Assembly: GCA_031082155.1 (NCBI GenBank)
Contig: JAVHLL010000010.1
Span: 1 to 64,000 of the forward strand
Reading direction: 5' to 3'
Length of the DNA stretch: 64,000 bases
Source: Thermodesulfovibrionales bacterium
Lineage (GTDB): Bacteria > Nitrospirota > Thermodesulfovibrionia > Thermodesulfovibrionales > SM23-35
The stretch's first letter is position 1. The number at the start of each line of letters is the position of its first letter. This document shows, piece by piece, positions 1 to 64,000 of the stretch. Made by a program: the position numbers and the translations under genes. The notes below the pieces were generated by a model that was given only the letters and a program-made list of their open reading frames with translations, searched no databases and had not been told where the DNA came from.

Positions 1-467
1 CTGATATATGCAGCTGCGTCATTCGTGGCCTTTTCAGACATCGTCTTATCCATCTTCTCACCGACACCTACGGGATGTGCGGCACCAATGTTCGTGCCCG
101 GCGCCATTGCTGCAATATGAGCGGCAAGGGTGATAAACGCCCCTGCAGATGCAGCCCTGCTTCCACTGGGTGATACAAACACAATAACCGGCACCTCACT
201 CGCAATAATATCTTTCACGATAGTTCTCATTGAGGTGTCCAACCCACCCGGTGTATCGAGTTCAATCACAAGTGCCTCAACCTTCTTTTCATTCGCTTTC
301 ATGATCGTTTTATTGAGATATTCAGATACTACAGGATTGATAGCACCGTTGACTGTGACTACCATCACTTCTTTTTTATTGTCAGCCGAAAAAGAAGTTT
401 GGGAGACAAGAAATATATACGAAATTATCAGAACTATTTTTATTAACATAAACTTTTTCTTTAACAT
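1..467 (-). CDS. NfeD-family membrane-bound ClpP-class serine protease, N-terminal part
   Basis: Only the N-terminal portion is present; the gene runs off the left edge. The frame opens with a hydrophobic signal sequence ending near TSFSA, followed by a ClpP-like/NfeD protease domain. Visible family features are VIELDTPGG, VIVFVSPSGSRAASAG (the Ser of ASAG is the expected nucleophile) and the downstream PGTNIGAAHPV. Family members are membrane-anchored proteases with a C-terminal NfeD/OB domain, often paired with stomatin-like proteins, and act in membrane quality control. Three in-frame ATGs (ending at 482, 467 and 449) lie near the start and none has a strong ribosome site; 467 is chosen because the signal peptide fits well. 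purN lies upstream on the same strand with a gap under 100 bp. Confidence 0.85.
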   Translation of the reverse strand, partial: MLKKKFMLIKIVLIISYIFLVSQTSFSADNKKEVMVVTVNGAINPVVSEYLNKTIMKANEKKVEALVIELDTPGGLDTSMRTIVKDIIASEVPVIVFVSPSGSRAASAGAFITLAAHIAAMAPGTNIGAAHPVGVGEKMDKTMSEKATNDAAAYI

Positions 468-554
468 TATTTGCTTATACATTATATTTTAAGGAATTAT
501 AGTTTTTTAAGCAGAATTTTTCAATGATATTATGACATTTTAAAATAAGTAGGT

Positions 555-1226
555 TTAGATTTCTGAGGACGGATTCGTAAAGGAACTTTGAACACTTGGA
601 AAATCTTTTATCAGTACCGTTCTCCCGTGAACAACGATCCTTCCTTCTGCAAACAACCGGATAGCTTCGGGGTATATGTTATGTTCGAGTTCAAGAATTC
701 TCGCGGAAAGAGTATCTTCGGTATCCCCCTGAACAACAGGAACCGCAGCCTGTATTATTATCGGGCCTGTGTCCATACCTTCATCAACAAAATGTACAGT
801 GCATCCGGAAATCCTGACACCATATTCAAGCGCCTGCTTCTGTCCGTGCAGCCCGGGGAAAGAAGGCAGGAGCGCCGGATGAATATTCATGATCCTGCTG
901 GGAAAAGCATCGATCAGCGCCTTTCCCACAATGCGCATGAACCCTGCCAAAACAATTAATCCCGCATTCCTTGTTCTCAATTCCTCTGCAACATTGCGGA
1001 AATACTCTTCCCGTGAAGAATAATCCGCAGGGTGCACGACGAGATACTCAATGTGATGTTTTCTCGCGCGTTCGATCGCAAACGCTGAAGGGTTGTCAGT
1101 GATAAGGACCACGATTTCTGCATGGAGCTTGCCCTTCCCGATCGCGTCAAGGATTGCCTGAAAATTCGACCCTCTCCCTGATGCAAGAACACCGATTTTC
1201 AGCGCCGGCATCTTCTGTTCGTTCAT
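555..1226 (-). CDS. purN: Phosphoribosylglycinamide formyltransferase (GAR transformylase)
   Basis: This is the 10-formyl-tetrahydrofolate-dependent third step of purine synthesis, in the cytoplasm. The substrate-binding loop ASGRGSN lies at residues 15-21. The catalytic triad is intact: Asn115 and His117 in NIHPALLPSF, and Asp153 in DEGMDTGP. At 223 aa it is about 10-20 residues longer than common homologues, with extra residues at both ends. The ATG at 1226 lies two bases after the stop of the SurA-like gene, so the two are probably cotranscribed. The identification is secure. Confidence 0.96.
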   Translation of the reverse strand: MNEQKMPALKIGVLASGRGSNFQAILDAIGKGKLHAEIVVLITDNPSAFAIERARKHHIEYLVVHPADYSSREEYFRNVAEELRTRNAGLIVLAGFMRIVGKALIDAFPSRIMNIHPALLPSFPGLHGQKQALEYGVRISGCTVHFVDEGMDTGPIIIQAAVPVVQGDTEDTLSARILELEHNIYPEAIRLFAEGRIVVHGRTVLIKDFPSVQSSFTNPSSEI

Positions 1227-1228
1227 GG

Positions 1229-2203
1229 CTAAAGTCTTATTTCTATATGTGATTTTTCGCGGAGACCCTTGATGAGATTTTTATAGCGTGCCAGAAACTG
1301 TTCATCTTCCATTTTCTTCCTGACAGCTTCCCGGACTTGATCCATACTTTGCGCTGTAGTCTTCTCCTCCAGTTTAATAATATGCAGTCCCTGCCCGGTC
1401 CAGAATGGCTTGCTGATTTCACCGGGCTTCAATGACTCCAGGACTATCAGGAATTCCTTTGCGAGGAGACTTTTCTTGACAAAGCCCAAGTCTCCACCGC
1501 TTTTCGCGGAAGAATCTTCCGACGTTTCTCGCGCGATTGCAGCAAAATCCTCACCTGTCTTCAACTTTTCAGCAAGCGCTGCAATCTTTTCTTCGAGCAT
1601 TTTGTTTCCGGCCTCATCCTTTGGTTTCCTGAAGAGAATCTGCCGCAATTTATATGCTTCGGTATCAATAATATTTTCCCTGTTTACCTTTAAGTAATGT
1701 TCCACCTCTTCATCTGAGAGAACAATTTTACTCCTCACCTGCCGGCTTAAGTACTGCCTGACAAGAATCTGTTCAGAGAGTTGCTTCTTATATTCCTCCA
1801 GACTCAATCCCTCTTTTTTCAGCATTTCTTCTAATTCCGTATCGCTCATGCTATATTTATTCTTGATATTCTCTATTGCTTCCTTTACCTCCGCCGGACC
1901 GACCTCAAAACCAATCTTTTTTGCATCCTGGATCTGCAGACGGATATCAATAAGTTTCTCAAGGAAAAGCGGTTCGTTTTCTCTAAAGAGTTTCATACGT
2001 TCGGTTTCATCCATCGTTTTTATCTTATCCCCTGCCTCGGATTCCATCATTTTATAGAGTTCGCTCCAAGTTATTATCTCTTTGTTCACAACCGCAACAA
2101 CGCGGTCAAGAAGAATGGATGCCTCTACTCGATGGGTGAAGATACAGAGCATAAGTACACTGATTACTCCGAGTGAAATGCAGAAAGACGCTTTCTTTTT
2201 CAA
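1229..2203 (-). CDS. SurA-like periplasmic peptidyl-prolyl isomerase/chaperone
   Basis: Exported chaperone with a signal sequence, an N-terminal SurA_N helical domain (LLDRVVAVVNKEIITWSEL is the typical opening of the mature protein) and one parvulin/PpiC rotamase domain around residues 187-290, including KSGGDLGFV and GLHIIKLEE. It probably assists outer-membrane protein folding. E. coli SurA has two parvulin domains; only one is visible here. The open frame extends upstream to 2281, but a GAGGTG ribosome site six bases before the TTG at 2203, followed directly by LKKK and the hydrophobic signal core, supports the TTG start. It lies directly upstream of purN. Confidence 0.85.
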   Translation of the reverse strand: MKKKASFCISLGVISVLMLCIFTHRVEASILLDRVVAVVNKEIITWSELYKMMESEAGDKIKTMDETERMKLFRENEPLFLEKLIDIRLQIQDAKKIGFEVGPAEVKEAIENIKNKYSMSDTELEEMLKKEGLSLEEYKKQLSEQILVRQYLSRQVRSKIVLSDEEVEHYLKVNRENIIDTEAYKLRQILFRKPKDEAGNKMLEEKIAALAEKLKTGEDFAAIARETSEDSSAKSGGDLGFVKKSLLAKEFLIVLESLKPGEISKPFWTGQGLHIIKLEEKTTAQSMDQVREAVRKKMEDEQFLARYKNLIKGLREKSHIEIRL

Positions 2204-2321
2204 AGGCAACACCTCTTTTTTGAAGTAATGAATAAAGATGAAGAACGTTTTTTTATACCATAGGCATGAAGAGAAACACAAGGAACCATCAGATATTCAG
2301 GTTTAGCTGCAAATCTGGCCA

Positions 2322-2339
2322 GCTGGCAAGCTTGCCAGC
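2322..2339. terminator. 18-bp perfect palindrome between carB and the SurA-like gene
   Basis: GCTGGCAAGCTTGCCAGC is a perfect inverted repeat just beyond the carB stop. There is no strong T-run, so it could be a weak terminator, an mRNA-end stabiliser or a protein site. Confidence 0.4.
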
Positions 2340-2362
2340 CGATGAGGCCGAATCGTTCTTTC

Positions 2363-5300
2363 TTATTTTATATCCGCATGGTAACTCTGGAGCGACCTGA
2401 CGTCGCTCTTTCCTCCCTGAAAGGCCTCGATTCCTCTCGCCGCAGCAACGGCAGCTGCGATGGTCGTTATGTGGGGGACTTTATATTTAATTGCAGCTTT
2501 CCTGATATAGGAATCATCGTGCTTGCCGAGTTTCCCGCTTGGTGTATTGATGATCAGGTGTATCTCTTTGTTTTTAATGGCATCGACAACATGAGGACGT
2601 CCTTCGTGAATCTTGTCAATCAACTTTGCCTGAATACCGTTTTGTGTGAGAAATTTATGGGTTCCCCGTGTAGCCATGATACTGAAACCGAAGCCAACAA
2701 GACGTCTTGCAACCTGGAGCGCCGCCTGTTTATCTTCGTCTGTTACTGTTATGAGCACGGTCCCTTCTGTCGGCAGTTTCTGCTGTGCAGCCTCTTCTGC
2801 TTTGTAGAATGCCTGTCCGAAAGTATCTGCCATGCCGAGGACTTCACCTGTAGACCGCATCTCGGGGCCTAATATAGGGTCGACTTCCGGAAACATATTA
2901 AACGGAAATACCGCTTCTTTTACCCCGAAATAGGGGACATGTACGGAACCGGGTTTCAGTTCTGCCAGTTTCCTGCCAAGCATTACCTGCATGGCGGTAC
3001 GTACCATGGGGAAGTTACACACTTTTGAAACCAGGGGCACCGTTCTTGATGCACGCGGATTTGCTTCAAGAACAAATACTGTATCATTTGCAATGGCATA
3101 CTGGATATTCATGAGTCCGATAACATGCAGCTCTATCGCAATCTTCTTCGTATATTCATGAATTGTCTCAAGATGTCTCGTCGGGATGCTGATCGGCGGG
3201 ATGACACAGGCAGAATCTCCTGAGTGTATACCTGCAAGTTCTATGTGCTCCATTACTGCGGGAATAAATGCGTCTTTTCCGTCTGAAATTGCGTCTGCCT
3301 CTGCCTCGATGGCGTTCTCAAGGAATTTATCGATCAGGATAGGACGGTCAGGCGTAACCCCTACTGCCGCCATAACATAATGCCTGAGCATTTCTTCATC
3401 ATGGATAACCTCCATTCCTCTTCCGCCCAGAACGTATGACGGCCTTACCATAAGAGGATATCCTACTTTCTCCGCCACCTGGAGCGCATTCTCAAGCGTG
3501 CTTGCCATTCCGGACTCGGGCATGGGTATGCCTAATTTTTTCATCATCCGGCGGAAACGATCGCGGTCTTCGGCAAGGTCGATGGTATCGGGTGTTGTAC
3601 CGATAATATTCACCCCGGCCTCTGAAAGTTCTTTTGCGATGTTAAGAGGTGTCTGTCCGCCGAACTGTATAATTACCCCTTCGGGTTTTTCTTTTTCATA
3701 AATGCCAAGGACGTCCTCAACCGTCACAGGCTCGAAATATAGCTTGTCCGAAGTGTCGTAATCTGTCGAGACTGTTTCAGGGTTGCAATTCACCATGATT
3801 GATTCATACCCCTCGTCCTTGAGGGCAAATGCGGCATGAACACAGCAATAATCGAACTCGATACCCTGCCCTATCCGGTTCGGTCCGCCTCCTATCACCA
3901 TGATCTTTTTCCTGTTACTCACATGCATGGTATCAGGAGTATTAAATGTCGAATAATAATAAGCAGCATTTTCTACTCCGCTCACAGGCACTGGTTCCCA
4001 TGCCTGTGTTATCCCGATGCTTTTCCGACGGTCGCGGACAACCTGTTCAGAAATACCGATCAGCTGCGAGAGATAGCGGTCTGCGAATCCATCTTTCTTT
4101 GCCCTGATAAGCAATGCATCAGGGAGCTCTTTGCCTTTGTATTTGAGGATTTCTTCTTCAAGTTCCACAAGTTCTTTCATCTGGTGGATAAACCATGGCT
4201 TGATATAAGTCTTTGCGTAGAGCTGTTCAACCGGAGCGCCTTTCCGGAGTGCTTCATACATAAGGAACTGCCGTTCACTCGTCGGAGTCGAAAGCATGTC
4301 CATAAGTTCTTCGAGTGATTTTTCATGAAAATCTTTTGCGAACCCGAGTCCGGAGCGGCCAATCTCGAGTGAGCGTATGGATTTCAGTAATGCCTCCTTG
4401 TATGTTTTGCCGATGCTCATTACCTCTCCGACAGCGCGCATCTGTGTTCCAAGCTTGTCTTCGACTCCCTCGAATTTCTCAAAGGCCCACCGTGCAAATT
4501 TCACAACAACATAATCACCCCATGGTATATATTTATCGAGAGTCCCCTCCCTCCAGTATGGGATTTCATCAAGGGTGAGTCCTGCCGCAAGTTGTGCTGA
4601 AATACGGGCAATCGGAAACCCGGTTGCCTTAGAGGCAAGTGCTGAAGAACGCGATGTCCTTGGGTTGATCTCTATGACAACTACTCTTCCTGTCTTAGGG
4701 TCATGGGCAAACTGTATGTTCGTCCCTCCTATCACCTCGATGGCCTGGACAATATCATAGGAATATTTCTGCAATCTTTTCTGGAGTTCCGGATCGATTG
4801 TAAGCATTGGAGCAGTACAGTATGAATCGCCGGTATGGACTCCCATTGCATCAACATTCTCGATGAAGCAGACTGTTATGCATTGGTTCTTTGCGTCACG
4901 TACTACTTCCAGTTCGAGTTCCTCCCACCCGAGTACGGATTCCTCTATTAACACCTGTCCAATAAGACTCGCTGACAGGCCTCGGCTTGCAACAGTTCTC
5001 AATTCTTCCAGATTGTATACAAGACCTCCACCTGTACCACCCATGGTATACGCAGGTCGGATGACTACAGGGAAGCCCAATTGTGAAACAATTGCTTCCG
5101 CTTCCTCGACACTGAACGCAGGTTCGCTTTTTGGCATTTCGATACCGAGCATGTTCATTGTTTCCTTGAAGGCGATGCGGTCCTCACCCCGTTTAATCGC
5201 ATCTGCCTGAACCCCGATAATCTTCATCCCATGTACATCGAGTATTCCCCTGCGGGAGAGTTCGGCAGAGAGATTCAATCCTGTCTGTCCACCCAGATTA

Positions 5301-5563
5301 GGGAGTATAGCGTCGGGCTTTTCCTTTTCGATAATACGCTGCATCGTCTCCACAGTCAGCGGCTCTATATAGGTGGCATCGGCCATCCCCGGATCGGTCA
5401 TAATGGTTGCAGGGTTCGAGTTCACCAGGACGATCTCATATCCGAGATTTCTTAATGCCTTGCACGCCTGTGTCCCTGAATAATCGAACTCGCAAGCCTG
5501 CCCTATCACAATGGGGCCCGACCCGATAATCATTACTTTCCTGATGTCATCCCTTCCCGGCAT
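2363..5563 (-). CDS. carB: Carbamoyl-phosphate synthase large subunit
   Basis: Makes carbamoyl phosphate from bicarbonate, two ATP and ammonia delivered by the CarA glutaminase; feeds arginine and pyrimidine synthesis. The 1066-aa length is normal. It has two tandem ATP-grasp halves, each opening with a Rossmann-like motif (IGSGPIVIGQACEFDYSG near residue 13, and VIGGGPNRIGQGIEFDYC in the second half), and a C-terminal MGS-like allosteric domain (around residue 940 onward, TRGTHKFL). A GGGGGA ribosome site precedes the ATG. carA is not next to it: the next upstream gene is a divergent hydrolase, so the small subunit must be encoded elsewhere. Confidence 0.97.
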   Translation of the reverse strand: MPGRDDIRKVMIIGSGPIVIGQACEFDYSGTQACKALRNLGYEIVLVNSNPATIMTDPGMADATYIEPLTVETMQRIIEKEKPDAILPNLGGQTGLNLSAELSRRGILDVHGMKIIGVQADAIKRGEDRIAFKETMNMLGIEMPKSEPAFSVEEAEAIVSQLGFPVVIRPAYTMGGTGGGLVYNLEELRTVASRGLSASLIGQVLIEESVLGWEELELEVVRDAKNQCITVCFIENVDAMGVHTGDSYCTAPMLTIDPELQKRLQKYSYDIVQAIEVIGGTNIQFAHDPKTGRVVVIEINPRTSRSSALASKATGFPIARISAQLAAGLTLDEIPYWREGTLDKYIPWGDYVVVKFARWAFEKFEGVEDKLGTQMRAVGEVMSIGKTYKEALLKSIRSLEIGRSGLGFAKDFHEKSLEELMDMLSTPTSERQFLMYEALRKGAPVEQLYAKTYIKPWFIHQMKELVELEEEILKYKGKELPDALLIRAKKDGFADRYLSQLIGISEQVVRDRRKSIGITQAWEPVPVSGVENAAYYYSTFNTPDTMHVSNRKKIMVIGGGPNRIGQGIEFDYCCVHAAFALKDEGYESIMVNCNPETVSTDYDTSDKLYFEPVTVEDVLGIYEKEKPEGVIIQFGGQTPLNIAKELSEAGVNIIGTTPDTIDLAEDRDRFRRMMKKLGIPMPESGMASTLENALQVAEKVGYPLMVRPSYVLGGRGMEVIHDEEMLRHYVMAAVGVTPDRPILIDKFLENAIEAEADAISDGKDAFIPAVMEHIELAGIHSGDSACVIPPISIPTRHLETIHEYTKKIAIELHVIGLMNIQYAIANDTVFVLEANPRASRTVPLVSKVCNFPMVRTAMQVMLGRKLAELKPGSVHVPYFGVKEAVFPFNMFPEVDPILGPEMRSTGEVLGMADTFGQAFYKAEEAAQQKLPTEGTVLITVTDEDKQAALQVARRLVGFGFSIMATRGTHKFLTQNGIQAKLIDKIHEGRPHVVDAIKNKEIHLIINTPSGKLGKHDDSYIRKAAIKYKVPHITTIAAAVAAARGIEAFQGGKSDVRSLQSYHADIK

Positions 5564-5755
5564 ATCCTGTCCCCCTTATATAATAATTAAGTATTACTAA
5601 ACAACACGCTCAAAAAATAGAAGATTCACCAACGCCCGGATATACTAACACTTTTTGAAAACTGAGTATATAATATACATCATCATTTTTTATAATGGGA
5701 AAACGATAGAATTTGAAATTACTTTGCTTTTAAGGATATAAGGGATAAAGAGATA

Positions 5756-7447
5756 TTGAAAAAGCTCATTATAATTCTCATAACATCCTTCTTTCTTATT
5801 GCTTCTACGAATTTTGCATGGTCATCAGATTATTGGAGAGCATTCGATTCTGAAAGTGTTGGAAGCGAAAATGTTCCGGATCTTACCGGAGAATGGATAT
5901 ACCTGAACAAAAGCTGTAATGAGACCAAGAAAGGAACCAGATGTAAAGTAAAAAGCAAATTCAATATAAAGAACATCGGTGATGGGCATGCAGGTTCTTC
6001 CTTGGTAAGATTTTATCTCTCAGATGATAATATCCTTGATGGAGGAGATACCTTCCTGAAACAGGTTGCAACTGGCAAGATCTTGTCCGGACAAAGCAAG
6101 ATCAAAAGTTTCACCTATAATTTCGATTATGGCATAACAATTCATGACAAGTACGTTTTTGCTTTTATTGATGCAGAAAATACAGTCACAGAGATTGATG
6201 AGGCGAATAATATCATCTCAATATCCTTTGATACCACTTCTCCATCAAATGTCTCTCTGATAATAAACTGTGGAGCAGAAAGTGCACCGTCAACTACAGT
6301 TATCCTTTCCATATCAGCAACAGACAATGCTGGCGTCACCGGATATTATGCGGCAGAAGACCCAACAACACCATCAGCAACAGCACCTTCCTGGATATCG
6401 GTGTCATCCGCAATATCTTATTCCGCCTCTGTACCTTTTACTTTGTCCGCCGGCGATGGAACAAAAACTATCTATGTCTGGATCAAAGATGCTGCCGGAA
6501 ATGTCTCAGAACCAGCCACTGATTCCACAATACTGTCTACCGAGACAATTACAGGGCAAATCATCTACCATCCTCCCACAAGCGAAAGGAAATATTCATA
6601 TTATCATTACATTCCTGAATCAGCATTAATGAGGGACCCGGTCAGAATATTGCTTTATGCGCATGGTAGCGGCGAGATTAATACCTATCCGGAAATGGAA
6701 GAGTTTATCCGCAATCAAGAAATTTACCGAATATTGCCCCATTGCGATACTTACGGCTATGTCCTTACCGTTATGGTGACACCGAGAAATTTCAGCCATG
6801 TATGGCCAGATTATATGATGAATACACAAAACATGGTAAGGTGGGTGATGTTTGACAATGATTTTGATAAACCTGAATATGAGTTTTATAAGAGACCCGA
6901 TCTGGAATTTGTGAAGGTAATTGACGATGTTATGAGTTTTCTTTGCCATAATGGTTATATGGCTTACAATAAGGTATTTATGACTGGCTTTTCTGCCGGA
7001 GGTGTGCAGTCACAGCGGTTTTCTGTCGTACATCCCGGTAAAGTGGCAGCTACTGCCGTTGGTGGAGCACCAGGCTTTCTCTATCCAATCGATACCTGGG
7101 ACAATACTCCGCTTCACTACCATGTAGGTATTTACGATATCGGTCAGATACCTTACCACACTCATTCAATGGCTGATTTTATGAATATCCCTCATTTTAT
7201 TTTCGTCGGTGGAGATGACACGAATGATGCGCTTTATCATCCCGATATGTATGACGATGATCAATCAGATATCATTAAAACTTATTTTGGCGCCAATCTT
7301 CAAACCAGGGCTCAGATGTTTTCAGATTATCTTAGCTTGATCGGAATGCACTCCACAGTGAAAATATATCCCGGCATCGGCCATGTCTACACTCAAGATA
7401 TGCTCACAGATACGTTCACTTTCTTTGATGCAGTTCCAACCGATTGA
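5756..7447 (+). CDS. Secreted alpha/beta-hydrolase with CARDB and Ig-like modules
   Basis: A 563-aa exported protein with a signal peptide at about residues 1-22. Residues 40-160 resemble a CARDB adhesion module (PDLTGEW, FNIKNIGDG, DEANNI). Residues 160-255 are an Ig-like/bacterial surface repeat (GDGTKTIYVWIKDAAGNVS). Residues 265-563 form an alpha/beta-hydrolase of the PHB-depolymerase/feruloyl-esterase type. The triad is readable: Ser413 in GFSAG, an Asp in GGDD at 487-488, and His543 in GIGH. The start is TTG, and the gene looks more AT-rich than its neighbours, suggesting transfer. It stands alone and divergent from carB. The substrate is unknown; an extracellular ester or polymer is plausible. 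Confidence 0.75.
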   Translation: MKKLIIILITSFFLIASTNFAWSSDYWRAFDSESVGSENVPDLTGEWIYLNKSCNETKKGTRCKVKSKFNIKNIGDGHAGSSLVRFYLSDDNILDGGDTFLKQVATGKILSGQSKIKSFTYNFDYGITIHDKYVFAFIDAENTVTEIDEANNIISISFDTTSPSNVSLIINCGAESAPSTTVILSISATDNAGVTGYYAAEDPTTPSATAPSWISVSSAISYSASVPFTLSAGDGTKTIYVWIKDAAGNVSEPATDSTILSTETITGQIIYHPPTSERKYSYYHYIPESALMRDPVRILLYAHGSGEINTYPEMEEFIRNQEIYRILPHCDTYGYVLTVMVTPRNFSHVWPDYMMNTQNMVRWVMFDNDFDKPEYEFYKRPDLEFVKVIDDVMSFLCHNGYMAYNKVFMTGFSAGGVQSQRFSVVHPGKVAATAVGGAPGFLYPIDTWDNTPLHYHVGIYDIGQIPYHTHSMADFMNIPHFIFVGGDDTNDALYHPDMYDDDQSDIIKTYFGANLQTRAQMFSDYLSLIGMHSTVKIYPGIGHVYTQDMLTDTFTFFDAVPTD

Positions 7448-7519
7448 GTTTCTGTAGTCTTATAAATGTTTACAGGCTTGCCCGTGGGCAATTTACCTGG
7501 TCAGTTTTCTTTCACCAGT

Positions 7520-8086
7520 TCAGTTTTTCATGGCCTTCCATACATGATACATCCGCTGAATAACTGTAACATGTGTGAGAACCAGCATGATCCATAAAAC
7601 AGGGACGATCCATCCTGTAAGCGTTGCAAATATGAGAAGGATAATCCTTTCGGGTCTCTCCATAATACCTGTGTGGCAGTCTTGTCCCAGGCCCTCTGCC
7701 CTCGCACGCGCGTAGCTGATCAGAAACGCCCCTACCAGAGTTCCAATGCTGAGGAAAGACCCTGTATGGCTCCCCTGTGCGGCGAGATACCATGCAAGTG
7801 ACAGGAAGAGGAATGTATCTGAATAGCGGTCAAGTACGGAGTCGAGGAATGCGCCAAACCGTGAGGTCCTGCCCCAGGTGCGGGCGACCATACCATCCAG
7901 CATATCGAATAATCCACCGAGTGCGATCAGCGTCCCTCCGATTCTGATATTGTGAGGGATGACGAGTGCTGCAATCGTGGTAATTACAAATCCGGTGACT
8001 GTGAGAGAATTGGGGCTGAACGGAATAAGACGTATGAACGGCCTGAGAGGTTCATCGAGAAAATGTCCGAGCCTGGCACTAAGCAT
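7520..8086 (-). CDS. CDP-alcohol phosphatidyltransferase, likely phosphatidylinositol-phosphate synthase type
   Basis: Integral membrane enzyme that transfers a phosphatidyl group from a CDP-lipid to an alcohol. The family signature is complete: D61, D64-G65, A68-R69, G78, D82 and D86 in DMLDGMVARTWGRTSRFGAF. Several membrane segments follow. It lies 67 bp downstream of inositol-3-phosphate synthase on the same strand, so the favoured acceptor is inositol 1-phosphate, as in actinobacterial and archaeal phosphatidyl- or archaetidylinositol-phosphate synthases. This substrate call rests on context. A dialkyl or diacyl CDP-lipid donor cannot be distinguished from the sequence. Phosphatidylglycerophosphate synthase is the main alternative. 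Confidence 0.75.
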   Translation of the reverse strand: MLSARLGHFLDEPLRPFIRLIPFSPNSLTVTGFVITTIAALVIPHNIRIGGTLIALGGLFDMLDGMVARTWGRTSRFGAFLDSVLDRYSDTFLFLSLAWYLAAQGSHTGSFLSIGTLVGAFLISYARARAEGLGQDCHTGIMERPERIILLIFATLTGWIVPVLWIMLVLTHVTVIQRMYHVWKAMKN

Positions 8087-8153
8087 AAAACTTATTCATC
8101 GAGGAACAGACTGTTAACCGTCTCTTCCCGCTATCGGAATTCTCTATCTGAAT

Positions 8154-9257
8154 TTACCTCTCGATCTTTCCCTGTATGAACTCTTCTACCATATCCCGCG
8201 CCTTGTCATCAGGGAATTGCGCCATCGGGTGTTTCATGAAATACGCTGAAGGGGATATCAGCACCCCCCCTATCCTTCTGTCACGGGCAATTTTACAGCA
8301 CCGTATTGCGTCTATTACCACTCCTGCGCTGTTCGGTGAATCTTCGACCGAAAGCCTTATTTCAAGGTTGATTGGGATATTGCCGAATATCCTTCCTTCC
8401 ATCCTGAGAAAACAGACCTTGTTATCGTTCAACCAGGGTATGTAATCTGACGGTCCGATGTGGATATGCTCGTTTGTAAGGCGGATCTGCATCTGTGACT
8501 GGACAGCTTCGGTCTTTGATATCTTCTTCGATACAAGCCTGTGCCTGTTGAGCATGTTCAGGAAATCCGTATTTCCTCCAACATTCAACTGGTAGGTATT
8601 ATCAAACTTCACGCCCCTGTCCTCAAAGAGTCTGGTGAGGGTGCGGTGGATGATCGTTGCTCCGATCTGGCTTTTAATGTCGTCGCCGATAAGGGGGATG
8701 TTCCTTTTCTCGAACCGTTTTGCCCAGTCTTTTTGTGATGCGATAAAGACAGGCACACAGTTGATGAGGCTAACGCCGGTTTTCAGGCAGGCTTCTGCAT
8801 AGAAAGCGGTCGCTTTCTCAGAACCGACCGGAAGATAATTGAGAAGGATATCAGCCTTGTTCTTCTTCAAGACATTCGCAACGTCACAGGCTCTCTTTTT
8901 TGCAATAAGGAATCTCCTGTTTTCCGGATACTCTTCCATATGCGACGATACTCCGTCGAACACCTGCCCCATCATTACCCTGACCGGGAAATCGGAAATG
9001 ATTTTCGTGATTGTCTTCGTACAGTTCGGCTGCGCGAAGATGGCCTCTTTCAGGGGTTTATCCACCTTTCTTTTGTCTATGTCGAAAGCCGCAACAAACT
9101 CTATATCTTCAGGGCTGTAGCCTCCAAGATTGTAATGCATGAGGCCGAGTGAACTCTCAGGATGATGTTCACCCAGTGATTTGTAATATTCCACTCCCTG
9201 TATGAGTGAGCTGGCGCAGTTTCCGACTCCCGCAATTGCAATACGTATCTTTCCCAT
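8154..9257 (-). CDS. myo-Inositol-3-phosphate synthase (short archaeal/actinobacterial type)
   Basis: NAD-dependent conversion of glucose 6-phosphate to inositol 3-phosphate. The 367-aa length matches the short prokaryotic class rather than the roughly 510-aa eukaryotic class. The NAD-binding glycine loop AGVGNCASSL lies near residues 9-18, the second-half motif GDDIKSQIGAT is present, and QLNVGGNTDFLNM follows. It starts five bases after the stop of the zinc-ribbon/HTH gene with only a weak ribosome site, which suggests translational coupling. The membrane transferase follows. Together they give a route from glucose 6-phosphate to an inositol phospholipid or inositol osmolyte. Confidence 0.92.
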   Translation of the reverse strand: MGKIRIAIAGVGNCASSLIQGVEYYKSLGEHHPESSLGLMHYNLGGYSPEDIEFVAAFDIDKRKVDKPLKEAIFAQPNCTKTITKIISDFPVRVMMGQVFDGVSSHMEEYPENRRFLIAKKRACDVANVLKKNKADILLNYLPVGSEKATAFYAEACLKTGVSLINCVPVFIASQKDWAKRFEKRNIPLIGDDIKSQIGATIIHRTLTRLFEDRGVKFDNTYQLNVGGNTDFLNMLNRHRLVSKKISKTEAVQSQMQIRLTNEHIHIGPSDYIPWLNDNKVCFLRMEGRIFGNIPINLEIRLSVEDSPNSAGVVIDAIRCCKIARDRRIGGVLISPSAYFMKHPMAQFPDDKARDMVEEFIQGKIER

Positions 9258-9262
9258 AATGA

Positions 9263-9679
9263 TTATTTCACTTTCTTCGGAATTCTCTGGTGCAAAAGAA
9301 AAATGAGATCTTCCAGTTTTATATTAAATTCCTGCAGAAGGGCATCCATCGATTCCTCACAGTACTGCACAAACCGCTTCCATATTCGCTGTACCGTGTC
9401 TTTATCGAGATCCGAGGCATCGGCAGCTTCTCTGAAACTCATACCTTCAAGGAGATGCAGAATTACTTCCCTGATTTTCGATTCATTGGTATGGAGCCCG
9501 AAGAAGAATGAGCTCCTTCTCTCTGAAAATTTGAAATTGCATGTTTTGCATCTCAGCAGTTTCCTCTGGTATTTACCGTAGGTATGAGAGAGCGCGATGT
9601 TTCCGAGCCCCTGTTTTCCGTGATCTCCGCAGAATTCATTCGGACAGGCGAAATGATGTAAATTCAGGGAAATCTGCAT
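9263..9679 (-). CDS. IS1-like zinc-ribbon and helix-turn-helix protein, putative regulator
   Basis: A 138-aa protein with an N-terminal zinc ribbon (C12, C17, C44, C47), the IS1-type linker (FFFGLHT at 58-64) and a helix-turn-helix around 79-103 (EGMSFREAADASDLDKDTVQRIW). This is the layout of the DNA-binding half of IS1-family transposases, but no DDE catalytic half follows and no terminal repeats were seen. Instead it is the first gene of the inositol-lipid operon. Its start codon sits inside an 18-bp palindrome downstream of a good promoter. A domesticated transposase-derived autoregulator is the favoured reading; a decayed IS fragment is the alternative. Confidence 0.6.
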   Translation of the reverse strand: MQISLNLHHFACPNEFCGDHGKQGLGNIALSHTYGKYQRKLLRCKTCNFKFSERRSSFFFGLHTNESKIREVILHLLEGMSFREAADASDLDKDTVQRIWKRFVQYCEESMDALLQEFNIKLEDLIFLLHQRIPKKVK

Positions 9680-9714
9680 GCAGATTTATATATCAAAGCA
9701 GTGCAGCTTGTCAA
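9670..9714 (-). promoter_or_regulatory. Promoter and 18-bp palindromic operator candidate of the inositol-lipid operon
   Basis: On the minus strand a perfect -35 TTGACA (9714-9709) is followed after 18 bases by TATAAA (9690-9685). The palindrome AAATCTGCATGCAGATTT (9670-9687) overlaps the -10 box and is centred on the ATG of the zinc-ribbon/HTH gene. Expected transcription would begin at or next to the ATG, so the first message may be leaderless; no ribosome site is visible. Confidence 0.6.
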
Positions 9715-9757
9715 GAAGATTATCAATGAAATGGGGACAGGCCCAAAAGCTCCGCGT

Positions 9758-10837
9758 TTATTTAGGTCTTATCCCGAGTTTTTCGTAAAGCAGCGGGAAG
9801 TTTATATTTTCTGACACGACGGCCATACCACGGTCGACTTTTACCGTATCTCGGAGGCGCAGACGGACAGATAATCTCTCCAGTTTCTTCGCAATACTGT
9901 AGGTGTCTTCACGGACTACCATGAGCGGTATGTTCTTTTCTTCCGCCGTCGAGAGAATCATCTCGCTCGGATAGAGTTCACCGGTGAGTATGAGACATAC
10001 AGAACCGGACTCGATCGCCGAAAGCTGGATATCGGACCTGTCACCTCCTACGATTACCGCATTGTTCCTTGTTTTCTTGAAATATTCCATTGCCTTATCG
10101 ACCTGCATTGCACCGATCAGAAACTGTTCAACAAGATTGCCCATATGATCGTGTGCGCAGAGGACTTTTCCGCCGAGCATCTCGTTTAGTTCTTCAACGG
10201 TTATCGCGCCGATTACGGAATCATGAGGCAGGATACCGAGGATGTCAATTCCTTTTCTCCTGAGAAAGGGAATGACATATTCTTCGACGCTCTGTTTCTG
10301 CTCGTCCGTAACCTTATTGAGTATTATGCCGAGGAACCTGTCTCTGAGGTCTTTTTTTGCCTGCATCGCATAGTCAACGATGTACTCGCCATCGTACTTG
10401 ATCACAACCACTGCATAGGAATCCAGGCGTTTCAGTACCTGAATACCCTGGAGACCGAGATAGCTGCCGGTATATATGCTGCCGTATCCGCCGACAAGCA
10501 TGATGTCCTTGTCCTTTGAAAGGTTCCGAAAGGACCTTGTGATTTTTGTCATAAGGCCTTTCACATCCCTGAGGTAGCTTTTTACCATGAGTTCCTGCGT
10601 CAGGATTACAGGACAGATCTCGGTCAGAGGGTCTTTGAGCTCGAGTGCACGGTAAATACGCCAGGCATCTGTATCTGTAAGGATGTTGTCCACTTTCACC
10701 GGCAGGATTCCCACAGGCTTGAAATATCCCACTTTCAGTCCATCTTTCTTGAATCTCTGTCCCAGCCCCATGGATACGAGGCTTTTTCCGGTATATCCTC
10801 CAGTGGATCCGATATATATTGAGACCATCTCATTCAC
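9758..10837 (-). CDS. BioD-like P-loop protein with DRTGG domain (Pta N-terminal-like)
   Basis: A 359-aa protein with an N-terminal dethiobiotin-synthetase-like P-loop domain (Walker A GSTGGYTGKS at 10-19) and a C-terminal DRTGG-type domain in which the motif reads GGDRSDIQ near residue 265. The same arrangement forms the N-terminal regulatory part of long phosphotransacetylases, but no acetyltransferase domain is present here. Its start overlaps the 3' end of the ADP-forming acyl-CoA synthetase gene by eight bases, so the two are cotranscribed and probably functionally linked. A regulatory or nucleotide-sensing role in acyl-CoA/acetate metabolism is inferred; no catalytic function is proven. 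Confidence 0.7.
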   Translation of the reverse strand: MNEMVSIYIGSTGGYTGKSLVSMGLGQRFKKDGLKVGYFKPVGILPVKVDNILTDTDAWRIYRALELKDPLTEICPVILTQELMVKSYLRDVKGLMTKITRSFRNLSKDKDIMLVGGYGSIYTGSYLGLQGIQVLKRLDSYAVVVIKYDGEYIVDYAMQAKKDLRDRFLGIILNKVTDEQKQSVEEYVIPFLRRKGIDILGILPHDSVIGAITVEELNEMLGGKVLCAHDHMGNLVEQFLIGAMQVDKAMEYFKKTRNNAVIVGGDRSDIQLSAIESGSVCLILTGELYPSEMILSTAEEKNIPLMVVREDTYSIAKKLERLSVRLRLRDTVKVDRGMAVVSENINFPLLYEKLGIRPK

Positions 10838-12926
10838 CTCCTATGGTAAATCGTGCATCAATTACGATAACACCTTTTCCTCTGGTATGTGCCAGAAGCG
10901 GATTGAGATCCGCTTCGATAATCTGAGGGAAATCCATCGCCAGCTGATTGAATGACAACAATGATTGTTCTATCGCTCCGATATCTGTTTCAGGTTCTCC
11001 CCTCACCCCTCTGAGCAGGGGGAACGTTTTTATCTCACGCACCATTTCATGGACATCTTCATTGCTCAACGGCACAATCCTGAAGGAAATATCCCGCAAA
11101 ACTTCCACATAGATTCCACCGAGTCCGAACATAATCATATGTCCAAACTGTGGGTCTTTGGTTATCCCTATGATTACTTCCTTCCCCGGCGAGATCATCT
11201 CCTGTATCAGGACTCCATATATCGTTGCAGCAGGCATGATGTTTCTTACATGGGTAGTGATTTCGAAAAAAGCATTCTCAACGTCATTTTTGTTGTTAAG
11301 GTTTTTCCGGACGCCGCCGATATCGCTTTTATGGACGATCTGTGGAGACATGATTTTCATGACGATAGGATATCCGATTCTTTTTGCTCCCGCAACGGCC
11401 TCTTCAGAGGTCCTTGCGAATAACCCCTTCGGTTGCCTGAATCCGTATGTCTCCAGGACTTCATGCATCTCTTCGTCCGTGAACCTTTCACGGTTCTCCC
11501 GTTTCACCTTTTCGAAAATCGCTGCGACACCGTTTTTGTTCACATTTATATTCGTGAATGTTTTCGGGGGTCTCTTGATCCATGCATGGTAACGGTACAT
11601 TGCATGGTATGCAGCGACCGCTTCTTCAGGGTACTCATAATTGGGGATGTTGTTTTTCATCAGTATTCTGGATGCCGATTCGATGCTCTTTTTGCCCATG
11701 AATGAGGTCATTACAGGTTTCTCGAAAAATTGGGAGACATAGGACACCTTTCTCGCAGTGCTCGCGACATCAACTGTTGCGGTTGGGGTGAGGAGCACAA
11801 GAACCCCCTGAATGCTTGAATCCTGAAGGACAAGCTGCAGGGTTTTTTCGTACCGTTCCGCTCCGGAATCACCCAGGATATCAATAGGGTTGTAAAATGA
11901 TGCTACGGGGGGAAGGAACTCACGGAGTTTGTCGATAGTTTCCTTATGGAGTGTAACAAGCTGGAGGTCTGACTTGTCGCATGCATCGGCGGCAAGGATA
12001 CCTGGTCCACCGGAGTTTGTAATGATGGCGATATGCGGCCCTTTGGGCAGGGGCTGACTTGCGAACGCCAGGGCAAAGTTGAAAAGATCTTTTATCGTAT
12101 ACGCCCTTATCACACCGCTCTGCCTGAATGCTGCGTCAAATGTAGCTTCGCGTCCTGCGAGGGCCCCTGTATGGGAAGAGGCAGCTTTTGCGCCGGCGCT
12201 TGTTGTCCCTGATTTGAGGATGATAAGGGGTTTTTTCTTTGATACCTCGTTCGCGACTTCCATAAACTTTTTCCCGTCGCTCACCCCTTCGATATATCCG
12301 AGGATAACTTTTGTATTCTCGTCTTCAGCAAGAGAACGCATGATGTCGGTATCAGTGATATCCGCCTTGTTCCCCATGCTGATGAACTTGGAAAATCCTA
12401 TACCATCAGGCAGGGCCCGGTCAAGGACCGCAAGACAGAGAGCGCCTGACTGCGAAAAAAAGCCTATTCCACCCTGTGCCGGCATTCCTGCTGCAAAGGA
12501 TGCATTCATCTTCGCATGGGTATCAATTATGCCCAGGCAGTTGGGACCGACAAACCTTACGCCTGCTTCTGCTGCTTTGTATGCCAGTTCGTGCTCGAGC
12601 CTTGCCCCCTCGACACCGCTCTCCTTGAACCCTGCCGTTATAATTATTGCGGATCTTATCTTTTTCTTTCCGCACTGCTCGATCACTTCAAGAACATTTT
12701 TTGCGGGGACTACTACTACCGCAAGGTCTACATTGTCAGGGACATCGGCCAGAGAGGGATATGATTTCTTCCCCAATATTTCATCTGCAGACGGATTGAT
12801 GGGATAAATCCTCCCTTCATAGTCATACTGGATGATATTCTTCAGGATGTCGAAGCCTACTTTACCAGGCGTTCTCGACGCACCGATTACTGCGATTGAT
12901 TTCGGGCTGAAAAAGGAATTAAGCAT
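10830..12926 (-). CDS. Acetate/acyl-CoA ligase (ADP-forming), fused alpha-beta subunits
   Basis: Converts acyl-CoA, ADP and phosphate to acid, CoA and ATP, conserving energy by substrate-level phosphorylation. The 698-aa chain holds a CoA-binding Rossmann domain (IAVIGASRTPGKVG at 11-24), a succinyl-CoA-ligase-like domain with the phospho-histidine candidate His252 in SHTGALAG, and a C-terminal ATP-grasp domain from about 480 (GYPIVMKIMSPQIVHKSDIGG). This is the fused form; many archaea have separate subunits. It fits the ligase/ferredoxin-oxidoreductase metabolism elsewhere in the window: arylacetyl-CoA or acetyl-CoA could be substrates. Substrate range cannot be read from sequence. Confidence 0.9.
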   Translation of the reverse strand: MLNSFFSPKSIAVIGASRTPGKVGFDILKNIIQYDYEGRIYPINPSADEILGKKSYPSLADVPDNVDLAVVVVPAKNVLEVIEQCGKKKIRSAIIITAGFKESGVEGARLEHELAYKAAEAGVRFVGPNCLGIIDTHAKMNASFAAGMPAQGGIGFFSQSGALCLAVLDRALPDGIGFSKFISMGNKADITDTDIMRSLAEDENTKVILGYIEGVSDGKKFMEVANEVSKKKPLIILKSGTTSAGAKAASSHTGALAGREATFDAAFRQSGVIRAYTIKDLFNFALAFASQPLPKGPHIAIITNSGGPGILAADACDKSDLQLVTLHKETIDKLREFLPPVASFYNPIDILGDSGAERYEKTLQLVLQDSSIQGVLVLLTPTATVDVASTARKVSYVSQFFEKPVMTSFMGKKSIESASRILMKNNIPNYEYPEEAVAAYHAMYRYHAWIKRPPKTFTNINVNKNGVAAIFEKVKRENRERFTDEEMHEVLETYGFRQPKGLFARTSEEAVAGAKRIGYPIVMKIMSPQIVHKSDIGGVRKNLNNKNDVENAFFEITTHVRNIMPAATIYGVLIQEMISPGKEVIIGITKDPQFGHMIMFGLGGIYVEVLRDISFRIVPLSNEDVHEMVREIKTFPLLRGVRGEPETDIGAIEQSLLSFNQLAMDFPQIIEADLNPLLAHTRGKGVIVIDARFTIGGE

Positions 12927-13008
12927 ATAAAAATATTATAGGAAGCATGGTTCATTTGCAAGCAGAAAAGGGCCGCTGCAAAGCACAGAATATTCTTTTC
13001 AAGAAAAC

Positions 13009-13761
13009 CTACGATTGTATTTTATGATGGGATTGCTTTAAGGAGAAACTTTCTGTTTTCAGCGGCTTGGAGAGGATATACCGTATATGCATGGTGATGA
13101 GGTTTGAGATTTCCTCAAGAAGCGCTCCGGAGGGTCTAATCCTGTTTACCTTCATTATGTCCCAGGTAAGCAGATCGGAATAGAATTGTACCGCTGCAGG
13201 AGATATTTTCACCGGCGAGTCAATTCTCTGGGCGCATCCTTCGCACATAATCGACCCCTGTGCGAGGTAGAAAGAATATCCGTGTTTTCCACATCTGCCG
13301 CAGGAATCCAATCTTGGCGCGAAGCCAACCAGATGCAGAAATTTAATTTTGAAAGAGGTCATCAAAAGCGTATCGTTCTGTTTCTCTTTAATGGTGTGCA
13401 GCGTATTGAGAAGCAGCGCATACGCCATTTTGTTTGCGTCCCTTTCAGGGAGAAATGAGAGGATGAGTTCAAGTATTTCAGAGAGCTTAAGAAAAGAGGA
13501 GAACTCTTCCCGCAATGGTTGAAACGAATTAAGTATGTCCGACTGTGTCAGCCTTGGCAGAGGAGCGTCCTCCCTGCCCCAGAACGATATTTTAGACTGA
13601 GTAAGAGGTTCGAGGCTGCCTCCGAACCGACTCTTGAATTTCCGGGGACTTTTCGCAAAAACCTTAAGGATTCCAAAATCAGGGGTGAGATAGGTAACGA
13701 TCAGGTCGGCTTCACCATAGGGAACGGTTCTGATGACGATCCCTTCGGTTCTTTTCAGCAT
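13009..13761 (-). CDS. recO: DNA repair protein RecO
   Basis: Recombination mediator that with RecR loads RecA at gaps. The 250-aa protein has an N-terminal OB fold (GIVIRTVPYGEADLIVTYLT), a helical middle and a zinc finger with C154, C157, C173 and C176. It overlaps the stop of the bifunctional-nuclease gene by one base, completing an era-DUF151-recO gene set. Confidence 0.93.
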   Translation of the reverse strand: MLKRTEGIVIRTVPYGEADLIVTYLTPDFGILKVFAKSPRKFKSRFGGSLEPLTQSKISFWGREDAPLPRLTQSDILNSFQPLREEFSSFLKLSEILELILSFLPERDANKMAYALLLNTLHTIKEKQNDTLLMTSFKIKFLHLVGFAPRLDSCGRCGKHGYSFYLAQGSIMCEGCAQRIDSPVKISPAAVQFYSDLLTWDIMKVNRIRPSGALLEEISNLITMHIRYILSKPLKTESFSLKQSHHKIQS

Positions 13762-14213
13762 TACATAATATTCCCGAAATCTTCAGGTTTCAGGTTCTTG
13801 AGCCATTCTTCGAGCTGATCCGTGCTTTTTTGCTCGAGAATAGTGTCTTCGACGAATATTGATGCACTGACCCTCAGTGCAACGGCAACAGCATCGCTGG
13901 GTCTTGAGTCGACAAATATTTCTTTTTTCCCGTCAGAAAGACAGACGAGTGCGTAATAGGTATTCTCAAGTATCTGCGTAACAACAATTTTCGTGATCTT
14001 GACCTTCAGGCTCTCGGCAATATTCTTGATGAGGTCATGGGTCAGCGGTCGCGGAGTTTCTACCTTTCCTAGCGCAAGCGCTATCGAATCAGCTTCGGGC
14101 TTCCCGATCCATATAGGGAGCGTTCCGTTGCCGTCAATTTCCTTGAGAAGAAGGATATACATGTTGCTCCGCGGATCAAACAACATGCCTTCAACTTTCA
14201 TCTGAATCATCAT
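13761..14213 (-). CDS. Bifunctional nuclease family protein (DUF151/BFN)
   Basis: A 150-aa BFN/DUF151 protein. Typical motifs are LPIWIGKPEADSIALAL (about 32-48), RPLTHDLI and the acidic strand IFVDSRPSDAVAVALR (about 99-114). Family members have DNase/RNase activity in some studied cases; the physiological role is poorly defined. The start is at the end of era (stop and start adjacent) and there are alternative ATGs at residues 2 and 5. It is translationally coupled to recO. Confidence 0.85.
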   Translation of the reverse strand: MMIQMKVEGMLFDPRSNMYILLLKEIDGNGTLPIWIGKPEADSIALALGKVETPRPLTHDLIKNIAESLKVKITKIVVTQILENTYYALVCLSDGKKEIFVDSRPSDAVAVALRVSASIFVEDTILEQKSTDQLEEWLKNLKPEDFGNIM

Positions 14214-15119
14214 TTACCGGTATCCCAATTCCTGCAGCAAACGGACGTCATCTCTCCATCCCTTCTTTACTTTTACCCATGTCTCAAGAAATACTTTGGT
14301 ATTCAGGAGTTTCTCGATTTCAATCCGTGCAGAAGTTCCTATTGCTTTCAACATGCTTCCGCCTTTTCCTATTATAATAGCTTTCTGCCCTTCTCTTTCA
14401 ATATAAATGTTGCAACTGATTGCGAGGATACCGTCTGTGCGCTGATTCCATTTCAACACCTCGACGGCAACGGAATGAGGGAGTTCTTCTTTTGTCATCA
14501 TCATGATCTTTTCCCGTATGATCTCGGATGCCATGAACCGTTCAATCTGGTCGGTAATCAGCTCGTCCGGGTAATATTTCGGCCCCGGCGGTAGATACTC
14601 ATAAATCTTTGCGATTAGCAGTGGTAACCCGTTCTGTTTTAAAGCCGAAACTGGGATTATCTCACGGAACGGGTAAAGGCGTTGATATTCTTCGATAACC
14701 GGGAGTATCTCGGGTTTTTTCCTCGTGTCTATTTTGTTCATAATGAGGAAAACAGGCATCCGTACTTTTCTTATCAGATCAAGAACGATCCTTTCAGCCT
14801 CGCGGGGCCTCTGTGCCTCTACCATGAACAGAATGAGATCGACTTCACTAAGCGCTTCTCTTGCAGTTTTTATCATCGCTTCGCCGAGTCTGTGTTTCGG
14901 CTTATGGATACCCGGAGTATCAATGAATATGATCTGTGAATAAGGAAGGTTGTGAATGCCTATGATTTTGTTTCTCGTAGTCTGAGGCTTTGGGGTTACA
15001 ATAGCGATCTTTTCACCGAGAATTGCATTCAGCAACGTTGATTTCCCGACATTCGGCCGCCCGATGATGGAGACATATCCGGAACGGAACTCTTTTTCCT
15101 CTTCAGTTTTTCTCTCCAT
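14214..15119 (-). CDS. era: GTPase Era
   Basis: Essential GTPase for 16S rRNA maturation and 30S assembly. The G1 loop GRPNVGKST is at residues 20-28, G3 is DTPGIH and G4 NKID. The C-terminal KH domain carries the RNA-binding GKGGSMLKAIG motif. The 301-aa length is typical. It starts five bases downstream of the aminotransferase stop. Confidence 0.97.
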   Translation of the reverse strand: MERKTEEEKEFRSGYVSIIGRPNVGKSTLLNAILGEKIAIVTPKPQTTRNKIIGIHNLPYSQIIFIDTPGIHKPKHRLGEAMIKTAREALSEVDLILFMVEAQRPREAERIVLDLIRKVRMPVFLIMNKIDTRKKPEILPVIEEYQRLYPFREIIPVSALKQNGLPLLIAKIYEYLPPGPKYYPDELITDQIERFMASEIIREKIMMMTKEELPHSVAVEVLKWNQRTDGILAISCNIYIEREGQKAIIIGKGGSMLKAIGTSARIEIEKLLNTKVFLETWVKVKKGWRDDVRLLQELGYR

Positions 15120-15124
15120 AGCGA

Positions 15125-16315
15125 TTATGAAAGACTCCTTACCGCTTCACGGATTCGCTCCAATCCCTTGCTGATTTCCTGAAGGGACGTTGCATAGGAA
15201 AGCCTGAGGTAATTATCGTCACCGAATGCTCCGCCGGGAACCAGTGCTACCTGTGCTTTTTCGAGAAGGTATGAGGCAAGATCCGATGAAGAGGATATCG
15301 TCTTTTCTGCTGATGACTTGCCGTAAATTCCTGAAGTATTCGGAAATGCGTAGAAGGCACCTGTAGGGACCGGACAGTGCATCCCCGGTGTCGCATTGAG
15401 TTCGCTCACGAGATATTTTCTTCTCTTATCGAATTCCTGAATCATCCCCTGTATAAAATCCTGCGGCCCGGTAAGGGCTTCGACCGCTGCTTTTTGTGCG
15501 ATCGAGTTAGGATTCGAGGTTGACTGGCTCTGTATGGTTGTCATTGCCTGAATAATATCTTTCGGCCCTGCAGCAAAACCGATCCTCCACCCTGTCATGG
15601 CGTATGATTTCGAGAGACCGTTTACCACAATTGTTTTCTCCCTCATATTTTTATCGAGCGAAGCGATGCTGATATGTTCAACTCCCTCATAGGTGAGTTT
15701 TTCATAAATTTCATCGGATATTACATAAATCCCGTGTTTCAGGGCAACCTCTGCGATCTTTTCAAGGGTCTTCCTGTCATAAGCAAGTCCTGTAGGATTC
15801 GAGGGTGAGTTCAGGACAAGCGCCTTTGTCTTCTGAGTGACATGAGCATCGATTGCTTCCGGTTTTGCCATAAAAGATTCATTTTCATATGTTTTAAAAA
15901 AAACAGGTATCCCTTCATTCAGCAAAACCTGGTCAGGATATGAAACCCAGTATGGGGAAGGAATTAAGACCTCGTCTCCCGGACTGAGTAAGGCCTGTGC
16001 AATATTGTACAAGCTGTGCTTCGCGCCACAGGATACCACTATTTCCTCTCTTGTATAGTTCAGGCTGTTGTCTTTCCTGAATTTATCAATAATCGCATCC
16101 TTTAACTGGTCAATACCACCAACCGGCGTATATTTTGTGAACCCGTCCCTGATAGCCTTTATTGCGGCTTCTTTAATATTCTCCGGTGTATCGAAGTCAG
16201 GTTCACCAACACCGAAATTGACAACATCAATCCCCTGGGCCTTCATCGCCTTTGCTCTGGCGTCCATGGCAAGCGTTGGAGATGGCTTTATTTTGCGTGA
16301 TCTTTCTGAAAGCAT
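15125..16315 (-). CDS. aspC: Pyridoxal-phosphate class I aminotransferase, aspartate type
   Basis: A 396-aa fold-type I aminotransferase with the PLP lysine in NGLSKSYAMTGWR (around residue 237), NSPSNPTG, and the terminal RLSYATS arginine that holds the substrate carboxylate. It resembles the Thermus/Bacillus (I-beta) aspartate aminotransferases, some of which also transaminate prephenate or aromatic keto acids. That side activity would be relevant to the aromatic amino acid genes a few kb away. It heads the era/recO operon. The gene symbol is family-level. Confidence 0.85.
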   Translation of the reverse strand: MLSERSRKIKPSPTLAMDARAKAMKAQGIDVVNFGVGEPDFDTPENIKEAAIKAIRDGFTKYTPVGGIDQLKDAIIDKFRKDNSLNYTREEIVVSCGAKHSLYNIAQALLSPGDEVLIPSPYWVSYPDQVLLNEGIPVFFKTYENESFMAKPEAIDAHVTQKTKALVLNSPSNPTGLAYDRKTLEKIAEVALKHGIYVISDEIYEKLTYEGVEHISIASLDKNMREKTIVVNGLSKSYAMTGWRIGFAAGPKDIIQAMTTIQSQSTSNPNSIAQKAAVEALTGPQDFIQGMIQEFDKRRKYLVSELNATPGMHCPVPTGAFYAFPNTSGIYGKSSAEKTISSSSDLASYLLEKAQVALVPGGAFGDDNYLRLSYATSLQEISKGLERIREAVRSLS

Positions 16316-16391
16316 GAGATTGTTCCTCCTCTGAAATATTCGTCAATACTCTTGACTTGAAGGCTTCCCTGTTGTTATATTTTGACGCATA

Positions 16392-18824
16392 TTATACCGG
16401 CACGGCCGTTATCTTCCAAATCTTTTTCGCATATTCTTGTACGGTTCTGTCGCTCGAAAATCTCCCTGACCTCGCAATGTTGCAGAGCGCCATTCTGGTC
16501 CAGAGTTCTTCATTCCGATATGCGGCGGAAACACGCTCCTGACAACTGGTATAGGAAGCATAGTCAGCGAGGACAAAGTACCGGTCTTCATGAAGGAGCG
16601 CCTGCACTATTGGTGCAAAAAGCCCCGGATCATCGGGGCAAAAATGCCCTTCTGCGATCTGGTTCAGGATTTTTCTCAGTGCACTGTTCTGTTCGTAAAA
16701 CAACCGGGGTGTATATGTCCTGCGCAGTTCCGTTATTTCTGCAGTATTCATACCGAAAAGGAAAAAATTATCGGCTCCCACCTGGTTCAGGATCTCGATG
16801 TTGGATCCGTCAAAGGTACCGATGGTAACGGCTCCGTTCAAGATAAATTTCATGTTGCCGGTTCCGGAAGCCTCATATCCTGCGGTAGAAATCTGCTCTG
16901 AGAGGTCAGCTGAAGGGATGATCTGCTGTGCGGGAGTCACCCCGTAATTCGGCACAAAGAGTATCTGTAAATTATTCTTTGCGAGAGGATTTGCCTGTAT
17001 GGTATCGCTCACGCATTGGATAAGTTTAATGATCAGTTTACAGAAGGTGTACCCCGGAGCAGCCTTGCCTGAAAACAGAATGGCTCTCGGAATAAAATCA
17101 TCGTCTTTCCCGCCTTCAATAATCCTGTTGTAGAGTGTTATCGCGTGAAAAAGCGTCAACAACTGTCTTTTATACTCATGGAACCTTTTTATATGGCAGT
17201 CCAGGAAAAAGTCCGGGAAATAATTTAGTCCGTGTTCTGCCATGAGGATGCGGGACAGGGAAGCTTTATTTGCCTTCTTCACTGCACGGAAACGTCTCCG
17301 GAATTCTGTATCGTCTACAAGAGATTCAAGTCCCCTCAGTGCCCCAAGATCCTTTATCCATTTGCTCCCGATCGCTTCGGTTATCAGAGAAGCTAAGCCG
17401 GGATTTGCTTCAAGAAGCCAGCGTCTTGGGGTAATGCCGTTTGTAATATTCAGAAACCGTTCAGGATACAACTGATAAAAGTCATTGAATATCTTCTTTT
17501 TCAGTATTTCTGTATGGAGTTCCGATACACCGTTTACGCTATGGCTCCCTATCATGGCCAAGCGCGCCATGTGTATCTGTCTTTCTTCATTTTCTGTGAT
17601 GATCGACAAACTCTTTTTCTTATCATGATCGCCAGGGAAATTTTTCTCAATAGGGATGAGAAATCGTCTGTCGATCTCCTGAATGATCTGGAGGTGGCGC
17701 GGCAGAAGATGCCCCATGAGAGCTTCCGACCAGATTTCCTGTGCCTCGGGAAGAACAGTGTGATTGGTATAGGAAAATGTACTTTCAGTGATACTCCATG
17801 CTTCATCCCATCCAAGGCTTTCTTCATCCACAAATATTCTCATGAGTTCTGCGATGGCAATAGCAGGATGGGTATCGTTCAGCTGCACCGCAACTTTCCC
17901 GGAGAAATCTGAAAAATCCTGGTGAAATTTTTTATATCTCCTGATAATATCCCTGAGTGTTGCACTTACAAAGAAATATTGCTGTTTGAGTCTCAGTTCT
18001 TTCCCCGCCATGGTATGATCATCCGGGTACAGGACTTTGGAAATGGTTTCGCTGTTTGTCTTGTCCTCAATAGCGCCAACGTAATCGCCGCTGTTGAAAT
18101 AATCCAGATTGAACTCCCTTGTCGATTTCGCCGACCAGAGCCGGAGAGTACTCACCGTATTACATTGGTATCCGGGTATCGGATAGTCATAGGCCATAGC
18201 CATGACCTGATCGGTATCTGTCCATTCCATACGGTACCGGCCATTTTGACCAGTTACGGTATTCACCCTTCCATAGAAGTCAACAGAATAAATAAGTTCG
18301 GGTCTCGCCAATTCCCATGGATTGCCGTATCTGAGCCAGTTTTCAGGGAATTCCACCTGGTAGCCATTTACAATTTTTTGTGTAAATATTCCATATTCAT
18401 ACCGTATCCCGTATCCATATCCGGGATAACCGAGTGTTGCCATTGAATCGAGGAAGCAAGCGGCCAACCTTCCCAGGCCACCATTGCCCAGCCCCGCGTC
18501 CCACTCAAACTCAACAATCTCTTCATAGGTTATACCAAGTTCATCGAGTGCAGCCCGGTAATCGTCAGGAAGATCAAGATTAATGCTTATGTTTCGGAGG
18601 AGTCTCCCGAGAAGAAACTCAAGAGAGAGATAATAGGCCCGCTTTACATCACGGTAGTAATATTCCTGCTGGGTCTTTATCCATTGAGCTATGAGATTTT
18701 CACGAACTGCGAGCACAAATGAGTTGTATTTATCCCGCTGTGTTGCGGAGTATCTGTCTTTCCCGAATGTATAGATGAGGTGATAGAGAAATGACTCCCG
18801 GAATGTCTTGATAAAGTGGTTCAT
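16392..18824 (-). CDS. glgP: Glycogen/starch phosphorylase
   Basis: Releases glucose 1-phosphate from alpha-1,4-glucans using phosphate. The 810-aa length is right for the glycogen phosphorylase family. Characteristic segments are GNGGLGRLAACFLDS (N-terminal half), the catalytic NDTHPAIAIAELMR region, and the PLP site EASGTGNMKFILNGAVTIGT, with Lys near residue 655. It is separate from the glycolytic group at 53-62 kb, but its product is the substrate of the phosphoglucomutase encoded there. Confidence 0.96.
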   Translation of the reverse strand: MNHFIKTFRESFLYHLIYTFGKDRYSATQRDKYNSFVLAVRENLIAQWIKTQQEYYYRDVKRAYYLSLEFLLGRLLRNISINLDLPDDYRAALDELGITYEEIVEFEWDAGLGNGGLGRLAACFLDSMATLGYPGYGYGIRYEYGIFTQKIVNGYQVEFPENWLRYGNPWELARPELIYSVDFYGRVNTVTGQNGRYRMEWTDTDQVMAMAYDYPIPGYQCNTVSTLRLWSAKSTREFNLDYFNSGDYVGAIEDKTNSETISKVLYPDDHTMAGKELRLKQQYFFVSATLRDIIRRYKKFHQDFSDFSGKVAVQLNDTHPAIAIAELMRIFVDEESLGWDEAWSITESTFSYTNHTVLPEAQEIWSEALMGHLLPRHLQIIQEIDRRFLIPIEKNFPGDHDKKKSLSIITENEERQIHMARLAMIGSHSVNGVSELHTEILKKKIFNDFYQLYPERFLNITNGITPRRWLLEANPGLASLITEAIGSKWIKDLGALRGLESLVDDTEFRRRFRAVKKANKASLSRILMAEHGLNYFPDFFLDCHIKRFHEYKRQLLTLFHAITLYNRIIEGGKDDDFIPRAILFSGKAAPGYTFCKLIIKLIQCVSDTIQANPLAKNNLQILFVPNYGVTPAQQIIPSADLSEQISTAGYEASGTGNMKFILNGAVTIGTFDGSNIEILNQVGADNFFLFGMNTAEITELRRTYTPRLFYEQNSALRKILNQIAEGHFCPDDPGLFAPIVQALLHEDRYFVLADYASYTSCQERVSAAYRNEELWTRMALCNIARSGRFSSDRTVQEYAKKIWKITAVPV

Positions 18825-18878
18825 CTGAAAATCTCCCCCCGGCAGTACCCCTTTCGTAAATTGTATTCTATTATACCT

Positions 18879-20144
18879 TTAATCCTGAAGACCGTTGTGT
18901 TCAGGTGAATCACTCTTGAGGAACAGTGAGCCGACCGCACCCAACAGGGCAACCCCTGCGGCAAGCAACAACGCAGGGGACAAGGAATGGCAAGCGTCTG
19001 CGATAAGACCCGCGACACTGGGTCCGGCAGCCTGGCCAATGCCAAAGAAGAGAGTGATAAAACCGAGGCCGGCAGGCGCAAGTCTTGGACCCAGCAGGTC
19101 TCCGCATGTTGCAGCCATAATCGCAGGAATACTCCATGCTGAGAGGCCGAATAAAATAGCAGAAAGAACGAAACCATGGTTCGAAGGCCATACCGCAAAC
19201 AAGCCAAACGCCGCTGACTGGATAATATAGACGATCACGAGGGCTGTTTTTCGTCCAAACTTGTCCGAGAACGACCCCCAGATCAGTCCGCATGAGAGAC
19301 TTAACCACCCCATAAGCATAAACAGACGGCCGGCTGATTCTTGTGTGTATCCGCCTTCGGCTATCAGGTACTTGGTAAAGAAGGTCATATAGATAATATA
19401 GGAAAATCCGAAAGCAATATAGATCATACCCAAAAGCCATACAACTCTGGACCGGTAGACCCTGCCCCAGTTCAATACGTTTTCCTTCGGGGTAATCATT
19501 TCGCTATCTTTTTCAGCTCCCATGGGAAGGAGACCCAGGTCTGCAGGTTTATTGCGCAGAATGGTGAAAGCAAGTACAGCCAGACCGAAGGTTATACCCG
19601 CAAAAATAAACCAGCAAATGCGCCAACCGTTCACCCCATAAACTTCCAGCACATAAGGCACAAAAATACCCAATACAATCAAGGCGAAAGAAGAGCCTGT
19701 TACTCCAATGCCCGAGGCCAGACCGCGGCGATGCTGAACAAACCATGCAGCAAGCAGTCCGATTGCCGGGACATTACTGGCACCGCTGCCGATACCTGTG
19801 AACGCCCTCCACGCTGCAGCAGAGACAAAGCTGTTTGCGAAGCCGGTCATGAGCATACCTGCAGCCGCAACGGTAAGCCCTGCAGTGATAACGACTCTTG
19901 GACCATACCGTGATGCGAAGGCACCCCCGAGAACTGACAACGCCAGATATCCGATGAGATTGGTTGTTGCAAGGCCGCCAGCCTGGGTGTTATTGAGACC
20001 AAGCCCTGACTGCATAGAGGGCAGTACCATTGTGTATCCGAACCGTGCCAACCCCAGAGCGCCAAATACAACAAAAGTTCCGACAGCAAGAATCAACCAT
20101 GCATAGTGAATAGGCACAATATTTTTGGAGTTGCTTGTCTGCAT
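18879..20144 (-). CDS. Major facilitator superfamily transporter, YbfB/YjiJ-like
   Basis: A 421-aa polytopic protein with about twelve hydrophobic segments. The opening GLARFGYTMVLPSMQ is characteristic of YbfB/YjiJ- and CynX-type permeases. A loop motif similar to MFS motif A (ASRYGPRVVI) follows TM2, and the second half repeats it (SDKFGRKTALV). The substrate is unknown. It lies between glycogen phosphorylase and aroF with separate gaps and is not clearly in an operon. It appears richer in GC than several neighbours. Confidence 0.8.
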   Translation of the reverse strand: MQTSNSKNIVPIHYAWLILAVGTFVVFGALGLARFGYTMVLPSMQSGLGLNNTQAGGLATTNLIGYLALSVLGGAFASRYGPRVVITAGLTVAAAGMLMTGFANSFVSAAAWRAFTGIGSGASNVPAIGLLAAWFVQHRRGLASGIGVTGSSFALIVLGIFVPYVLEVYGVNGWRICWFIFAGITFGLAVLAFTILRNKPADLGLLPMGAEKDSEMITPKENVLNWGRVYRSRVVWLLGMIYIAFGFSYIIYMTFFTKYLIAEGGYTQESAGRLFMLMGWLSLSCGLIWGSFSDKFGRKTALVIVYIIQSAAFGLFAVWPSNHGFVLSAILFGLSAWSIPAIMAATCGDLLGPRLAPAGLGFITLFFGIGQAAGPSVAGLIADACHSLSPALLLAAGVALLGAVGSLFLKSDSPEHNGLQD

Positions 20145-20222
20145 ACGTATTTTAAATACAGATCTCTATCTATTTTTCTTCATCAATTTACCATAATATA
20201 ATAACTGTCTGCGTTTCCCGGG

Positions 20223-21242
20223 TTAAAGACTTCTTTCAGCTACTTCTGCAAATAATCTTACTTTTACCATCATTGCAGTGAAGTTTTCCGGCTTGAGCGA
20301 CTGTGGACCGTCAGAAGAAGCATGTTCCGGATCAGGATGCACCTCGACCATAAGTCCGTCTGCCCCAGAAGCAATCGCGGCAAAAGACATCGGAGCTACA
20401 TAATGATAATTCCCTGTGGCATGCGATGGGTCTACAACAACCGGCAGATGCGTTTTCTGTTTTAAAACCGGAATGGCCGAGAGATCAAGGGTGTTCCGGG
20501 TAGCGGTCTCAAAGGTCCGTATCCCGCGTTCACAAAGGATTACCGCATGGTTTCCTTCACTCAGTATATATTCAGCGCTCATTAGCAGTTCCTGAATAGT
20601 CATTGACATTCCCCGTTTTAAAAGCACAGGTTTTTGTATCTGACCAAGTTTTTTTAAAAGCTCGAAGTTTTGAGCGTTCCTTGTTCCTATCTGGAGGATA
20701 TCCGAATATTCTGCAACAAGCTCAGCGGTTTCAGGATTCACAACTTCGGTAATAATCGGCAAGCCCGTTACCTCTCTGGCCTTTGCAAGCAGTCTTAATC
20801 CTTCCTCTTTCATGCCCTGAAACGCATAGGGTGATGTTCTTGGCTTAAAAGCACCCCCTCGCAACACTTTTGCACCCGCATTTTTCACTGCCTGTGCCAC
20901 CGCGATTATCTGCTCCTCGCTTTCCACTGCACACGGACCTGCCATTACAATGATATCCTTATCGCCTATAGCAACAGTGTCGCTGATTCTTATGACGCTC
21001 GTCTCTTTCTTAACTTCTCGCGAGGCAAGTTTATATGGCTTGAGTATCGGGACTACACTTTCTACTCCATTCATGAACTCGATTGACTGAAGGATCACCT
21101 TGCCACGCTCATCTCCGACTGCGCCGATCACATCTCTTGTTGTCCCATGGATAATATGAGGCTTATAACCGTATTCTTTGATTTTTTTAAGCACCTCTTC
21201 CCTCTCTCGTTTTGTTGCGCCTGCTTTCATTACAATAATCAC
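20223..21242 (-). CDS. aroF: DAHP synthase, type I-beta with N-terminal ferredoxin-like regulatory domain
   Basis: First enzyme of the shikimate pathway (PEP plus erythrose 4-phosphate). The 339-aa chain has an N-terminal ferredoxin-like (FL) domain of about 70 residues, then the TIM-barrel catalytic domain with [33 protein letters not shown] and VDPSHATG. The FL domain is the element used for aromatic feedback control in the Thermotoga-type enzyme. The GTG start at 21242 has a GGAG site eight bases upstream. Two hairpin terminators and a leader peptide rich in Phe/Tyr/Trp precede it, so expression is probably controlled by attenuation as well. Confidence 0.95.
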
Positions 21243-21273
21243 TTTGTCTTCTCCTTTCCTTTAACCGGAAACC

Positions 21274-21299
21274 AAAAAGGCCGGAGAGTTCTCCCGGCC
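21274..21299 (-). terminator. Second terminator-like hairpin in the aroF leader
   Basis: Minus strand GGCCGGGAG-aact-CTCCGGCC with one bulged G, followed by five T (21278-21274). It lies 32 bases upstream of the aroF start codon and downstream of the attenuator. Confidence 0.75.
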
Positions 21300-21318
21300 C
21301 TGATTAGTTTATGAAAAT

Positions 21319-21353
21319 AAAAAAGCCGGGGTTACTTTCCGTCTACCCTCGGC
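21319..21353 (-). terminator. aroF attenuator terminator hairpin
   Basis: Minus strand GCCGAGGGT (21353-21345) pairs with ACCCCGGC (21332-21325) and is followed by TTTTTT (21324-21319). Its 5' arm overlaps the 3' arm of the alternative antiterminator helix, as expected of a transcription attenuator. Confidence 0.8.
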
Positions 21354-21419
21354 TCCTGGTTGATTTTTTGTGTTAGCTCTGTCTATCTCTCACAATCAAC
21401 CCTTACCTAAGGCAGACGG
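21339..21419 (-). promoter_or_regulatory. Antiterminator structure of the aroF leader
   Basis: CCGTCTGCC (21419-21411) can pair with GGTAGACGG (21347-21339), a 9-bp helix with one G-U. Inside it GGTTGATT (21401-21394) pairs perfectly with AATCAACC (21365-21358). Forming the outer helix removes the 5' arm of the attenuator. The first arm lies directly after the Tyr-Phe-Phe codons of the leader peptide, so a ribosome stalled there would leave it free, while one reaching the stop codon would cover it. Confidence 0.75.
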
Positions 21420-21479
21420 CCTAAAGAAATAGCCGCGCCAGAAGGTAAAGTAACTAAATGAGAAGCAGAGTAAATGCAT
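21396..21479 (-). CDS. aroF leader peptide, rich in Phe/Tyr/Trp
   Basis: A 27-codon frame from ATG (21479) to TGA (21398-21396). Nine of residues 6-19 are aromatic: F6, F8, Y10, F11, F13, W14, Y17, F18 and F19 (FSFSYFTFWRGYFF). It lies between a good promoter and an attenuator upstream of DAHP synthase. This is the expected architecture for ribosome-stalling attenuation responding to all three aromatic amino acids. No ribosome site precedes the ATG, and the promoter position suggests a leaderless or nearly leaderless start. The identification rests on composition, position and RNA folding, not on homology. Confidence 0.8.
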   Translation of the reverse strand: MHLLCFSFSYFTFWRGYFFRPSALGKG

Positions 21480-21484
21480 GAGTA

Positions 21485-21514
21485 GTTTTAACAGATTCGT
21501 AAAATGGATGTCAA
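21485..21514 (-). promoter_or_regulatory. Promoter of the aroF leader
   Basis: Minus strand TTGACA (21514-21509), 18-base spacer, TAAAAC (21490-21485). The -35 is a perfect sigma-70 match and the -10 is moderate. It lies just beyond the porin terminator and directly before the leader-peptide ATG. Confidence 0.65.
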
Positions 21515-21538
21515 GAATTTATTTGTATCGAAAAATGG

Positions 21539-21588
21539 AGAGGGATGTAACAGTTCGCTTAAGGCTCTGGAACTGTCAACATCCCTCT
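21539..21588 (-). terminator. Terminator of the porin/ligase/Liv gene string
   Basis: AGAGGGATGT (21539-21548) pairs with ACATCCCTCT (21579-21588), and a second segment ACAGTT/AACTGT continues the stem. On the minus strand an ATTTTT run follows. It is 23 bp past the porin stop. Confidence 0.85.
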
Positions 21589-21611
21589 GTTTATCTATTT
21601 ATATTTTTGTT

Positions 21612-22997
21612 CTATATTTTGAACTGAAGCTGCCACCTTAAGAATTGACCGTTTTTCGCATTGTCCGCATAGAAATCACCGGGGATAAAGTACTCATACT
21701 GGAAAAACGCATCGATATTCTTATTGAATTTGTGGGTAAGAAATAATGTCGGGAGATGTCCCCTATCGTGACCGTCGCCGAACATTGCCCTATGTGGAGT
21801 CAGAGGCTGTGCGTCCTGGTTTGCCCTCCAATACTGATACGAAAGAGCTAATTTCGTATCCGGCGTTAATTCCATAGTTGCTTTTGCCATGTATAACTGG
21901 AGATTTGACCAGTAACCGGGCATAGCATAAGTTTCCGGTATGAATTCATATATCTGCACATAGATAAGGAGCTCGTTCCAGTAAGGAGCCTTAGAAAATA
22001 AGGGGTCCCAGTTTTCATTGTCTTCAGTATTCGGGTCATCTCCGGACAGAGAAACAAAACGAAGCTCGAACTCAGGCTTCAGCGGCATATCTGCAAATTT
22101 ACGTTTTCCAAAGATATACCCACCATATGCGGATCTGTCTCTCCCTCCGTCATATTCTCCAAACTGGTGCGCAAATTCGCCACCGAATGTCCATGGGCCG
22201 GTTGTATACACTGCCCGCGCTCCTATTGTGTTCAGGTCGAGTTCAGGAGTAGGCGGTCCGAGCGGATGTTTTTCCTCTCTCTTAAAAATATAATACGGCT
22301 CTACATTCAGGTTTTCATTGATCTTATCTCTGCCATACACCATAAAGGCCTGTTCATCAGAAGCGTTCAGTATCTTCTTGTGGTTGTAATATGTTCCCGC
22401 ATCCGGAACTGCAGTGCGTAATGTCGGCAGATATCTATCCTGGAACTGGTTCGTTATGTAGACAACATCTACATTGTGATTCTCGTTGATTCTCCATTTT
22501 GCCTTTGCTGCATTAAAATAAAAACACCGCGAACCGTCATTCGGGTTTCCGTCAGAGAGTAAAAAACCCTCGCCATACATGTCCGGTCCCAGAAAATCCT
22601 GTCTCCCTATTTTCAGGTCGACCGGTAATCCAAAGACATTGTTCGCCTTGAGATACAAATTATCAATAACCCCTTCGTTTTCATCCAGGTGCTGGTTCCA
22701 CGGTTGTCTATAGGGGCCAAGATTATAGTACACTTCACTCGTAAGCTTGAGGAATATACCGGTATCCTTATTAAAGTCTACGCTACCCCATAGAGATGTC
22801 TTGAAGCGAAAGAAATTTCTGTCGTAATTTGTATTGTTGCCACGGGGCAGTGTTTTTAAATCCAGCAGATTATCCCATATTTCCTGCCTGATCCTTTCTG
22901 AAGCGCCATACTTATACGTAATTTCGGCATACGCTTCTTGAATATATACAACCCCTGCCAACAGTACCAGTAACGCTACGGCTAAAATCTTTTTCAT
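21612..22997 (-). CDS. Outer-membrane beta-barrel porin, alginate-export-like
   Basis: Exported protein of about 461 aa starting at ATG 22997, which has a strong GGAGGGGG ribosome site; the frame upstream to 23063 is not needed. The signal peptide ends near EAYA. The mature chain is dense in alternating aromatic/polar strands (for example YYLGPYRQPW-like, KLALSYQYWRANQ, DAFFQYEYFIPGDF) and ends in a phenylalanine-containing final strand, LRWQLQFKI, typical of barrels. It resembles the alginate_export/AlgE-like group of large porins, whose real substrates are mostly unknown. It is the last gene after Liv transporter and acyl-CoA ligase genes, so uptake of organic or aromatic acids is plausible. 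Confidence 0.75.
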   Translation of the reverse strand: MKKILAVALLVLLAGVVYIQEAYAEITYKYGASERIRQEIWDNLLDLKTLPRGNNTNYDRNFFRFKTSLWGSVDFNKDTGIFLKLTSEVYYNLGPYRQPWNQHLDENEGVIDNLYLKANNVFGLPVDLKIGRQDFLGPDMYGEGFLLSDGNPNDGSRCFYFNAAKAKWRINENHNVDVVYITNQFQDRYLPTLRTAVPDAGTYYNHKKILNASDEQAFMVYGRDKINENLNVEPYYIFKREEKHPLGPPTPELDLNTIGARAVYTTGPWTFGGEFAHQFGEYDGGRDRSAYGGYIFGKRKFADMPLKPEFELRFVSLSGDDPNTEDNENWDPLFSKAPYWNELLIYVQIYEFIPETYAMPGYWSNLQLYMAKATMELTPDTKLALSYQYWRANQDAQPLTPHRAMFGDGHDRGHLPTLFLTHKFNKNIDAFFQYEYFIPGDFYADNAKNGQFLRWQLQFKI

Positions 22998-23087
22998 CAG
23001 AGTCCCCCTCCTTTTTTCACAACGATTTGAAAGCTTACCATAAACGATCTTTTTTTTAAACATTTTTATACAACATTGTTATACCTT

Positions 23088-24386
23088 CTATAGTGTCCTT
23101 TTGTCTATAACCCTTCTCATCTTTCCTTCGATCCTTTCGAGCGATTGTTTTTCTACTGGTTTCACTTCTACAGATATGCCGAGTTCGGCCGCAAGTCTTG
23201 ATTTGATTTTTTCGATAAAATCTTTCTGTTTTCTGACCTGGTCAAAAAATATGGACTCGGACACCTCAACGAGCACAGTGAGTTCGTCAACCGCAACTTT
23301 CCTGTCGAGCAGTATCTGATACTGAGGTTCTGTTCCTTCAATCTCACGCAACACGGATTCAATTTGAGAGGGGAATACGGTAATCCCCCTTATTTTGATC
23401 ATATCATCTGTCCGTCCCATGACCTTGTTCATCCTGACAAATGACCTCCCGCATGCGCAGGATGCAGTTATGAGGCTTGTCAGGTCTCTGGTTCTAAAGC
23501 GGACCACAGGAAATGCTTCCTTCGTGAGTGTGGTAATAACCATTTCACCCGCTTCCCCCTCAGGCAATGGCTGAAGTGTTTCAGGATCAACCACTTCAAC
23601 AAGAAAGTGGTCCTCATTTATGTGGAGACCATTTCGCTCAGGACACTCTCCTGCTACTCCCGGGCTCATTACTTCACTTAACCCATAGTTATCAGTTGCA
23701 ACAATCTTTAGTTTTTCCTGCAATTCATGCCGCATTGCTTCAGACCATGGCTCTGCCCCGAAAAGTCCATACTTCAAAGAAAGGGAGTTTACATTCAATC
23801 CCATCTCCACGATTGTATTCGCTATTGCAAGAGCATAACCGGGGGTACACAGGAGAGCGGTCGTCTTGAAATCGTGCATTATTTTAACCTGTCGTCTTGT
23901 GCTTACGCTTGAGATGGGTATTACCGAAGCTCCTATGCGTTCTGCGCCATAATGCAGACCTAATGCTCCGGTAAAAAGGCCGTAATCGAAGGCAATCTGC
24001 ACGATATCATTTTGAGTAACACCTCCTGCCACAAGAATTCTTGCCGCAAGATTCGACCAGTTCTTTATATCATTTCTTGTATACCCAACTGCTGTTGGCA
24101 TTCCTGTTGTACCCGAAGATGTCTGCACCCTTACAACCTCACGCATGGGAACTGCAAACATACCATAAGGATAGCTTACCCTCAGGTCTTCCTTAGTCGT
24201 AAAGGGAAGTTTCCTTACGTCTTCGAGTGAGCGGAAAGCGTCAGGATCAATTCCTGACTCATCAAACTTTTTCCTGTAAAAAGGTACATTCATGTAAACT
24301 CTTAATACCGTGGCCTGAAGTCTTTCAAGCTGCAACTGCTTAAGTGATTCTCTCTGAATGCATTCTTTTTCCCCTTCCCAGTACAT
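23088..24386 (-). CDS. Phenylacetate-CoA ligase family protein (paralogue 1)
   Basis: AMP-forming aryl-CoA ligase, 432 aa from ATG 24386 (GGAGG site six bases upstream). It has the adenylation loop TSSGTTGMPTAVGYT, DNYGLSEVMSPGVAGEC, the hinge RTRDLTSLI, and the C-terminal catalytic-lysine region GKMRRVIDKRTL. A cysteine motif (CACGRSF) before GRTDDMIKIRG is typical of PaaK relatives. The N-terminus matches those of the two paralogues at 30.6 and 32.4 kb. It follows livF closely, so it belongs to the ACT-liv-ligase-porin string. Whether the acid is phenylacetate, 4-hydroxyphenylacetate or indoleacetate cannot be told. Confidence 0.88.
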   Translation of the reverse strand: MYWEGEKECIQRESLKQLQLERLQATVLRVYMNVPFYRKKFDESGIDPDAFRSLEDVRKLPFTTKEDLRVSYPYGMFAVPMREVVRVQTSSGTTGMPTAVGYTRNDIKNWSNLAARILVAGGVTQNDIVQIAFDYGLFTGALGLHYGAERIGASVIPISSVSTRRQVKIMHDFKTTALLCTPGYALAIANTIVEMGLNVNSLSLKYGLFGAEPWSEAMRHELQEKLKIVATDNYGLSEVMSPGVAGECPERNGLHINEDHFLVEVVDPETLQPLPEGEAGEMVITTLTKEAFPVVRFRTRDLTSLITASCACGRSFVRMNKVMGRTDDMIKIRGITVFPSQIESVLREIEGTEPQYQILLDRKVAVDELTVLVEVSESIFFDQVRKQKDFIEKIKSRLAAELGISVEVKPVEKQSLERIEGKMRRVIDKRTL

Positions 24387-24412
24387 ACACATCCTCCATT
24401 TTATCGAAAAAA

Positions 24413-25147
24413 TCAAATAGGGTAATCAACATCCCTGCCCAGGTAGGCTCTCTGGACATCTCTATTTAAAAGGAGATCTTCTGCAGGACCCTGGAGAATT
24501 ATTCTCCCTGTTTCGAGAACGTAACCGGTATTTGCGATCTTCAGGGCGCTTCGTGCGTTCTGCTCAACCAGAAGCACCGTAAGACCATAGGTGTCCCGTA
24601 ACTCAATAACATATCTGAATATCTCTTTGATTACTATTGGCGCAAGTCCCATGCTCGGTTCATCCAGGAGAAGAACCCTCGGTCTTGCCATTAATGCACG
24701 TCCGATAGCGAGCATTTGTTGTTCTCCACCTGAAAGCGTCCCTGCAAGTTGCTTCATCCGTTTTTTTAAAATAGGGAATATTGCATAGATCAGATCCATA
24801 TCCTCACTGACTTTTGAACGATTTTTCAGAGAATACCAGTGAAAAGAGCCGAGCAGCAAATTGTCCTCAACACTTAACGGCTTAAAAACAAGGCGTCCCT
24901 CTGGTACGTGAGAAATGCCTCTTTTTACTATGGCATCGGGGCTCAGCGTGGAGATATCGAGACCATCAAAAATCAGCTCGCCGTTTTTTGCCCTGATAAG
25001 ACCAGAAATAGTATGCAACAGGGTTGTTTTGCCCGCTCCATTGCTCCCTATAAGAGCAACAATCTCTCCCTTGTTCACATGGAGGGAGACCCTCTTTATG
25101 GTGTGTATCTTGCCGTAATAGACATCTACATTTTTAAGGATGAGCAC
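24413..25147 (-). CDS. livF: Branched-chain amino acid type ABC transporter, ATPase LivF
   Basis: Cytoplasmic ATPase of a high-affinity Liv-type importer. Walker A is GSNGAGKTTL, the signature is LSGGEQQMLAIGRALM and Walker B is VLLLDEPSMGLAP. The start is GTG at 25147, after a GGGGG site; the longer frame would run deep into livG. It overlaps the livG 3' end by 14 bases. Confidence 0.93.
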   Translation of the reverse strand: MLILKNVDVYYGKIHTIKRVSLHVNKGEIVALIGSNGAGKTTLLHTISGLIRAKNGELIFDGLDISTLSPDAIVKRGISHVPEGRLVFKPLSVEDNLLLGSFHWYSLKNRSKVSEDMDLIYAIFPILKKRMKQLAGTLSGGEQQMLAIGRALMARPRVLLLDEPSMGLAPIVIKEIFRYVIELRDTYGLTVLLVEQNARSALKIANTGYVLETGRIILQGPAEDLLLNRDVQRAYLGRDVDYPI

Positions 25148-25922
25148 TATATCCCCCTTGCATTTCTTCTTCTTCTCCAAGATACGCAACAATTACTTCC
25201 GGGTTTTTCTGGATTTCAAGCGGTGTGCCCTCAGCAATTACCTCGCCGAAATTCAGAACAGTGACAGAGTCACTTATCCTCATCACCAGGTCCATGTCGT
25301 GTTCGACAAGGACTACGGTTATCTTAAGCTCATCCCTGATTTTCCTGATAATCTCTCCGAGATCGCGTGTTTCCTTTATATTCAACCCTGCAGCAGGTTC
25401 GTCCAGAAGAATAAGCCGTGGCCCTGTAGCCAGGGCCCTTCCAATTTCTAAAATCCTTTGCTCTCCGATGGGAAGATTGGAAGCGACTTCGTCTTTTCTA
25501 TGACCGAGGTTGATATAGTTAAGAATTTCTTCACTTTTCCGTTGTATCTCCCTTTCTTCTCTCATGACAGAGGGGAATTTAAATCCTGAAGAGAAGAACC
25601 CGGCTTTGGTCTTCGCATACCGGCCAACCATAATATTTTCGAGAACGGTCATATTTCCAAACAGTTCAACATGCTGGAAGGTGCGTGAAATGCCCTTTCT
25701 GGCGATTCTTGAAGGACCCAGACGAATAATCTTTTCACCAGAAAACATGACTTCACCTTTATCGGGCTGATGAATACCGCTTACAATATTGAGCAGAGTC
25801 GTCTTACCGGCGCCATTTGGACCTATAAGCGCTTTAATGTGACCCTGTTCTACGTCGAAACTGATATTTCGCAGAGCTATAAGTCCTCCGAAACTTTTCC
25901 ATATCTCTTTAACGCTTAGCAA
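25134..25922 (-). CDS. livG: Branched-chain amino acid type ABC transporter, ATPase LivG
   Basis: Second ATPase of the importer. It has GPNGAGKTTLLN (Walker A), the LivG-specific insertion region (GISRTFQHVELFGNMTVLENIMVG), LPIGEQRILEIGRALA and LILLDEPAAGLN. The TTG at 25922, giving MLSVKEIWKSFGGL, is preferred because a GAGAGG site lies eight bases upstream within livM. Another TTG at 25928 is too close to it. It overlaps livM by 14 bases. Confidence 0.93.
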   Translation of the reverse strand: MLSVKEIWKSFGGLIALRNISFDVEQGHIKALIGPNGAGKTTLLNIVSGIHQPDKGEVMFSGEKIIRLGPSRIARKGISRTFQHVELFGNMTVLENIMVGRYAKTKAGFFSSGFKFPSVMREEREIQRKSEEILNYINLGHRKDEVASNLPIGEQRILEIGRALATGPRLILLDEPAAGLNIKETRDLGEIIRKIRDELKITVVLVEHDMDLVMRISDSVTVLNFGEVIAEGTPLEIQKNPEVIVAYLGEEEEMQGGYSAHP

Positions 25923-26859
25923 AAGCAAAGCCTCTCAGTTTCTTTATCTTGTCGATCAGGATTGGAACCAATCCCTTTCTGAAAAACATGAGGGATAACG
26001 TCAGGATTAAACCGTAGACCAGCACATCCAACTCTTCAAACTTCCTTAACAGCTCCGGCAGCACAGTAATAACCACTGCCCCGATGATTGCGCCCCACAA
26101 GTTCGAAATACCCCCAACAATCACCATCGTAAGGACTAAGATGGAGTAGAACAATGAAAAACTGCTCGGACTGATAAATGTCACATAATGCGCATAAAGA
26201 CTGCCGGCAAGAGAGGCATAGACCGCACTAAGGATAAAAACTTTTATTTTGATTGCAGTGACATTCAACCCCATCGCGTTACATGCCATTTCGCTGTCGT
26301 GGATAGCTCTCAATGCTCTTCCAGTTCTTGATTGAATAAGATTTATAGAGAAGAACATTATTACGGCAACAATACCCCATATCAGGTAGAAATAGCCCTG
26401 TGTTGAATCTATGGCATATCCGAAGAAACCGAAATGAGGGATATCTCCAAAGCCTGAAGGACCTCCAGGTCCCCATTCATTCAGGATTATATAGATAATT
26501 TCGCCAAAACCAAGTGTGGCTACCGCTAGATAATGTCCTTTTAATCTCAGCGCGGGGACTGCTAATATCACTGCAGCAATGGCAGAAATACCCATTGCTA
26601 AGATTGTACTGATAACGACCGGAAATCCCATATGAACACTTAAAATAGACGAGACATACGCACCGATACCATAAAACCCTGCCTGTCCTAATGATACCTG
26701 ACCCGCATACCCCATAAGTATGCATAGCCCAATCGCTACCAACGCATTTATCCCGGAAAATATTCCAACAGTCAATGTATAGGTGTTGCCTGAGATGACA
26801 GGCAGTAAGACAACAAAAAAGACCAAAATGAGCAGAGATAAGAAATCCTCTTTTTTCAT
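25909..26859 (-). CDS. livM: Branched-chain amino acid type ABC transporter, permease LivM
   Basis: Inner-membrane permease, 316 aa, with about ten hydrophobic segments and the conserved LivM blocks GYAGQVSLGQAGFYGIGAY (near residues 50-68) and the EAA-like loop GRALRAIHDSEMACNAMGLN. It pairs with LivH three bases upstream. The solute is not fixed by sequence: many Liv systems carry aromatic acids rather than Leu/Ile/Val. Confidence 0.93.
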   Translation of the reverse strand: MKKEDFLSLLILVFFVVLLPVISGNTYTLTVGIFSGINALVAIGLCILMGYAGQVSLGQAGFYGIGAYVSSILSVHMGFPVVISTILAMGISAIAAVILAVPALRLKGHYLAVATLGFGEIIYIILNEWGPGGPSGFGDIPHFGFFGYAIDSTQGYFYLIWGIVAVIMFFSINLIQSRTGRALRAIHDSEMACNAMGLNVTAIKIKVFILSAVYASLAGSLYAHYVTFISPSSFSLFYSILVLTMVIVGGISNLWGAIIGAVVITVLPELLRKFEELDVLVYGLILTLSLMFFRKGLVPILIDKIKKLRGFAFAKR

Positions 26860-26862
26860 GTG

Positions 26863-27750
26863 TTAAAACTTCCTCAAATCGAGTGTTGTTTTGCTGACGA
26901 ATAATCCGGAAGGTTTTAAGAAAAGAATCACCAGGAGAATAACGAGCGCTACTGCGTCCTTTGATCCTGAATGTATGTATCCGGCGGTCATGGACTCAAG
27001 GACACCGATAAGGAATCCGCCTAGCACCGCTCCTCTATTGCTCCCAATTCCCCCCATTATTGCCGCACAAAACCCTTTTACCGCAAGCATGGGACCTTTG
27101 TCATATTCCATCAGAGAGATAGGAGTTATCGCCATACCTCCAATCGCACCAACTATGGCGCTCAGTATAAAAGAAAACATAACCATTCGCGATACATTGA
27201 TTCCCACTAGTTTCGCTGCGGTAGTATGCACTGAACAAGCGAGCATGGCTTTTCCCAGCATGGTCTTTTTAAAGAAAAAAAACAACAAAACGATACAGAA
27301 ACCGGTAATACCTATAACCCAAAGCGCCTGTTGCTGAATAATTGCCCCATAAATGTTCACAGGTTCTCCTTCGGTAAACGCAGGGTACACATAGGGTTCC
27401 TTGCCGAAACTGAACATTAAAATACCCCGTAACACGATCGAAACTGCGATGGTAATCATAATCATCAGCAACAGATCCGGATTTTTTAAAGGTTTTATTG
27501 TAAGCCTTTCCATGAGAAACCCGATAATTCCGGCGGTAAGAATGGTCAATGCAACCGAAACAAAAAAGGGGAGTTTCAGCGATTCGGAAAAAAACCACAT
27601 CATGAGACCACCGATTACGACAAATTCACCCTGGGCGAGATTTATAATAGACGTAGCATTATAGGTTATATTAAACCCTATAGCAACCAAGGCATACACA
27701 GCCCCGACGGTAAGACCTGAGAAAAGAAATTGTAAGAAGACTGTAAGCAA
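26863..27750 (-). CDS. livH: Branched-chain amino acid type ABC transporter, permease LivH
   Basis: Permease of 295 aa with the LivH opening FSGLTVGAVYALVAIGFNITYNATSIINLAQGEFVVIGG, abundant hydrophobic segments, and the cytoplasmic loop GKAMLACSVHTTAAKLVGIN. The gene is separated from livK by 64 bp that hold a strong 12-bp hairpin, probably adjusting binding protein versus permease levels. Confidence 0.93.
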   Translation of the reverse strand: MLTVFLQFLFSGLTVGAVYALVAIGFNITYNATSIINLAQGEFVVIGGLMMWFFSESLKLPFFVSVALTILTAGIIGFLMERLTIKPLKNPDLLLMIMITIAVSIVLRGILMFSFGKEPYVYPAFTEGEPVNIYGAIIQQQALWVIGITGFCIVLLFFFFKKTMLGKAMLACSVHTTAAKLVGINVSRMVMFSFILSAIVGAIGGMAITPISLMEYDKGPMLAVKGFCAAIMGGIGSNRGAVLGGFLIGVLESMTAGYIHSGSKDAVALVILLVILFLKPSGLFVSKTTLDLRKF

Positions 27751-27771
27751 ATTTTGATATTTCCTGAAGAG

Positions 27772-27801
27772 ACTTGAGGGGATAGTACCATCCCCTCAAG
27801 T
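27772..27801 (-). promoter_or_regulatory. Intercistronic hairpin between livK and livH
   Basis: ACTTGAGGGGAT pairs perfectly with ATCCCCTCAAGT around a 6-base loop. No T-run follows on the minus strand, so it is more likely an RNA-stabilising or processing hairpin that protects the livK message than a full terminator. Confidence 0.65.
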
Positions 27802-27814
27802 GTTCAATCCATGA

Positions 27815-28975
27815 TTATTTTAACAGTGACCAATCACCATTTTTTACTACGACCATCTCAAAAGCATTCTTGTCTAAACCGCAGTGGTCATTCTTTGACA
27901 TATTAAAAACACCGCCGGTCCCCGGCCAATTCTTGATCTTCGTTTCTATATAATCTCTTATCTTCTTTTTGTCAGGGCCGACTTTTTTCAGTGCTTCCAC
28001 TATCATCATGATGGAATCATATGCATGTCCGCCAAAGGTGCCCGGTTCACCTTTATATCTTGCCTCATAATCCTGCGTATACTTTTTCAATAAAGCTTTC
28101 TGGGGGTGCTTGTCCGCGAGTTTATCCCATACTACCAGCCTTCCGAGTGGCGCGATGACTCCTTCTGCAGCCTTCCCTGCGAGTTCTATGTTCTTCTTGC
28201 TTCCCCATCCATGGCTCTGATAGAGAGGGATCCCCATTCTCAGTGCATGCCAGTTTTTTGTCACAACTACCTGGCCCGGTCCTACAGACCAGTTAATTAC
28301 CGCCTGGGCTCCTGAGGCCTTGATTTTAGTAAGCTGTGTCGTCATATCTGAATCTTTTGGCCCGTATTTCTCTTCTGCAACAATAGTAATGCCATATTTG
28401 GGGGCTATTTCAATGAGTGCCTTTTTCCCAGCATCCCCAAAGCCTGTGGATATAGTGATAATTCCGACCTTGCTTATGCCCTGCTTTTTCATATACCCAT
28501 AGATTGCCTCAACTGCGCTGATATCATACTGGGGTGTTTTGAAAATCCAGGTTCGATCTTTGACAGGCTGGGTTATCGGCGCCCCGGCTGCACAGGAAAG
28601 GAGCGGTGTCGCGGCAGTATTCAGAATAGGGACCAATGCCATTGATTCACCGGTAGTCGACGGCCCTATAATAGCCAGAACCTTATCATTTTCGAGAAGT
28701 TTTTTGGCGGAGAGAACAGCCTGCGTCTCATCACTTTTTGTATCCTCAATAAGAATTTCAAGAGGATGTCCGTTTATACCGCCCGCTTTGTTAATCTGAT
28801 CCTGGAGCATGAGCGCGGTATTCTTTTCAGGTTCTCCCAAGAAAGAAGCAGGCCCGGTTACTGCAAGAAGCGCCCCTATTTTATAGGGTTCTTTTGCAAA
28901 GGCATTCACGCACAAAAGACAAACAGACAATACTGCAACCATTACTACAAAAAACTTTCCCGATGTTCTTTTCAT
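27815..28975 (-). CDS. livK: Liv-type periplasmic substrate-binding protein
   Basis: Periplasmic receptor of the Liv importer, 386 aa from ATG 28975 (AGGAGG site). The signal peptide ends near VNAFA. It has the type I periplasmic-binding fold: KIGALLAVTGPASFLGEPEKNTALMLQ, ALVPILNTAATPLLSCAAGAPIT, and YDSIMMIVEALKKVG. It precedes livHMGF and follows a tandem-ACT gene. The ligand pocket cannot be assigned; aromatic acid or amino acid ligands are favoured by the surrounding ligase genes. Confidence 0.92.
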   Translation of the reverse strand: MKRTSGKFFVVMVAVLSVCLLCVNAFAKEPYKIGALLAVTGPASFLGEPEKNTALMLQDQINKAGGINGHPLEILIEDTKSDETQAVLSAKKLLENDKVLAIIGPSTTGESMALVPILNTAATPLLSCAAGAPITQPVKDRTWIFKTPQYDISAVEAIYGYMKKQGISKVGIITISTGFGDAGKKALIEIAPKYGITIVAEEKYGPKDSDMTTQLTKIKASGAQAVINWSVGPGQVVVTKNWHALRMGIPLYQSHGWGSKKNIELAGKAAEGVIAPLGRLVVWDKLADKHPQKALLKKYTQDYEARYKGEPGTFGGHAYDSIMMIVEALKKVGPDKKKIRDYIETKIKNWPGTGGVFNMSKNDHCGLDKNAFEMVVVKNGDWSLLK

Positions 28976-28999
28976 ACACTCCTCCTTCAAATGAATTTA

Positions 29000-29431
29000 T
29001 TACAACGCGGAGAGTTCTTCTCCTTCCAGGATCCTTACACCCGCTTGCCGCAGTATATCAACAGACTTCTCTATTTCGTCAAAACGAAAAATAACAATGG
29101 CATTTTCTCCGCTCTTTTCCACAAAGGCGTACATATACTCAACGTTTATTCCTTCTCCTTTTATTGTGCTCAGGATAGTAGACAGTCCTCCCGGTCTGTC
29201 CGGCACTTCAATTGCAATAACCTTTGTTTTCTCGACAGTAAAGCCCTTCTCTTTTAAGGCATGCCGCGCCTTTTCTGTATCATTCACAATAAGTCTCAAT
29301 ATCCCGAAATCAGCGGTATCAGCAAGATAAAGAGCCCTTATATTGATTCCTGCTTCAGATAATACAGAGGTTACTTCGGCTAGTCTTCCTGATTTGTTCT
29401 CGAGAAATATGGATATCTGCTCAACATTCAT
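29000..29431 (-). CDS. Tandem ACT-domain protein (paralogue 1)
   Basis: A 143-aa cytoplasmic protein made of two ACT domains (about 1-70 and 71-143), with QISIFLENKSGRLAEVTSVLSEAGINI and VPDRPGGLSTILSTIKGEGINVEYMYAF. ACT pairs bind amino acids at their interface; no catalytic domain is attached. It starts the liv/ligase/porin string. It is clearly similar to the third paralogue (33.7 kb) and less so to the second (31.9 kb). An aromatic amino acid sensor modulating the neighbouring ligase or IOR is the inferred role. Confidence 0.85.
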   Translation of the reverse strand: MNVEQISIFLENKSGRLAEVTSVLSEAGINIRALYLADTADFGILRLIVNDTEKARHALKEKGFTVEKTKVIAIEVPDRPGGLSTILSTIKGEGINVEYMYAFVEKSGENAIVIFRFDEIEKSVDILRQAGVRILEGEELSAL

Positions 29432-30021
29432 AATAGTTTGCCTTAATCAAAAACATGGATATAACACTATCACATTTTGGAGCAAGAAAACAATATATTG
29501 TGCTCCATTCCGAGCCACATAATTTCTTAATTAAATGCTTAATTAGTGCCGGTTTATCCTCTTTTCAAGAAAACCAAGAAACTGTCATTCACGCAATCAA
29601 AGCGCGTCGGGAATCCTTTATAGAATCCATCGGAAAGATTCCGGACAAGCCGGAATGACAAATAAATATGAGACAATTCGCATTGATAAACAAACTCGAA
29701 TTATAGATATTCCACTTTTCGGTACACTCTTTCCGATCCGGTACTGATCCCTGCAGATGAAGCGAATCCCGGCGTCCATTTTTATTTTAAAGAAACACTT
29801 TCTACGTGCTCGACATATCCTGAACAGTCAGGCACGACTATCTGGAGCGCTCCTGTTCCATGATTCATTCGTGATTCATAATTCATTGCAGGAATTTTTA
29901 AATATATGATAAAATTATTGACTTTTCTATATTTATTGCGGATTTTACTTGTTTCGTTGATATCAAATACATGACTACGGCAAAAATACTGCTGGGATTC
30001 ACCGGCACTTGAAGAGGGAAA
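29432..30021. other. 590-bp divergent intergenic region
   Basis: Separates the minus-strand ACT/liv string from the plus-strand iorB group, so it must hold promoters for both. It contains a repeat copy (29583-29660), a GGAGCA/TGCTCC inverted repeat (29479-29506), the palindrome GGAGCGCTCC (29844-29853), repeated TGATTCAT, and a short Leu-rich frame (29906-29974). No convincing gene was found. Confidence 0.6.
29583..29660. repeat. Dispersed palindromic repeat, copy A
   Basis: Begins GTCATTC and ends GAATGAC, with an internal AAAGCGCGTCGGGAATCC arm and ATTCCGGACAAGCCGG. It shares the AAAGCGCGTCGGG variant with the copy at 47353. Confidence 0.8.
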
Positions 30022-30609
30022 ATGGGAACTATCAATATACTTTTTTCGGGAGTGGGGGGTCAGGGAATTATCCTTGCGAGCAAAATATTAACTCAATGCG
30101 CCTTTGTTTCAGGGTACATGGTAAAAGAGAGTGAACTGCATGGCATGGCGCAAAGAGGAGGGAGCGTCACAAGTCATGTGCGTTTCGGCGAAGAGGCATA
30201 TTCTCCTTTAATCCAAAAGGGTAAGGCTGACTTTCTGATAGCACTTGAAGAGCTTGAAGGATTGCGATATGCTGATTATCTCAAACCAGACGGCTATGTA
30301 ATACTCAACCAGAAAAGGGTAATGCCCTCCGCTCTTAATACAGCCCTCACCCCGTATCCTGAAGACGTCAAATCTCAATTGGAGGCCACGGGTTTTCACG
30401 TTGACGCCGTGAATGCATTTGAGATCGCAAACAACCTGGGAAACCCCAAACTGGACAATATTATTATCATGGGAATGCTTTCCCGGTACCTGCCTTTCAC
30501 TATTGCAACATGGGAAATGGTGATAAAAGAATCTGTGCCGGCAAAGACAATTGAGCTCAACCTTTCTGCGTTCAAGGTAGGGCGTGAGCTTATAAAGGGG
30601 AAAGCATAA
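30022..30609 (+). CDS. iorB: Indolepyruvate:ferredoxin oxidoreductase, beta subunit
   Basis: Gamma-type/2-oxoacid oxidoreductase subunit, 195 aa, with the opening INILFSGVGGQGIILASKIL and SELHGMAQRGGSVTSHVRFG, which are diagnostic for IorB. With IorA it converts arylpyruvates and CoA to arylacetyl-CoA, CO2 and reduced ferredoxin, or the reverse. Its stop is two bases before an aryl-CoA ligase gene, so they are one operon. The alpha subunit is encoded separately and convergently at 34.1-35.7 kb. Confidence 0.92.
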   Translation: MGTINILFSGVGGQGIILASKILTQCAFVSGYMVKESELHGMAQRGGSVTSHVRFGEEAYSPLIQKGKADFLIALEELEGLRYADYLKPDGYVILNQKRVMPSALNTALTPYPEDVKSQLEATGFHVDAVNAFEIANNLGNPKLDNIIIMGMLSRYLPFTIATWEMVIKESVPAKTIELNLSAFKVGRELIKGKA

Positions 30610-30611
30610 GA

Positions 30612-31904
30612 ATGTTCTGGCAAAAAGATATCGAAATGATTAGCCGCAGGGCTCTGGAAGAATTGCAGCTGAAAAGGTTGAAACAAACTGTTCGCCAGGC
30701 CTATAAAAATATACCGTTCTACAAAGAACACTTTTCAAAACTTCACATTCAGCCAAAAGACATCACCTCTCTAAAGGATATCCGGAAACTCCCCTTCACA
30801 ACCAGGGAAGATCTGCGTGAATATTACCCATTTGGCATGCTTGCCGTTACAAAAGAACAGGTTGTGCGTCTCCATACCTCAAGCGGAACCACAGGGAAAC
30901 CAAAAGCCATCTTTTTTACAAAAAAAGACGTAGACCGTGCAGCCGAGCTCATAGCCCGATGCCTTATTATGACAGGAGTTGCAAAAGGTGATGTGCTCCA
31001 GAACATGATGACCTATGGATTATTTACCGGCGCTCTCGTCATGCATTATGGCGCGGAGAAAGTGGGCGTATTGGTAATTCCGGCAGGTCCTGGAAATACA
31101 AAGAGACAGATAGCCCTTATGCAGGATTTTAAGACTACTACCCTCCATATCACTCCCAGTTATGCGCTCTATCTTGCCACAGTTATGCAGAATGAAGGAC
31201 TGGACCCGCAAAAAGACTTTTCTCTCCGTAGGGCATATCTCGGTTCCGAACCATATTCTGAAGAAACGAGGAAAAAGATTGAAAAGTTCTTTCACATTGA
31301 TGTATATAATTCTTACGGATTGTCTGAAATGAATGGTCCGGGAGTTGCATTTGAATGCAGGGAAAAGAATGGGATGCATCTGTGGGAAGATAACTTCATC
31401 ATGGAGGTCATCGATCCCGATACTGGTGAAACAAAGCCTGACGGGGAAAAAGGTGAGCTTGTCCTCACTACGCTATACCGTGAAGCGATGCCTATCCTGC
31501 GTTACCGAACACGCGATATCACCAGGATACTTCCAGGTAAATGTAAATGTGGGAGAACCCATCGCAGGATTTCACGGATTATCGGCAGAACAGACGATAT
31601 GATTATCGTACGCGGGGTAAACATTTTCCCTCAACAGATCGAACGGGTTTTGATGGGCGTCAAAGCCGTTGCGCAGAATTATCAGATCGTCCTCGAGTCT
31701 TATGACCAGATGACCGTGAGAGTGGAAATCGTGAAAGAACTCTTCGACGGGAAAGTGGATCATTTAGTAAATCTCAGGAACGAGATAACAGAAAAAATAC
31801 GGTCAGAAATCCTTGTAAGACCAAAAGTGGAACTCCTGGAGCCGGGCACGCTGCCGGTGAGCGAGGGGAAAGCAATTAGAGTTATTGATAAACGGACTCT
31901 TTAA
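30612..31904 (+). CDS. Phenylacetate-CoA ligase family protein (paralogue 2)
   Basis: AMP-forming aryl-CoA ligase of 430 aa. Motifs are [16 protein letters not shown] (adenylation), YNSYGLSEMNGPGVAFEC, RYRTRDITRIL, a CKCGRTHRRI cysteine motif, GRTDDMIIVRGVNIFPQQIE and the terminal GKAIRVIDKRTL. It lies between iorB and the second ACT gene. The proximity to IOR suggests that it activates or releases the arylacetate used or made by IOR. Confidence 0.9.
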   Translation: MFWQKDIEMISRRALEELQLKRLKQTVRQAYKNIPFYKEHFSKLHIQPKDITSLKDIRKLPFTTREDLREYYPFGMLAVTKEQVVRLHTSSGTTGKPKAIFFTKKDVDRAAELIARCLIMTGVAKGDVLQNMMTYGLFTGALVMHYGAEKVGVLVIPAGPGNTKRQIALMQDFKTTTLHITPSYALYLATVMQNEGLDPQKDFSLRRAYLGSEPYSEETRKKIEKFFHIDVYNSYGLSEMNGPGVAFECREKNGMHLWEDNFIMEVIDPDTGETKPDGEKGELVLTTLYREAMPILRYRTRDITRILPGKCKCGRTHRRISRIIGRTDDMIIVRGVNIFPQQIERVLMGVKAVAQNYQIVLESYDQMTVRVEIVKELFDGKVDHLVNLRNEITEKIRSEILVRPKVELLEPGTLPVSEGKAIRVIDKRTL

Positions 31905-31945
31905 AATAACCAGGTGACCTTAGTCACCGGGAAGAGGATCTCCAT

Positions 31946-32413
31946 ATGGAACAATTAAAGCAGCTCTCCATCTTTTCTGAAAACAAGCCCGGCAGACTTA
32001 CCAAAATAACAAAAGTTCTCGCGGAAGAAGGCGTGAACATCCTTGCAATCAATATTGCAAGTTCTGATGGGTTCGGGGTAATACGGTTTATCGTCGATAA
32101 ATGCGAACTGGCTGCACAGAAGCTCCGGCAAAAAGGCTTTACCGTCTCTCTTAATGAAGTGATGGCTATTGAATTAGTGGACAGGCCCGGGGGATTATTT
32201 GAAGTCTCCGCGCTTTTATCAAAGAAAAAAATCAATATCGAGAACGCGTATGTATTGATCCTGGGATCAAGAAAAAAGGCCTTCTTAATAGTAGATGTGA
32301 ATGAAATCGAAAAAGCGAAAAAACTTTTAAAGCATGAAAATCTGCGTTTTTTTACCGTAAAGAAAAGAGGGGAAAGCAAAACCGTACAAGGAGAAAAAAA
32401 TGATCTGGAATAA
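31946..32413 (+). CDS. Tandem ACT-domain protein (paralogue 2, divergent)
   Basis: A 155-aa double-ACT protein ([52 protein letters not shown]). It differs from paralogues 1 and 3 in the first-domain tail and in a basic C-terminal extension. It overlaps the start of the third ligase gene by 14 bases, so it is translationally coupled to it. A different amino acid specificity is plausible but not shown. Confidence 0.83.
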
Positions 32414-33698
32414 AGAAGCAGAAAGCATGCGCATCGGGGAGAGGGAAACGCTGCAGATCGAAAGACTTAAGGCAATTCTCAGACGAGCATATAAAAATGT
32501 ACCCTATTACAAAAATAGATTCGACGAACTGAAGGTTAAACCGGCAGATATTAAAAGCCTTAAAGACATAAAAAAACTCCCGTTCACCACAAAAACCGAC
32601 TTGAGAGAAGGATACCCTTTCGGGTTTTTCGCAGTCCCGCGCAAGGAAATAGTAGAGGTGCACACTTCGTCCGGAACTACAGGAAAGCCGACAGTATCCG
32701 GCTATACGAGGAAAGACATAGATATCTGGGGTGAAGTGGTAGCGCGCGCCCTCACAATGTGCGGTGCGACAAAAAACGATATTATTCAAAATGGATATGG
32801 ATATGGCCTGTTTACCGGGGGACTGGGCGTGCACTATGGAGCCCAGCGGATCGGGGCAACTATAGTCCCAGTGTCCGCAGGTCAGACAAAAAGACACCTC
32901 GACATTATGCAGGATTTTGGCTCCACCATCCTCACCTGCACCCCGTCTTACGCATTGTATCTTACAGAAGCAGTTGCAGAAGCAGGCATAAATATCAAGA
33001 AATTGAAACTCAAGGCGGGATGTTTCGGCGCAGAGATGTGGACTGACAGGATGCGTGATGAAATCGAAAAGAGGTTTCACCTGCTCGCACTGAATATTTA
33101 CGGACTCACTGAAATAATAGGTCCGGGTGTAGCACAGGAATGCGACCAAAAAAATGGACTCCACATCTTTGAGGACCATTTCTATCCAGAGGTTGTTTCC
33201 CCTGAGACACTCGATCCCCTTCCTGATGGGGAAAAAGGAGAGCTGGTTCTCACTACATTAACCCGCGACGGCATGCCGATGATCCGATTCAGGACGAGGG
33301 ATATAACCACGTTAAGGAGAGAACCCTGCAAATGTGGGAGGACCCTTGTCCGTATGGACCGTATCACCGGACGCTCAGACGATATGCTGAAGATAAGGGG
33401 CGTTCTCATCTTCCCTTCCCAGATCGAAAAAGCGCTGCTTGAAGTAAAAGGCGTAGAACCGCATTATCAAATAATCGTGACACGACCGCAGCACCTTGAT
33501 GAGATTGAGGTACAGGTAGAGACTTCGAAGAAATTATTCTCTGACGAAGTGAAACACCTTGAGGAAGTGAAGAAGAAAATCGAAAAACACATTGAAAACT
33601 CAATCGGGCTCAGGGTAAAGGTTACGCTCGTTGAACCAAAGACCCTTCCCAGAAGTGAAGGCAAAGCAAAGAGGGTTATAGACAAACGTCAATTATAA
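32400..33698 (+). CDS. Phenylacetate-CoA ligase family protein (paralogue 3)
   Basis: A 432-aa ligase with [78 protein letters not shown] and [12 protein letters not shown]. It has an AAGGAG site six bases before the ATG. Its adenylation loop is closer to paralogue 1 (PTxxGYTRxDI) than to paralogue 2, which suggests different substrates. It is followed after 11 bp by the third ACT gene. Confidence 0.9.
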
Positions 33699-33709
33699 AG
33701 GAGTGTGCT

Positions 33710-34141
33710 ATGGAAGTGAAACAAATATCCTTATTTTTAGAGAACAAGAAAGGAAGGTTATCGGAAGCGCTGGACGTCCTCGCAAAGGCAGACATTAACA
33801 TCAGGGCTCTCTCAATCGCTGATACATCAGATTTTGGAATCCTGCGTTTAATTGTCCCCGATCCGGATAAAGCAAAAAAGGTCCTTACGAAAAGCAGCTT
33901 CACGGTCAGGGAAAGTGATGTAATTGCTGTCGGCGTATCGGACAAACCCGGCGGGCTGGCAAGTGTTCTGAAACTTTTAACCGATGCGGATATCAATGTC
34001 GAATATATGTACGCCTTTGTTGAGAAAAGCGGAGAGAAAGCAGTGGTAGTGTTACGGACAGACAGCATCAGCAACGGGAAAAAAGCACTAAAAAAAGCCG
34101 GCGTTACTGTGCTTTCTTCTCGGGACGTATATGGGTTATAG
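33710..34141 (+). CDS. Tandem ACT-domain protein (paralogue 3)
   Basis: A 143-aa double-ACT protein (QISLFLENKKGRLSEALDVLAKADINI; VSDKPGGLASVLKLLTDADINVEYMYAF). It is very close in layout to paralogue 1. The start has a GGAG site. Its 3' end overlaps the convergent iorA 3' end by 38 bp, which leaves no room for a conventional shared terminator between the two operons. Confidence 0.85.
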   Translation: MEVKQISLFLENKKGRLSEALDVLAKADINIRALSIADTSDFGILRLIVPDPDKAKKVLTKSSFTVRESDVIAVGVSDKPGGLASVLKLLTDADINVEYMYAFVEKSGEKAVVVLRTDSISNGKKALKKAGVTVLSSRDVYGL

Positions 34142-35717
34142 ATTTCCTTCTCATTTTCGCAAGTCTCCTGGTCACAAACACACAGGGTCTGCGTGAAATA
34201 ACGACATTTACTCCTTCAGCGTCCAGCTTTTCTCTCAGTATTGCCTCTGTTTTCTCGACATCATACGGGTCGGTCACTTCAACAGAATTTACACCGCAGG
34301 ATTTACAGAGTCCCTCAAGAGAGATTTTTCCACCCTCTTCTCCTTTTGCATTAATGCCGGTTAACGGTGTCGGCTGGTTCCCTGTCATCGCAATCGCTGA
34401 ATTATCCAGAATAAGCACAAGAATATTTGCCTTGTTATACACTGCATTGATCAATGCAGGGATCCCGGAATGAAGAAAGGTTGAATCACCAATGACTGCC
34501 GCCACTCTTTTTACCCCCTGCTTGGCAATCCCTGCCGCCTTGCTGATGCCGGCCCCCATACAGAGGCAGGTATCCACAATTTGATAGGGCGGATTGACTC
34601 CGAGGGTATAGCAGCCGATATCTCCGGCAGTGAATGCAGGCGCTACCAATTTCAGCGCATCATAAAGCTTGCTATGCGGACAACCCGGGCACATTGAAGG
34701 GGGCCTGGGAGGCAACGGCTTAGAAGGCTTATCCCTTTTTCGACTTTTTCCCATTTCCGGGATACTCTGGGTTATCACATCCGGTCCAAGTTCGCCTATA
34801 GCGATGATTTCGCCTGATATTTTCCCTTTCACCCGTGAAGAATACCTCCTTGCGATTTCCTCAACAAAGGGTTCCCCTTCTTCTAAAACCCAGACTTCTT
34901 CCAATCCTTTCACAAATTCCTCTATCAATTTATCAGCAAAGGGGTAATAAGAAATCTTCAGGATAGCATATTCAGGGCCATATTCCCTGGCATAGACATA
35001 CCCGATACCACAGGCTATGATCCCTTTCTTCTGGCCATTTTTCAAGGTCTTATTCAACCCTGAATCTTCTCCCCATTGTCTCAAACCTTCCTGTTTTTCG
35101 TTCAGATTTCTGTGACATCTCAATACATTACTCGGAACAGCGATCATGTTCGCAGGATCTTTCTTCAGTACAAGAGGATTCTGCTCCCTCACCTCTCCTA
35201 TTTCAACCGGTGAATAGGCATGGGAAATCCTCGTCACGGTTCTTAGCATCACCGGGAGCCCCGTCTTCTCCGATAAGTCGAAAGCCATGATCGTCATATC
35301 CTTGGCTTCCTGTGAATCACTCGGCTCGAGGCAGGGTATTTTGGCAAATTTCGCATAGAAGCGGGAATCCTGTTCATTTTGTGAAGAATATGCTCCAGGG
35401 TCATCAGCAACTGCAAGCACCAGCCCACCTTTAATCCCAAGATACGCAATAGTCATTAATGGGTCTGATGCGACATTCAGCCCTACATGCTTCATAGAAC
35501 AAATCGCTCTTTTTCCTGCATAGGAAGCGCCGATAGCAGTTTCAAAAGCAATCTTTTCATTCACCGACCATTCTGCATCACCGGAGAAATTCCGTGCGAT
35601 ATAGGTAAGAATTTCAGTAGCCGGAGTTCCCGGATAACTTGTTGCAAGAGAAATCCCTGCCTCTATCGCCCCTCTTCCAATCGCATCATCGCCTGACAGT
35701 ATTATCTCTTTATTCAT
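34104..35717 (-). CDS. iorA: Indolepyruvate:ferredoxin oxidoreductase, alpha subunit lacking the C-terminal ferredoxin domain
   Basis: TPP-dependent large subunit, 537 aa from ATG 35717 (AGGTGA upstream; GTG at 35732 is an alternative). It has the N-terminal pyrimidine-binding part (GAIEAGISLATSYPGTPATEIL), MCPGCPHSKLYDAL, and the TPP/Mg motif from GDSTFLHSG to LILDNSAIAMTG. Family members usually end in two [4Fe-4S] ferredoxin motifs. Here the chain stops soon after VVISRRPCVFVTRR with no CxxCxxC pair, and the DNA beyond is the convergent ACT gene. Electrons must pass to a separate carrier. Confidence 0.9.
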   Translation of the reverse strand: MNKEIILSGDDAIGRGAIEAGISLATSYPGTPATEILTYIARNFSGDAEWSVNEKIAFETAIGASYAGKRAICSMKHVGLNVASDPLMTIAYLGIKGGLVLAVADDPGAYSSQNEQDSRFYAKFAKIPCLEPSDSQEAKDMTIMAFDLSEKTGLPVMLRTVTRISHAYSPVEIGEVREQNPLVLKKDPANMIAVPSNVLRCHRNLNEKQEGLRQWGEDSGLNKTLKNGQKKGIIACGIGYVYAREYGPEYAILKISYYPFADKLIEEFVKGLEEVWVLEEGEPFVEEIARRYSSRVKGKISGEIIAIGELGPDVITQSIPEMGKSRKRDKPSKPLPPRPPSMCPGCPHSKLYDALKLVAPAFTAGDIGCYTLGVNPPYQIVDTCLCMGAGISKAAGIAKQGVKRVAAVIGDSTFLHSGIPALINAVYNKANILVLILDNSAIAMTGNQPTPLTGINAKGEEGGKISLEGLCKSCGVNSVEVTDPYDVEKTEAILREKLDAEGVNVVISRRPCVFVTRRLAKMRRKSITHIRPEKKAQ

Positions 35718-36036
35718 TTGATTTTCATTCACCTGAGGATACCCCTTTAATCCATTTTTTATAATTCTGTTTATCATTATACCTAATTTCGATGGAAATG
35801 TTTGTGAGACAGGACCCTTCAAGAACAGGTTATGGTCATTTTTATAATCCTCACTATCTTCAAGGGGAGATTGGAGAAATATTTGGAAATAAACCGATAC
35901 CACCCCTCCCCCTACTTATTAGGAGGGGCTTGATCTTTCCCCCGACTATTCTGATTACATCCTTAACTCAATGAGTTTGTATTTCCAAATTTTGCTCTAT
36001 CAATTGTCAGAATAATGCATGTAGAATATTTATGAA
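35718..36036. other. 319-bp divergent intergenic region upstream of iorA and the amidohydrolase
   Basis: Holds an AT-rich stretch expected to carry the iorA promoter and one inverted repeat (CCCCTCC 35903-35909 with GGAGGGG 35922-35928). No gene or clear promoter pair was assigned. Confidence 0.45.
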
Positions 36037-36831
36037 ATGAACAATATTATTGATTTCCACACTCACGCCTTTCCTGATGAGTTAGCAAAAAGGGTAATAA
36101 AGATGCTCGAAGATGAAGGAGGCGTCAAAGCTCATCTTGACGGTAAAATATCCTCCCTTCTTTCTTCTATGGACGCCTGCGGAATTGAAAAGAGTATCAT
36201 TTGCAATATCGCCACAAAACCGGAGCAATCCGATTCAATCCTGCAATGGTGCAAAAAGATCCGATCTGAGAGAATTGTTCCGTTTCCTTCTTTTCATCCC
36301 TATGACCCGAAATTCAAAGAAAGAGTTGATGAAATAAAACAGGAGGGTTTTAAAGGGATAAAATTCCATCCCTATTATCAGGATTTTATTATAGACGATG
36401 AAAGACTTTGTCCGGTTTATAAAAAAATATGTGATGAGAATCTTATACTGGTAATGCATACCGGCTTCGATTTTGCTTTCTCGCGGATTAAAATTGCTGA
36501 TCCTGAAAAAATCATCACTGTCATAGAGAAGTTCCCCTCCCTTAAACTGATCACGACGCATCTCGGTGCATGGGAGCAGTGGGATGAAGTTGAGCAATTT
36601 CTGCTTGGGAAAAATATTTATATGGAGATATCATTCTCGCTTGAGTTTTTAGATGATGCCGTAAGGAAAATATTTTTAAATCACCCCCAGGAATATATCC
36701 TTTTCGGCACAGATTCTCCCTGGACGGAACAGCAAAAAACACTTTCTTTATTAAAAGGCTTGCAACTCGGAGAAAAAAAAGAAGCACTTATTTTACGCGA
36801 AAACGCCACGAAACTGCTGAACTCTGTATAA
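36037..36831 (+). CDS. Amidohydrolase-2 family TIM-barrel hydrolase
   Basis: A 264-aa metal-dependent hydrolase/decarboxylase-fold protein. It shows DFHTHAFP at the N-terminus (metal His pair), GIKFHPYYQDF, the barrel histidine MHTG, TTHLGAWEQW, and the terminal metal Asp in LFGTDSPW. The family includes aromatic-acid decarboxylases and lactone hydrolases; the reaction here is not known. It is divergent from iorA and might act on an aromatic intermediate, but this is only contextual. Confidence 0.78.
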   Translation: MNNIIDFHTHAFPDELAKRVIKMLEDEGGVKAHLDGKISSLLSSMDACGIEKSIICNIATKPEQSDSILQWCKKIRSERIVPFPSFHPYDPKFKERVDEIKQEGFKGIKFHPYYQDFIIDDERLCPVYKKICDENLILVMHTGFDFAFSRIKIADPEKIITVIEKFPSLKLITTHLGAWEQWDEVEQFLLGKNIYMEISFSLEFLDDAVRKIFLNHPQEYILFGTDSPWTEQQKTLSLLKGLQLGEKKEALILRENATKLLNSV

Positions 36832-36921
36832 CACAAAACTCCAGTGAATATTCAAAAACTTATTTATCCCTTCGCCCTTGCACAGGTTCGCCCGGTAGTT
36901 CCTTGAAGTCTGCACTCCCGT

Positions 36922-37776
36922 CTATTGCTTTTTTATATCTTTCAGTTCTTCTGCCTGATACTGTTCCTGCTGGATTGTAAGGTCAAGGTTGATCACCAGC
37001 CCGCCATGCTTGTTGACTTCGGGGTCTTTTTTCAGTTTAAGATGCCGCCTGTGAGACTTCAGGGCATCATCTGCCGACTTGAAAATAGCCTTTGCCATCA
37101 CCTTGCTCAAATCAATCTTCCCAGGTTTAAACTGGGGAGGGATGCCATTTCCACCAATGTCCTCTGCGAAATATGCAATCTGCTTCATCTTCTCCATAGC
37201 CTGATCCATAAGCTGCCATGATCTAAGTCCGTTCTTCTGAAAAACCCATGAATAGCGCACATGCTGGAGCATCTCATTGTATTTGCCCGTCACTTCTCTT
37301 TGCAGGAGACTGATGAATTCCATAGGCATTTTCTGTTCTCCTCCCGGGGCTGTTCGCGCCTGCTGAGGTGTCAGTTTGTTCAATATCCTCTGGAATTTTC
37401 GTGCATGGATTGCCGACTCCCATGCTTCCCGCTGCAATACTCTCTTTATGTGGGGATCGTCAACCATATTGGCTTCACTGTTATAATGAGGGACAAGTTT
37501 CTCTTCGTACTCCACATAAGATTTGAAGATTGTCGCTCTGTTTGTCGGATCATAGGGATAAGGAGCGGGGGTGAAATTCGGTTCTCCTCCCAGTTTCCCG
37601 ATACTCATACCGAGCCAGTGCATATGCCACATTTCCTCGCGCGACCTCGACAGGAGACTGGCCCCTATCGGAGTGTCTTCGCCTTCCATCCATGCATGCA
37701 CCAGATACCGTATTATAGCTGCATGCTCATCGGTCATGTCCCTGTTCAGAAGAGCAATCAATTGAGTTTTTTTCAT
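36922..37776 (-). CDS. Two-domain ferritin-like protein
   Basis: A 284-aa protein of two ferritin-like four-helix units. The first (about 1-140) keeps iron-site residues: DEHAAIIRYLVH, the EExxH motif of REEMWHMHW, and EREAWESAIHARKF. The second (about 150-255) has the helix pattern (LQREVTGKYNEMLQHVRYSW, MEKMKQIAYFAED) but its EExxH equivalent reads EKMKQ, so its metal site looks lost. It may be an oxidative-stress or iron protein related to bacterioferritins. It is a single gene convergent with the amidohydrolase. Confidence 0.72.
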   Translation of the reverse strand: MKKTQLIALLNRDMTDEHAAIIRYLVHAWMEGEDTPIGASLLSRSREEMWHMHWLGMSIGKLGGEPNFTPAPYPYDPTNRATIFKSYVEYEEKLVPHYNSEANMVDDPHIKRVLQREAWESAIHARKFQRILNKLTPQQARTAPGGEQKMPMEFISLLQREVTGKYNEMLQHVRYSWVFQKNGLRSWQLMDQAMEKMKQIAYFAEDIGGNGIPPQFKPGKIDLSKVMAKAIFKSADDALKSHRRHLKLKKDPEVNKHGGLVINLDLTIQQEQYQAEELKDIKKQ

Positions 37777-37870
37777 AAGAAACTCCTTTCAGTAAAATAT
37801 TAGACGGAATATTTTTAATGATATGGCAATATGCAGTCATAGTCAAGAATAAAGAATTAATTATTGCAGG

Positions 37871-38911
37871 TCATGTTCGGAGATTTGATGATGCCCTGAG
37901 TTGACCGCATGCGGCCTGTATGTCGAGTCCTTTGCTCTCCCGTATCAATGCCCGCACATGACCTTCGAGCAGAATCTTCTGGAATGAGAGTATCCGTTGG
38001 TCAGAAGGTCTTTTCAATTCATTTCCGGGAAAGGGATTGAACGGGATAAGGTTCACTTTACAGCGCAAGCCTTTCAGCATTTTTACCAGGCTTCTTGCGT
38101 CTTCCTGCGAATCGTTTTTGTCCCTGATCAAGACATATTCAAAAGTGATCTTTCTTGTTGGCTGAAGAGGGAACTTTTTACATGACGCGATCAATGACTC
38201 GATAGGATACCTTCTGTTTACAGGCATGAGATCACTTCTCGCCTCATCTGTCGCAGCGTTTAACGAGACTGCGAGGTTTACCTCCGGAGCTTTCTGTGAA
38301 AAAAGGCTGATTTTCGGAACTACTCCCGCAGTAGAGACGGTAATTTTCCGTTTTGATATCCCAAGGAAGAGCACAATACGCCAGAGCGCTTCTACAACTT
38401 CATCGAAATTTTCAAAAGGCTCTCCCATACCCATAAGGACAAGGTTCGTTACTTTCCGCGGCTGAAGAATTCTGTTGACCGAGATAATCTGATCCACTAT
38501 TTCATGCGCCTGCAGGCTTCTGATAAAGCCGCCTGCCCCTGTCATACAGAACCTGCATCCCATGGCGCATCCAACCTGGGAAGAAATGCAGAGCGTCAGT
38601 CGGTTCTCGTCCGGTATGAGAACACTCTCAATTCTGTTCCCGTCTTCGAGGGAAAATAGATATTTTTCTGAACCATCAGAGGAATGGAGATGCCTGACGA
38701 GACCCAGATTGCTAATACACGCTTTCCCCTCAAGCTTTTTTCGCAGTTCTTTCGAAAACTCGGTGATATCGTCTATTGACGTCACGTATTTCTGATATAT
38801 CCAGTGAATCAGCTGTTGAACTCTGTAACGGGGCAACGCCTGTTCCTGTGTAAAGCGGAGAAGGTCATTTTTTGAGAGAGATTTTATGTTAATAATATTA
38901 TTCATTATCAA
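37871..38911 (-). CDS. rlmN: 23S rRNA (A2503-C2)/tRNA (A37-C2) methyltransferase RlmN
   Basis: Radical-SAM methyltransferase of 346 aa. The iron-sulfur motif is C115-x3-C119-x2-C122 in GCAMGCRFC, with GMGEPFENFDEV, VSLNAATDEARS and a C-terminal catalytic cysteine in AACGQLRA. An ATG two codons further in is also possible as the start. Confidence 0.96.
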   Translation of the reverse strand: MIMNNIINIKSLSKNDLLRFTQEQALPRYRVQQLIHWIYQKYVTSIDDITEFSKELRKKLEGKACISNLGLVRHLHSSDGSEKYLFSLEDGNRIESVLIPDENRLTLCISSQVGCAMGCRFCMTGAGGFIRSLQAHEIVDQIISVNRILQPRKVTNLVLMGMGEPFENFDEVVEALWRIVLFLGISKRKITVSTAGVVPKISLFSQKAPEVNLAVSLNAATDEARSDLMPVNRRYPIESLIASCKKFPLQPTRKITFEYVLIRDKNDSQEDARSLVKMLKGLRCKVNLIPFNPFPGNELKRPSDQRILSFQKILLEGHVRALIRESKGLDIQAACGQLRASSNLRT

Positions 38912-39002
38912 TTTATTATAATATATTAATTAAAGTATAGCTTTATATTTAATCAAAGAATTCCTCGATGCTCTGCATCGGGGTTACTGTTTTCCTTATT
39001 CT

Positions 39003-39033
39003 GTCATTCCCGCTTGTCGGGAATCCTTCCGGA
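39003..39033. repeat. Dispersed palindromic repeat, half copy
   Basis: GTCATTCCCGCTTGTCGGGAATCC matches the left arm of the full copies; the right arm is missing or decayed. Confidence 0.65.
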
Positions 39034-39067
39034 GCATATGTTATATAAGACAATACAGGAATGCAAA

Positions 39068-39085
39068 TCCCGAAAGCTTTCGGGA
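39068..39085 (-). terminator. Perfect 18-bp palindrome downstream of the TPR lipoprotein
   Basis: TCCCGAAAGCTTTCGGGA, 27 bp past the gene's stop and followed by TTTGC on the minus strand; a weak terminator candidate. Confidence 0.5.
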
Positions 39086-39111
39086 CTGCGGGGTAGTTCA
39101 TTTATGCCGTA

Positions 39112-39555
39112 TTAGAGTTTGTTTTTTATTTCCCTGATTTTATCCAGCGTGTCCTGATACACTTCCGTCTTCTCCGGATTCAATGCAATTGCTTCGAGGA
39201 CTAACTCCTCGGCTTCTTTAAGGTTTTCTTTCTTTATATAATAGAGCCAGGCAAGGTTGTTCCGGGCATCGGCATTCTGAGTATCCTTTCTGATTGCTTT
39301 TTTATAGCTGACCTCGGCATTCTCATAATCGTTTTTTTGAAGGTATACGTTGCCCATGTAGAAATACGCAAGAGGAATTGCTTCGGAAGCCTTTTCATAT
39401 TCCTTCAAGGCATTGTCCAGTTCTCCCTGTTTTTCGTACGCAACACCGAGATTTATATGTTCCTCAGGGCTTAAAGGGTCATCAAGAATAACAATCCGAG
39501 GGAAAGCACAACCAAATGTGCATAGAGCGAAGAGTATCAAGCAGAGAGTGCGCAC
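39112..39555 (-). CDS. TPR-repeat lipoprotein
   Basis: About 147 aa, starting at GTG 39555 with a lipoprotein signal (LILFALCTFGC, lipobox cysteine), then tetratricopeptide repeats (EEHINLGVAYEKQGELDNALKEYEKA; AYFYMGNVYLQKNDYENAEVSYKKA; ARNNLAWLYYIKKENLKEAEELV). The frame stays open upstream to an ATG at 39735, but that segment mostly translates a dispersed repeat and would place about 60 residues before the signal peptide. No ribosome site precedes the GTG: the repeat ends nine bases before it and may have displaced the original start region. In Pseudomonas-type PA2778 proteins a TPR part is fused to the C39 peptidase encoded just upstream here. Confidence 0.7.
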   Translation of the reverse strand: MRTLCLILFALCTFGCAFPRIVILDDPLSPEEHINLGVAYEKQGELDNALKEYEKASEAIPLAYFYMGNVYLQKNDYENAEVSYKKAIRKDTQNADARNNLAWLYYIKKENLKEAEELVLEAIALNPEKTEVYQDTLDKIREIKNKL

Positions 39556-39563
39556 CAGGAACT

Positions 39564-39694
39564 TACTAATAAGACCATAAGTAAAGCCACATCTGTCATT
39601 CCCGCTTGTCGGGAATCTTTCTGAGAAAAGAAGGATTCTGGACAAGCCAGAATGACAAAATTGACATGTGAATGTGGTTATAGTTATGAACTCC
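39564..39694. repeat. MITE-like dispersed repeat, full copy B
   Basis: 131 bp, about 94% identical to the reverse complement of the copy at 60356-60486 (eight mismatches by eye). The ends carry imperfect inverted repeats of the type CATAAGTA...CACAT, and the centre has the GTCATTCC...GAATGAC palindrome. Confidence 0.9.
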
Positions 39695-39751
39695 TTAATA
39701 TGTCCCCTGTTGATTTCATGTAGCTCGTTTTCCATTACTTTTCACTACTCA

Positions 39752-40321
39752 CTATGCACTTTTTTTCTTTATAAGAAGCGTCCAGTAACCCGTTTTTTCC
39801 CATGATCTGAGAAAATCATCCCAAAGCACTACTTTTTCTTTGGACCTCCCCGTATGTGCGATGATACCCTTCTCCGAATAACCCAAAACGACCATAAAAT
39901 GGTTCTGCTGGTAGAGGGAAAACCCGTAATCAACCATTACAATCAGAGGGAACCCGGCATCTATATCAGTTTTAAGACTTTCAACGCCTCCCCTGTATTG
40001 TTCTGCATACAACCCTTTCCCTTGTGCGTAAAGAATCAGGTCCAGATTCAGCGTTCCCCGCGCTGATTTACTGAATATCTCCTCTGCTATCTGCTCCGGG
40101 GGCATCGGTAAATTCCAATAGTTTAAAATACTCGCAAGAGAAGAAGGGCCGCATTGATATGTTTCCTGCTGATAGAAAGGGACATTACTGATTACTCTTG
40201 CATCTGAAGCGTCAGGGATCTTTCCACCTGTTTTACAGGAAATAATCATGAGTGAAATAGATATAGTTAGCAAAAAAAGGAGGAGAATGCGGTCTATGGA
40301 GAAAGTTTTATCTCCCTTCAC
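39752..40321 (-). CDS. C39-like cysteine peptidase lipoprotein (PA2778-type)
   Basis: About 189 aa from GTG 40321 (GGAG six bases upstream); the longer TTG frame overlaps the previous gene. It has a hydrophobic segment ending in a lipobox (SLMIISC) and a C39/papain-like domain with the catalytic Cys in YQCGPSSLASIL and the His in NHFMVVLGY. Compared with Pseudomonas PA2778 proteins, the C-terminal TPR part is encoded separately downstream. The protein is probably anchored in the periplasm. Its substrate is unknown. Confidence 0.78.
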   Translation of the reverse strand: MKGDKTFSIDRILLLFLLTISISLMIISCKTGGKIPDASDARVISNVPFYQQETYQCGPSSLASILNYWNLPMPPEQIAEEIFSKSARGTLNLDLILYAQGKGLYAEQYRGGVESLKTDIDAGFPLIVMVDYGFSLYQQNHFMVVLGYSEKGIIAHTGRSKEKVVLWDDFLRSWEKTGYWTLLIKKKSA

Positions 40322-40343
40322 CGCATTCTCCGTGTCTCTGATC

Positions 40344-40736
40344 TTATTTTGTAACAATAACTTTATGGCCGGTTAATTTAAGAAGCACAACTATAAGTAT
40401 CGCGATGACGAGCACTGCAATGACTACACCGAGGCCATCCTGACCGACTTTCAGATCATCCAGCTGGAGCGCAATCTGATGAATCTGCTGGTCACTGAGT
40501 TGAGAAAATCTTTGCTGGATTTCATCATGGGTAAATCCTAACTGTGAAAGTCTTTCTGTCACAGCCTTCGCTTCGAGGATATTCTGGATTTTCTGCATGT
40601 CCGTGGTTCTTTCCATCTGCGAAAGCGCGATAATCTCAGATGGTGCAAATCCTGCGTCAACCTTAGGGGCGATACCAACAAGAAACATTGCGATTACAAG
40701 ATACCATGATATCTGCTTCATGAAGGGCATTCTCAT
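40344..40736 (-). CDS. PA2779-family small membrane protein
   Basis: About 130 aa from ATG 40736 (GGAGGTG site). It has an N-terminal signal/hydrophobic segment ending VDAG, a helical central part (MERTTDMQKIQNILEAKAVTERL; TPHDEI-like pairs QLGFTHDEIQQRFSQLSDQQIHQIA), and a C-terminal transmembrane helix after GQDGLG. This layout matches the PA2779 family, which is commonly next to PA2778-type C39 peptidases. The function is not established. Confidence 0.78.
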   Translation of the reverse strand: MRMPFMKQISWYLVIAMFLVGIAPKVDAGFAPSEIIALSQMERTTDMQKIQNILEAKAVTERLSQLGFTHDEIQQRFSQLSDQQIHQIALQLDDLKVGQDGLGVVIAVLVIAILIVVLLKLTGHKVIVTK

Positions 40737-40793
40737 CTCTTCACCTCCTTTCATTCTGTATGGATGCTGCGTGTATAATGTTCTCCATGCACA

Positions 40794-42281
40794 TTACTTT
40801 GTTGAGATACTTGGCAATGTGCCGAAAAGATATTTGATATCTTCGTCCTCGAACCGCAGCCCTGCTCCTGCATAAGCGCCTCTCCACCTGCTGTTCAGGA
40901 TATTGTCGGCTCCGGCAGACAGAAAAAGATTTTTGAAAACGTAATAGTCGACCCCTACTTTGATGTGGGGGTTCTTGGCGTCTTCTTCATCATTCGAAAA
41001 GTCCCAGGCATCAGCGGTAATTCTGCCCTTGTCGTTCAGGAAGAAGTAATCCGCGCCGACGCCAAAGGTATTTTCTGTGAGTCCTATCCGCAATGCGAGA
41101 TCATCAAACCTCTTTGCCAGCTGTGCGGTGAATTCAACCTCTTTCTCTATTGTTTCTGTTTTAGTAACTGTCCTGCCTTCCGATGTATCCTTGACAACCT
41201 TTTTGGTCTTCACTTTCGCTATCGGGTCATTCACAATTCCCAGGATATAGTATTTATCAGGTTTAGGCTGAAGAGTCAGATAAAAGTACCCTTTTGAATC
41301 AGCAGGCTCTGTAAGGTATTCAGTCTGGAAGGTAAGAAAGGTTCTGAACCGTTCAACCGCGGATATGGTCTTTTCGATCCCTGATGCAGCTTTCTGCACC
41401 GAATCATAAAGACTCTCGTCCTTGATAAGTTTACCCAGTGTCCCCTCGCCTCTTTCCACTTTCTTGGCGATCTGATCTATTGAATCCGTTGCGCTCTTGA
41501 TGGTCGGTCTGTTTTCTTCCACCATTCCTCTCAGTTCCTGTGCGGCTTTATTCAGATTTTCGACCATAAGAGGCGCGTCCTGTTTTAATGTCTGCGAGAA
41601 ATCCCTGATATTGTTTGCTGCAGACGTTATATTCTCCTTGTTCTTATCTACAAGCTCGGTTATTGTGGAAGCGAGGGTGTTAATGTTATCAAGGGTAGCC
41701 CTCAGTTTCCGGTCATTCACGGTAATAGTATCCCTCAGGCTCGCGGTAATATGGCGGAGATTTTGGATGGATTCTCTCATCGCTTCTTTTGATTCTTCAG
41801 TCCCGAATGTCTGGTTGAGCGACTGTGCAAGGATATTGATATTCTCGGAAACTGCGGTGAGGTTCCGTGCAAGATCGTCGATATCTACGATCTCGAAGAC
41901 ATTGTCAAGGGTTGCGCCGTCTGTCACGAGAGGCATTGTCTTTCCAGTCTTGATCTCGAGATATTTATCTCCGAGAAGACCCGCAGCCTTTATCGATGCA
42001 CTCGAATCCTTGTAAAGTGCCACATCCTTGTTGAGCCGTACCGTTAACTTAGCACGGCCTTCCTTGAGTTCTATCGTTTCTATAACCCCGGCGTTTACTC
42101 CGGCAATCTTCACCTTTGTCTTTTCATCGAGTCCGGCAACGTTCTTAAAGTAGATGTAGACGGTATATCCTTCTTTCTTCATCCAGTTGACGCCACTAAT
42201 CATGAAGGTCATATAGGATAATACCGCGATGACGACAATGGCAAAGAAACCGACCTTAAGTTCTGTCGATATTCCTCTCAT
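40794..42281 (-). CDS. mlaD: MlaD/MCE-domain protein with long helical region and C-terminal beta-rich extension
   Basis: A 495-aa periplasmic lipid-shuttle component anchored by an N-terminal membrane helix (about 8-30). The MCE domain follows (about 38-115: GLDEKTKVKIAGVNAGVIETI; DKYLEIKTG). A helical region rich in ILAQSLNQT- and NIRDFSQTL-like heptads spans about 130-310. The C-terminal 170 residues are strand-rich and barrel-like (ALRIGLTENTFGVGADYFF; KVGVDYYVFKNLFLSAGAD; YAGAGLRFEDEDIKYLFG). Simple E. coli MlaD is about 183 aa, so the extension is notable. It overlaps mlaF by 26 bases. Confidence 0.88.
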   Translation of the reverse strand: MRGISTELKVGFFAIVVIAVLSYMTFMISGVNWMKKEGYTVYIYFKNVAGLDEKTKVKIAGVNAGVIETIELKEGRAKLTVRLNKDVALYKDSSASIKAAGLLGDKYLEIKTGKTMPLVTDGATLDNVFEIVDIDDLARNLTAVSENINILAQSLNQTFGTEESKEAMRESIQNLRHITASLRDTITVNDRKLRATLDNINTLASTITELVDKNKENITSAANNIRDFSQTLKQDAPLMVENLNKAAQELRGMVEENRPTIKSATDSIDQIAKKVERGEGTLGKLIKDESLYDSVQKAASGIEKTISAVERFRTFLTFQTEYLTEPADSKGYFYLTLQPKPDKYYILGIVNDPIAKVKTKKVVKDTSEGRTVTKTETIEKEVEFTAQLAKRFDDLALRIGLTENTFGVGADYFFLNDKGRITADAWDFSNDEEDAKNPHIKVGVDYYVFKNLFLSAGADNILNSRWRGAYAGAGLRFEDEDIKYLFGTLPSISTK

Positions 42282-43035
42282 ATTGCACTCCTTCTATCTT
42301 TATTGGTCCCACAGAACTACCGGTGATAAATTGCTTCACGATAGGGTTTTGGGTATCTTTTATCTCTTCCGGCGTCCCGGTATCGATAATTTCTCCCTGA
42401 TAAAGCATCGCTATTTTGTCGGCTATCTTATACGCACTGTTCATGTCATGGGTTATGGCCACAGAGGTAATCGACATCTTCTGTTTCATTTCAATCAGGA
42501 GATCATTGATGGCATCAGCAAGTATCGGATCCAGTCCTGTAGTCGGCTCATCATAGAGGAGTATCTCAGGTTCGTAGGCTATCGCGCGGGCCAGCCCCAC
42601 CCTCTTTTTCATCCCTCCGGAGAGTTCTGACGGCATGAGGTCTTCGACCCCTACAAGCCCTACAAGCTTCAGCTTTTCTATCGCAACAGATTTTATGTCT
42701 TTTTTAGGGATATCTGTATGTCTCGCAAGGGCAAACCCGACATTTTCCCATACAGACATGGAATCGAAAAGGGCAGCCATCTGGAAAAGCATGCCGAATT
42801 TTCTCCTTAACTCATTCAGTTTATTTTCGGGGAGCAACGCGATATCAGTACCGTCAATGAGCACCTGTCCTTCGTCCGGTTTTAGTATACCGATTATGTG
42901 CTTCAAAAGGACACTCTTACCCGACCCGCTTCCGCCGATGACTACCATGCTCTCCCCTTTTTCAACCTTGAGGTTCACCCCATGAAGGACTTGTTTGCTC
43001 CCGAAAGACTTATGGAGATTGATTATCTCTATCAT
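42256..43035 (-). CDS. mlaF: ABC transporter ATPase MlaF
   Basis: ATPase of the Mla lipid-transport complex: GGSGSGKSVLLKHIIG (Walker A), LSGGMKKRVGLARAIA (signature), EILLYDEPTTGLDP (Walker B). The ATG at 43035 overlaps the mlaE stop in an ATGA, so the longer GTG frame is not needed. It lies between mlaE and mlaD, the usual order. Confidence 0.94.
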   Translation of the reverse strand: MIEIINLHKSFGSKQVLHGVNLKVEKGESMVVIGGSGSGKSVLLKHIIGILKPDEGQVLIDGTDIALLPENKLNELRRKFGMLFQMAALFDSMSVWENVGFALARHTDIPKKDIKSVAIEKLKLVGLVGVEDLMPSELSGGMKKRVGLARAIAYEPEILLYDEPTTGLDPILADAINDLLIEMKQKMSITSVAITHDMNSAYKIADKIAMLYQGEIIDTGTPEEIKDTQNPIVKQFITGSSVGPIKIEGVQYERNIDRT

Positions 43036-43805
43036 TGAAAAAGCCACACTGAAAGAAAATAGTCTGATATAAGTATGGTCATTGAGGAGATTACCACAGC
43101 GCCGGTTGTCGCCTTTCCGACCCCTTCTGCTCCGCCTCTTGTATAAAACCCTTTATAGCAGCTCAAGAGTGAGATGCTTGCGCCGAAAAATGCCGCCTTG
43201 ATAAGGCCATTATAGATATCGCTCATTTCGAGATAGTTCCATGTTCTCTTCCAGTAAACAACTGAACTTGTATCGAAAAGCCCGACGGTTATGAAGTATC
43301 CGCCGATGATGCCGATAAGGTCTGCCACCAGTGCGAGCGCCGGAAGCATCAATGTTCCTGCTATCAGTCTCGGGACTACCAGATATTTTATCGGGTTCGT
43401 TGCGAGTGTCTCGAGTGCATCAATCTGTTCCGTGACCCTCATTGTCCCCAGTTCGGCCGCCATGGCAGCGCCGGCCCTTCCCGCGACAATAAGTCCTGTG
43501 AGAACAGGCCCCAACTCTCTGGTCATTGACAGGGCGACCACAGTCCCTACCACAGCCTCTGCCCCGAACCTTTTGAAACCTGTATACGTCTGAAGCGCAA
43601 AAACCATACCGGTAAAAATCGCGGTTACGAGGACAACAGGGAGTGAACGCACCCCTATTTCGAGCATTTGCTTAAAGGTATTCCGGATTTCGAAAGGGGG
43701 GCGCAAGATTTCTTTGAATGCCAGCATAAGGAGGATGAGGACCTGCCCGACTCCCTCTGCAAACCGTATGATCAATTTTCCGAGCAGCTCAATAATTTTC
43801 AGCAT
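43032..43805 (-). CDS. mlaE: ABC transporter permease MlaE
   Basis: Inner-membrane permease of 257 aa from ATG 43805; the longer frame runs into alr. It has the MlaE/DUF140 blocks (ALQTYTGFKRFGAEAVVGTVVALSMTRELGPVLTGLIVAGRAGAAMAAELGTM in pieces) and five to six membrane segments. The start lies inside the last codons of alr. Confidence 0.94.
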   Translation of the reverse strand: MLKIIELLGKLIIRFAEGVGQVLILLMLAFKEILRPPFEIRNTFKQMLEIGVRSLPVVLVTAIFTGMVFALQTYTGFKRFGAEAVVGTVVALSMTRELGPVLTGLIVAGRAGAAMAAELGTMRVTEQIDALETLATNPIKYLVVPRLIAGTLMLPALALVADLIGIIGGYFITVGLFDTSSVVYWKRTWNYLEMSDIYNGLIKAAFFGASISLLSCYKGFYTRGGAEGVGKATTGAVVISSMTILISDYFLSVWLFQ

Positions 43806-44901
43806 ATATGCGTTGTGACCTGTTTCCCAAAGAAGTGAGTATATCATAAGAGATTGTACCGGCTTTTTGCGCAAGTTCGTCAGCGGTCACTCTTTCATTG
43901 GCCTGCCCCCCAAGCATAATAACCTCATCGTTCTCATCTGCCTCATCGATTTCTGTCAAATCGACCATCGTAGTGTCCATACAGACCCTTCCTGCCACAG
44001 GCGCCCGTTTTCCTTTCACAAGGACATCTGCATTGTTCGAAAAAAGCCTGGAATATCCGTCTGCATACCCCAGAGGAAGCACCCCTATCCTGCTTGGTCT
44101 TTTTGTAATGAATGTCCTGCCATAGCTGATCGGTGTTCCGGCAGGGACATTTCTCAGCGAGAGAATTCTGGTCTTTATAGTCATTGCAGGCAACAACTGA
44201 AAATCAGAAATCTTATGCATGACCGGTGAATATCCGTAAAGCATAATACCCGGACGGACTGCGTCGAGGTGAGCGTCTTCAAAACCAAGGACGGCAGCGC
44301 TATTCGCGATATGTGAAAAAACCTTTCGCTTCAGTTTTTCTGAAAGGGCCTGCCGTATCGCATTAAATCTTTCAAGCTGCTCTTCCGCAAAAGACCTGTC
44401 GGCAAGATCGGCTTCGGAGAAATGGCTGAGCAACGCTTCAATCTGCAGGCCGGGGAGTTCCGATATGGCGATCAGGTCGTCCACGGCGTGAACGCTGTTC
44501 AACCCCATCCGACCCATGCCGGTATCGATCTTGACATGTATTTTTATGAGAACATCTTTTTTCTTTGCTTCTTCTGAAAGTTCGTACGCACTGGCGGATG
44601 AATGAACAATGGGAATAAGCCTGAAATGAATGTATTCGTCAAGATGAGGTCTGTCGAAAAGCAGGAGTATCGGGGCCTGAATGCCGGCCTCTCTCAATTG
44701 GATGGCTTCGCCGAGATATGCGACCGCAAGGTAATCAGCCCCTTCCATCAGAAGCCTTGCAGAAACTTCAACTGCTCCATGACCGTACGCATCAGCCTTG
44801 ACGACTGCAATGACCAGTCTGTCTTTCACTATCCTTTTGACGGTACGGAAATTATGTGCTATCGCAGAAAGGCTTATCTCTGCAATAGCTCCTCTACTCA
44901 C
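43789..44901 (-). CDS. alr: Alanine racemase
   Basis: PLP enzyme providing D-alanine for peptidoglycan. The 370-aa chain carries the PLP lysine in AVVKADAYGHGAVEVSARL, the catalytic tyrosine region GTPISYGRTFITKRPSRIGVLPLGYADGYSRLFSN, and RVCMDTTMVDLT. It overlaps the tatA 3' end by eight bases and mlaE by 17, so cell-wall and envelope genes share one transcript here. Confidence 0.96.
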   Translation of the reverse strand: MSRGAIAEISLSAIAHNFRTVKRIVKDRLVIAVVKADAYGHGAVEVSARLLMEGADYLAVAYLGEAIQLREAGIQAPILLLFDRPHLDEYIHFRLIPIVHSSASAYELSEEAKKKDVLIKIHVKIDTGMGRMGLNSVHAVDDLIAISELPGLQIEALLSHFSEADLADRSFAEEQLERFNAIRQALSEKLKRKVFSHIANSAAVLGFEDAHLDAVRPGIMLYGYSPVMHKISDFQLLPAMTIKTRILSLRNVPAGTPISYGRTFITKRPSRIGVLPLGYADGYSRLFSNNADVLVKGKRAPVAGRVCMDTTMVDLTEIDEADENDEVIMLGGQANERVTADELAQKAGTISYDILTSLGNRSQRIYAENY

Positions 44902-45103
44902 CTTCTTTGTCTACTTCTTTTTTCTTTTCCTTTGTCTCTTTCTCAGGCGTTACATCGATTTCTGCTTCTTCACGCACACCCTTCTTGAAATTCGAAATCG
45001 CCTTTCCTATTCCGCTTCCGATCTGCGGGAGCCGCGTTGCCCCGAAAAGGACGACGACTATGATCATTATGATAAAAAGTTCCTGTGTTCCTAACCCAAA
45101 CAT
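44894..45103 (-). CDS. tatA: Twin-arginine translocase subunit TatA/E
   Basis: A 69-aa protein with the TatA pattern: short periplasmic N-terminus, one membrane helix (ELFIIMIIVVVLFG), the FGATRLPQIGSGIGKAISNFKKG hinge/amphipathic helix in pieces, and a charged tail rich in Glu/Lys. It is placed just after mobA, which fits export of folded molybdo/tungsto-enzymes; no tatC is in the window. Confidence 0.94.
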   Translation of the reverse strand: MFGLGTQELFIIMIIVVVLFGATRLPQIGSGIGKAISNFKKGVREEAEIDVTPEKETKEKKKEVDKEGE

Positions 45104-45678
45104 ACTCTACCCCCCTCTCTGGTTGAATCTTCCATTGTATTTATATTCACAAATGACCTTCCTTCCGGGTCTATTGTCATCACTTCTTCCTGACTGATAT
45201 ATGTCGCCTGGATGTTCTGAAGGAATTCTCTTACACTCCTCCTTCCACTTGTAATATATTCTTCTATAATTTTAACAGTTTTTTTTGAATAAATGCCAAA
45301 TAACGGTTGTGACCTGCCCTTATACAGGGGAATAAGGACATCCCCTTTTCCGTCCCATTTACTGGTCATATATTGTATAAGTATAACATTTATAAAAGGC
45401 ATATCGCATGCTGTTACGAACACTTCTGACACATCCGGCAGAGTCAGCGCCGACAATATGCCGCCCAAAGGCCCTTTTCCCTTGGTGACATCACCGACAA
45501 GGTGTGCGTCAAGGGAGAAATAGCGTGCGGGGTCGTTCGTTACGATAAAAGTCCTTCTGAAAATACCCCTGAGAAGTGCAACATTCGATGTAATAATCTT
45601 TCTCCCTCCGAACTCAAGAAACCCCTTGAGAAACGGCATCCTGGTATTTTCTCCGCCTGCCAGAATCACTGCATCCAT
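45091..45678 (-). CDS. mobA: Molybdenum cofactor guanylyltransferase
   Basis: Adds GMP to molybdopterin to give the MGD cofactor. The 195-aa chain has the nucleotidyltransferase loop AVILAGGENTRMPFLKGFLEFGG (in pieces), VTACDMPFIN (metal Asp) and PLFGIYSKKTVKIIEE. The glycine loop reads GGENTRM rather than the usual GGxSxRMG, a modest variation. It overlaps tatA by 13 bases. Confidence 0.85.
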   Translation of the reverse strand: MDAVILAGGENTRMPFLKGFLEFGGRKIITSNVALLRGIFRRTFIVTNDPARYFSLDAHLVGDVTKGKGPLGGILSALTLPDVSEVFVTACDMPFINVILIQYMTSKWDGKGDVLIPLYKGRSQPLFGIYSKKTVKIIEEYITSGRRSVREFLQNIQATYISQEEVMTIDPEGRSFVNINTMEDSTREGGRVCLG

Positions 45679-45749
45679 AGATAAGATAGTTTATTCAAAA
45701 ACAACTTTCATTTACAAGATAAAACAGCTTGTTAGTAAACGATATTTTC

Positions 45750-45778
45750 TTGACAAACAGAGGCCACTTGAATAAAGT
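45750..45778 (+). promoter_or_regulatory. Promoter upstream of the OsmC gene
   Basis: TTGACA (45750-45755), 17-base spacer, TAAAGT (45773-45778). A GGAGGT ribosome site precedes the ATG at 45806. Confidence 0.65.
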
Positions 45779-45805
45779 AACTGAAATTTACCGGGAGGTC
45801 CTGAT

Positions 45806-46222
45806 ATGAATGCAAAAGTAACTTATGTGAATGGACTGCAGTTTGTCGGAGATACAGCATCCGGCCATGCAATAATGATGGATGGGGATAAATCTGTTGG
45901 AGGCGAAAATACCGGTCCGCGTCCTATGGAACTTCTCCTGATCGCCGCAGGAGGGTGCTCCGGTATGGACATTATTTCTATCCTGAAAAAGAAAAAACAG
46001 GATGTGACAGGACTCGAAATCAATGTTTCAGGGAATAAAGCAGAAGATTATCCAAAGAAATTCACAGAGATTATCCTTGAGTTCATCGTAAAAGGAAGGC
46101 GGATAGAAGAGTCTGCGGTAAAACGTGCGGTCGAACTCTCAATGACGAAATACTGCTCGGTCAAAGCCACGCTTCAAGGAACCGCAAAGATCAATTATTC
46201 ATTTAAAATACTACAGGAATAA
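45806..46222 (+). CDS. OsmC family protein
   Basis: A 138-aa OsmC/Ohr-fold protein with the two redox cysteines C51 (GGCSGMD) and C117 (KYCSVKATL). Members reduce organic or lipid peroxides. It matches the YhfA-like branch (NVSGNKAEDYPKKFTEI). It begins the plus-strand string that continues with pgpA and thpR. Confidence 0.88.
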   Translation: MNAKVTYVNGLQFVGDTASGHAIMMDGDKSVGGENTGPRPMELLLIAAGGCSGMDIISILKKKKQDVTGLEINVSGNKAEDYPKKFTEIILEFIVKGRRIEESAVKRAVELSMTKYCSVKATLQGTAKINYSFKILQE

Positions 46223-46234
46223 GCAAGGATTATT

Positions 46235-46690
46235 TTGAAAAGGAACAGTCTTTTCAGGCATATTGCAACGCTCGGTCCGGTCGGCTACCTCCCCGTTGCT
46301 CCGGGGACATGGGGTTCCCTTGCAGCGCTGGCAGCGTATATCGCAGTGAAACCATCGATATTTCTTCATGTCCTTGCGGTTCTTCTTATACTACCGGTTG
46401 GCATTGCAGCATCGTCCTCCGCCGAAAAATCATTAGATCAGAAAGACAGCAGGCATATAGTCATAGACGAAGCATGCGGCTTTCTTGTCGCGGTGCTCTT
46501 GCTCCCTTTCAGCATAGGGTATACATTCGCAGCCTTTTTTTTATTCCGTGTTTTCGATATACTAAAACCGTTTCCTGTCAGAAAGGCCGAGACTGCATTG
46601 AGCGGAGGACTTGGCGTGATGGCAGACGATGTTGTCGCAGGTATTTATGCGAATCTCATTCTCCAGATATGGAATCTGATTTTCTTCTAA
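46235..46690 (+). CDS. pgpA: Phosphatidylglycerophosphatase A
   Basis: Membrane phosphatase making phosphatidylglycerol. The 151-aa chain has GPVGYLPVAPGTWGSLAAL, HIVIDEACGFLVA, FRVFDILKPFPV and the C-terminal GLGVMADDVVAGIYA, all PgpA hallmarks. The start is TTG with AAGGAT upstream, 12 bp after OsmC. Confidence 0.93.
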   Translation: MKRNSLFRHIATLGPVGYLPVAPGTWGSLAALAAYIAVKPSIFLHVLAVLLILPVGIAASSSAEKSLDQKDSRHIVIDEACGFLVAVLLLPFSIGYTFAAFFLFRVFDILKPFPVRKAETALSGGLGVMADDVVAGIYANLILQIWNLIFF

Positions 46691-46699
46691 GGGTTCTTT

Positions 46700-47284
46700 A
46701 TGAACGTGAAATCTTTGAGGTGTTTCATAGCAATTGACATCCCTGATTCTATCAGGTCCGAGATCGGAGGGGTCATTGACGCCATGAAAAAGTGCGGTGG
46801 GGACATCAAGTGGGTCACTGCTTCAAACATTCATATCACCCTCAAATTCCTTGGGAATACCCCGGAGACGGCGCTTCCTGAAATTCAGGACTCCCTCAGG
46901 AGTGCGGTATCGTCTTACCTGCCTTTTTATATTACAATATATGGAACTGGGGTCTTTCCCAACCGTAAATATCCCAGGGTCATCTGGGCGGGGATAGAAG
47001 ATTCGCAAACTATGAAAAACCTGAAGAAGGACATCGAGAATGCCATGACGGCACATGGATATCAAAAAGAGGACAGGGATTTCACCCCTCACCTCACCCT
47101 CGGCAGGGTTCGCTCCCAGAAAGGGGTCATCGCAACTGTCCTGGAACTCGATACATTTCAATCAAAAGATTTCGGAGAAGCAGAGGTCTCTATGGTGAAA
47201 CTCATGAAGAGCGAACTGAAACCACAGGGGCCTGAATACAGTTGTATATCCGGAATACCCCTTGGCGCCAGGAACGGTTCATGA
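46700..47284 (+). CDS. thpR: RNA 2',3'-cyclic phosphodiesterase (2'-5' RNA ligase family)
   Basis: A 194-aa 2H-phosphoesterase. Both HxT motifs are present: H45-I-T47 (NIHITLKFLG) and H131-L-T133 (PHLTLGR). It opens with RCFIAIDIPD. The physiological substrate is uncertain across the family. It sits nine bases after pgpA. Confidence 0.93.
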   Translation: MNVKSLRCFIAIDIPDSIRSEIGGVIDAMKKCGGDIKWVTASNIHITLKFLGNTPETALPEIQDSLRSAVSSYLPFYITIYGTGVFPNRKYPRVIWAGIEDSQTMKNLKKDIENAMTAHGYQKEDRDFTPHLTLGRVRSQKGVIATVLELDTFQSKDFGEAEVSMVKLMKSELKPQGPEYSCISGIPLGARNGS

Positions 47285-47352
47285 GAAATGACGTGAAGAA
47301 CCCTTCGGCAGAGACCGCAGGGTATCCATTATTTGAATGTTTATTTTTTGTT

Positions 47353-47418
47353 GTCATTCCCGCAAGCAAAGCGCGTCGGGAATCCTTCCGGAAAGATTCC
47401 GGACAAGCCGGAATGACA
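47353..47418. repeat. Dispersed palindromic repeat, copy C
   Basis: GTCATTCCCGCAAGCAAAGCGCG... to ...GACAAGCCGGAATGACA, in the gap between thpR and recA. It belongs to the AAAGCGCGTCGGG subtype shared with copy A. Confidence 0.8.
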
Positions 47419-47455
47419 GAAATGTTGTGAAAAGAAATTTGAGATTGGAGGAAGA

Positions 47456-48454
47456 ATGACGAACAAGGACAAAAGCAAGGCTCTCGAAATTGCCATTACA
47501 CAGATAGAAAAGAATTTCGGCAAGGGAGCGATTATGCGTCTCGGCTCTGAAGGGATCCTGGAAGGTATCCCGGCAATCCCTACCGGTTCATTATCGCTTG
47601 ATATTGCGACAGGGATCGCCGGGTTTCCGAGAGGAAGGGTTGTCGAAATTTTCGGCCCTGAATCATCCGGTAAGACTACTCTTGCGCTGAATGCACTGGC
47701 ACAGGCACAAAAAGCCGGGGGGACCTCTGCGTTCATTGATGCCGAGCATGCACTTGATGTCACCTATGCACAGAAACTCGGAGTGAATATTGACGAACTC
47801 CTCGTCTCCCAGCCGGACACAGGAGAACAGGCACTGGAAGTTGCAGAAGTCCTTGTACGGAGCGGTGCGGTAGATATTATCGTCATAGACTCTGTTGCCG
47901 CGCTGGTCCCGAAAGCCGAGATAGAGGGTGACATGGGTGATTCGCTTCCGGGTCTCCAGGCAAGGCTTATGAGTCAGGCATTACGGAAACTTACCGCTGC
48001 TATCTCGAAATCTCATACGACCGTTATCTTCATCAATCAGATACGGATGAAGATCGGCGTCATGTTCGGAAGTCCGGAAACAACCACTGGCGGCACAGCG
48101 CTTAAGTTCTATTCTTCCATGAGGCTCGATATCAGGAGAATAGAAAATATCAAGGAAAACCAGGAGACCATAGGCGGCCGGGTCAGGGTAAAAGTGGTGA
48201 AAAACAAAGTAGCCCCTCCTTTCAGGCAGGCAGAGTTTGATATTTATTTCAACGAAGGGATTTCCCGAGTCGGCGAACTGGTGGACCTTGGCGTTGAAAA
48301 GGGGATCATCGAAAAAGCAGGCTCCTGGTACAGCTATGGGGGAAACAGAATCGGTCAGGGTCGCGAAAACTCAAAGGAGTTCCTGAAACAGAACAAGGAT
48401 ATGGCGAAGGAAATAGAAGATAAAATTATCGAAGCGTTTAATTTAAGGAGGTAA
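47456..48454 (+). CDS. recA: Recombinase RecA
   Basis: A 332-aa RecA with the Walker [10 protein letters not shown] at 67-75, [22 protein letters not shown], the DNA-binding loop around [16 protein letters not shown], and [21 protein letters not shown]. It heads the recA-pilT-recX string. A repeat copy sits just upstream; no LexA-type operator was recognised by eye. Confidence 0.98.
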
Positions 48455-48456
48455 GC

Positions 48457-49620
48457 ATGGATATCAACGATCTTTTAAAACAGGCACATGCACTGGAAGC
48501 TTCGGATCTCCACATAAAAGTCGGTTCGCCGCCTATCCTCAGAATTCACGGGGAGTTGGCCCCCCTTACCACACAAAAAAGGGTCAGCCATGAAGATGCG
48601 ACAAAGATAGCTCTTGCGGTCATGACCCCCGGCCAGACTGAAGTTTTCAAAAAGAAAAACGATATCGACCTCGCCTACAGCATCCCCGGTCTGGGAAGGT
48701 TCCGGTGCAATATATTCATGCAGAGGGGTACGGTAGGTCTCGTCTTCAGGGTTATTCCAATGAGGATCCCTACGGTTGAAGAACTGAACCTCCCTGAAGT
48801 AATTAAGAAGATTGCTGCAGAACCAAGGGGACTGATTCTGGTTACCGGAACAACCGGTAGCGGTAAATCAACGACGCTTGCCTCCATGATCGATGTGATA
48901 AACTCGCAAAGAACCGATCATATCATGACGATCGAAGACCCGATCGAGTATCTCCATCGTGACAAGAAAAGCATTGTGAACCAAAGGGAGATCGGAAGCG
49001 ACACCGAATCCTTCAGTAAGGCACTGAGACAGGCGCTGAGACAGGACCCGGATGTCATTCTCGTCGGTGAAATGCGTGATTTTGAAACGATACAGACTTC
49101 GCTTGTTGCGGCAGAAACAGGCCATCTTGTGCTGAGCACTCTTCATACTATAGACGCTATGGAAACTGTGAACAGGATCATCGCAGTATTCCCACCCTAT
49201 CAGCATAAACAGGTTCGCATGCAGCTCTCCTCAGTATTAAAGGCAATTATATCGATGAGACTTATGCCAAGAGCCGATGGGAAAGGAAGAGTGCCCGCAG
49301 TCGAGGTGCTTATCGCTACGGCAACCATAAAGGACTGTATCCTGGATCCCGACAAAACGAAATCCATACAGGATGTGATTGAGCAGGGAGCAATCCATTA
49401 CAGTATGCAGACCTTTGACCAGTCGCTGTTCAGTCTGTACAAATCAGGCCTTATCACCTACGAAGAGGCCTTGAAAAGGGCGTCCAATCCTGATGATTTC
49501 GTATTGAGAATAAAAGGCATACAGTCAACGAGTGAGCTTTCGGTTGAAGAGCAGCTTTCGATCCGTCCGGAGAAAGCAGACAAGAAGGATGAGATGAAAA
49601 TTGACAGGTTCGCCAAATAA
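48457..49620 (+). CDS. pilT: Type IV pilus retraction ATPase PilT
   Basis: A 387-aa secretion/retraction ATPase with Walker A GTTGSGKST at 131-138, the aspartate box EDPIEYLHRDKKSIVNQREIG, Walker B DVILVGEMRD, and the AETGHLVLSTLHT histidine box. A C-terminal tail of about 40 residues exceeds typical PilT. It starts two bases after recA and ends inside recX, so it is translationally embedded in a recombination operon. Confidence 0.94.
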   Translation: MDINDLLKQAHALEASDLHIKVGSPPILRIHGELAPLTTQKRVSHEDATKIALAVMTPGQTEVFKKKNDIDLAYSIPGLGRFRCNIFMQRGTVGLVFRVIPMRIPTVEELNLPEVIKKIAAEPRGLILVTGTTGSGKSTTLASMIDVINSQRTDHIMTIEDPIEYLHRDKKSIVNQREIGSDTESFSKALRQALRQDPDVILVGEMRDFETIQTSLVAAETGHLVLSTLHTIDAMETVNRIIAVFPPYQHKQVRMQLSSVLKAIISMRLMPRADGKGRVPAVEVLIATATIKDCILDPDKTKSIQDVIEQGAIHYSMQTFDQSLFSLYKSGLITYEEALKRASNPDDFVLRIKGIQSTSELSVEEQLSIRPEKADKKDEMKIDRFAK

Positions 49621-50101
49621 GAACAGAAACCCGTCACATTTTCCTTCAGCGAGACAATACGCACTGAAGCTCCTTAGCTACAGAGGGAGGAGCGAGAAAG
49701 AAATGCGGGAGAGGCTCAGGAAGAAGGGGTTCTTTGCAGATATTATTACGCAGACAGTAGAGGCTCTCAGGAAATCCGGTTTTCTCGATGATACCGCATT
49801 GGCTGAAAACCTGAAGAGAGAGGCCTTTTCCAGAAAGATGCTTAGCCGGAATGGGGCGAAACAATACATGCTGAGCAGGGGTATCCCCCTGCCCGTGATC
49901 GATACAGCAATTGTCGATGACGAAAGAACCGATATCGAAAATGCGAAACGACTAGTAGAAAAAAAAATGAAAGTGCTGAAAAATTATGGACCGGAAATAA
50001 TCAGGCGAAGGTTGTATAATGTTCTTTCACGGAGAGGCTATGCTTCGGAAACAATACGAACAGTTTTAAAGGACAACATTTTTTATAAGGAGGACATATA
50101 A
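49601..50101 (+). CDS. recX: Regulatory protein RecX
   Basis: A 166-aa RecA modulator with three helical repeats (ALKLLSYRGRSEKEMRERLRKKGF; SGFLDDTALAENLKREAFSRKMLSRNGAKQYMLSRGI; YNVLSRRGYASETIRTVLKD). It overlaps pilT by 20 bases. The charged linker MTGSPNKNRNPSHFPS may be part of the frame rather than essential. Confidence 0.9.
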   Translation: MTGSPNKNRNPSHFPSARQYALKLLSYRGRSEKEMRERLRKKGFFADIITQTVEALRKSGFLDDTALAENLKREAFSRKMLSRNGAKQYMLSRGIPLPVIDTAIVDDERTDIENAKRLVEKKMKVLKNYGPEIIRRRLYNVLSRRGYASETIRTVLKDNIFYKEDI

Positions 50102-50421
50102 TGAAAAAAGCATTGCTGCTGGTCATATCGGTATCACTTTTTTTATTTCTCGGATGCGCGAAGTCTGTCCGCTACACAGAAGACGAGATAAAGACATTCC
50201 CCAATGAAATCAAGGAACATGTAAGGAAAGGACAGATCTCACTCGGAATGTCGCAGGAACAGGTGCGGTATGCATGGGGCGCTCCCGATTCTATAAAATT
50301 CCTCGAATCGTTCGAGAATAAAAGCCGTGAAGAGTGGACATATTCCTTCAAGGAAACGCTCAATGTAGTTACCTATAAGGTCCTTTTCTTCTATGACGGA
50401 AAACTGATCTATATAAAATAG
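50101..50421 (+). CDS. Small lipoprotein, BamE/SmpA-like
   Basis: A 106-aa lipoprotein. The signal peptide ends in the lipobox LFLGC (Cys19), and the mature part has the BamE/OmlA-type pattern of small barrel-assembly lipoproteins (ISLGMSQEQVRYAWGAPDS; EEWTYSF; YKVLFFYDGKLI). It shares one base with recX. The exact partner is not certain: BamE itself is plausible but other SmpA-like lipoproteins exist. Confidence 0.7.
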   Translation: MKKALLLVISVSLFLFLGCAKSVRYTEDEIKTFPNEIKEHVRKGQISLGMSQEQVRYAWGAPDSIKFLESFENKSREEWTYSFKETLNVVTYKVLFFYDGKLIYIK

Positions 50422-50460
50422 CGGTACGATCAGATAAAATCTCGCTGAGGTCAGCTGAAC

Positions 50461-50508
50461 CCCGTTCGCTTTTCTGTACGGGCATCGTCTCACTATATGG
50501 TCGAGACG
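50461..50508 (+). promoter_or_regulatory. Two tandem hairpins in the alaS 5' leader
   Basis: CCCGT/ACGGG (50461-50482) and CGTCTC/GAGACG (50486-50508), immediately upstream of the AAGGAG ribosome site of alaS. No T-box motif or T-run was found. Function unknown. Confidence 0.4.
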
Positions 50509-50537
50509 GCAAATTCTATGCAGCACCAAGGAGATAT

Positions 50538-53159
50538 ATGAACAGCCCGGACATACGATCAGCATTTCTGGAATATTTCAGAAAAAAAGACCATATCATT
50601 GTTCCGAGTTCTCCCCTTATCCCCTGGAACGACCCTACCCTACTGTTTGTAAACGCGGGGATGGTACAGTTCAAAAGAACCTTCCTGGGTGAGGAAAAAA
50701 GAGACTATACCCGTGCCGTTACCTGTCAGAAATGCATGAGGGCCGGAGGGAAACACAGTGACCTCGAAAATGTTGGGCATACTTCCCGCCATCATACATT
50801 CTTTGAAATGTTAGGCAACTTCTCGTTTGGTGATTATTTTAAGAAAGATGCAATCCTTTTCGGATGGGAACTTCTCACAGATATATTCCGGCTTCCTGAG
50901 GACAAACTTTACGTATCAGTCTATGAGCAGGACGACGAGGCAGAAGAACTGTGGCATACCCTGATCGGGATTCCGGGCGAGAGGATTGTGAGACTCGGAG
51001 CAAAAGACAACTTCTGGCAGATGGGCGACACAGGACCATGCGGACCATGCTCGGAAATTATCATTGACCAGGGAAGCCATATCGGATGCGGAAAGCCTGA
51101 ATGCGCCGTTGGCTGTGATTGCGACCGGTACCTTGAACTTTGGAACCTTGTTTTCATGCAGTTCAACAGGGACGAATCCGGCAGACTCGACCCACTACCC
51201 AAACCAAGCATAGATACGGGAATGGGGCTTGAACGGATCAGTGCTGTCCTTCAGGGCAAAACAAGCAACTTCGATACAAACCTTTTCCAGCCGATTCTTC
51301 GCGGTATTGCTTCGATTGCGAATATTCCGTACGGCTCATCTTCTGATTCGGACACTTCCATGAGAGTCATTGCCGATCATATCCGCGCTTCGGTGTTCAT
51401 GCTCTCGGAAGGTCTTGTCCCCTCAAATGAAGGGCGTGGATACGTTTTGAGAAGGATCATCCGGAGAGCCTCAAGACATGCCAAACTTTTACAGATTCAT
51501 GACCCGTGCCTCTTTCAGTTGAACGATTCCGTGATACATTCAATGGGAAGCGCCTATCCTGAAATCGTTCGTGAAAGGGACAGGACCGAAAAGTTGCTGA
51601 AAATAGAGGAAGAAAATTTCCACAGAACGGTCGAGACCGCAATGTTTGTATTCGATGACCTTATCAGAAAAACGAAAGAAAGCGGACTCCTTACGGTCCC
51701 CGGAGAAGAAGTTGCGCGGCTTCAGCAGACCCACGGTTTGCCTCTGGATTTCGCGAAAGATATCGCGCTCGATGCAGGACTCGTCATCGATGAAGAGTCT
51801 TTTCATCGGGAGATGAAATTGCATCGAGATAGATCTAAAGGTGCAGTTCTTGATGTCATTCTTCCAAGAGTACAAGTCAAAATAACTGGAGGAAAATCAG
51901 AATTTGTCGGGTATGATGTCACAACATCAGAAGCCGTTATATTATCTATCTTCAAAGATGGTAAAGAAGTTGATACATTATCTGAAAGTGAAGAAGGAGA
52001 AATAATCCTGGACAGAACACCTTTCTACGGGGAATCCGGTGGTCAGTCCGGAGATTCCGGAATAATACAGTCGGAATCTTCTTCAGCATCCGTAGTTGAT
52101 ACAAAAAAACCTACCCCCGATTTTATTGTTCACCGGATAAAGGTCAACAGAGGAACTTTCTCAAAAGGCGATAAGGTCACCTCCATCGTGAATGAATCGC
52201 TGAGAAAATCTACCATGAGAAACCATACCGCAACCCACCTCCTCCACAAGGCATTGAGAATGGTGCTCGGTGAACATGTAAAACAGTCGGGTTCTGTGGT
52301 CGATCCGGAAAGGCTCAGGTTTGACTTTACGCACTTCTCCGCTGCCCGGGATGAAGAAATACAGAAAATCGAAGATATCGTGAATGAAAAGATACTTGCT
52401 GATCTTCCTGTCAGAACGGACATCATGAGTGTCGCTGATGCAGTCAATTCAGGAGCGGTCGCATTGTTTGATGAAAAATATGGAGAAACAGTCAGGGTCG
52501 TTTCCGCAGGCGATTTCAGCAAAGAACTATGCGGAGGGACTCATTGCAGATCAACCGGTCAGATAGGACTATTTGTTATTACCTCTGAGGGAAGTGTGGC
52601 CTCAGGAATTCGAAGAGTCGAAGCGCTCACAGGGAAAGCGGCCTTTTCTTATTTCAGGACAAAAAAAGCCGAACTTAATGAGATAAAAAGTATTGTAAAA
52701 TCGGATAAGCCGGTTGAAAAGATCGAAAAACTGATCCAGGAAACAAAAACTATGGAAAAGGAGATCCAGAAACTGAAGACCGGCTCTTCACGAGATGCCA
52801 TATCGGATGCAATACAAAATGCCCTCGACATTGACGGAGTAAAAATCGTTTCAGTCAGGCAGGACGGTCTCAGTGCCAATGAACTCCGCCTCTTTGCCGA
52901 TAATGTCAGGGATCGTTTAAAGTCAGGAATAGCAGTTCTGACATCAGGATCACCAGTTGACAATAATGCTGCTATCGTCTGTATGGTAACAAAAGACCTC
53001 ACTAATAAATATCATGCAGGGAAAATTGTAAAACAACTCTCAGAACGTTCAGGCGGCAAGGGCGGCGGCAAGCCTGAAATGGCGCAAGGTGGAACAAAAG
53101 AGATTGAGAAGCTTGATTCAGCCCTCGATGCTTTGTACGATATCATTAAGGGCTCATGA
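50538..53159 (+). CDS. alaS: Alanyl-tRNA synthetase
   Basis: An 873-aa class II synthetase. N-terminal motifs include FFEMLGNFSFGDYFK and DTGMGLERISAVLQG. The editing domain has HTATHLLHKAL and the zinc site CGGTHC, and the C-terminal C-Ala domain has GSGGKGGGKPEMAQGGTK-like glycine repeats. The length is normal. An AAGGAG site precedes the ATG. It closes the plus-strand block and is convergent with pyk. Confidence 0.97.
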   Translation: MNSPDIRSAFLEYFRKKDHIIVPSSPLIPWNDPTLLFVNAGMVQFKRTFLGEEKRDYTRAVTCQKCMRAGGKHSDLENVGHTSRHHTFFEMLGNFSFGDYFKKDAILFGWELLTDIFRLPEDKLYVSVYEQDDEAEELWHTLIGIPGERIVRLGAKDNFWQMGDTGPCGPCSEIIIDQGSHIGCGKPECAVGCDCDRYLELWNLVFMQFNRDESGRLDPLPKPSIDTGMGLERISAVLQGKTSNFDTNLFQPILRGIASIANIPYGSSSDSDTSMRVIADHIRASVFMLSEGLVPSNEGRGYVLRRIIRRASRHAKLLQIHDPCLFQLNDSVIHSMGSAYPEIVRERDRTEKLLKIEEENFHRTVETAMFVFDDLIRKTKESGLLTVPGEEVARLQQTHGLPLDFAKDIALDAGLVIDEESFHREMKLHRDRSKGAVLDVILPRVQVKITGGKSEFVGYDVTTSEAVILSIFKDGKEVDTLSESEEGEIILDRTPFYGESGGQSGDSGIIQSESSSASVVDTKKPTPDFIVHRIKVNRGTFSKGDKVTSIVNESLRKSTMRNHTATHLLHKALRMVLGEHVKQSGSVVDPERLRFDFTHFSAARDEEIQKIEDIVNEKILADLPVRTDIMSVADAVNSGAVALFDEKYGETVRVVSAGDFSKELCGGTHCRSTGQIGLFVITSEGSVASGIRRVEALTGKAAFSYFRTKKAELNEIKSIVKSDKPVEKIEKLIQETKTMEKEIQKLKTGSSRDAISDAIQNALDIDGVKIVSVRQDGLSANELRLFADNVRDRLKSGIAVLTSGSPVDNNAAIVCMVTKDLTNKYHAGKIVKQLSERSGGKGGGKPEMAQGGTKEIEKLDSALDALYDIIKGS

Positions 53160-53235
53160 TAAATTTATAGTCCTTCTGGCTGCAATGTTGCCCATCTTAC
53201 TTCGAAACTCCGTTTCATTCATGAATGAATACATA

Positions 53236-54672
53236 TCAGGATGACTTGATGTCGAGGATCTCCATCCGGTGGTTCGCATCAGGATGTTTTGATGAGGGCC
53301 CCTCAGTGAGAACAACAAAATCACCGGGAATCTCATACTGTTTCATCCACGCTCTCACATAGGGTTTCCAGTTCTCTGGATGCTCTTGCTCAAGAACAGG
53401 ATATACTCCTGATGAGAACTGCAGTCTTTGACAGGTTGCATCCTGTGAACTTATGGCAATAATCCATACCGGAAGCCGGAAACGCCCGATGCTTCTTGCA
53501 GTAAATCCGCTGCGGGTCGGAACAATAACCGCCGACGGCAACGCATATTCGAGGACCGTTTCTACGCTCAGGTCAACGAGCCTTGCCGGTGGAACTTTCT
53601 CCTTAAGGTCAAATCCCTGGAACCTCTCTTTTGCGCTCATTGTTCCACGGTACGGTTCGATTGCAGCGGCAATCCCCGAAAGCATCTCAACCGACTCAAC
53701 TGGAAACCTGCCCATGGCTGACTCTCCGGAAAGCATGACACAATCGGTTCCATCAAGGATCGCATTTGCCACATCAGTAGACTCCGCACGTGTCGGACGA
53801 CGGTTAGAGATCATCGATTCAAGCATCTGGGTTGCGGTTATTATTGGTTTGGCCCGCATATTTGCTTTGCGCATTAGCTGTTTCTGGACCACTGCAATCC
53901 GCTCGATGGGAAGTTCGACACCGAGATCACCCCGTGCAATCATGATTCCGTCTGCCGCATCGATTACCTTATCGATATGATCGAGCGCCCTCGCCCGTTC
54001 TATCTTGGCTATGATGAATGGCTGATATCCCAATGAAGCAGCAGCATCTCTCAAGGCTTGAATATCCCCGGCGCTCTCGACAAATGACTGGCTCACGGCA
54101 TCCACTCCATGCTCAAGAGCGAATTTCATGCATTCGTAATCGTGTCCGGTAAATGCGCTTATCCCCAGGTCGATCCCTGGAAGGTTAAGCCCCTTCCTCG
54201 ATCTGAGTTCTCCCCCAACAAGAACCTGGCAATGCACTTCGTTGTCCTTGACGCGAATGACTTCAAGATTAATAACACCGTCGTTCAGGAAAAGGGCGTC
54301 TCCCTGTTTTACTACCTTCGGGAGTCCGTCGAAACTGACTGAAACCCTGCTCGCGTCTCCAACAATGTTGTCTGTGGTTAAAACCAGAGAATCACCGGGC
54401 CTCAGGTACACGGGATCGGGTGAGATCTGACCGATCCTCATCTTTGGTCCCGGCAGGTCCGCCATGATCGTAATCCGCCTGCCGATAACTCGTGCAGCGT
54501 TACGGAGGTCTTGTATTACGCTGCTGTGCGCTGAAAAGTCATCATACGAAAAATTGAGCCGGGCCACATTCATGCCGGCCAGCAGCATTTTCTCTATAAC
54601 CTCAGGTGATCGGGATGCAGGACCTATGGTGCACACAATCTTTGTCTTATTTGCCGGGAGTTTCATGGACAT
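53236..54672 (-). CDS. pyk: Pyruvate kinase
   Basis: A 478-aa glycolytic kinase with KIVCTIGPASRSPEVIEKMLLAGMNVARLNFSY (in pieces), IMIARGDLGVELP, and KPIITATQMLESM carrying the catalytic Lys and Thr. A normal C-terminal effector domain follows. It is the last gene of the eno-to-pyk group, 30 bp after pgi. Confidence 0.97.
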   Translation of the reverse strand: MSMKLPANKTKIVCTIGPASRSPEVIEKMLLAGMNVARLNFSYDDFSAHSSVIQDLRNAARVIGRRITIMADLPGPKMRIGQISPDPVYLRPGDSLVLTTDNIVGDASRVSVSFDGLPKVVKQGDALFLNDGVINLEVIRVKDNEVHCQVLVGGELRSRKGLNLPGIDLGISAFTGHDYECMKFALEHGVDAVSQSFVESAGDIQALRDAAASLGYQPFIIAKIERARALDHIDKVIDAADGIMIARGDLGVELPIERIAVVQKQLMRKANMRAKPIITATQMLESMISNRRPTRAESTDVANAILDGTDCVMLSGESAMGRFPVESVEMLSGIAAAIEPYRGTMSAKERFQGFDLKEKVPPARLVDLSVETVLEYALPSAVIVPTRSGFTARSIGRFRLPVWIIAISSQDATCQRLQFSSGVYPVLEQEHPENWKPYVRAWMKQYEIPGDFVVLTEGPSSKHPDANHRMEILDIKSS

Positions 54673-54702
54673 CCTCCTGTTATGCTGAAAATTAGTTCGC
54701 TT

Positions 54703-56370
54703 TTATGAATTCGTGTTTGTCGAGCGCAATTCCTTATACCTGTTTATCAATCCGTTTGTTGACGAATCATGGGTAGACACGATGTTTCGATCACTCAGTT
54801 CGGGCAGAATTTTGTTCGCAAGCTGCTTACCGAGTTCAACACCCCACTGGTCGAAACTGTATATGTTCCATAGAATTCCCTGAACAAATATCTTATGTTC
54901 ATAGAGGGCAATGAGGCTTCCCAGTGTCCTCGGTGTGAGTTTCCTGAACAGTATCGAATTGGTAGGGATGTTGCCGTGAAATGTTTTAAACGGAGCAAGA
55001 TATTGTATTTGTTCATCGCTCATCCCCGATGACTTGAGCTCAGCGAGAACCTCTTCGCTGGTTTTTCCTTTCATAAGCGCCTCTGTCTGCGCAAAGAAGT
55101 TGGAAAGAAGGATATTGTGATGATCCGCAACAGGGTTATGGCTGAGAGCCGGTGCGATGAAGTCGCAGGGGATCATTTTCGTACCCTGATGGATAAGCTG
55201 GTAGAAAGCATGCTGGCCGTTTGTTCCGGGCTGCCCCCATATAATCGGACCGGTTTGATAAGAGACTTTCTTTCCTGCCCTGTCCACAGACTTACCGTTG
55301 CTCTCCATGTTGCCCTGCTGAAAATACGGAGGGAACTTGTGCATATACTGGTCATAGGGTAGGATTGCCTCAGTCTCAGCCCTGAAGAAACTGCCGTACC
55401 ATACGCCGATCAGTGCAAGGATGACGGGAATATTCTTTTCGAACGGCGTTGTCCTGAAGTAAGTGTCCATGGCATGAGCCCCTTCAAGGAGCGCAAGAAA
55501 GTTCCCGAATCCAAGAGAACAGGCTATCGAAAGGCCTACCGCTGACCAGAGAGAATATCTGCCACCTACCCAGTCCCAGAACCTGAACATGTAAGAAGGA
55601 TCTATTCCGAATTTCGCTACTTCCCCACTATTCGTGGAAATTGCCACAAAATGATTTTTTATGAATGCTTCGTCCCGTGCGGTATCAAGAAACCATTGCC
55701 GTGCAGTATGGGCATTCTTCATGGTCTCCTGAGTGGTGAAGGTCTTCGAGGCAATCAGGAAAAGCGTCGTATCGGGTGACAGTCTTTTCAATGTCTCAAC
55801 GATATGTGTTCCATCGACATTCGAAACAAAATGGGTACGGAGATGATCTTTTCTGTAAGGCCGTAGCGCTTCGGTCACCATAAAAGGACCAAGGTCTGAA
55901 CCACCGATTCCTATATTGACAATATCGGAAATGGCTTGTCCTGTATAGCCTTTCCATTCACCGCTGATGACATTGTCAGAAAACCTCTGCATCTGAGCAA
56001 GTACCGCATTGACCTCAGGCATTACGTCCTTTCCCTCTACAGAAATAGGTATATTCGAACGGTTTCTGAGCGCAACATGAAGGACGGCACGGCCTTCGGT
56101 CTCGTTTATCTTGTCCCCGCTGAACATGCATTCAATCTCAGGCTTCACCCGGCACTCCTCTGCGAGTTCCAGGAGCAGCTTCAGTGTTTTGCCAGATATG
56201 ATGTTTTTCGAAAAATCTACCGTGATATCTTCGAATTTAAGGGAGAACCGCGAGAACCTCCTTGAGTCTTTCTGAAACATATCCCGCATATGCTTCTTTT
56301 TCATTGTCCTGAAATGACTCTGAAGTTTTTTCCATGCAGGTGTTTCTGATGGATTCATCTTATCAAACAA
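54703..56370 (-). CDS. pgi: Glucose-6-phosphate isomerase
   Basis: A 555-aa isomerase. Family blocks are [47 protein letters not shown], and [17 protein letters not shown]. It belongs to the large (E. coli/eukaryote-like) class. It lies 30 bp upstream of pyk and 59 bp downstream of the AOR gene. Confidence 0.97.
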
Positions 56371-56429
56371 TGCAGTGTCCTCCTTTCACAAAAGACTTCC
56401 CGTATCAGTTCCCGTTGTATCATCATGAA

Positions 56430-58196
56430 TCAGAGGTTCTCTTCTGATTTTCCCTTATCATCTGCACCCATTTCAAGAATTCTTTTTGCGTATTCCTCCC
56501 TGAGGGCTTTCAGATATCCTGCATCGATTGGACCTTTCCAGTTCACGACCTCGGTAAACCTCTTCGGTATGGAAACAGACCTGGGATCGAATCCCGTAGC
56601 AATCCTCGTCTTCCACCGGAGCTTTTGAATAAAACGCGACACATCGGACATTTTCTCTGCGAGTTCAGTGTAGCCGACGGAACTCAGACACCGGCCCAGG
56701 AGTTCGTCATTGTATACACTGCGGGCGAAAAGGCAGGCTACCATTGAGGTAAGGAAAACTCTTCCCTGTTCGTCCTTCACAAGAAAATCAACCGCCTTCC
56801 CGGCATTCTTCTCGCCGGGTTTCTGGTCAAAGGAATATCCTGCCGAGTCCAGGTGCGAGTGTCTGAATCCAAGGGCCTGTGAGGCAAAAAATACCTCCCC
56901 GGTGGCATAGCCTGCCATCTCCTGCCCAAGGACACAGGCAAAGTCTGTCCCGTTGTACCGCTCGGCGGCAACCATGGTTCCTCTTCCGAGGGTCCGGTAG
57001 AATTCATTCGTTCCCATTGCAAGATAGTGCATGGCGTGCTTATACCTTTCCGCATCTCCGAATTTCAAGGGAACAATGGTCTCCTCTTCAGAGATGAGTC
57101 CTTTCTCAAATGCTTCTGTTGCCCAGGCAAGGGCTATCCCCGCCGACATTACATCAAGCCCCATCCTTTCCACGACATCCATGATGCCAAGTACTGCGAA
57201 ACAGTCAAACACGCCGAGCATTGAACCTGTTGCAAAAATAGGTTCATGATCATATGCCACCTGCCGGTAAAGGTATCTGTTCTCCTCATGGAACCGCTCC
57301 CTTACAAAGCCTATATGGATGCAACCTACAGGACATCCGGAGCATGCATTGTTGCGGAGCAGAGCGACTTCTGCAAACTTTTCACCTGAGATGCCCCCGA
57401 TGTGAGGATCAGCCGTCTGCTGAAGATTCCTGACCGGCAGTGCTTTGAGATCGTTCAAAAGCATTACATTTACCGGTGTGCCGAGGTTATGGTACTTGCT
57501 CATCATATTCGTATCGGTGAGCTGGTTATGTACTTCTTCAAATATTTTCGGATATTCTTTATTTGCGGGGAGGAAGAACGACGCATCCCCCTGGATGACA
57601 ATTCCCTTGAGATTTTTTGCTCCCATCACAGCCCCGCCGCCGAGCCTGCCGAAGTGACGGTATGTATCTGCATTAATACAGGCCATTGGAGAACCCTTTT
57701 CGCCCGCAGGGCCGATGCGGAGAATACTCCGGTGCCCTGACCCCCTGAACATATTCCGGAGGTATTTGCCCGTGGCAAAAACATCCATTCCCCACAGGTA
57801 GTGTACTTCTTTTATTTCGAGATGCCGGGATCCGACAGAAATGCATGCCGGTTTCTCTGCCTTCCCGGTAATCACAAGCGCATCAAGGTCAGCAAACCTG
57901 AGGGCAAGAGCGGAACGACCTCCTGCATGACTCTCGGCATACTGGTTATGGCAAGGTGACTTAAAGGCGCATACTGTTTTACTCATAAGTGGAAAATATC
58001 CGGTAAGCGGGCCGATAGTGAAGATGAGAGGTTGTGCCGCTTCATTCCATGGCTTATCGACGTTCCCGAATTTGCCGAACAGGAGCGCGGCAAGTCCGCT
58101 TCCCCCTGCTGCTTCGTTTCTGCCTCCCACTTCAACGATATTCCCCTGACCTGTGGTAAGGTTGATTGTGAGGACCCTGAAGTAGTCGCGTATCAT
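56430..58196 (-). CDS. Aldehyde:ferredoxin oxidoreductase family tungsten/molybdenum enzyme
   Basis: A 588-aa AOR-family enzyme that oxidises an aldehyde to the acid with ferredoxin as acceptor. It has the N-terminal pterin domain (AGGSGLAALLF; the AGGRSALALRFADLDALVITG block), and [4Fe-4S] ligands C285, C288, C292 (CSGCPVGC) and a fourth candidate C488 (MVACLFARS). The cognate four-cluster ferredoxin is encoded directly upstream with a four-base ATGA overlap. Because it is embedded among pgm, pgi, eno and pyk, a glyceraldehyde-3-phosphate-type or other sugar-linked aldehyde substrate is possible. That assignment is inference; sequence alone does not separate AOR from GAPOR-like members. Confidence 0.88.
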   Translation of the reverse strand: MIRDYFRVLTINLTTGQGNIVEVGGRNEAAGGSGLAALLFGKFGNVDKPWNEAAQPLIFTIGPLTGYFPLMSKTVCAFKSPCHNQYAESHAGGRSALALRFADLDALVITGKAEKPACISVGSRHLEIKEVHYLWGMDVFATGKYLRNMFRGSGHRSILRIGPAGEKGSPMACINADTYRHFGRLGGGAVMGAKNLKGIVIQGDASFFLPANKEYPKIFEEVHNQLTDTNMMSKYHNLGTPVNVMLLNDLKALPVRNLQQTADPHIGGISGEKFAEVALLRNNACSGCPVGCIHIGFVRERFHEENRYLYRQVAYDHEPIFATGSMLGVFDCFAVLGIMDVVERMGLDVMSAGIALAWATEAFEKGLISEEETIVPLKFGDAERYKHAMHYLAMGTNEFYRTLGRGTMVAAERYNGTDFACVLGQEMAGYATGEVFFASQALGFRHSHLDSAGYSFDQKPGEKNAGKAVDFLVKDEQGRVFLTSMVACLFARSVYNDELLGRCLSSVGYTELAEKMSDVSRFIQKLRWKTRIATGFDPRSVSIPKRFTEVVNWKGPIDAGYLKALREEYAKRILEMGADDKGKSEENL

Positions 58197-58636
58197 GACC
58201 GTAGCTCCTCTTCGGCTTCGTCTGTTCCGGACTCCTCCTTCAATTCTTTCATTTCAAGACAGTCATGGGGGCAGTACTGCACACACCGGCTGCAATGGAT
58301 GCAAACGAAAGGCTCTCCTGCGGGATCAAGATAGATAGCATCAACAGGGCATGCCTTTGCGCATTCACCGCAGCGGATACAGAGTTTCTTTCTTACAAGG
58401 ACCCCTCCCCCCTTTCTCTGTGAATAAGCACCGGTCGGGCAGGCCAGGGCGCACGGGGCGGGATTACATGCAAGACAGTTTCTCGCTTCAAAACCCGTCG
58501 AAAGTCCGCCTGATGTACGGATACGTATCCCTGCAGTATCCCAGGAAAGCCTCTTGTGCACTAACCGCGCACAGGCAAGTGAACAGGAATGGCACCCGAT
58601 GCACCGTTCCATTCTTGGAGTAGCCAGAATTTTCAT
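58193..58636 (-). CDS. Four-cluster [4Fe-4S] ferredoxin, AOR partner subunit
   Basis: A 147-aa polyferredoxin with four cysteine groups: CIGCHSCSLAC near residue 13, CLACNPAPCALACP near 53, CIRCGECAKACP near 85 and CIHCSRCVQYCP near 111. This is the DMSO-reductase-beta/HycB-like layout seen in electron-transfer subunits of AOR complexes. It starts 14 bp after pgm and overlaps the AOR start. No FAD/NADH subunit (AorC-like) follows, so it probably links the enzyme to ferredoxin. Confidence 0.9.
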   Translation of the reverse strand: MKILATPRMERCIGCHSCSLACARLVHKRLSWDTAGIRIRTSGGLSTGFEARNCLACNPAPCALACPTGAYSQRKGGGVLVRKKLCIRCGECAKACPVDAIYLDPAGEPFVCIHCSRCVQYCPHDCLEMKELKEESGTDEAEEELRS

Positions 58637-58650
58637 GAAATATTACCCCG

Positions 58651-60309
58651 TTAGACCCTTGCGGTAGCAAAAGCGTTACTTACTATGGCTACCGCCTCAT
58701 CCTGTATCTTTTGCAGATGTTCTTCACCAAGAAAGCTCTCTGCATAAATTTTGTAAATATCCTCTGTGCCGGAAGGACGCGCGGCAAACCATCCATTTTG
58801 TGTAATAACCTTTAGTCCTCCAATTTCCGCGTTATTCCCCGAAGCACGGGTCAATTTCGCGGTAATAGCCTCTCCTGCAAGCTCATGCGCGGTGACCATA
58901 TCAGGGGAAAGTTTTTTCAGAACTGCCTTCTGTTCAAATGTTGCCGGTGCATCGACGCGGATATATGACGGTCTTCCAAATCGCGACTCAATATCTTTAT
59001 ACAATTCAGCAGGGTCCTTGCCTGTTCTGGCAGTAATTTCACAGGCGAGGAGGTCCATAATGATACCGTCCTTATCCGTTGTCCATACGGTACCGTTCTT
59101 CCTGACAAAAGAAGCTCCTGCGCTCTCTTCTCCCCCAAACGCGTAAGAACCGTCAATGAGTCCGTCTACAAACCACTTGAACCCCACGGGTACCTCAGAG
59201 ACTTTTTTCCCGAGAGCTGCAGCGACTCTGTCGATCATGGACGTCGATACAAGAGTCTTCCCTACCATAGCGTCTTTGCTCCATTTGGGTCTGTTTTGAA
59301 AGAGGAACCAGATGGCAGCAGATAGATAATGGTTTGGATTCATGAGTCCTGCCTCTCGCGTTATTATGCCGTGCCGGTCGACATCCGTATCGTTTCCAAA
59401 CGCAATATCGTATTTGTCTTTTAATCGTATAAGACGCTCCATGGCATAGCGTGAGGAGCAGTCCATTCTGATCTTTCCATCCTTGTCAACAGTCATAAAG
59501 GAGAAGGTAGGATCAATAAGAGTGTTGACAACTTCAAGCGGAATCCCATACCGCTCTGCGATAGGTTCCCAGAAATCGACTGCGGCCCCCCCCAGCGGGT
59601 CCACACCTATCTTCAGGCCTGCGTTCGCTATTTGTTCCATATCGATAATGTTTACAAGGTCATCGGTATAGGGCATTATGTAATCATATTCACGTATATA
59701 TTCGCTGTTTATAGCTTTCTCAAGAAGCATCCTTCTGACACCTTTAAGGCCCCTGGAGAGCAGCTCGTTTGCCCTGTCTTCAATTCCCTTTGTAGTTTCA
59801 GAATCAGCAGGACCGCCGTGCGGCGGGTTGTACTTGAATCCGCCGTCCTCGGGCGGATTATGAGAAGGAGTAATGATCACACCATCGGAACGACCGCTGA
59901 TCCCCCGGACCTTCCTGTTATAGGAGAGGATTGCATGGGAGATTACCGGCGTTGGCGTATACCGGAACCCTTTCTGTATCAGGACATATATTTTGTTCGC
60001 TGCAAAGACTTCGATTGCGCTCGCAAAAGCAGGTTCAGATAGTGCGTGGGTGTCCATTCCAAGAAACAGGGGACCCCTGGTCCTGTTTGCTTTTCTGTAT
60101 TCACATATGGCCTGACTGATTGCAAGGATATGGGCTTCATTGAAGCTGTGTTTCAGGGAAGAACCCCTATGGCCGGACGTCCCGAAGGAAACTCTTTGCG
60201 TTGTTTCAGCTGCATCCGGTTTATGGGTATAATAGGCAGCGATCAGCCTCGGAATATTTGCAAGAATCGATCTGGGTGCCGGTTTCCCTGCGAGTTCATG
60301 GAGTTTCAT
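58651..60309 (-). CDS. pgm: Phosphoglucomutase (alpha-D-glucose phosphate specific)
   Basis: Interconverts glucose 1- and 6-phosphate. The 552-aa chain is of the E. coli Pgm class: [11 protein letters not shown], the phosphoserine in [14 protein letters not shown], the metal site NDTDVDRHG, and [10 protein letters not shown]. It connects glycogen phosphorylase output to Pgi. A repeat copy separates it from eno. Confidence 0.96.
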
Positions 60310-60355
60310 TGCATACTCCTTACAAGATTAATTAAGCACCCTTTCCATATAATAC

Positions 60356-60486
60356 GGAGTTCATAAGTATAACCACATTCACCTGTCAATTTTGTCATTC
60401 CGGTTTGTCCGGAATCCTTCTTTTCCCAGAAAGATTCCCGACAAGCGGGAATGACAGATGTGTTTTTACTTATGGTCTTATTAGTA
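60356..60486. repeat. MITE-like dispersed repeat, full copy D
   Basis: 131 bp, the inverted, near-identical partner of 39564-39694. Long imperfect terminal inverted repeats (CATAAGTATAACCACAT near the left end, ATGTGTTTTTACTTATG near the right) surround two palindromic GTCATTCC/GGAATGAC arms. It fills almost the whole pgm-eno gap. Confidence 0.9.
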
Positions 60487-60496
60487 TATTATGGTG

Positions 60497-61795
<1,299 letters not shown>

Positions 61796-61814
61796 TTATG
61801 AATGTTCAAAGAGG

Positions 61815-62393
61815 CTAATGCGCAATAACTTTCGCTGTCACTTCCCGGACAGCTTCTGCGAGGACAACACTCAGTCCTTTTGCAAGACTCTGGAAATCCC
61901 TGTTTTCGAGTTTCACCTGCTTTGTGATCACAGCATGAGAAAGTTCCCTGTTGTCAGAAGAGACGAGTTTCATGTCGAATGCCAGCTCTCCAAAGACATC
62001 ATTTCCGTCCCCTGTTCTCTCGAATCTTTTCAGGTTGATTTCGAGCACATAAGAACCCTCGGACCTCAGAGAAGAGGTGCTTACGTCATGGAATTTGCCT
62101 GTGTCATACAGTGACCCCTGAATTGCCTTCTTTACCATCTCATCCGGCGGGGATTCCCATTTCGCATACCGTGAAATCTGGAGCTGATAAGGGGATCTTC
62201 TGTACACGATATAAGATTGGCTAAGGTGACGGGGAGCATCCATGATGATCGCAAGAGATGCCTTCCTGTCCTGAGTCGTAGTATCAATCATCGCAGTATC
62301 GGGAAGAGCGAGGCTGTAAATCTTTGTTTCGGGCATGCTGCATGCCGTCAGCGAAACCAGAACACTTACCATGATAAACATTCCTCTCATCAT
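61815..62393 (-). CDS. ABC-type transport auxiliary lipoprotein (PqiC/YmbA-like)
   Basis: About 192 aa from ATG 62393 (GGGGGG site six bases upstream); the longer frame is not needed. The signal peptide has a lipobox (SLTAC). The mature domain has the ABC_trans_aux pattern (KIYSLALPD; SYIVYRRSPYQLQISRYAKWESPP; VLEINLKRFER). Such outer-membrane lipoproteins accompany MCE transporters. It follows the MCE gene with one base between. Confidence 0.82.
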   Translation of the reverse strand: MMRGMFIMVSVLVSLTACSMPETKIYSLALPDTAMIDTTTQDRKASLAIIMDAPRHLSQSYIVYRRSPYQLQISRYAKWESPPDEMVKKAIQGSLYDTGKFHDVSTSSLRSEGSYVLEINLKRFERTGDGNDVFGELAFDMKLVSSDNRELSHAVITKQVKLENRDFQSLAKGLSVVLAEAVREVTAKVIAH

Positions 62394-62394
62394 C

Positions 62395-63291
62395 TCATTC
62401 CCCCCGATTCTCTTTATAGAGCACACTCCAGGGTTTGTGTTTTATCTCCTGGAGGAGGTCTTGCATTTCTTCCGTGGTTCTTGTCATTGCATTGATCAGG
62501 TTTTCGATATTCCTCGACTGGTATTCGATTGTTTTGTCAGCTGTTTTTGAAGTTTTTTCGACAGACTTCGCAGTTGACTCTATGCTCCTGATCATCTCCC
62601 CGGCCTTTTCAATGTCCTCCCGGGCTTTCTTTACCAGTGTCGTTATTTCCCCCCTGTTGCTTTTCACGATATTGTCTATTTCGTTCAGAACTCCCTCCAG
62701 CTTATCGGTTGTTGCCTTCAGCCCTATTGCAATCTTTTCGAGGTTTACCGATCCTGACACAATTGCATTGTTGGTATTTCCTATCAGGGCTTCGACATTC
62801 TTCAGGTTTTTCTCGTTAAAGAGCTTGTCGATATCCGTAATCAGCCTGTCGACTGACGCTGAGAGTCCGTTGAGCTTTGCCATGAGCACATCAATTGGCA
62901 CCTTTTCTTCAGAGGGTATGGTATCTCCGGCCTGAATAACCTCATTGACCGTATCGTTGACGGAAAGAAGAAGGTAAATGTCTCCCACGAAGCCAACCTG
63001 CGTTATAAGGGCCTTTGTCCCTTTATAGAGCACCGTACCCTCTTTTACCCCGATCCCGATGGTTACCGATTCTCCCGGTTTCCCGGGTGCAAAAATAGTG
63101 AGCACCCTTCCTACCCTGACTCCTCCGAGCCTCACCTGTGCTCCGGGCTCCAGCCCTGCCGCATTCATGACCTTCACGGTATAGGTGTCGAGCTTTTCGA
63201 AAAACTGTCCGCCCCCTATCAGAATAACGAAGGCGCTCAGAATCGCAATCGAACTAACTATTATTATTCCCGCCTTGATTTCGTCTCTCAT
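62395..63291 (-). CDS. MlaD/MCE-domain periplasmic lipid-transport protein (second locus)
   Basis: A 298-aa protein with an N-terminal membrane anchor (IIIVSSIAILSAFVILIGG), one MCE domain (about 37-115: AAGLEPGAQVRLGGVRVGRVLTI), and a long helical region (about 130-290). Unlike the protein at 40.8 kb it lacks a barrel-like C-terminal extension and is instead paired with a separate lipoprotein. Confidence 0.9.
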   Translation of the reverse strand: MRDEIKAGIIIVSSIAILSAFVILIGGGQFFEKLDTYTVKVMNAAGLEPGAQVRLGGVRVGRVLTIFAPGKPGESVTIGIGVKEGTVLYKGTKALITQVGFVGDIYLLLSVNDTVNEVIQAGDTIPSEEKVPIDVLMAKLNGLSASVDRLITDIDKLFNEKNLKNVEALIGNTNNAIVSGSVNLEKIAIGLKATTDKLEGVLNEIDNIVKSNRGEITTLVKKAREDIEKAGEMIRSIESTAKSVEKTSKTADKTIEYQSRNIENLINAMTRTTEEMQDLLQEIKHKPWSVLYKENRGE

Positions 63292-63321
63292 ATTTCCCTT
63301 TGCACCATTTTCCAGGATTCT

Positions 63322-64000
63322 TTACTCACCGACGATTATTTTAAAATAATCTTCTGGCGAATACATTTCCTGTTCTGGCTTTCTGTCAAGAAACATCCTG
63401 ATCCTCGGATTGTCCGACGCCTTGAGTTCATCGAGCGTTCCGGCAAATATTACCTGTCCCTTGTCAAGCATGATAACATAATCAGCGATAGTGAATACAC
63501 TTGGAAGCTCGTGGGTTACAACGATTATGGTCATTCCGAACACATTCCTCAAATTCACAATCAATTCATCAAGACCTGCGGCGGTCACTGGATCAAGACC
63601 TGCTGACGGTTCGTCAAAAAAAAGTATTTCCGGGTCCAGAGCTATCGCCCTTGCAAGCCCTGCTCGCTTCTTCATGCCGCCCGAAAGCTGTGACGGATAA
63701 AATTTGTCGAAACCCGACAACCCTACAAGGTCAAGTTTCATGCGTACCATTATATCTACGGTTGATGCATTGAGTTTTGTGTGCTCACGGAGAGGAAGGG
63801 CGACATTTCCGGCAACGGTCATGGAATTGAGAAGGGCTGCCCCCTGGAAGAGGACGCCCATTTTCTTCCTCACTCCGTTCATCTCGTCTTCGTTTATCTT
63901 TGTGATATCATTGCCGTTGAGCAGTATCTCTCCTCCGGTCGGTTTCAGGAGCCCGATGAGGTGTTTCAGCAGCGTACTTTTCCCGCATCCGCTCCCACCG
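63322..64000 (-). CDS. MlaF-type ABC transporter ATPase (second locus), partial
   Basis: Runs off the right edge. The visible part has Walker A GGSGCGKSTLLKHLIG at the edge, LSGGMKKRAGLARAIALDPEILFFDEPSAGLDP and the switch histidine in VVTHELPSVF. It continues upstream of the first ATG inside the window (63882). It belongs with the MCE and lipoprotein genes; an MlaE-type permease is expected beyond the edge. Confidence 0.92.
   Translation of the reverse strand, partial: GGSGCGKSTLLKHLIGLLKPTGGEILLNGNDITKINEDEMNGVRKKMGVLFQGAALLNSMTVAGNVALPLREHTKLNASTVDIMVRMKLDLVGLSGFDKFYPSQLSGGMKKRAGLARAIALDPEILFFDEPSAGLDPVTAAGLDELIVNLRNVFGMTIIVVTHELPSVFTIADYVIMLDKGQVIFAGTLDELKASDNPRIRMFLDRKPEQEMYSPEDYFKIIVGE

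Follow-up and report, generated by a model that had tools for sequence, protein, structure and literature searches.

A probable ribosome-mediated attenuator with an aromatic-codon leader upstream of aroF in a Thermodesulfovibrionales bacterium, and its relatives in Nitrospirota and Desulfobacterota

Most of what is known about the control of aromatic amino acid synthesis comes from E. coli, Bacillus and Corynebacterium. The locus described here precedes a DAHP synthase gene of a Thermodesulfovibrionales bacterium and may control it. In the stretch of 64,000 nucleotides that was analysed (the window), aroF is preceded by a region (21514-21243, minus strand) for which an initial annotation had proposed leader-peptide attenuation. 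The aroF product contains domains PF18152 and PF00793, which place it in DAHP synthase class I-beta, and the promoter, 27-codon leader, antiterminator and terminator with its T6 tract were all reproduced at the coordinates claimed, upstream of this gene (Table 1). The leader ORF runs from an ATG at 21479 to a stop codon at 21398-21396 and encodes the peptide MHLLCFSFSYFTFWRGYFFRPSALGKG, with Phe, Tyr or Trp at residues 6, 8, 10, 11, 13, 14, 17, 18 and 19 (6 Phe, 2 Tyr, 1 Trp). When 21243-21514 was dinucleotide-shuffled 2000 times, no shuffle gave an ATG-initiated ORF with nine aromatics in 14 residues (best, eight), and the leader is the sole such aromatic ORF within the window with TTGACA at the correct distance. 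Taken with the comparative data below, the arrangement points to a ribosome-mediated (trp-type) transcription attenuator, a reading to which we give a probability of about 0.91.

Two helices at this locus compete for one strand. The antiterminator is formed by CCGUCUGCC (21419-21411) pairing with GGUAGACGG (21347-21339), and RNAfold lengthens this A:C helix to 11 bp (21419-21409 with 21349-21339, duplex -19.0 kcal/mol). The terminator is formed by GCCGAGGGU (21353-21345) pairing with AACCCCGGC (21333-21325, -13.6 kcal/mol), followed by T6 at 21324-21319. Both helices use 21347-21345 and are mutually exclusive. A second terminator-like hairpin (T2), a 1:2 protector hairpin (P1) and the probable absence of a 5' UTR on the leader are additions to the earlier description.

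Table 1. Features of the aroF upstream region, in window coordinates.
Feature	Position	Strand	Basis
-35 hexamer TTGACA	21509..21514	minus	at 35-38 nt 5' of leader ATG in 46/50 relatives
-10 hexamer TTAAAA, spacer 17 nt	21486..21491	minus	sequence
Leader ORF, 27 codons + stop, 9 aromatic codons, predicted leaderless	21396..21479	minus	sequence and relatives
P1 protector hairpin, 5' arm GCGGC (GGC = Gly codon following Trp-Arg)	21432..21436	minus	covariation
P1 3' arm GCCGU, overlapping antiterminator arm A	21416..21420	minus	alignment
Antiterminator arm A (trp segment 2), CCGUCUGCCUU, within leader ORF	21409..21419	minus	covariation and fold
P2 hairpin 5' arm, between A and C	21391..21401	minus	fold; arms differ between lineages
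P2 hairpin 3' arm	21358..21372	minus	fold
G, 5' side of long-range helix with H	21353..21361	minus	good support in relatives; imperfect in window
Antiterminator arm C (trp segment 3), AGGGUAGACGG	21339..21349	minus	pairing with A in alignments
Terminator T1 (C:D hairpin 21353-21325 + T6)	21319..21353	minus	fold and covariation
Second terminator-like hairpin T2, just 5' of Shine-Dalgarno	21277..21301	minus	stem conserved, U-tract often not
H, 3' side of long-range helix with G	21263..21271	minus	relatives
Shine-Dalgarno AAGGAG of aroF	21251..21256	minus	sequence
aroF, DAHP synthase class I-beta, N-terminal ferredoxin-like domain, GTG start at 21242	20223..21242	minus	

A generic promoter scan reported no promoter at the leader on the minus strand, since the scan requires an A and a T that the -10 hexamer does not have. 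Support for a promoter with this unusual -10 hexamer is comparative and comes from the spacing of TTGACA, which starts 35-38 nt 5' of the leader ATG in 46 of 50 non-redundant leaders. The exceptions are L005, where a nested downstream second match was scored, and L010, L057 and, less well, L087, where an upstream in-frame ATG fits better. By this spacing the transcription start would coincide with the ATG or lie no more than 1-2 nt from it, leaving no room for a Shine-Dalgarno sequence before the leader ORF, which we therefore infer to be leaderless, without a 5' UTR. The arrangement appears to hold for the Geobacter/Nitrospirota clade. As a trait of the whole family (see below) it was rejected, a -35 hexamer at the proper distance being found in 13 of 102 wide-family matches.

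Using the AroF protein as query, loci were taken from the genomes of 61 relatives and from 80 named contigs. Leaders of the same form were present in Thermodesulfovibrionia and Geobacterales, with the consensus FxFxxFYFWYGFYFRPSA, and the leader frame and the two helices recurred in relatives both close and remote, the helices with compensatory changes. In alignment A1 (45 aligned leaders) A:C formed standard pairs in 98.6% of cells as compared with 38-52% when slid, and P1, which joins the Tyr/Cys-Gly codons to the start of arm A, was paired in 93.8% as compared with 11-64% when slid. Compensation in P1 (CGGC/GCCG to CGGT/ACCG) was seen in seven sequences of similar type, and P1 was not found in every lineage. 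RNAalifold run without a given structure returned P1, A:C and T2. In the broader alignment A3 (37 diverse sequences) A:C was paired in 86.1% of cells (36-43% slid), with two-sided changes at 8 of 11 pairs and 33 cells changed on both sides, and T1 in 84.7% (33-56% slid), with 35 cells changed on both sides. Since A:C and T1 both covary, the strand that they share covaries with two different partners. The conserved leader, the two helices and their compensatory changes thus lend support to the proposal that aroF would be controlled by leader-peptide attenuation.

In the AroF tree the leader-bearing Nitrospirota and the Thermodesulfovibrio type grouped together, adjoining Geobacterales and far from the second aroF of the same genome, a topology which, with the tree read unrooted, is consistent with joint transfer of gene and leader between phyla. 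That second aroF, on contig C43, follows an aminotransferase-like gene and was not seen to have such a leader; two loci with a close AroF (L045, L085) also had no such leader. In the Thermodesulfovibrio-type loci (f10; L011-L014) the attenuator lies directly behind a tRNA gene and a Shine-Dalgarno-like site precedes the leader. The tRNA in L013 was found with Rfam and called tRNA-Pro by eye from its anticodon.

The features that characterize trp-type attenuators were found here: a short leader ORF rich in codons for the pathway product before a biosynthetic gene, an antiterminator and an intrinsic terminator that exclude each other on one shared strand, codons placed so that a stalled ribosome would free the antiterminator arm (taking the ribosome footprint from general knowledge), and P1 as the 1:2 protector hairpin. 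Stalling, termination and read-through, and the amino acids that act, we infer from this arrangement as follows. The transcript would begin at the leader ATG or no more than a nucleotide or two away from it, and its leader ORF would be translated as a leaderless message. When charged aromatic tRNAs are ample, the ribosome would reach the stop codon and cover A, so that C would form T1 and aroF would be off. Were a charged aromatic tRNA in short supply, the ribosome would wait about 12-32 nt upstream of A and mask the 5' arm of P1; A, thus freed, would pair with C, T1 would be blocked and aroF would be transcribed. If there were no translation, P1 would occupy the start of A and termination would be favoured.

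The position of the codons bears on where such a stall may occur. Across the family, 55-86% of places 9-32 nt upstream of arm A are taken by aromatic codons; the share falls to 44% at 6-8 nt and to 0-1% at 0-5 nt. In the window the distances to GUCU are 32 nt (Phe11), 26 (Phe13), 23 (Trp14), 14 (Tyr17), 11 (Phe18) and 8 (Phe19). A ribosome covers about 12-15 nt ahead of the codon being decoded. By this usual footprint, stalls at Phe13, Trp14 and Tyr17 would mask the 5' arm of P1 and leave A free, and codons about 12-32 nt upstream (these three, with Phe11 at the far edge) appear better placed as stall sites. The initial annotation had placed the last stall site, Tyr-Phe-Phe, directly before the arm, which fits poorly, since a ribosome at Phe18 or Phe19 would cover the start of A. 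The annotation had also proposed joint sensing of Phe, Tyr and Trp by a single leader. Codons for all three are indeed conserved, and would allow such sensing, but the presence of codons does not establish that the three are sensed jointly. Among 50 core leaders Phe was present in 50, Trp in 50 and Tyr in 48, with codon totals of 328 Phe, 138 Tyr and 52 Trp. The Trp codon is fixed at 21 nt before arm A in the core set (18 in Phe-deleted variants). That all core leaders carry it at this set position argues for a part played by Trp here. In other Desulfobacterota, many of the leaders before DAHP synthase genes have no Trp.

The distribution of the element was examined with two covariance models, R1 for the core and the broader R2 following alignment A3. 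R1 found one copy in the bacterium's own genome, before aroF, and a search of the window turned up no further attenuator of this family. About a dozen true R1 matches were present in 296 Nitrospirota genomes, those examined preceding aroF; four other first-model matches in this phylum (L128-L131) were rejected as chance, having other genes and no leader. R1 matched in 65 of 297 Desulfobacterota genomes, and R2 in 144 of 395 Desulfobacterota genomes at E <= 1e-4 and in 15 of 101 relatives at E <= 1e-3. With R2 there was no match among 199 Planctomycetota genomes at E <= 1e-4, nor in six genomes of Planctomycetota, Nitrospinota and Gemmatimonadota. Searches with Rfam gave nothing on the window up to E = 1 except a sub-threshold sok, and nothing on 17 related loci up to E = 0.5 except a tRNA and a sub-threshold BjrC68; the Rfam leader families (Trp, Phe, His, Leu and Thr leaders, T-box) gave no covariance-model match. 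As judged from these searches, the family is widespread in Desulfobacterota, present in some Nitrospirota and without an Rfam entry.

Elements of other make-up were seen at three aroF loci. Two planctomycete genes (L096, L099) have aromatic-rich ORFs (GFWYEFYFWYSFRG and SFWSGFYFWYPQKG) about 200-300 nt upstream together with a strong terminator, and L096 has a different candidate arm pair (CGGGGAT/ATCCCCG), so these are possible cases of an independent or very divergent attenuator outside the model. At L015 (G045, f4) an ORF of the form FW..F..WW lies 5' of aroF, with a pair GCCTGCGG/CCGCAGGC before a terminator-like hairpin; it is likely another aromatic attenuator beyond the models.

To see what the switch precedes, 102 matches from Desulfobacterota genomes were retrieved and inspected. 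An aromatic-rich leader was found in 101 of them, the exception being L214, and in L204 the choice of leader ORF was uncertain. By gene class, as tblastn similarity to seed proteins rather than a profile search of each gene, the matches preceded 49 DAHP synthases of I-beta types, 20 ADH synthases, 6 DAHP synthases I-alpha, 4 shikimate kinases, 10 phenylacetate-CoA ligases, 8 ABC substrate-binding proteins and 5 unassigned genes; the seed proteins were themselves named from their sequences, by the known features of the families. ADH synthase provides the other entry to the aromatic pathway. Leaders of DAHP synthase, ADH synthase and shikimate kinase genes mix Phe and Tyr, often with Trp, those of phenylacetate-CoA ligase genes are nearly Phe-only (44 Phe, 3 Tyr and 1 Trp in six scored leaders), and those of substrate-binding-protein genes are Phe-only or Tyr-rich, so the codon make-up of the leader follows the downstream gene across the sequences compared. 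The phenylacetate-CoA ligase genes with the switch are L143, L153, L162, L186, L188, L219, L223, L224, L227 and L245, with leaders such as MDNRFFRFRFFGFFGGFFFRKSAHGRGR. Tyr-rich leaders (MLYDGYSYYGYLRRSARAF in L212, ...HIGYYYYGYLRRSAL in L236) stand before ABC substrate-binding-protein-like genes and are candidate Tyr-specific versions. Arm A is translated as PSA, VCP or GLP, all three frames being used across the family, and is therefore conserved as RNA and not as peptide.

Leader, switch, covariation, spacing and gene association are features of the sequences themselves, and a broader reading of them, to which we give even odds, is that the switch is a reusable cassette in which the antiterminator/terminator core stays constant while the codon run attached to it can be exchanged. 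For DAHP synthases, ADH synthase and shikimate kinase the cassette would act as an OR gate answering to a shortage of Phe, Tyr or Trp; for phenylacetate-CoA ligase and some transporters it would answer to Phe shortage, and for other transporters to Tyr shortage. In the Geobacter/Nitrospirota branch the second conserved hairpin and a long-range helix (G:H, Table 1) would have been added. One RNA switch appears to run three different first-step enzymes, shikimate kinase and arylacetate-salvage genes in a large and poorly studied group of anaerobes. Because the codon run varies with the gene, it predicts the amino acid to which each gene answers: phenylacetate-CoA ligase and some ABC transporters of these anaerobes would be induced by Phe shortage, which would point to salvage of phenylacetate for Phe synthesis and not to its degradation. 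The amino-acid predictions are directly testable in Geobacter.

In the window itself, phenylacetate-CoA ligase-like genes lie near aroF between 23088 and 35903 (23088-24416, minus; 30612-31904, plus; 32400-33698, plus), along with a branched-chain-type ABC transporter (24413-28990, minus) and an indolepyruvate oxidoreductase-like gene (34104-35903, minus). By the families of these genes, the neighbourhood is one of arylacetate and aromatic keto acid metabolism.

Downstream of T1, the hairpin T2 is kept in core leaders, with a pattern-matched end 24-43 nt before the start codon (21 nt in L007, a likely pattern mis-hit). A strong U-tract (at least 6 U of 8) follows T2 in 14 of 50 leaders as compared with 30 of 43 non-Geomonas leaders for T1. 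T2 could itself terminate, and A:C does not directly disable it. A further helix joins G, just upstream of T1, to H, just downstream of T2, and so spans both hairpins (A1 columns 89-96 and 209-215). It was found in compensated versions (CCGAAA/TTTCGG, CCGGAA/TTCCGG, CCACAAA/TTTGTGG, CCGCAA/TTGCGG and CCAGAAA/TTTCTGG), with one-base-pair insertions in relatives compensated on both sides, and its own score was 16.1 as compared with 12.4 +/- 0.45 on a permutation that ignores relatedness. G:H could arise only on transcripts that extend beyond T1, and it would form a pseudoknot with A:C. Neither T2 nor G:H is present in the Thermodesulfovibrio-type loci (f10). A relay in which the freed 3' arm of the terminator would pair with the 5' arm of T2 (D:E) is possible in several species and was rejected; the T1 and T2 stems are merely similar, and E:F is the longer hairpin. 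Seven loci, mostly Geomonas (L038, L039, L040, L051, L052, L062, L066), kept the leader, A and C and had lost the U-tract and much of the stem of T1, with arm A also altered in L040 (CGCTCCCCGG). Termination at T1 is therefore not the whole story there, and the mode of control has possibly changed in these relatives.

These downstream structures suggested that T2 and G:H might gate the Shine-Dalgarno site of aroF, a form of translational control that would account for a T2 kept in spite of its usually weak U-tract, for a compensated G:H and for Geomonas relatives without an intact T1. When the read-through RNA was folded with A free or blocked, however, accessibility of the Shine-Dalgarno site changed little (mean 0.46 vs 0.53), which gave no clear effect, and translational gating also sits poorly with the good T1 U-tract of most relatives and with the f10 loci that have neither structure; we regard it as unlikely. 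Arrest by the nascent peptide, in place of codon-tRNA supply, would explain the strong conservation of the core peptide FYFWYGFYFRPSA within the Geobacter/Nitrospirota clade. Conservation outside the aromatic residues tracks the RNA arm, though, which is read in three frames to give differing peptides (VCP, PSA, GLP), and leaders of the wider family have little in common except aromatic content, so that arrest seems very improbable. That a chance ORF lies beside an ordinary upstream terminator is hardly credible: short ORFs are common and the generic promoter scan was empty here on the minus strand, but the shuffles never matched the leader, and conservation with covariation extends across two phyla.

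Within trp-type attenuation, it is quite possible, although we rather doubt it, that one aromatic amino acid is mainly sensed, most likely Phe, with the Tyr and Trp codons as passengers or serving only to slow the ribosome. Phe predominates, both here (6 of 9) and in the 50 core leaders (totals above), and the Phe-Tyr-Phe aroR leader of C. glutamicum answers to Phe and not to Tyr (PMC11802643). The fixed Trp codon, on the other hand, stands where a stall would free A, and leaders of DAHP and ADH synthase genes keep both Phe and Tyr whereas those of phenylacetate-CoA ligase genes are near pure Phe.

A search of the open full-text literature, subscription papers and supplements lying outside its scope, gave no description of this family for Geobacter, Desulfovibrio or Nitrospirota, and a term search of two broad surveys (PMC2965389, PMC11109978) gave no mention of it. 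The family itself is apparently undescribed, and earlier notice of it is possible. Attenuation of this class is a classical mechanism; for DAHP synthase genes, attenuators with aromatic leaders have been recorded in C. glutamicum and suggested in Acholeplasma (PMC4046766, PMC11802643, PMC8632094).

Compared with known systems, the proposed switch has the same 1:2, 2:3, 3:4 logic as trpL-trpE (Rfam RF00513, Trp_leader) and pheL-pheA of E. coli, with the codons shortly upstream of segment 2; these differ in having one amino acid each, and no Rfam model matches the aroF element. The E. coli leaders have a ribosome binding site, which the aroF leader described here would lack. A leader ORF that starts at the transcription start is known from trpL (rnTrpL) of Sinorhizobium meliloti (PMC7298713), which, as compared by description and not by RNA, shares the predicted leaderless start and differs in carrying Trp only. 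uORFC-13-1, upstream of Acholeplasma aroF, has 24 representatives, in Acholeplasma and environmental sequences only (PMC8632094). It is alike in having a short ORF with Phe codons and a terminator before aroF and is set apart, by its description, by a ribosome binding site, for which the aroF leader would have no room, and by its run of Phe only. Closest in arrangement to the gene studied here is the aroR-aroF attenuator of C. glutamicum (Neshat et al. 2014, as cited in PMC11802643 and PMC8079986; leader in PMC4046766), where an aromatic-codon leader likewise precedes a DAHP synthase gene and ribosome stalling raises transcription. By its published description, with which alone it was compared, that system is actinobacterial, carries Phe-Tyr-Phe only and responds to limitation of Phe and not of Tyr (PMC11802643).
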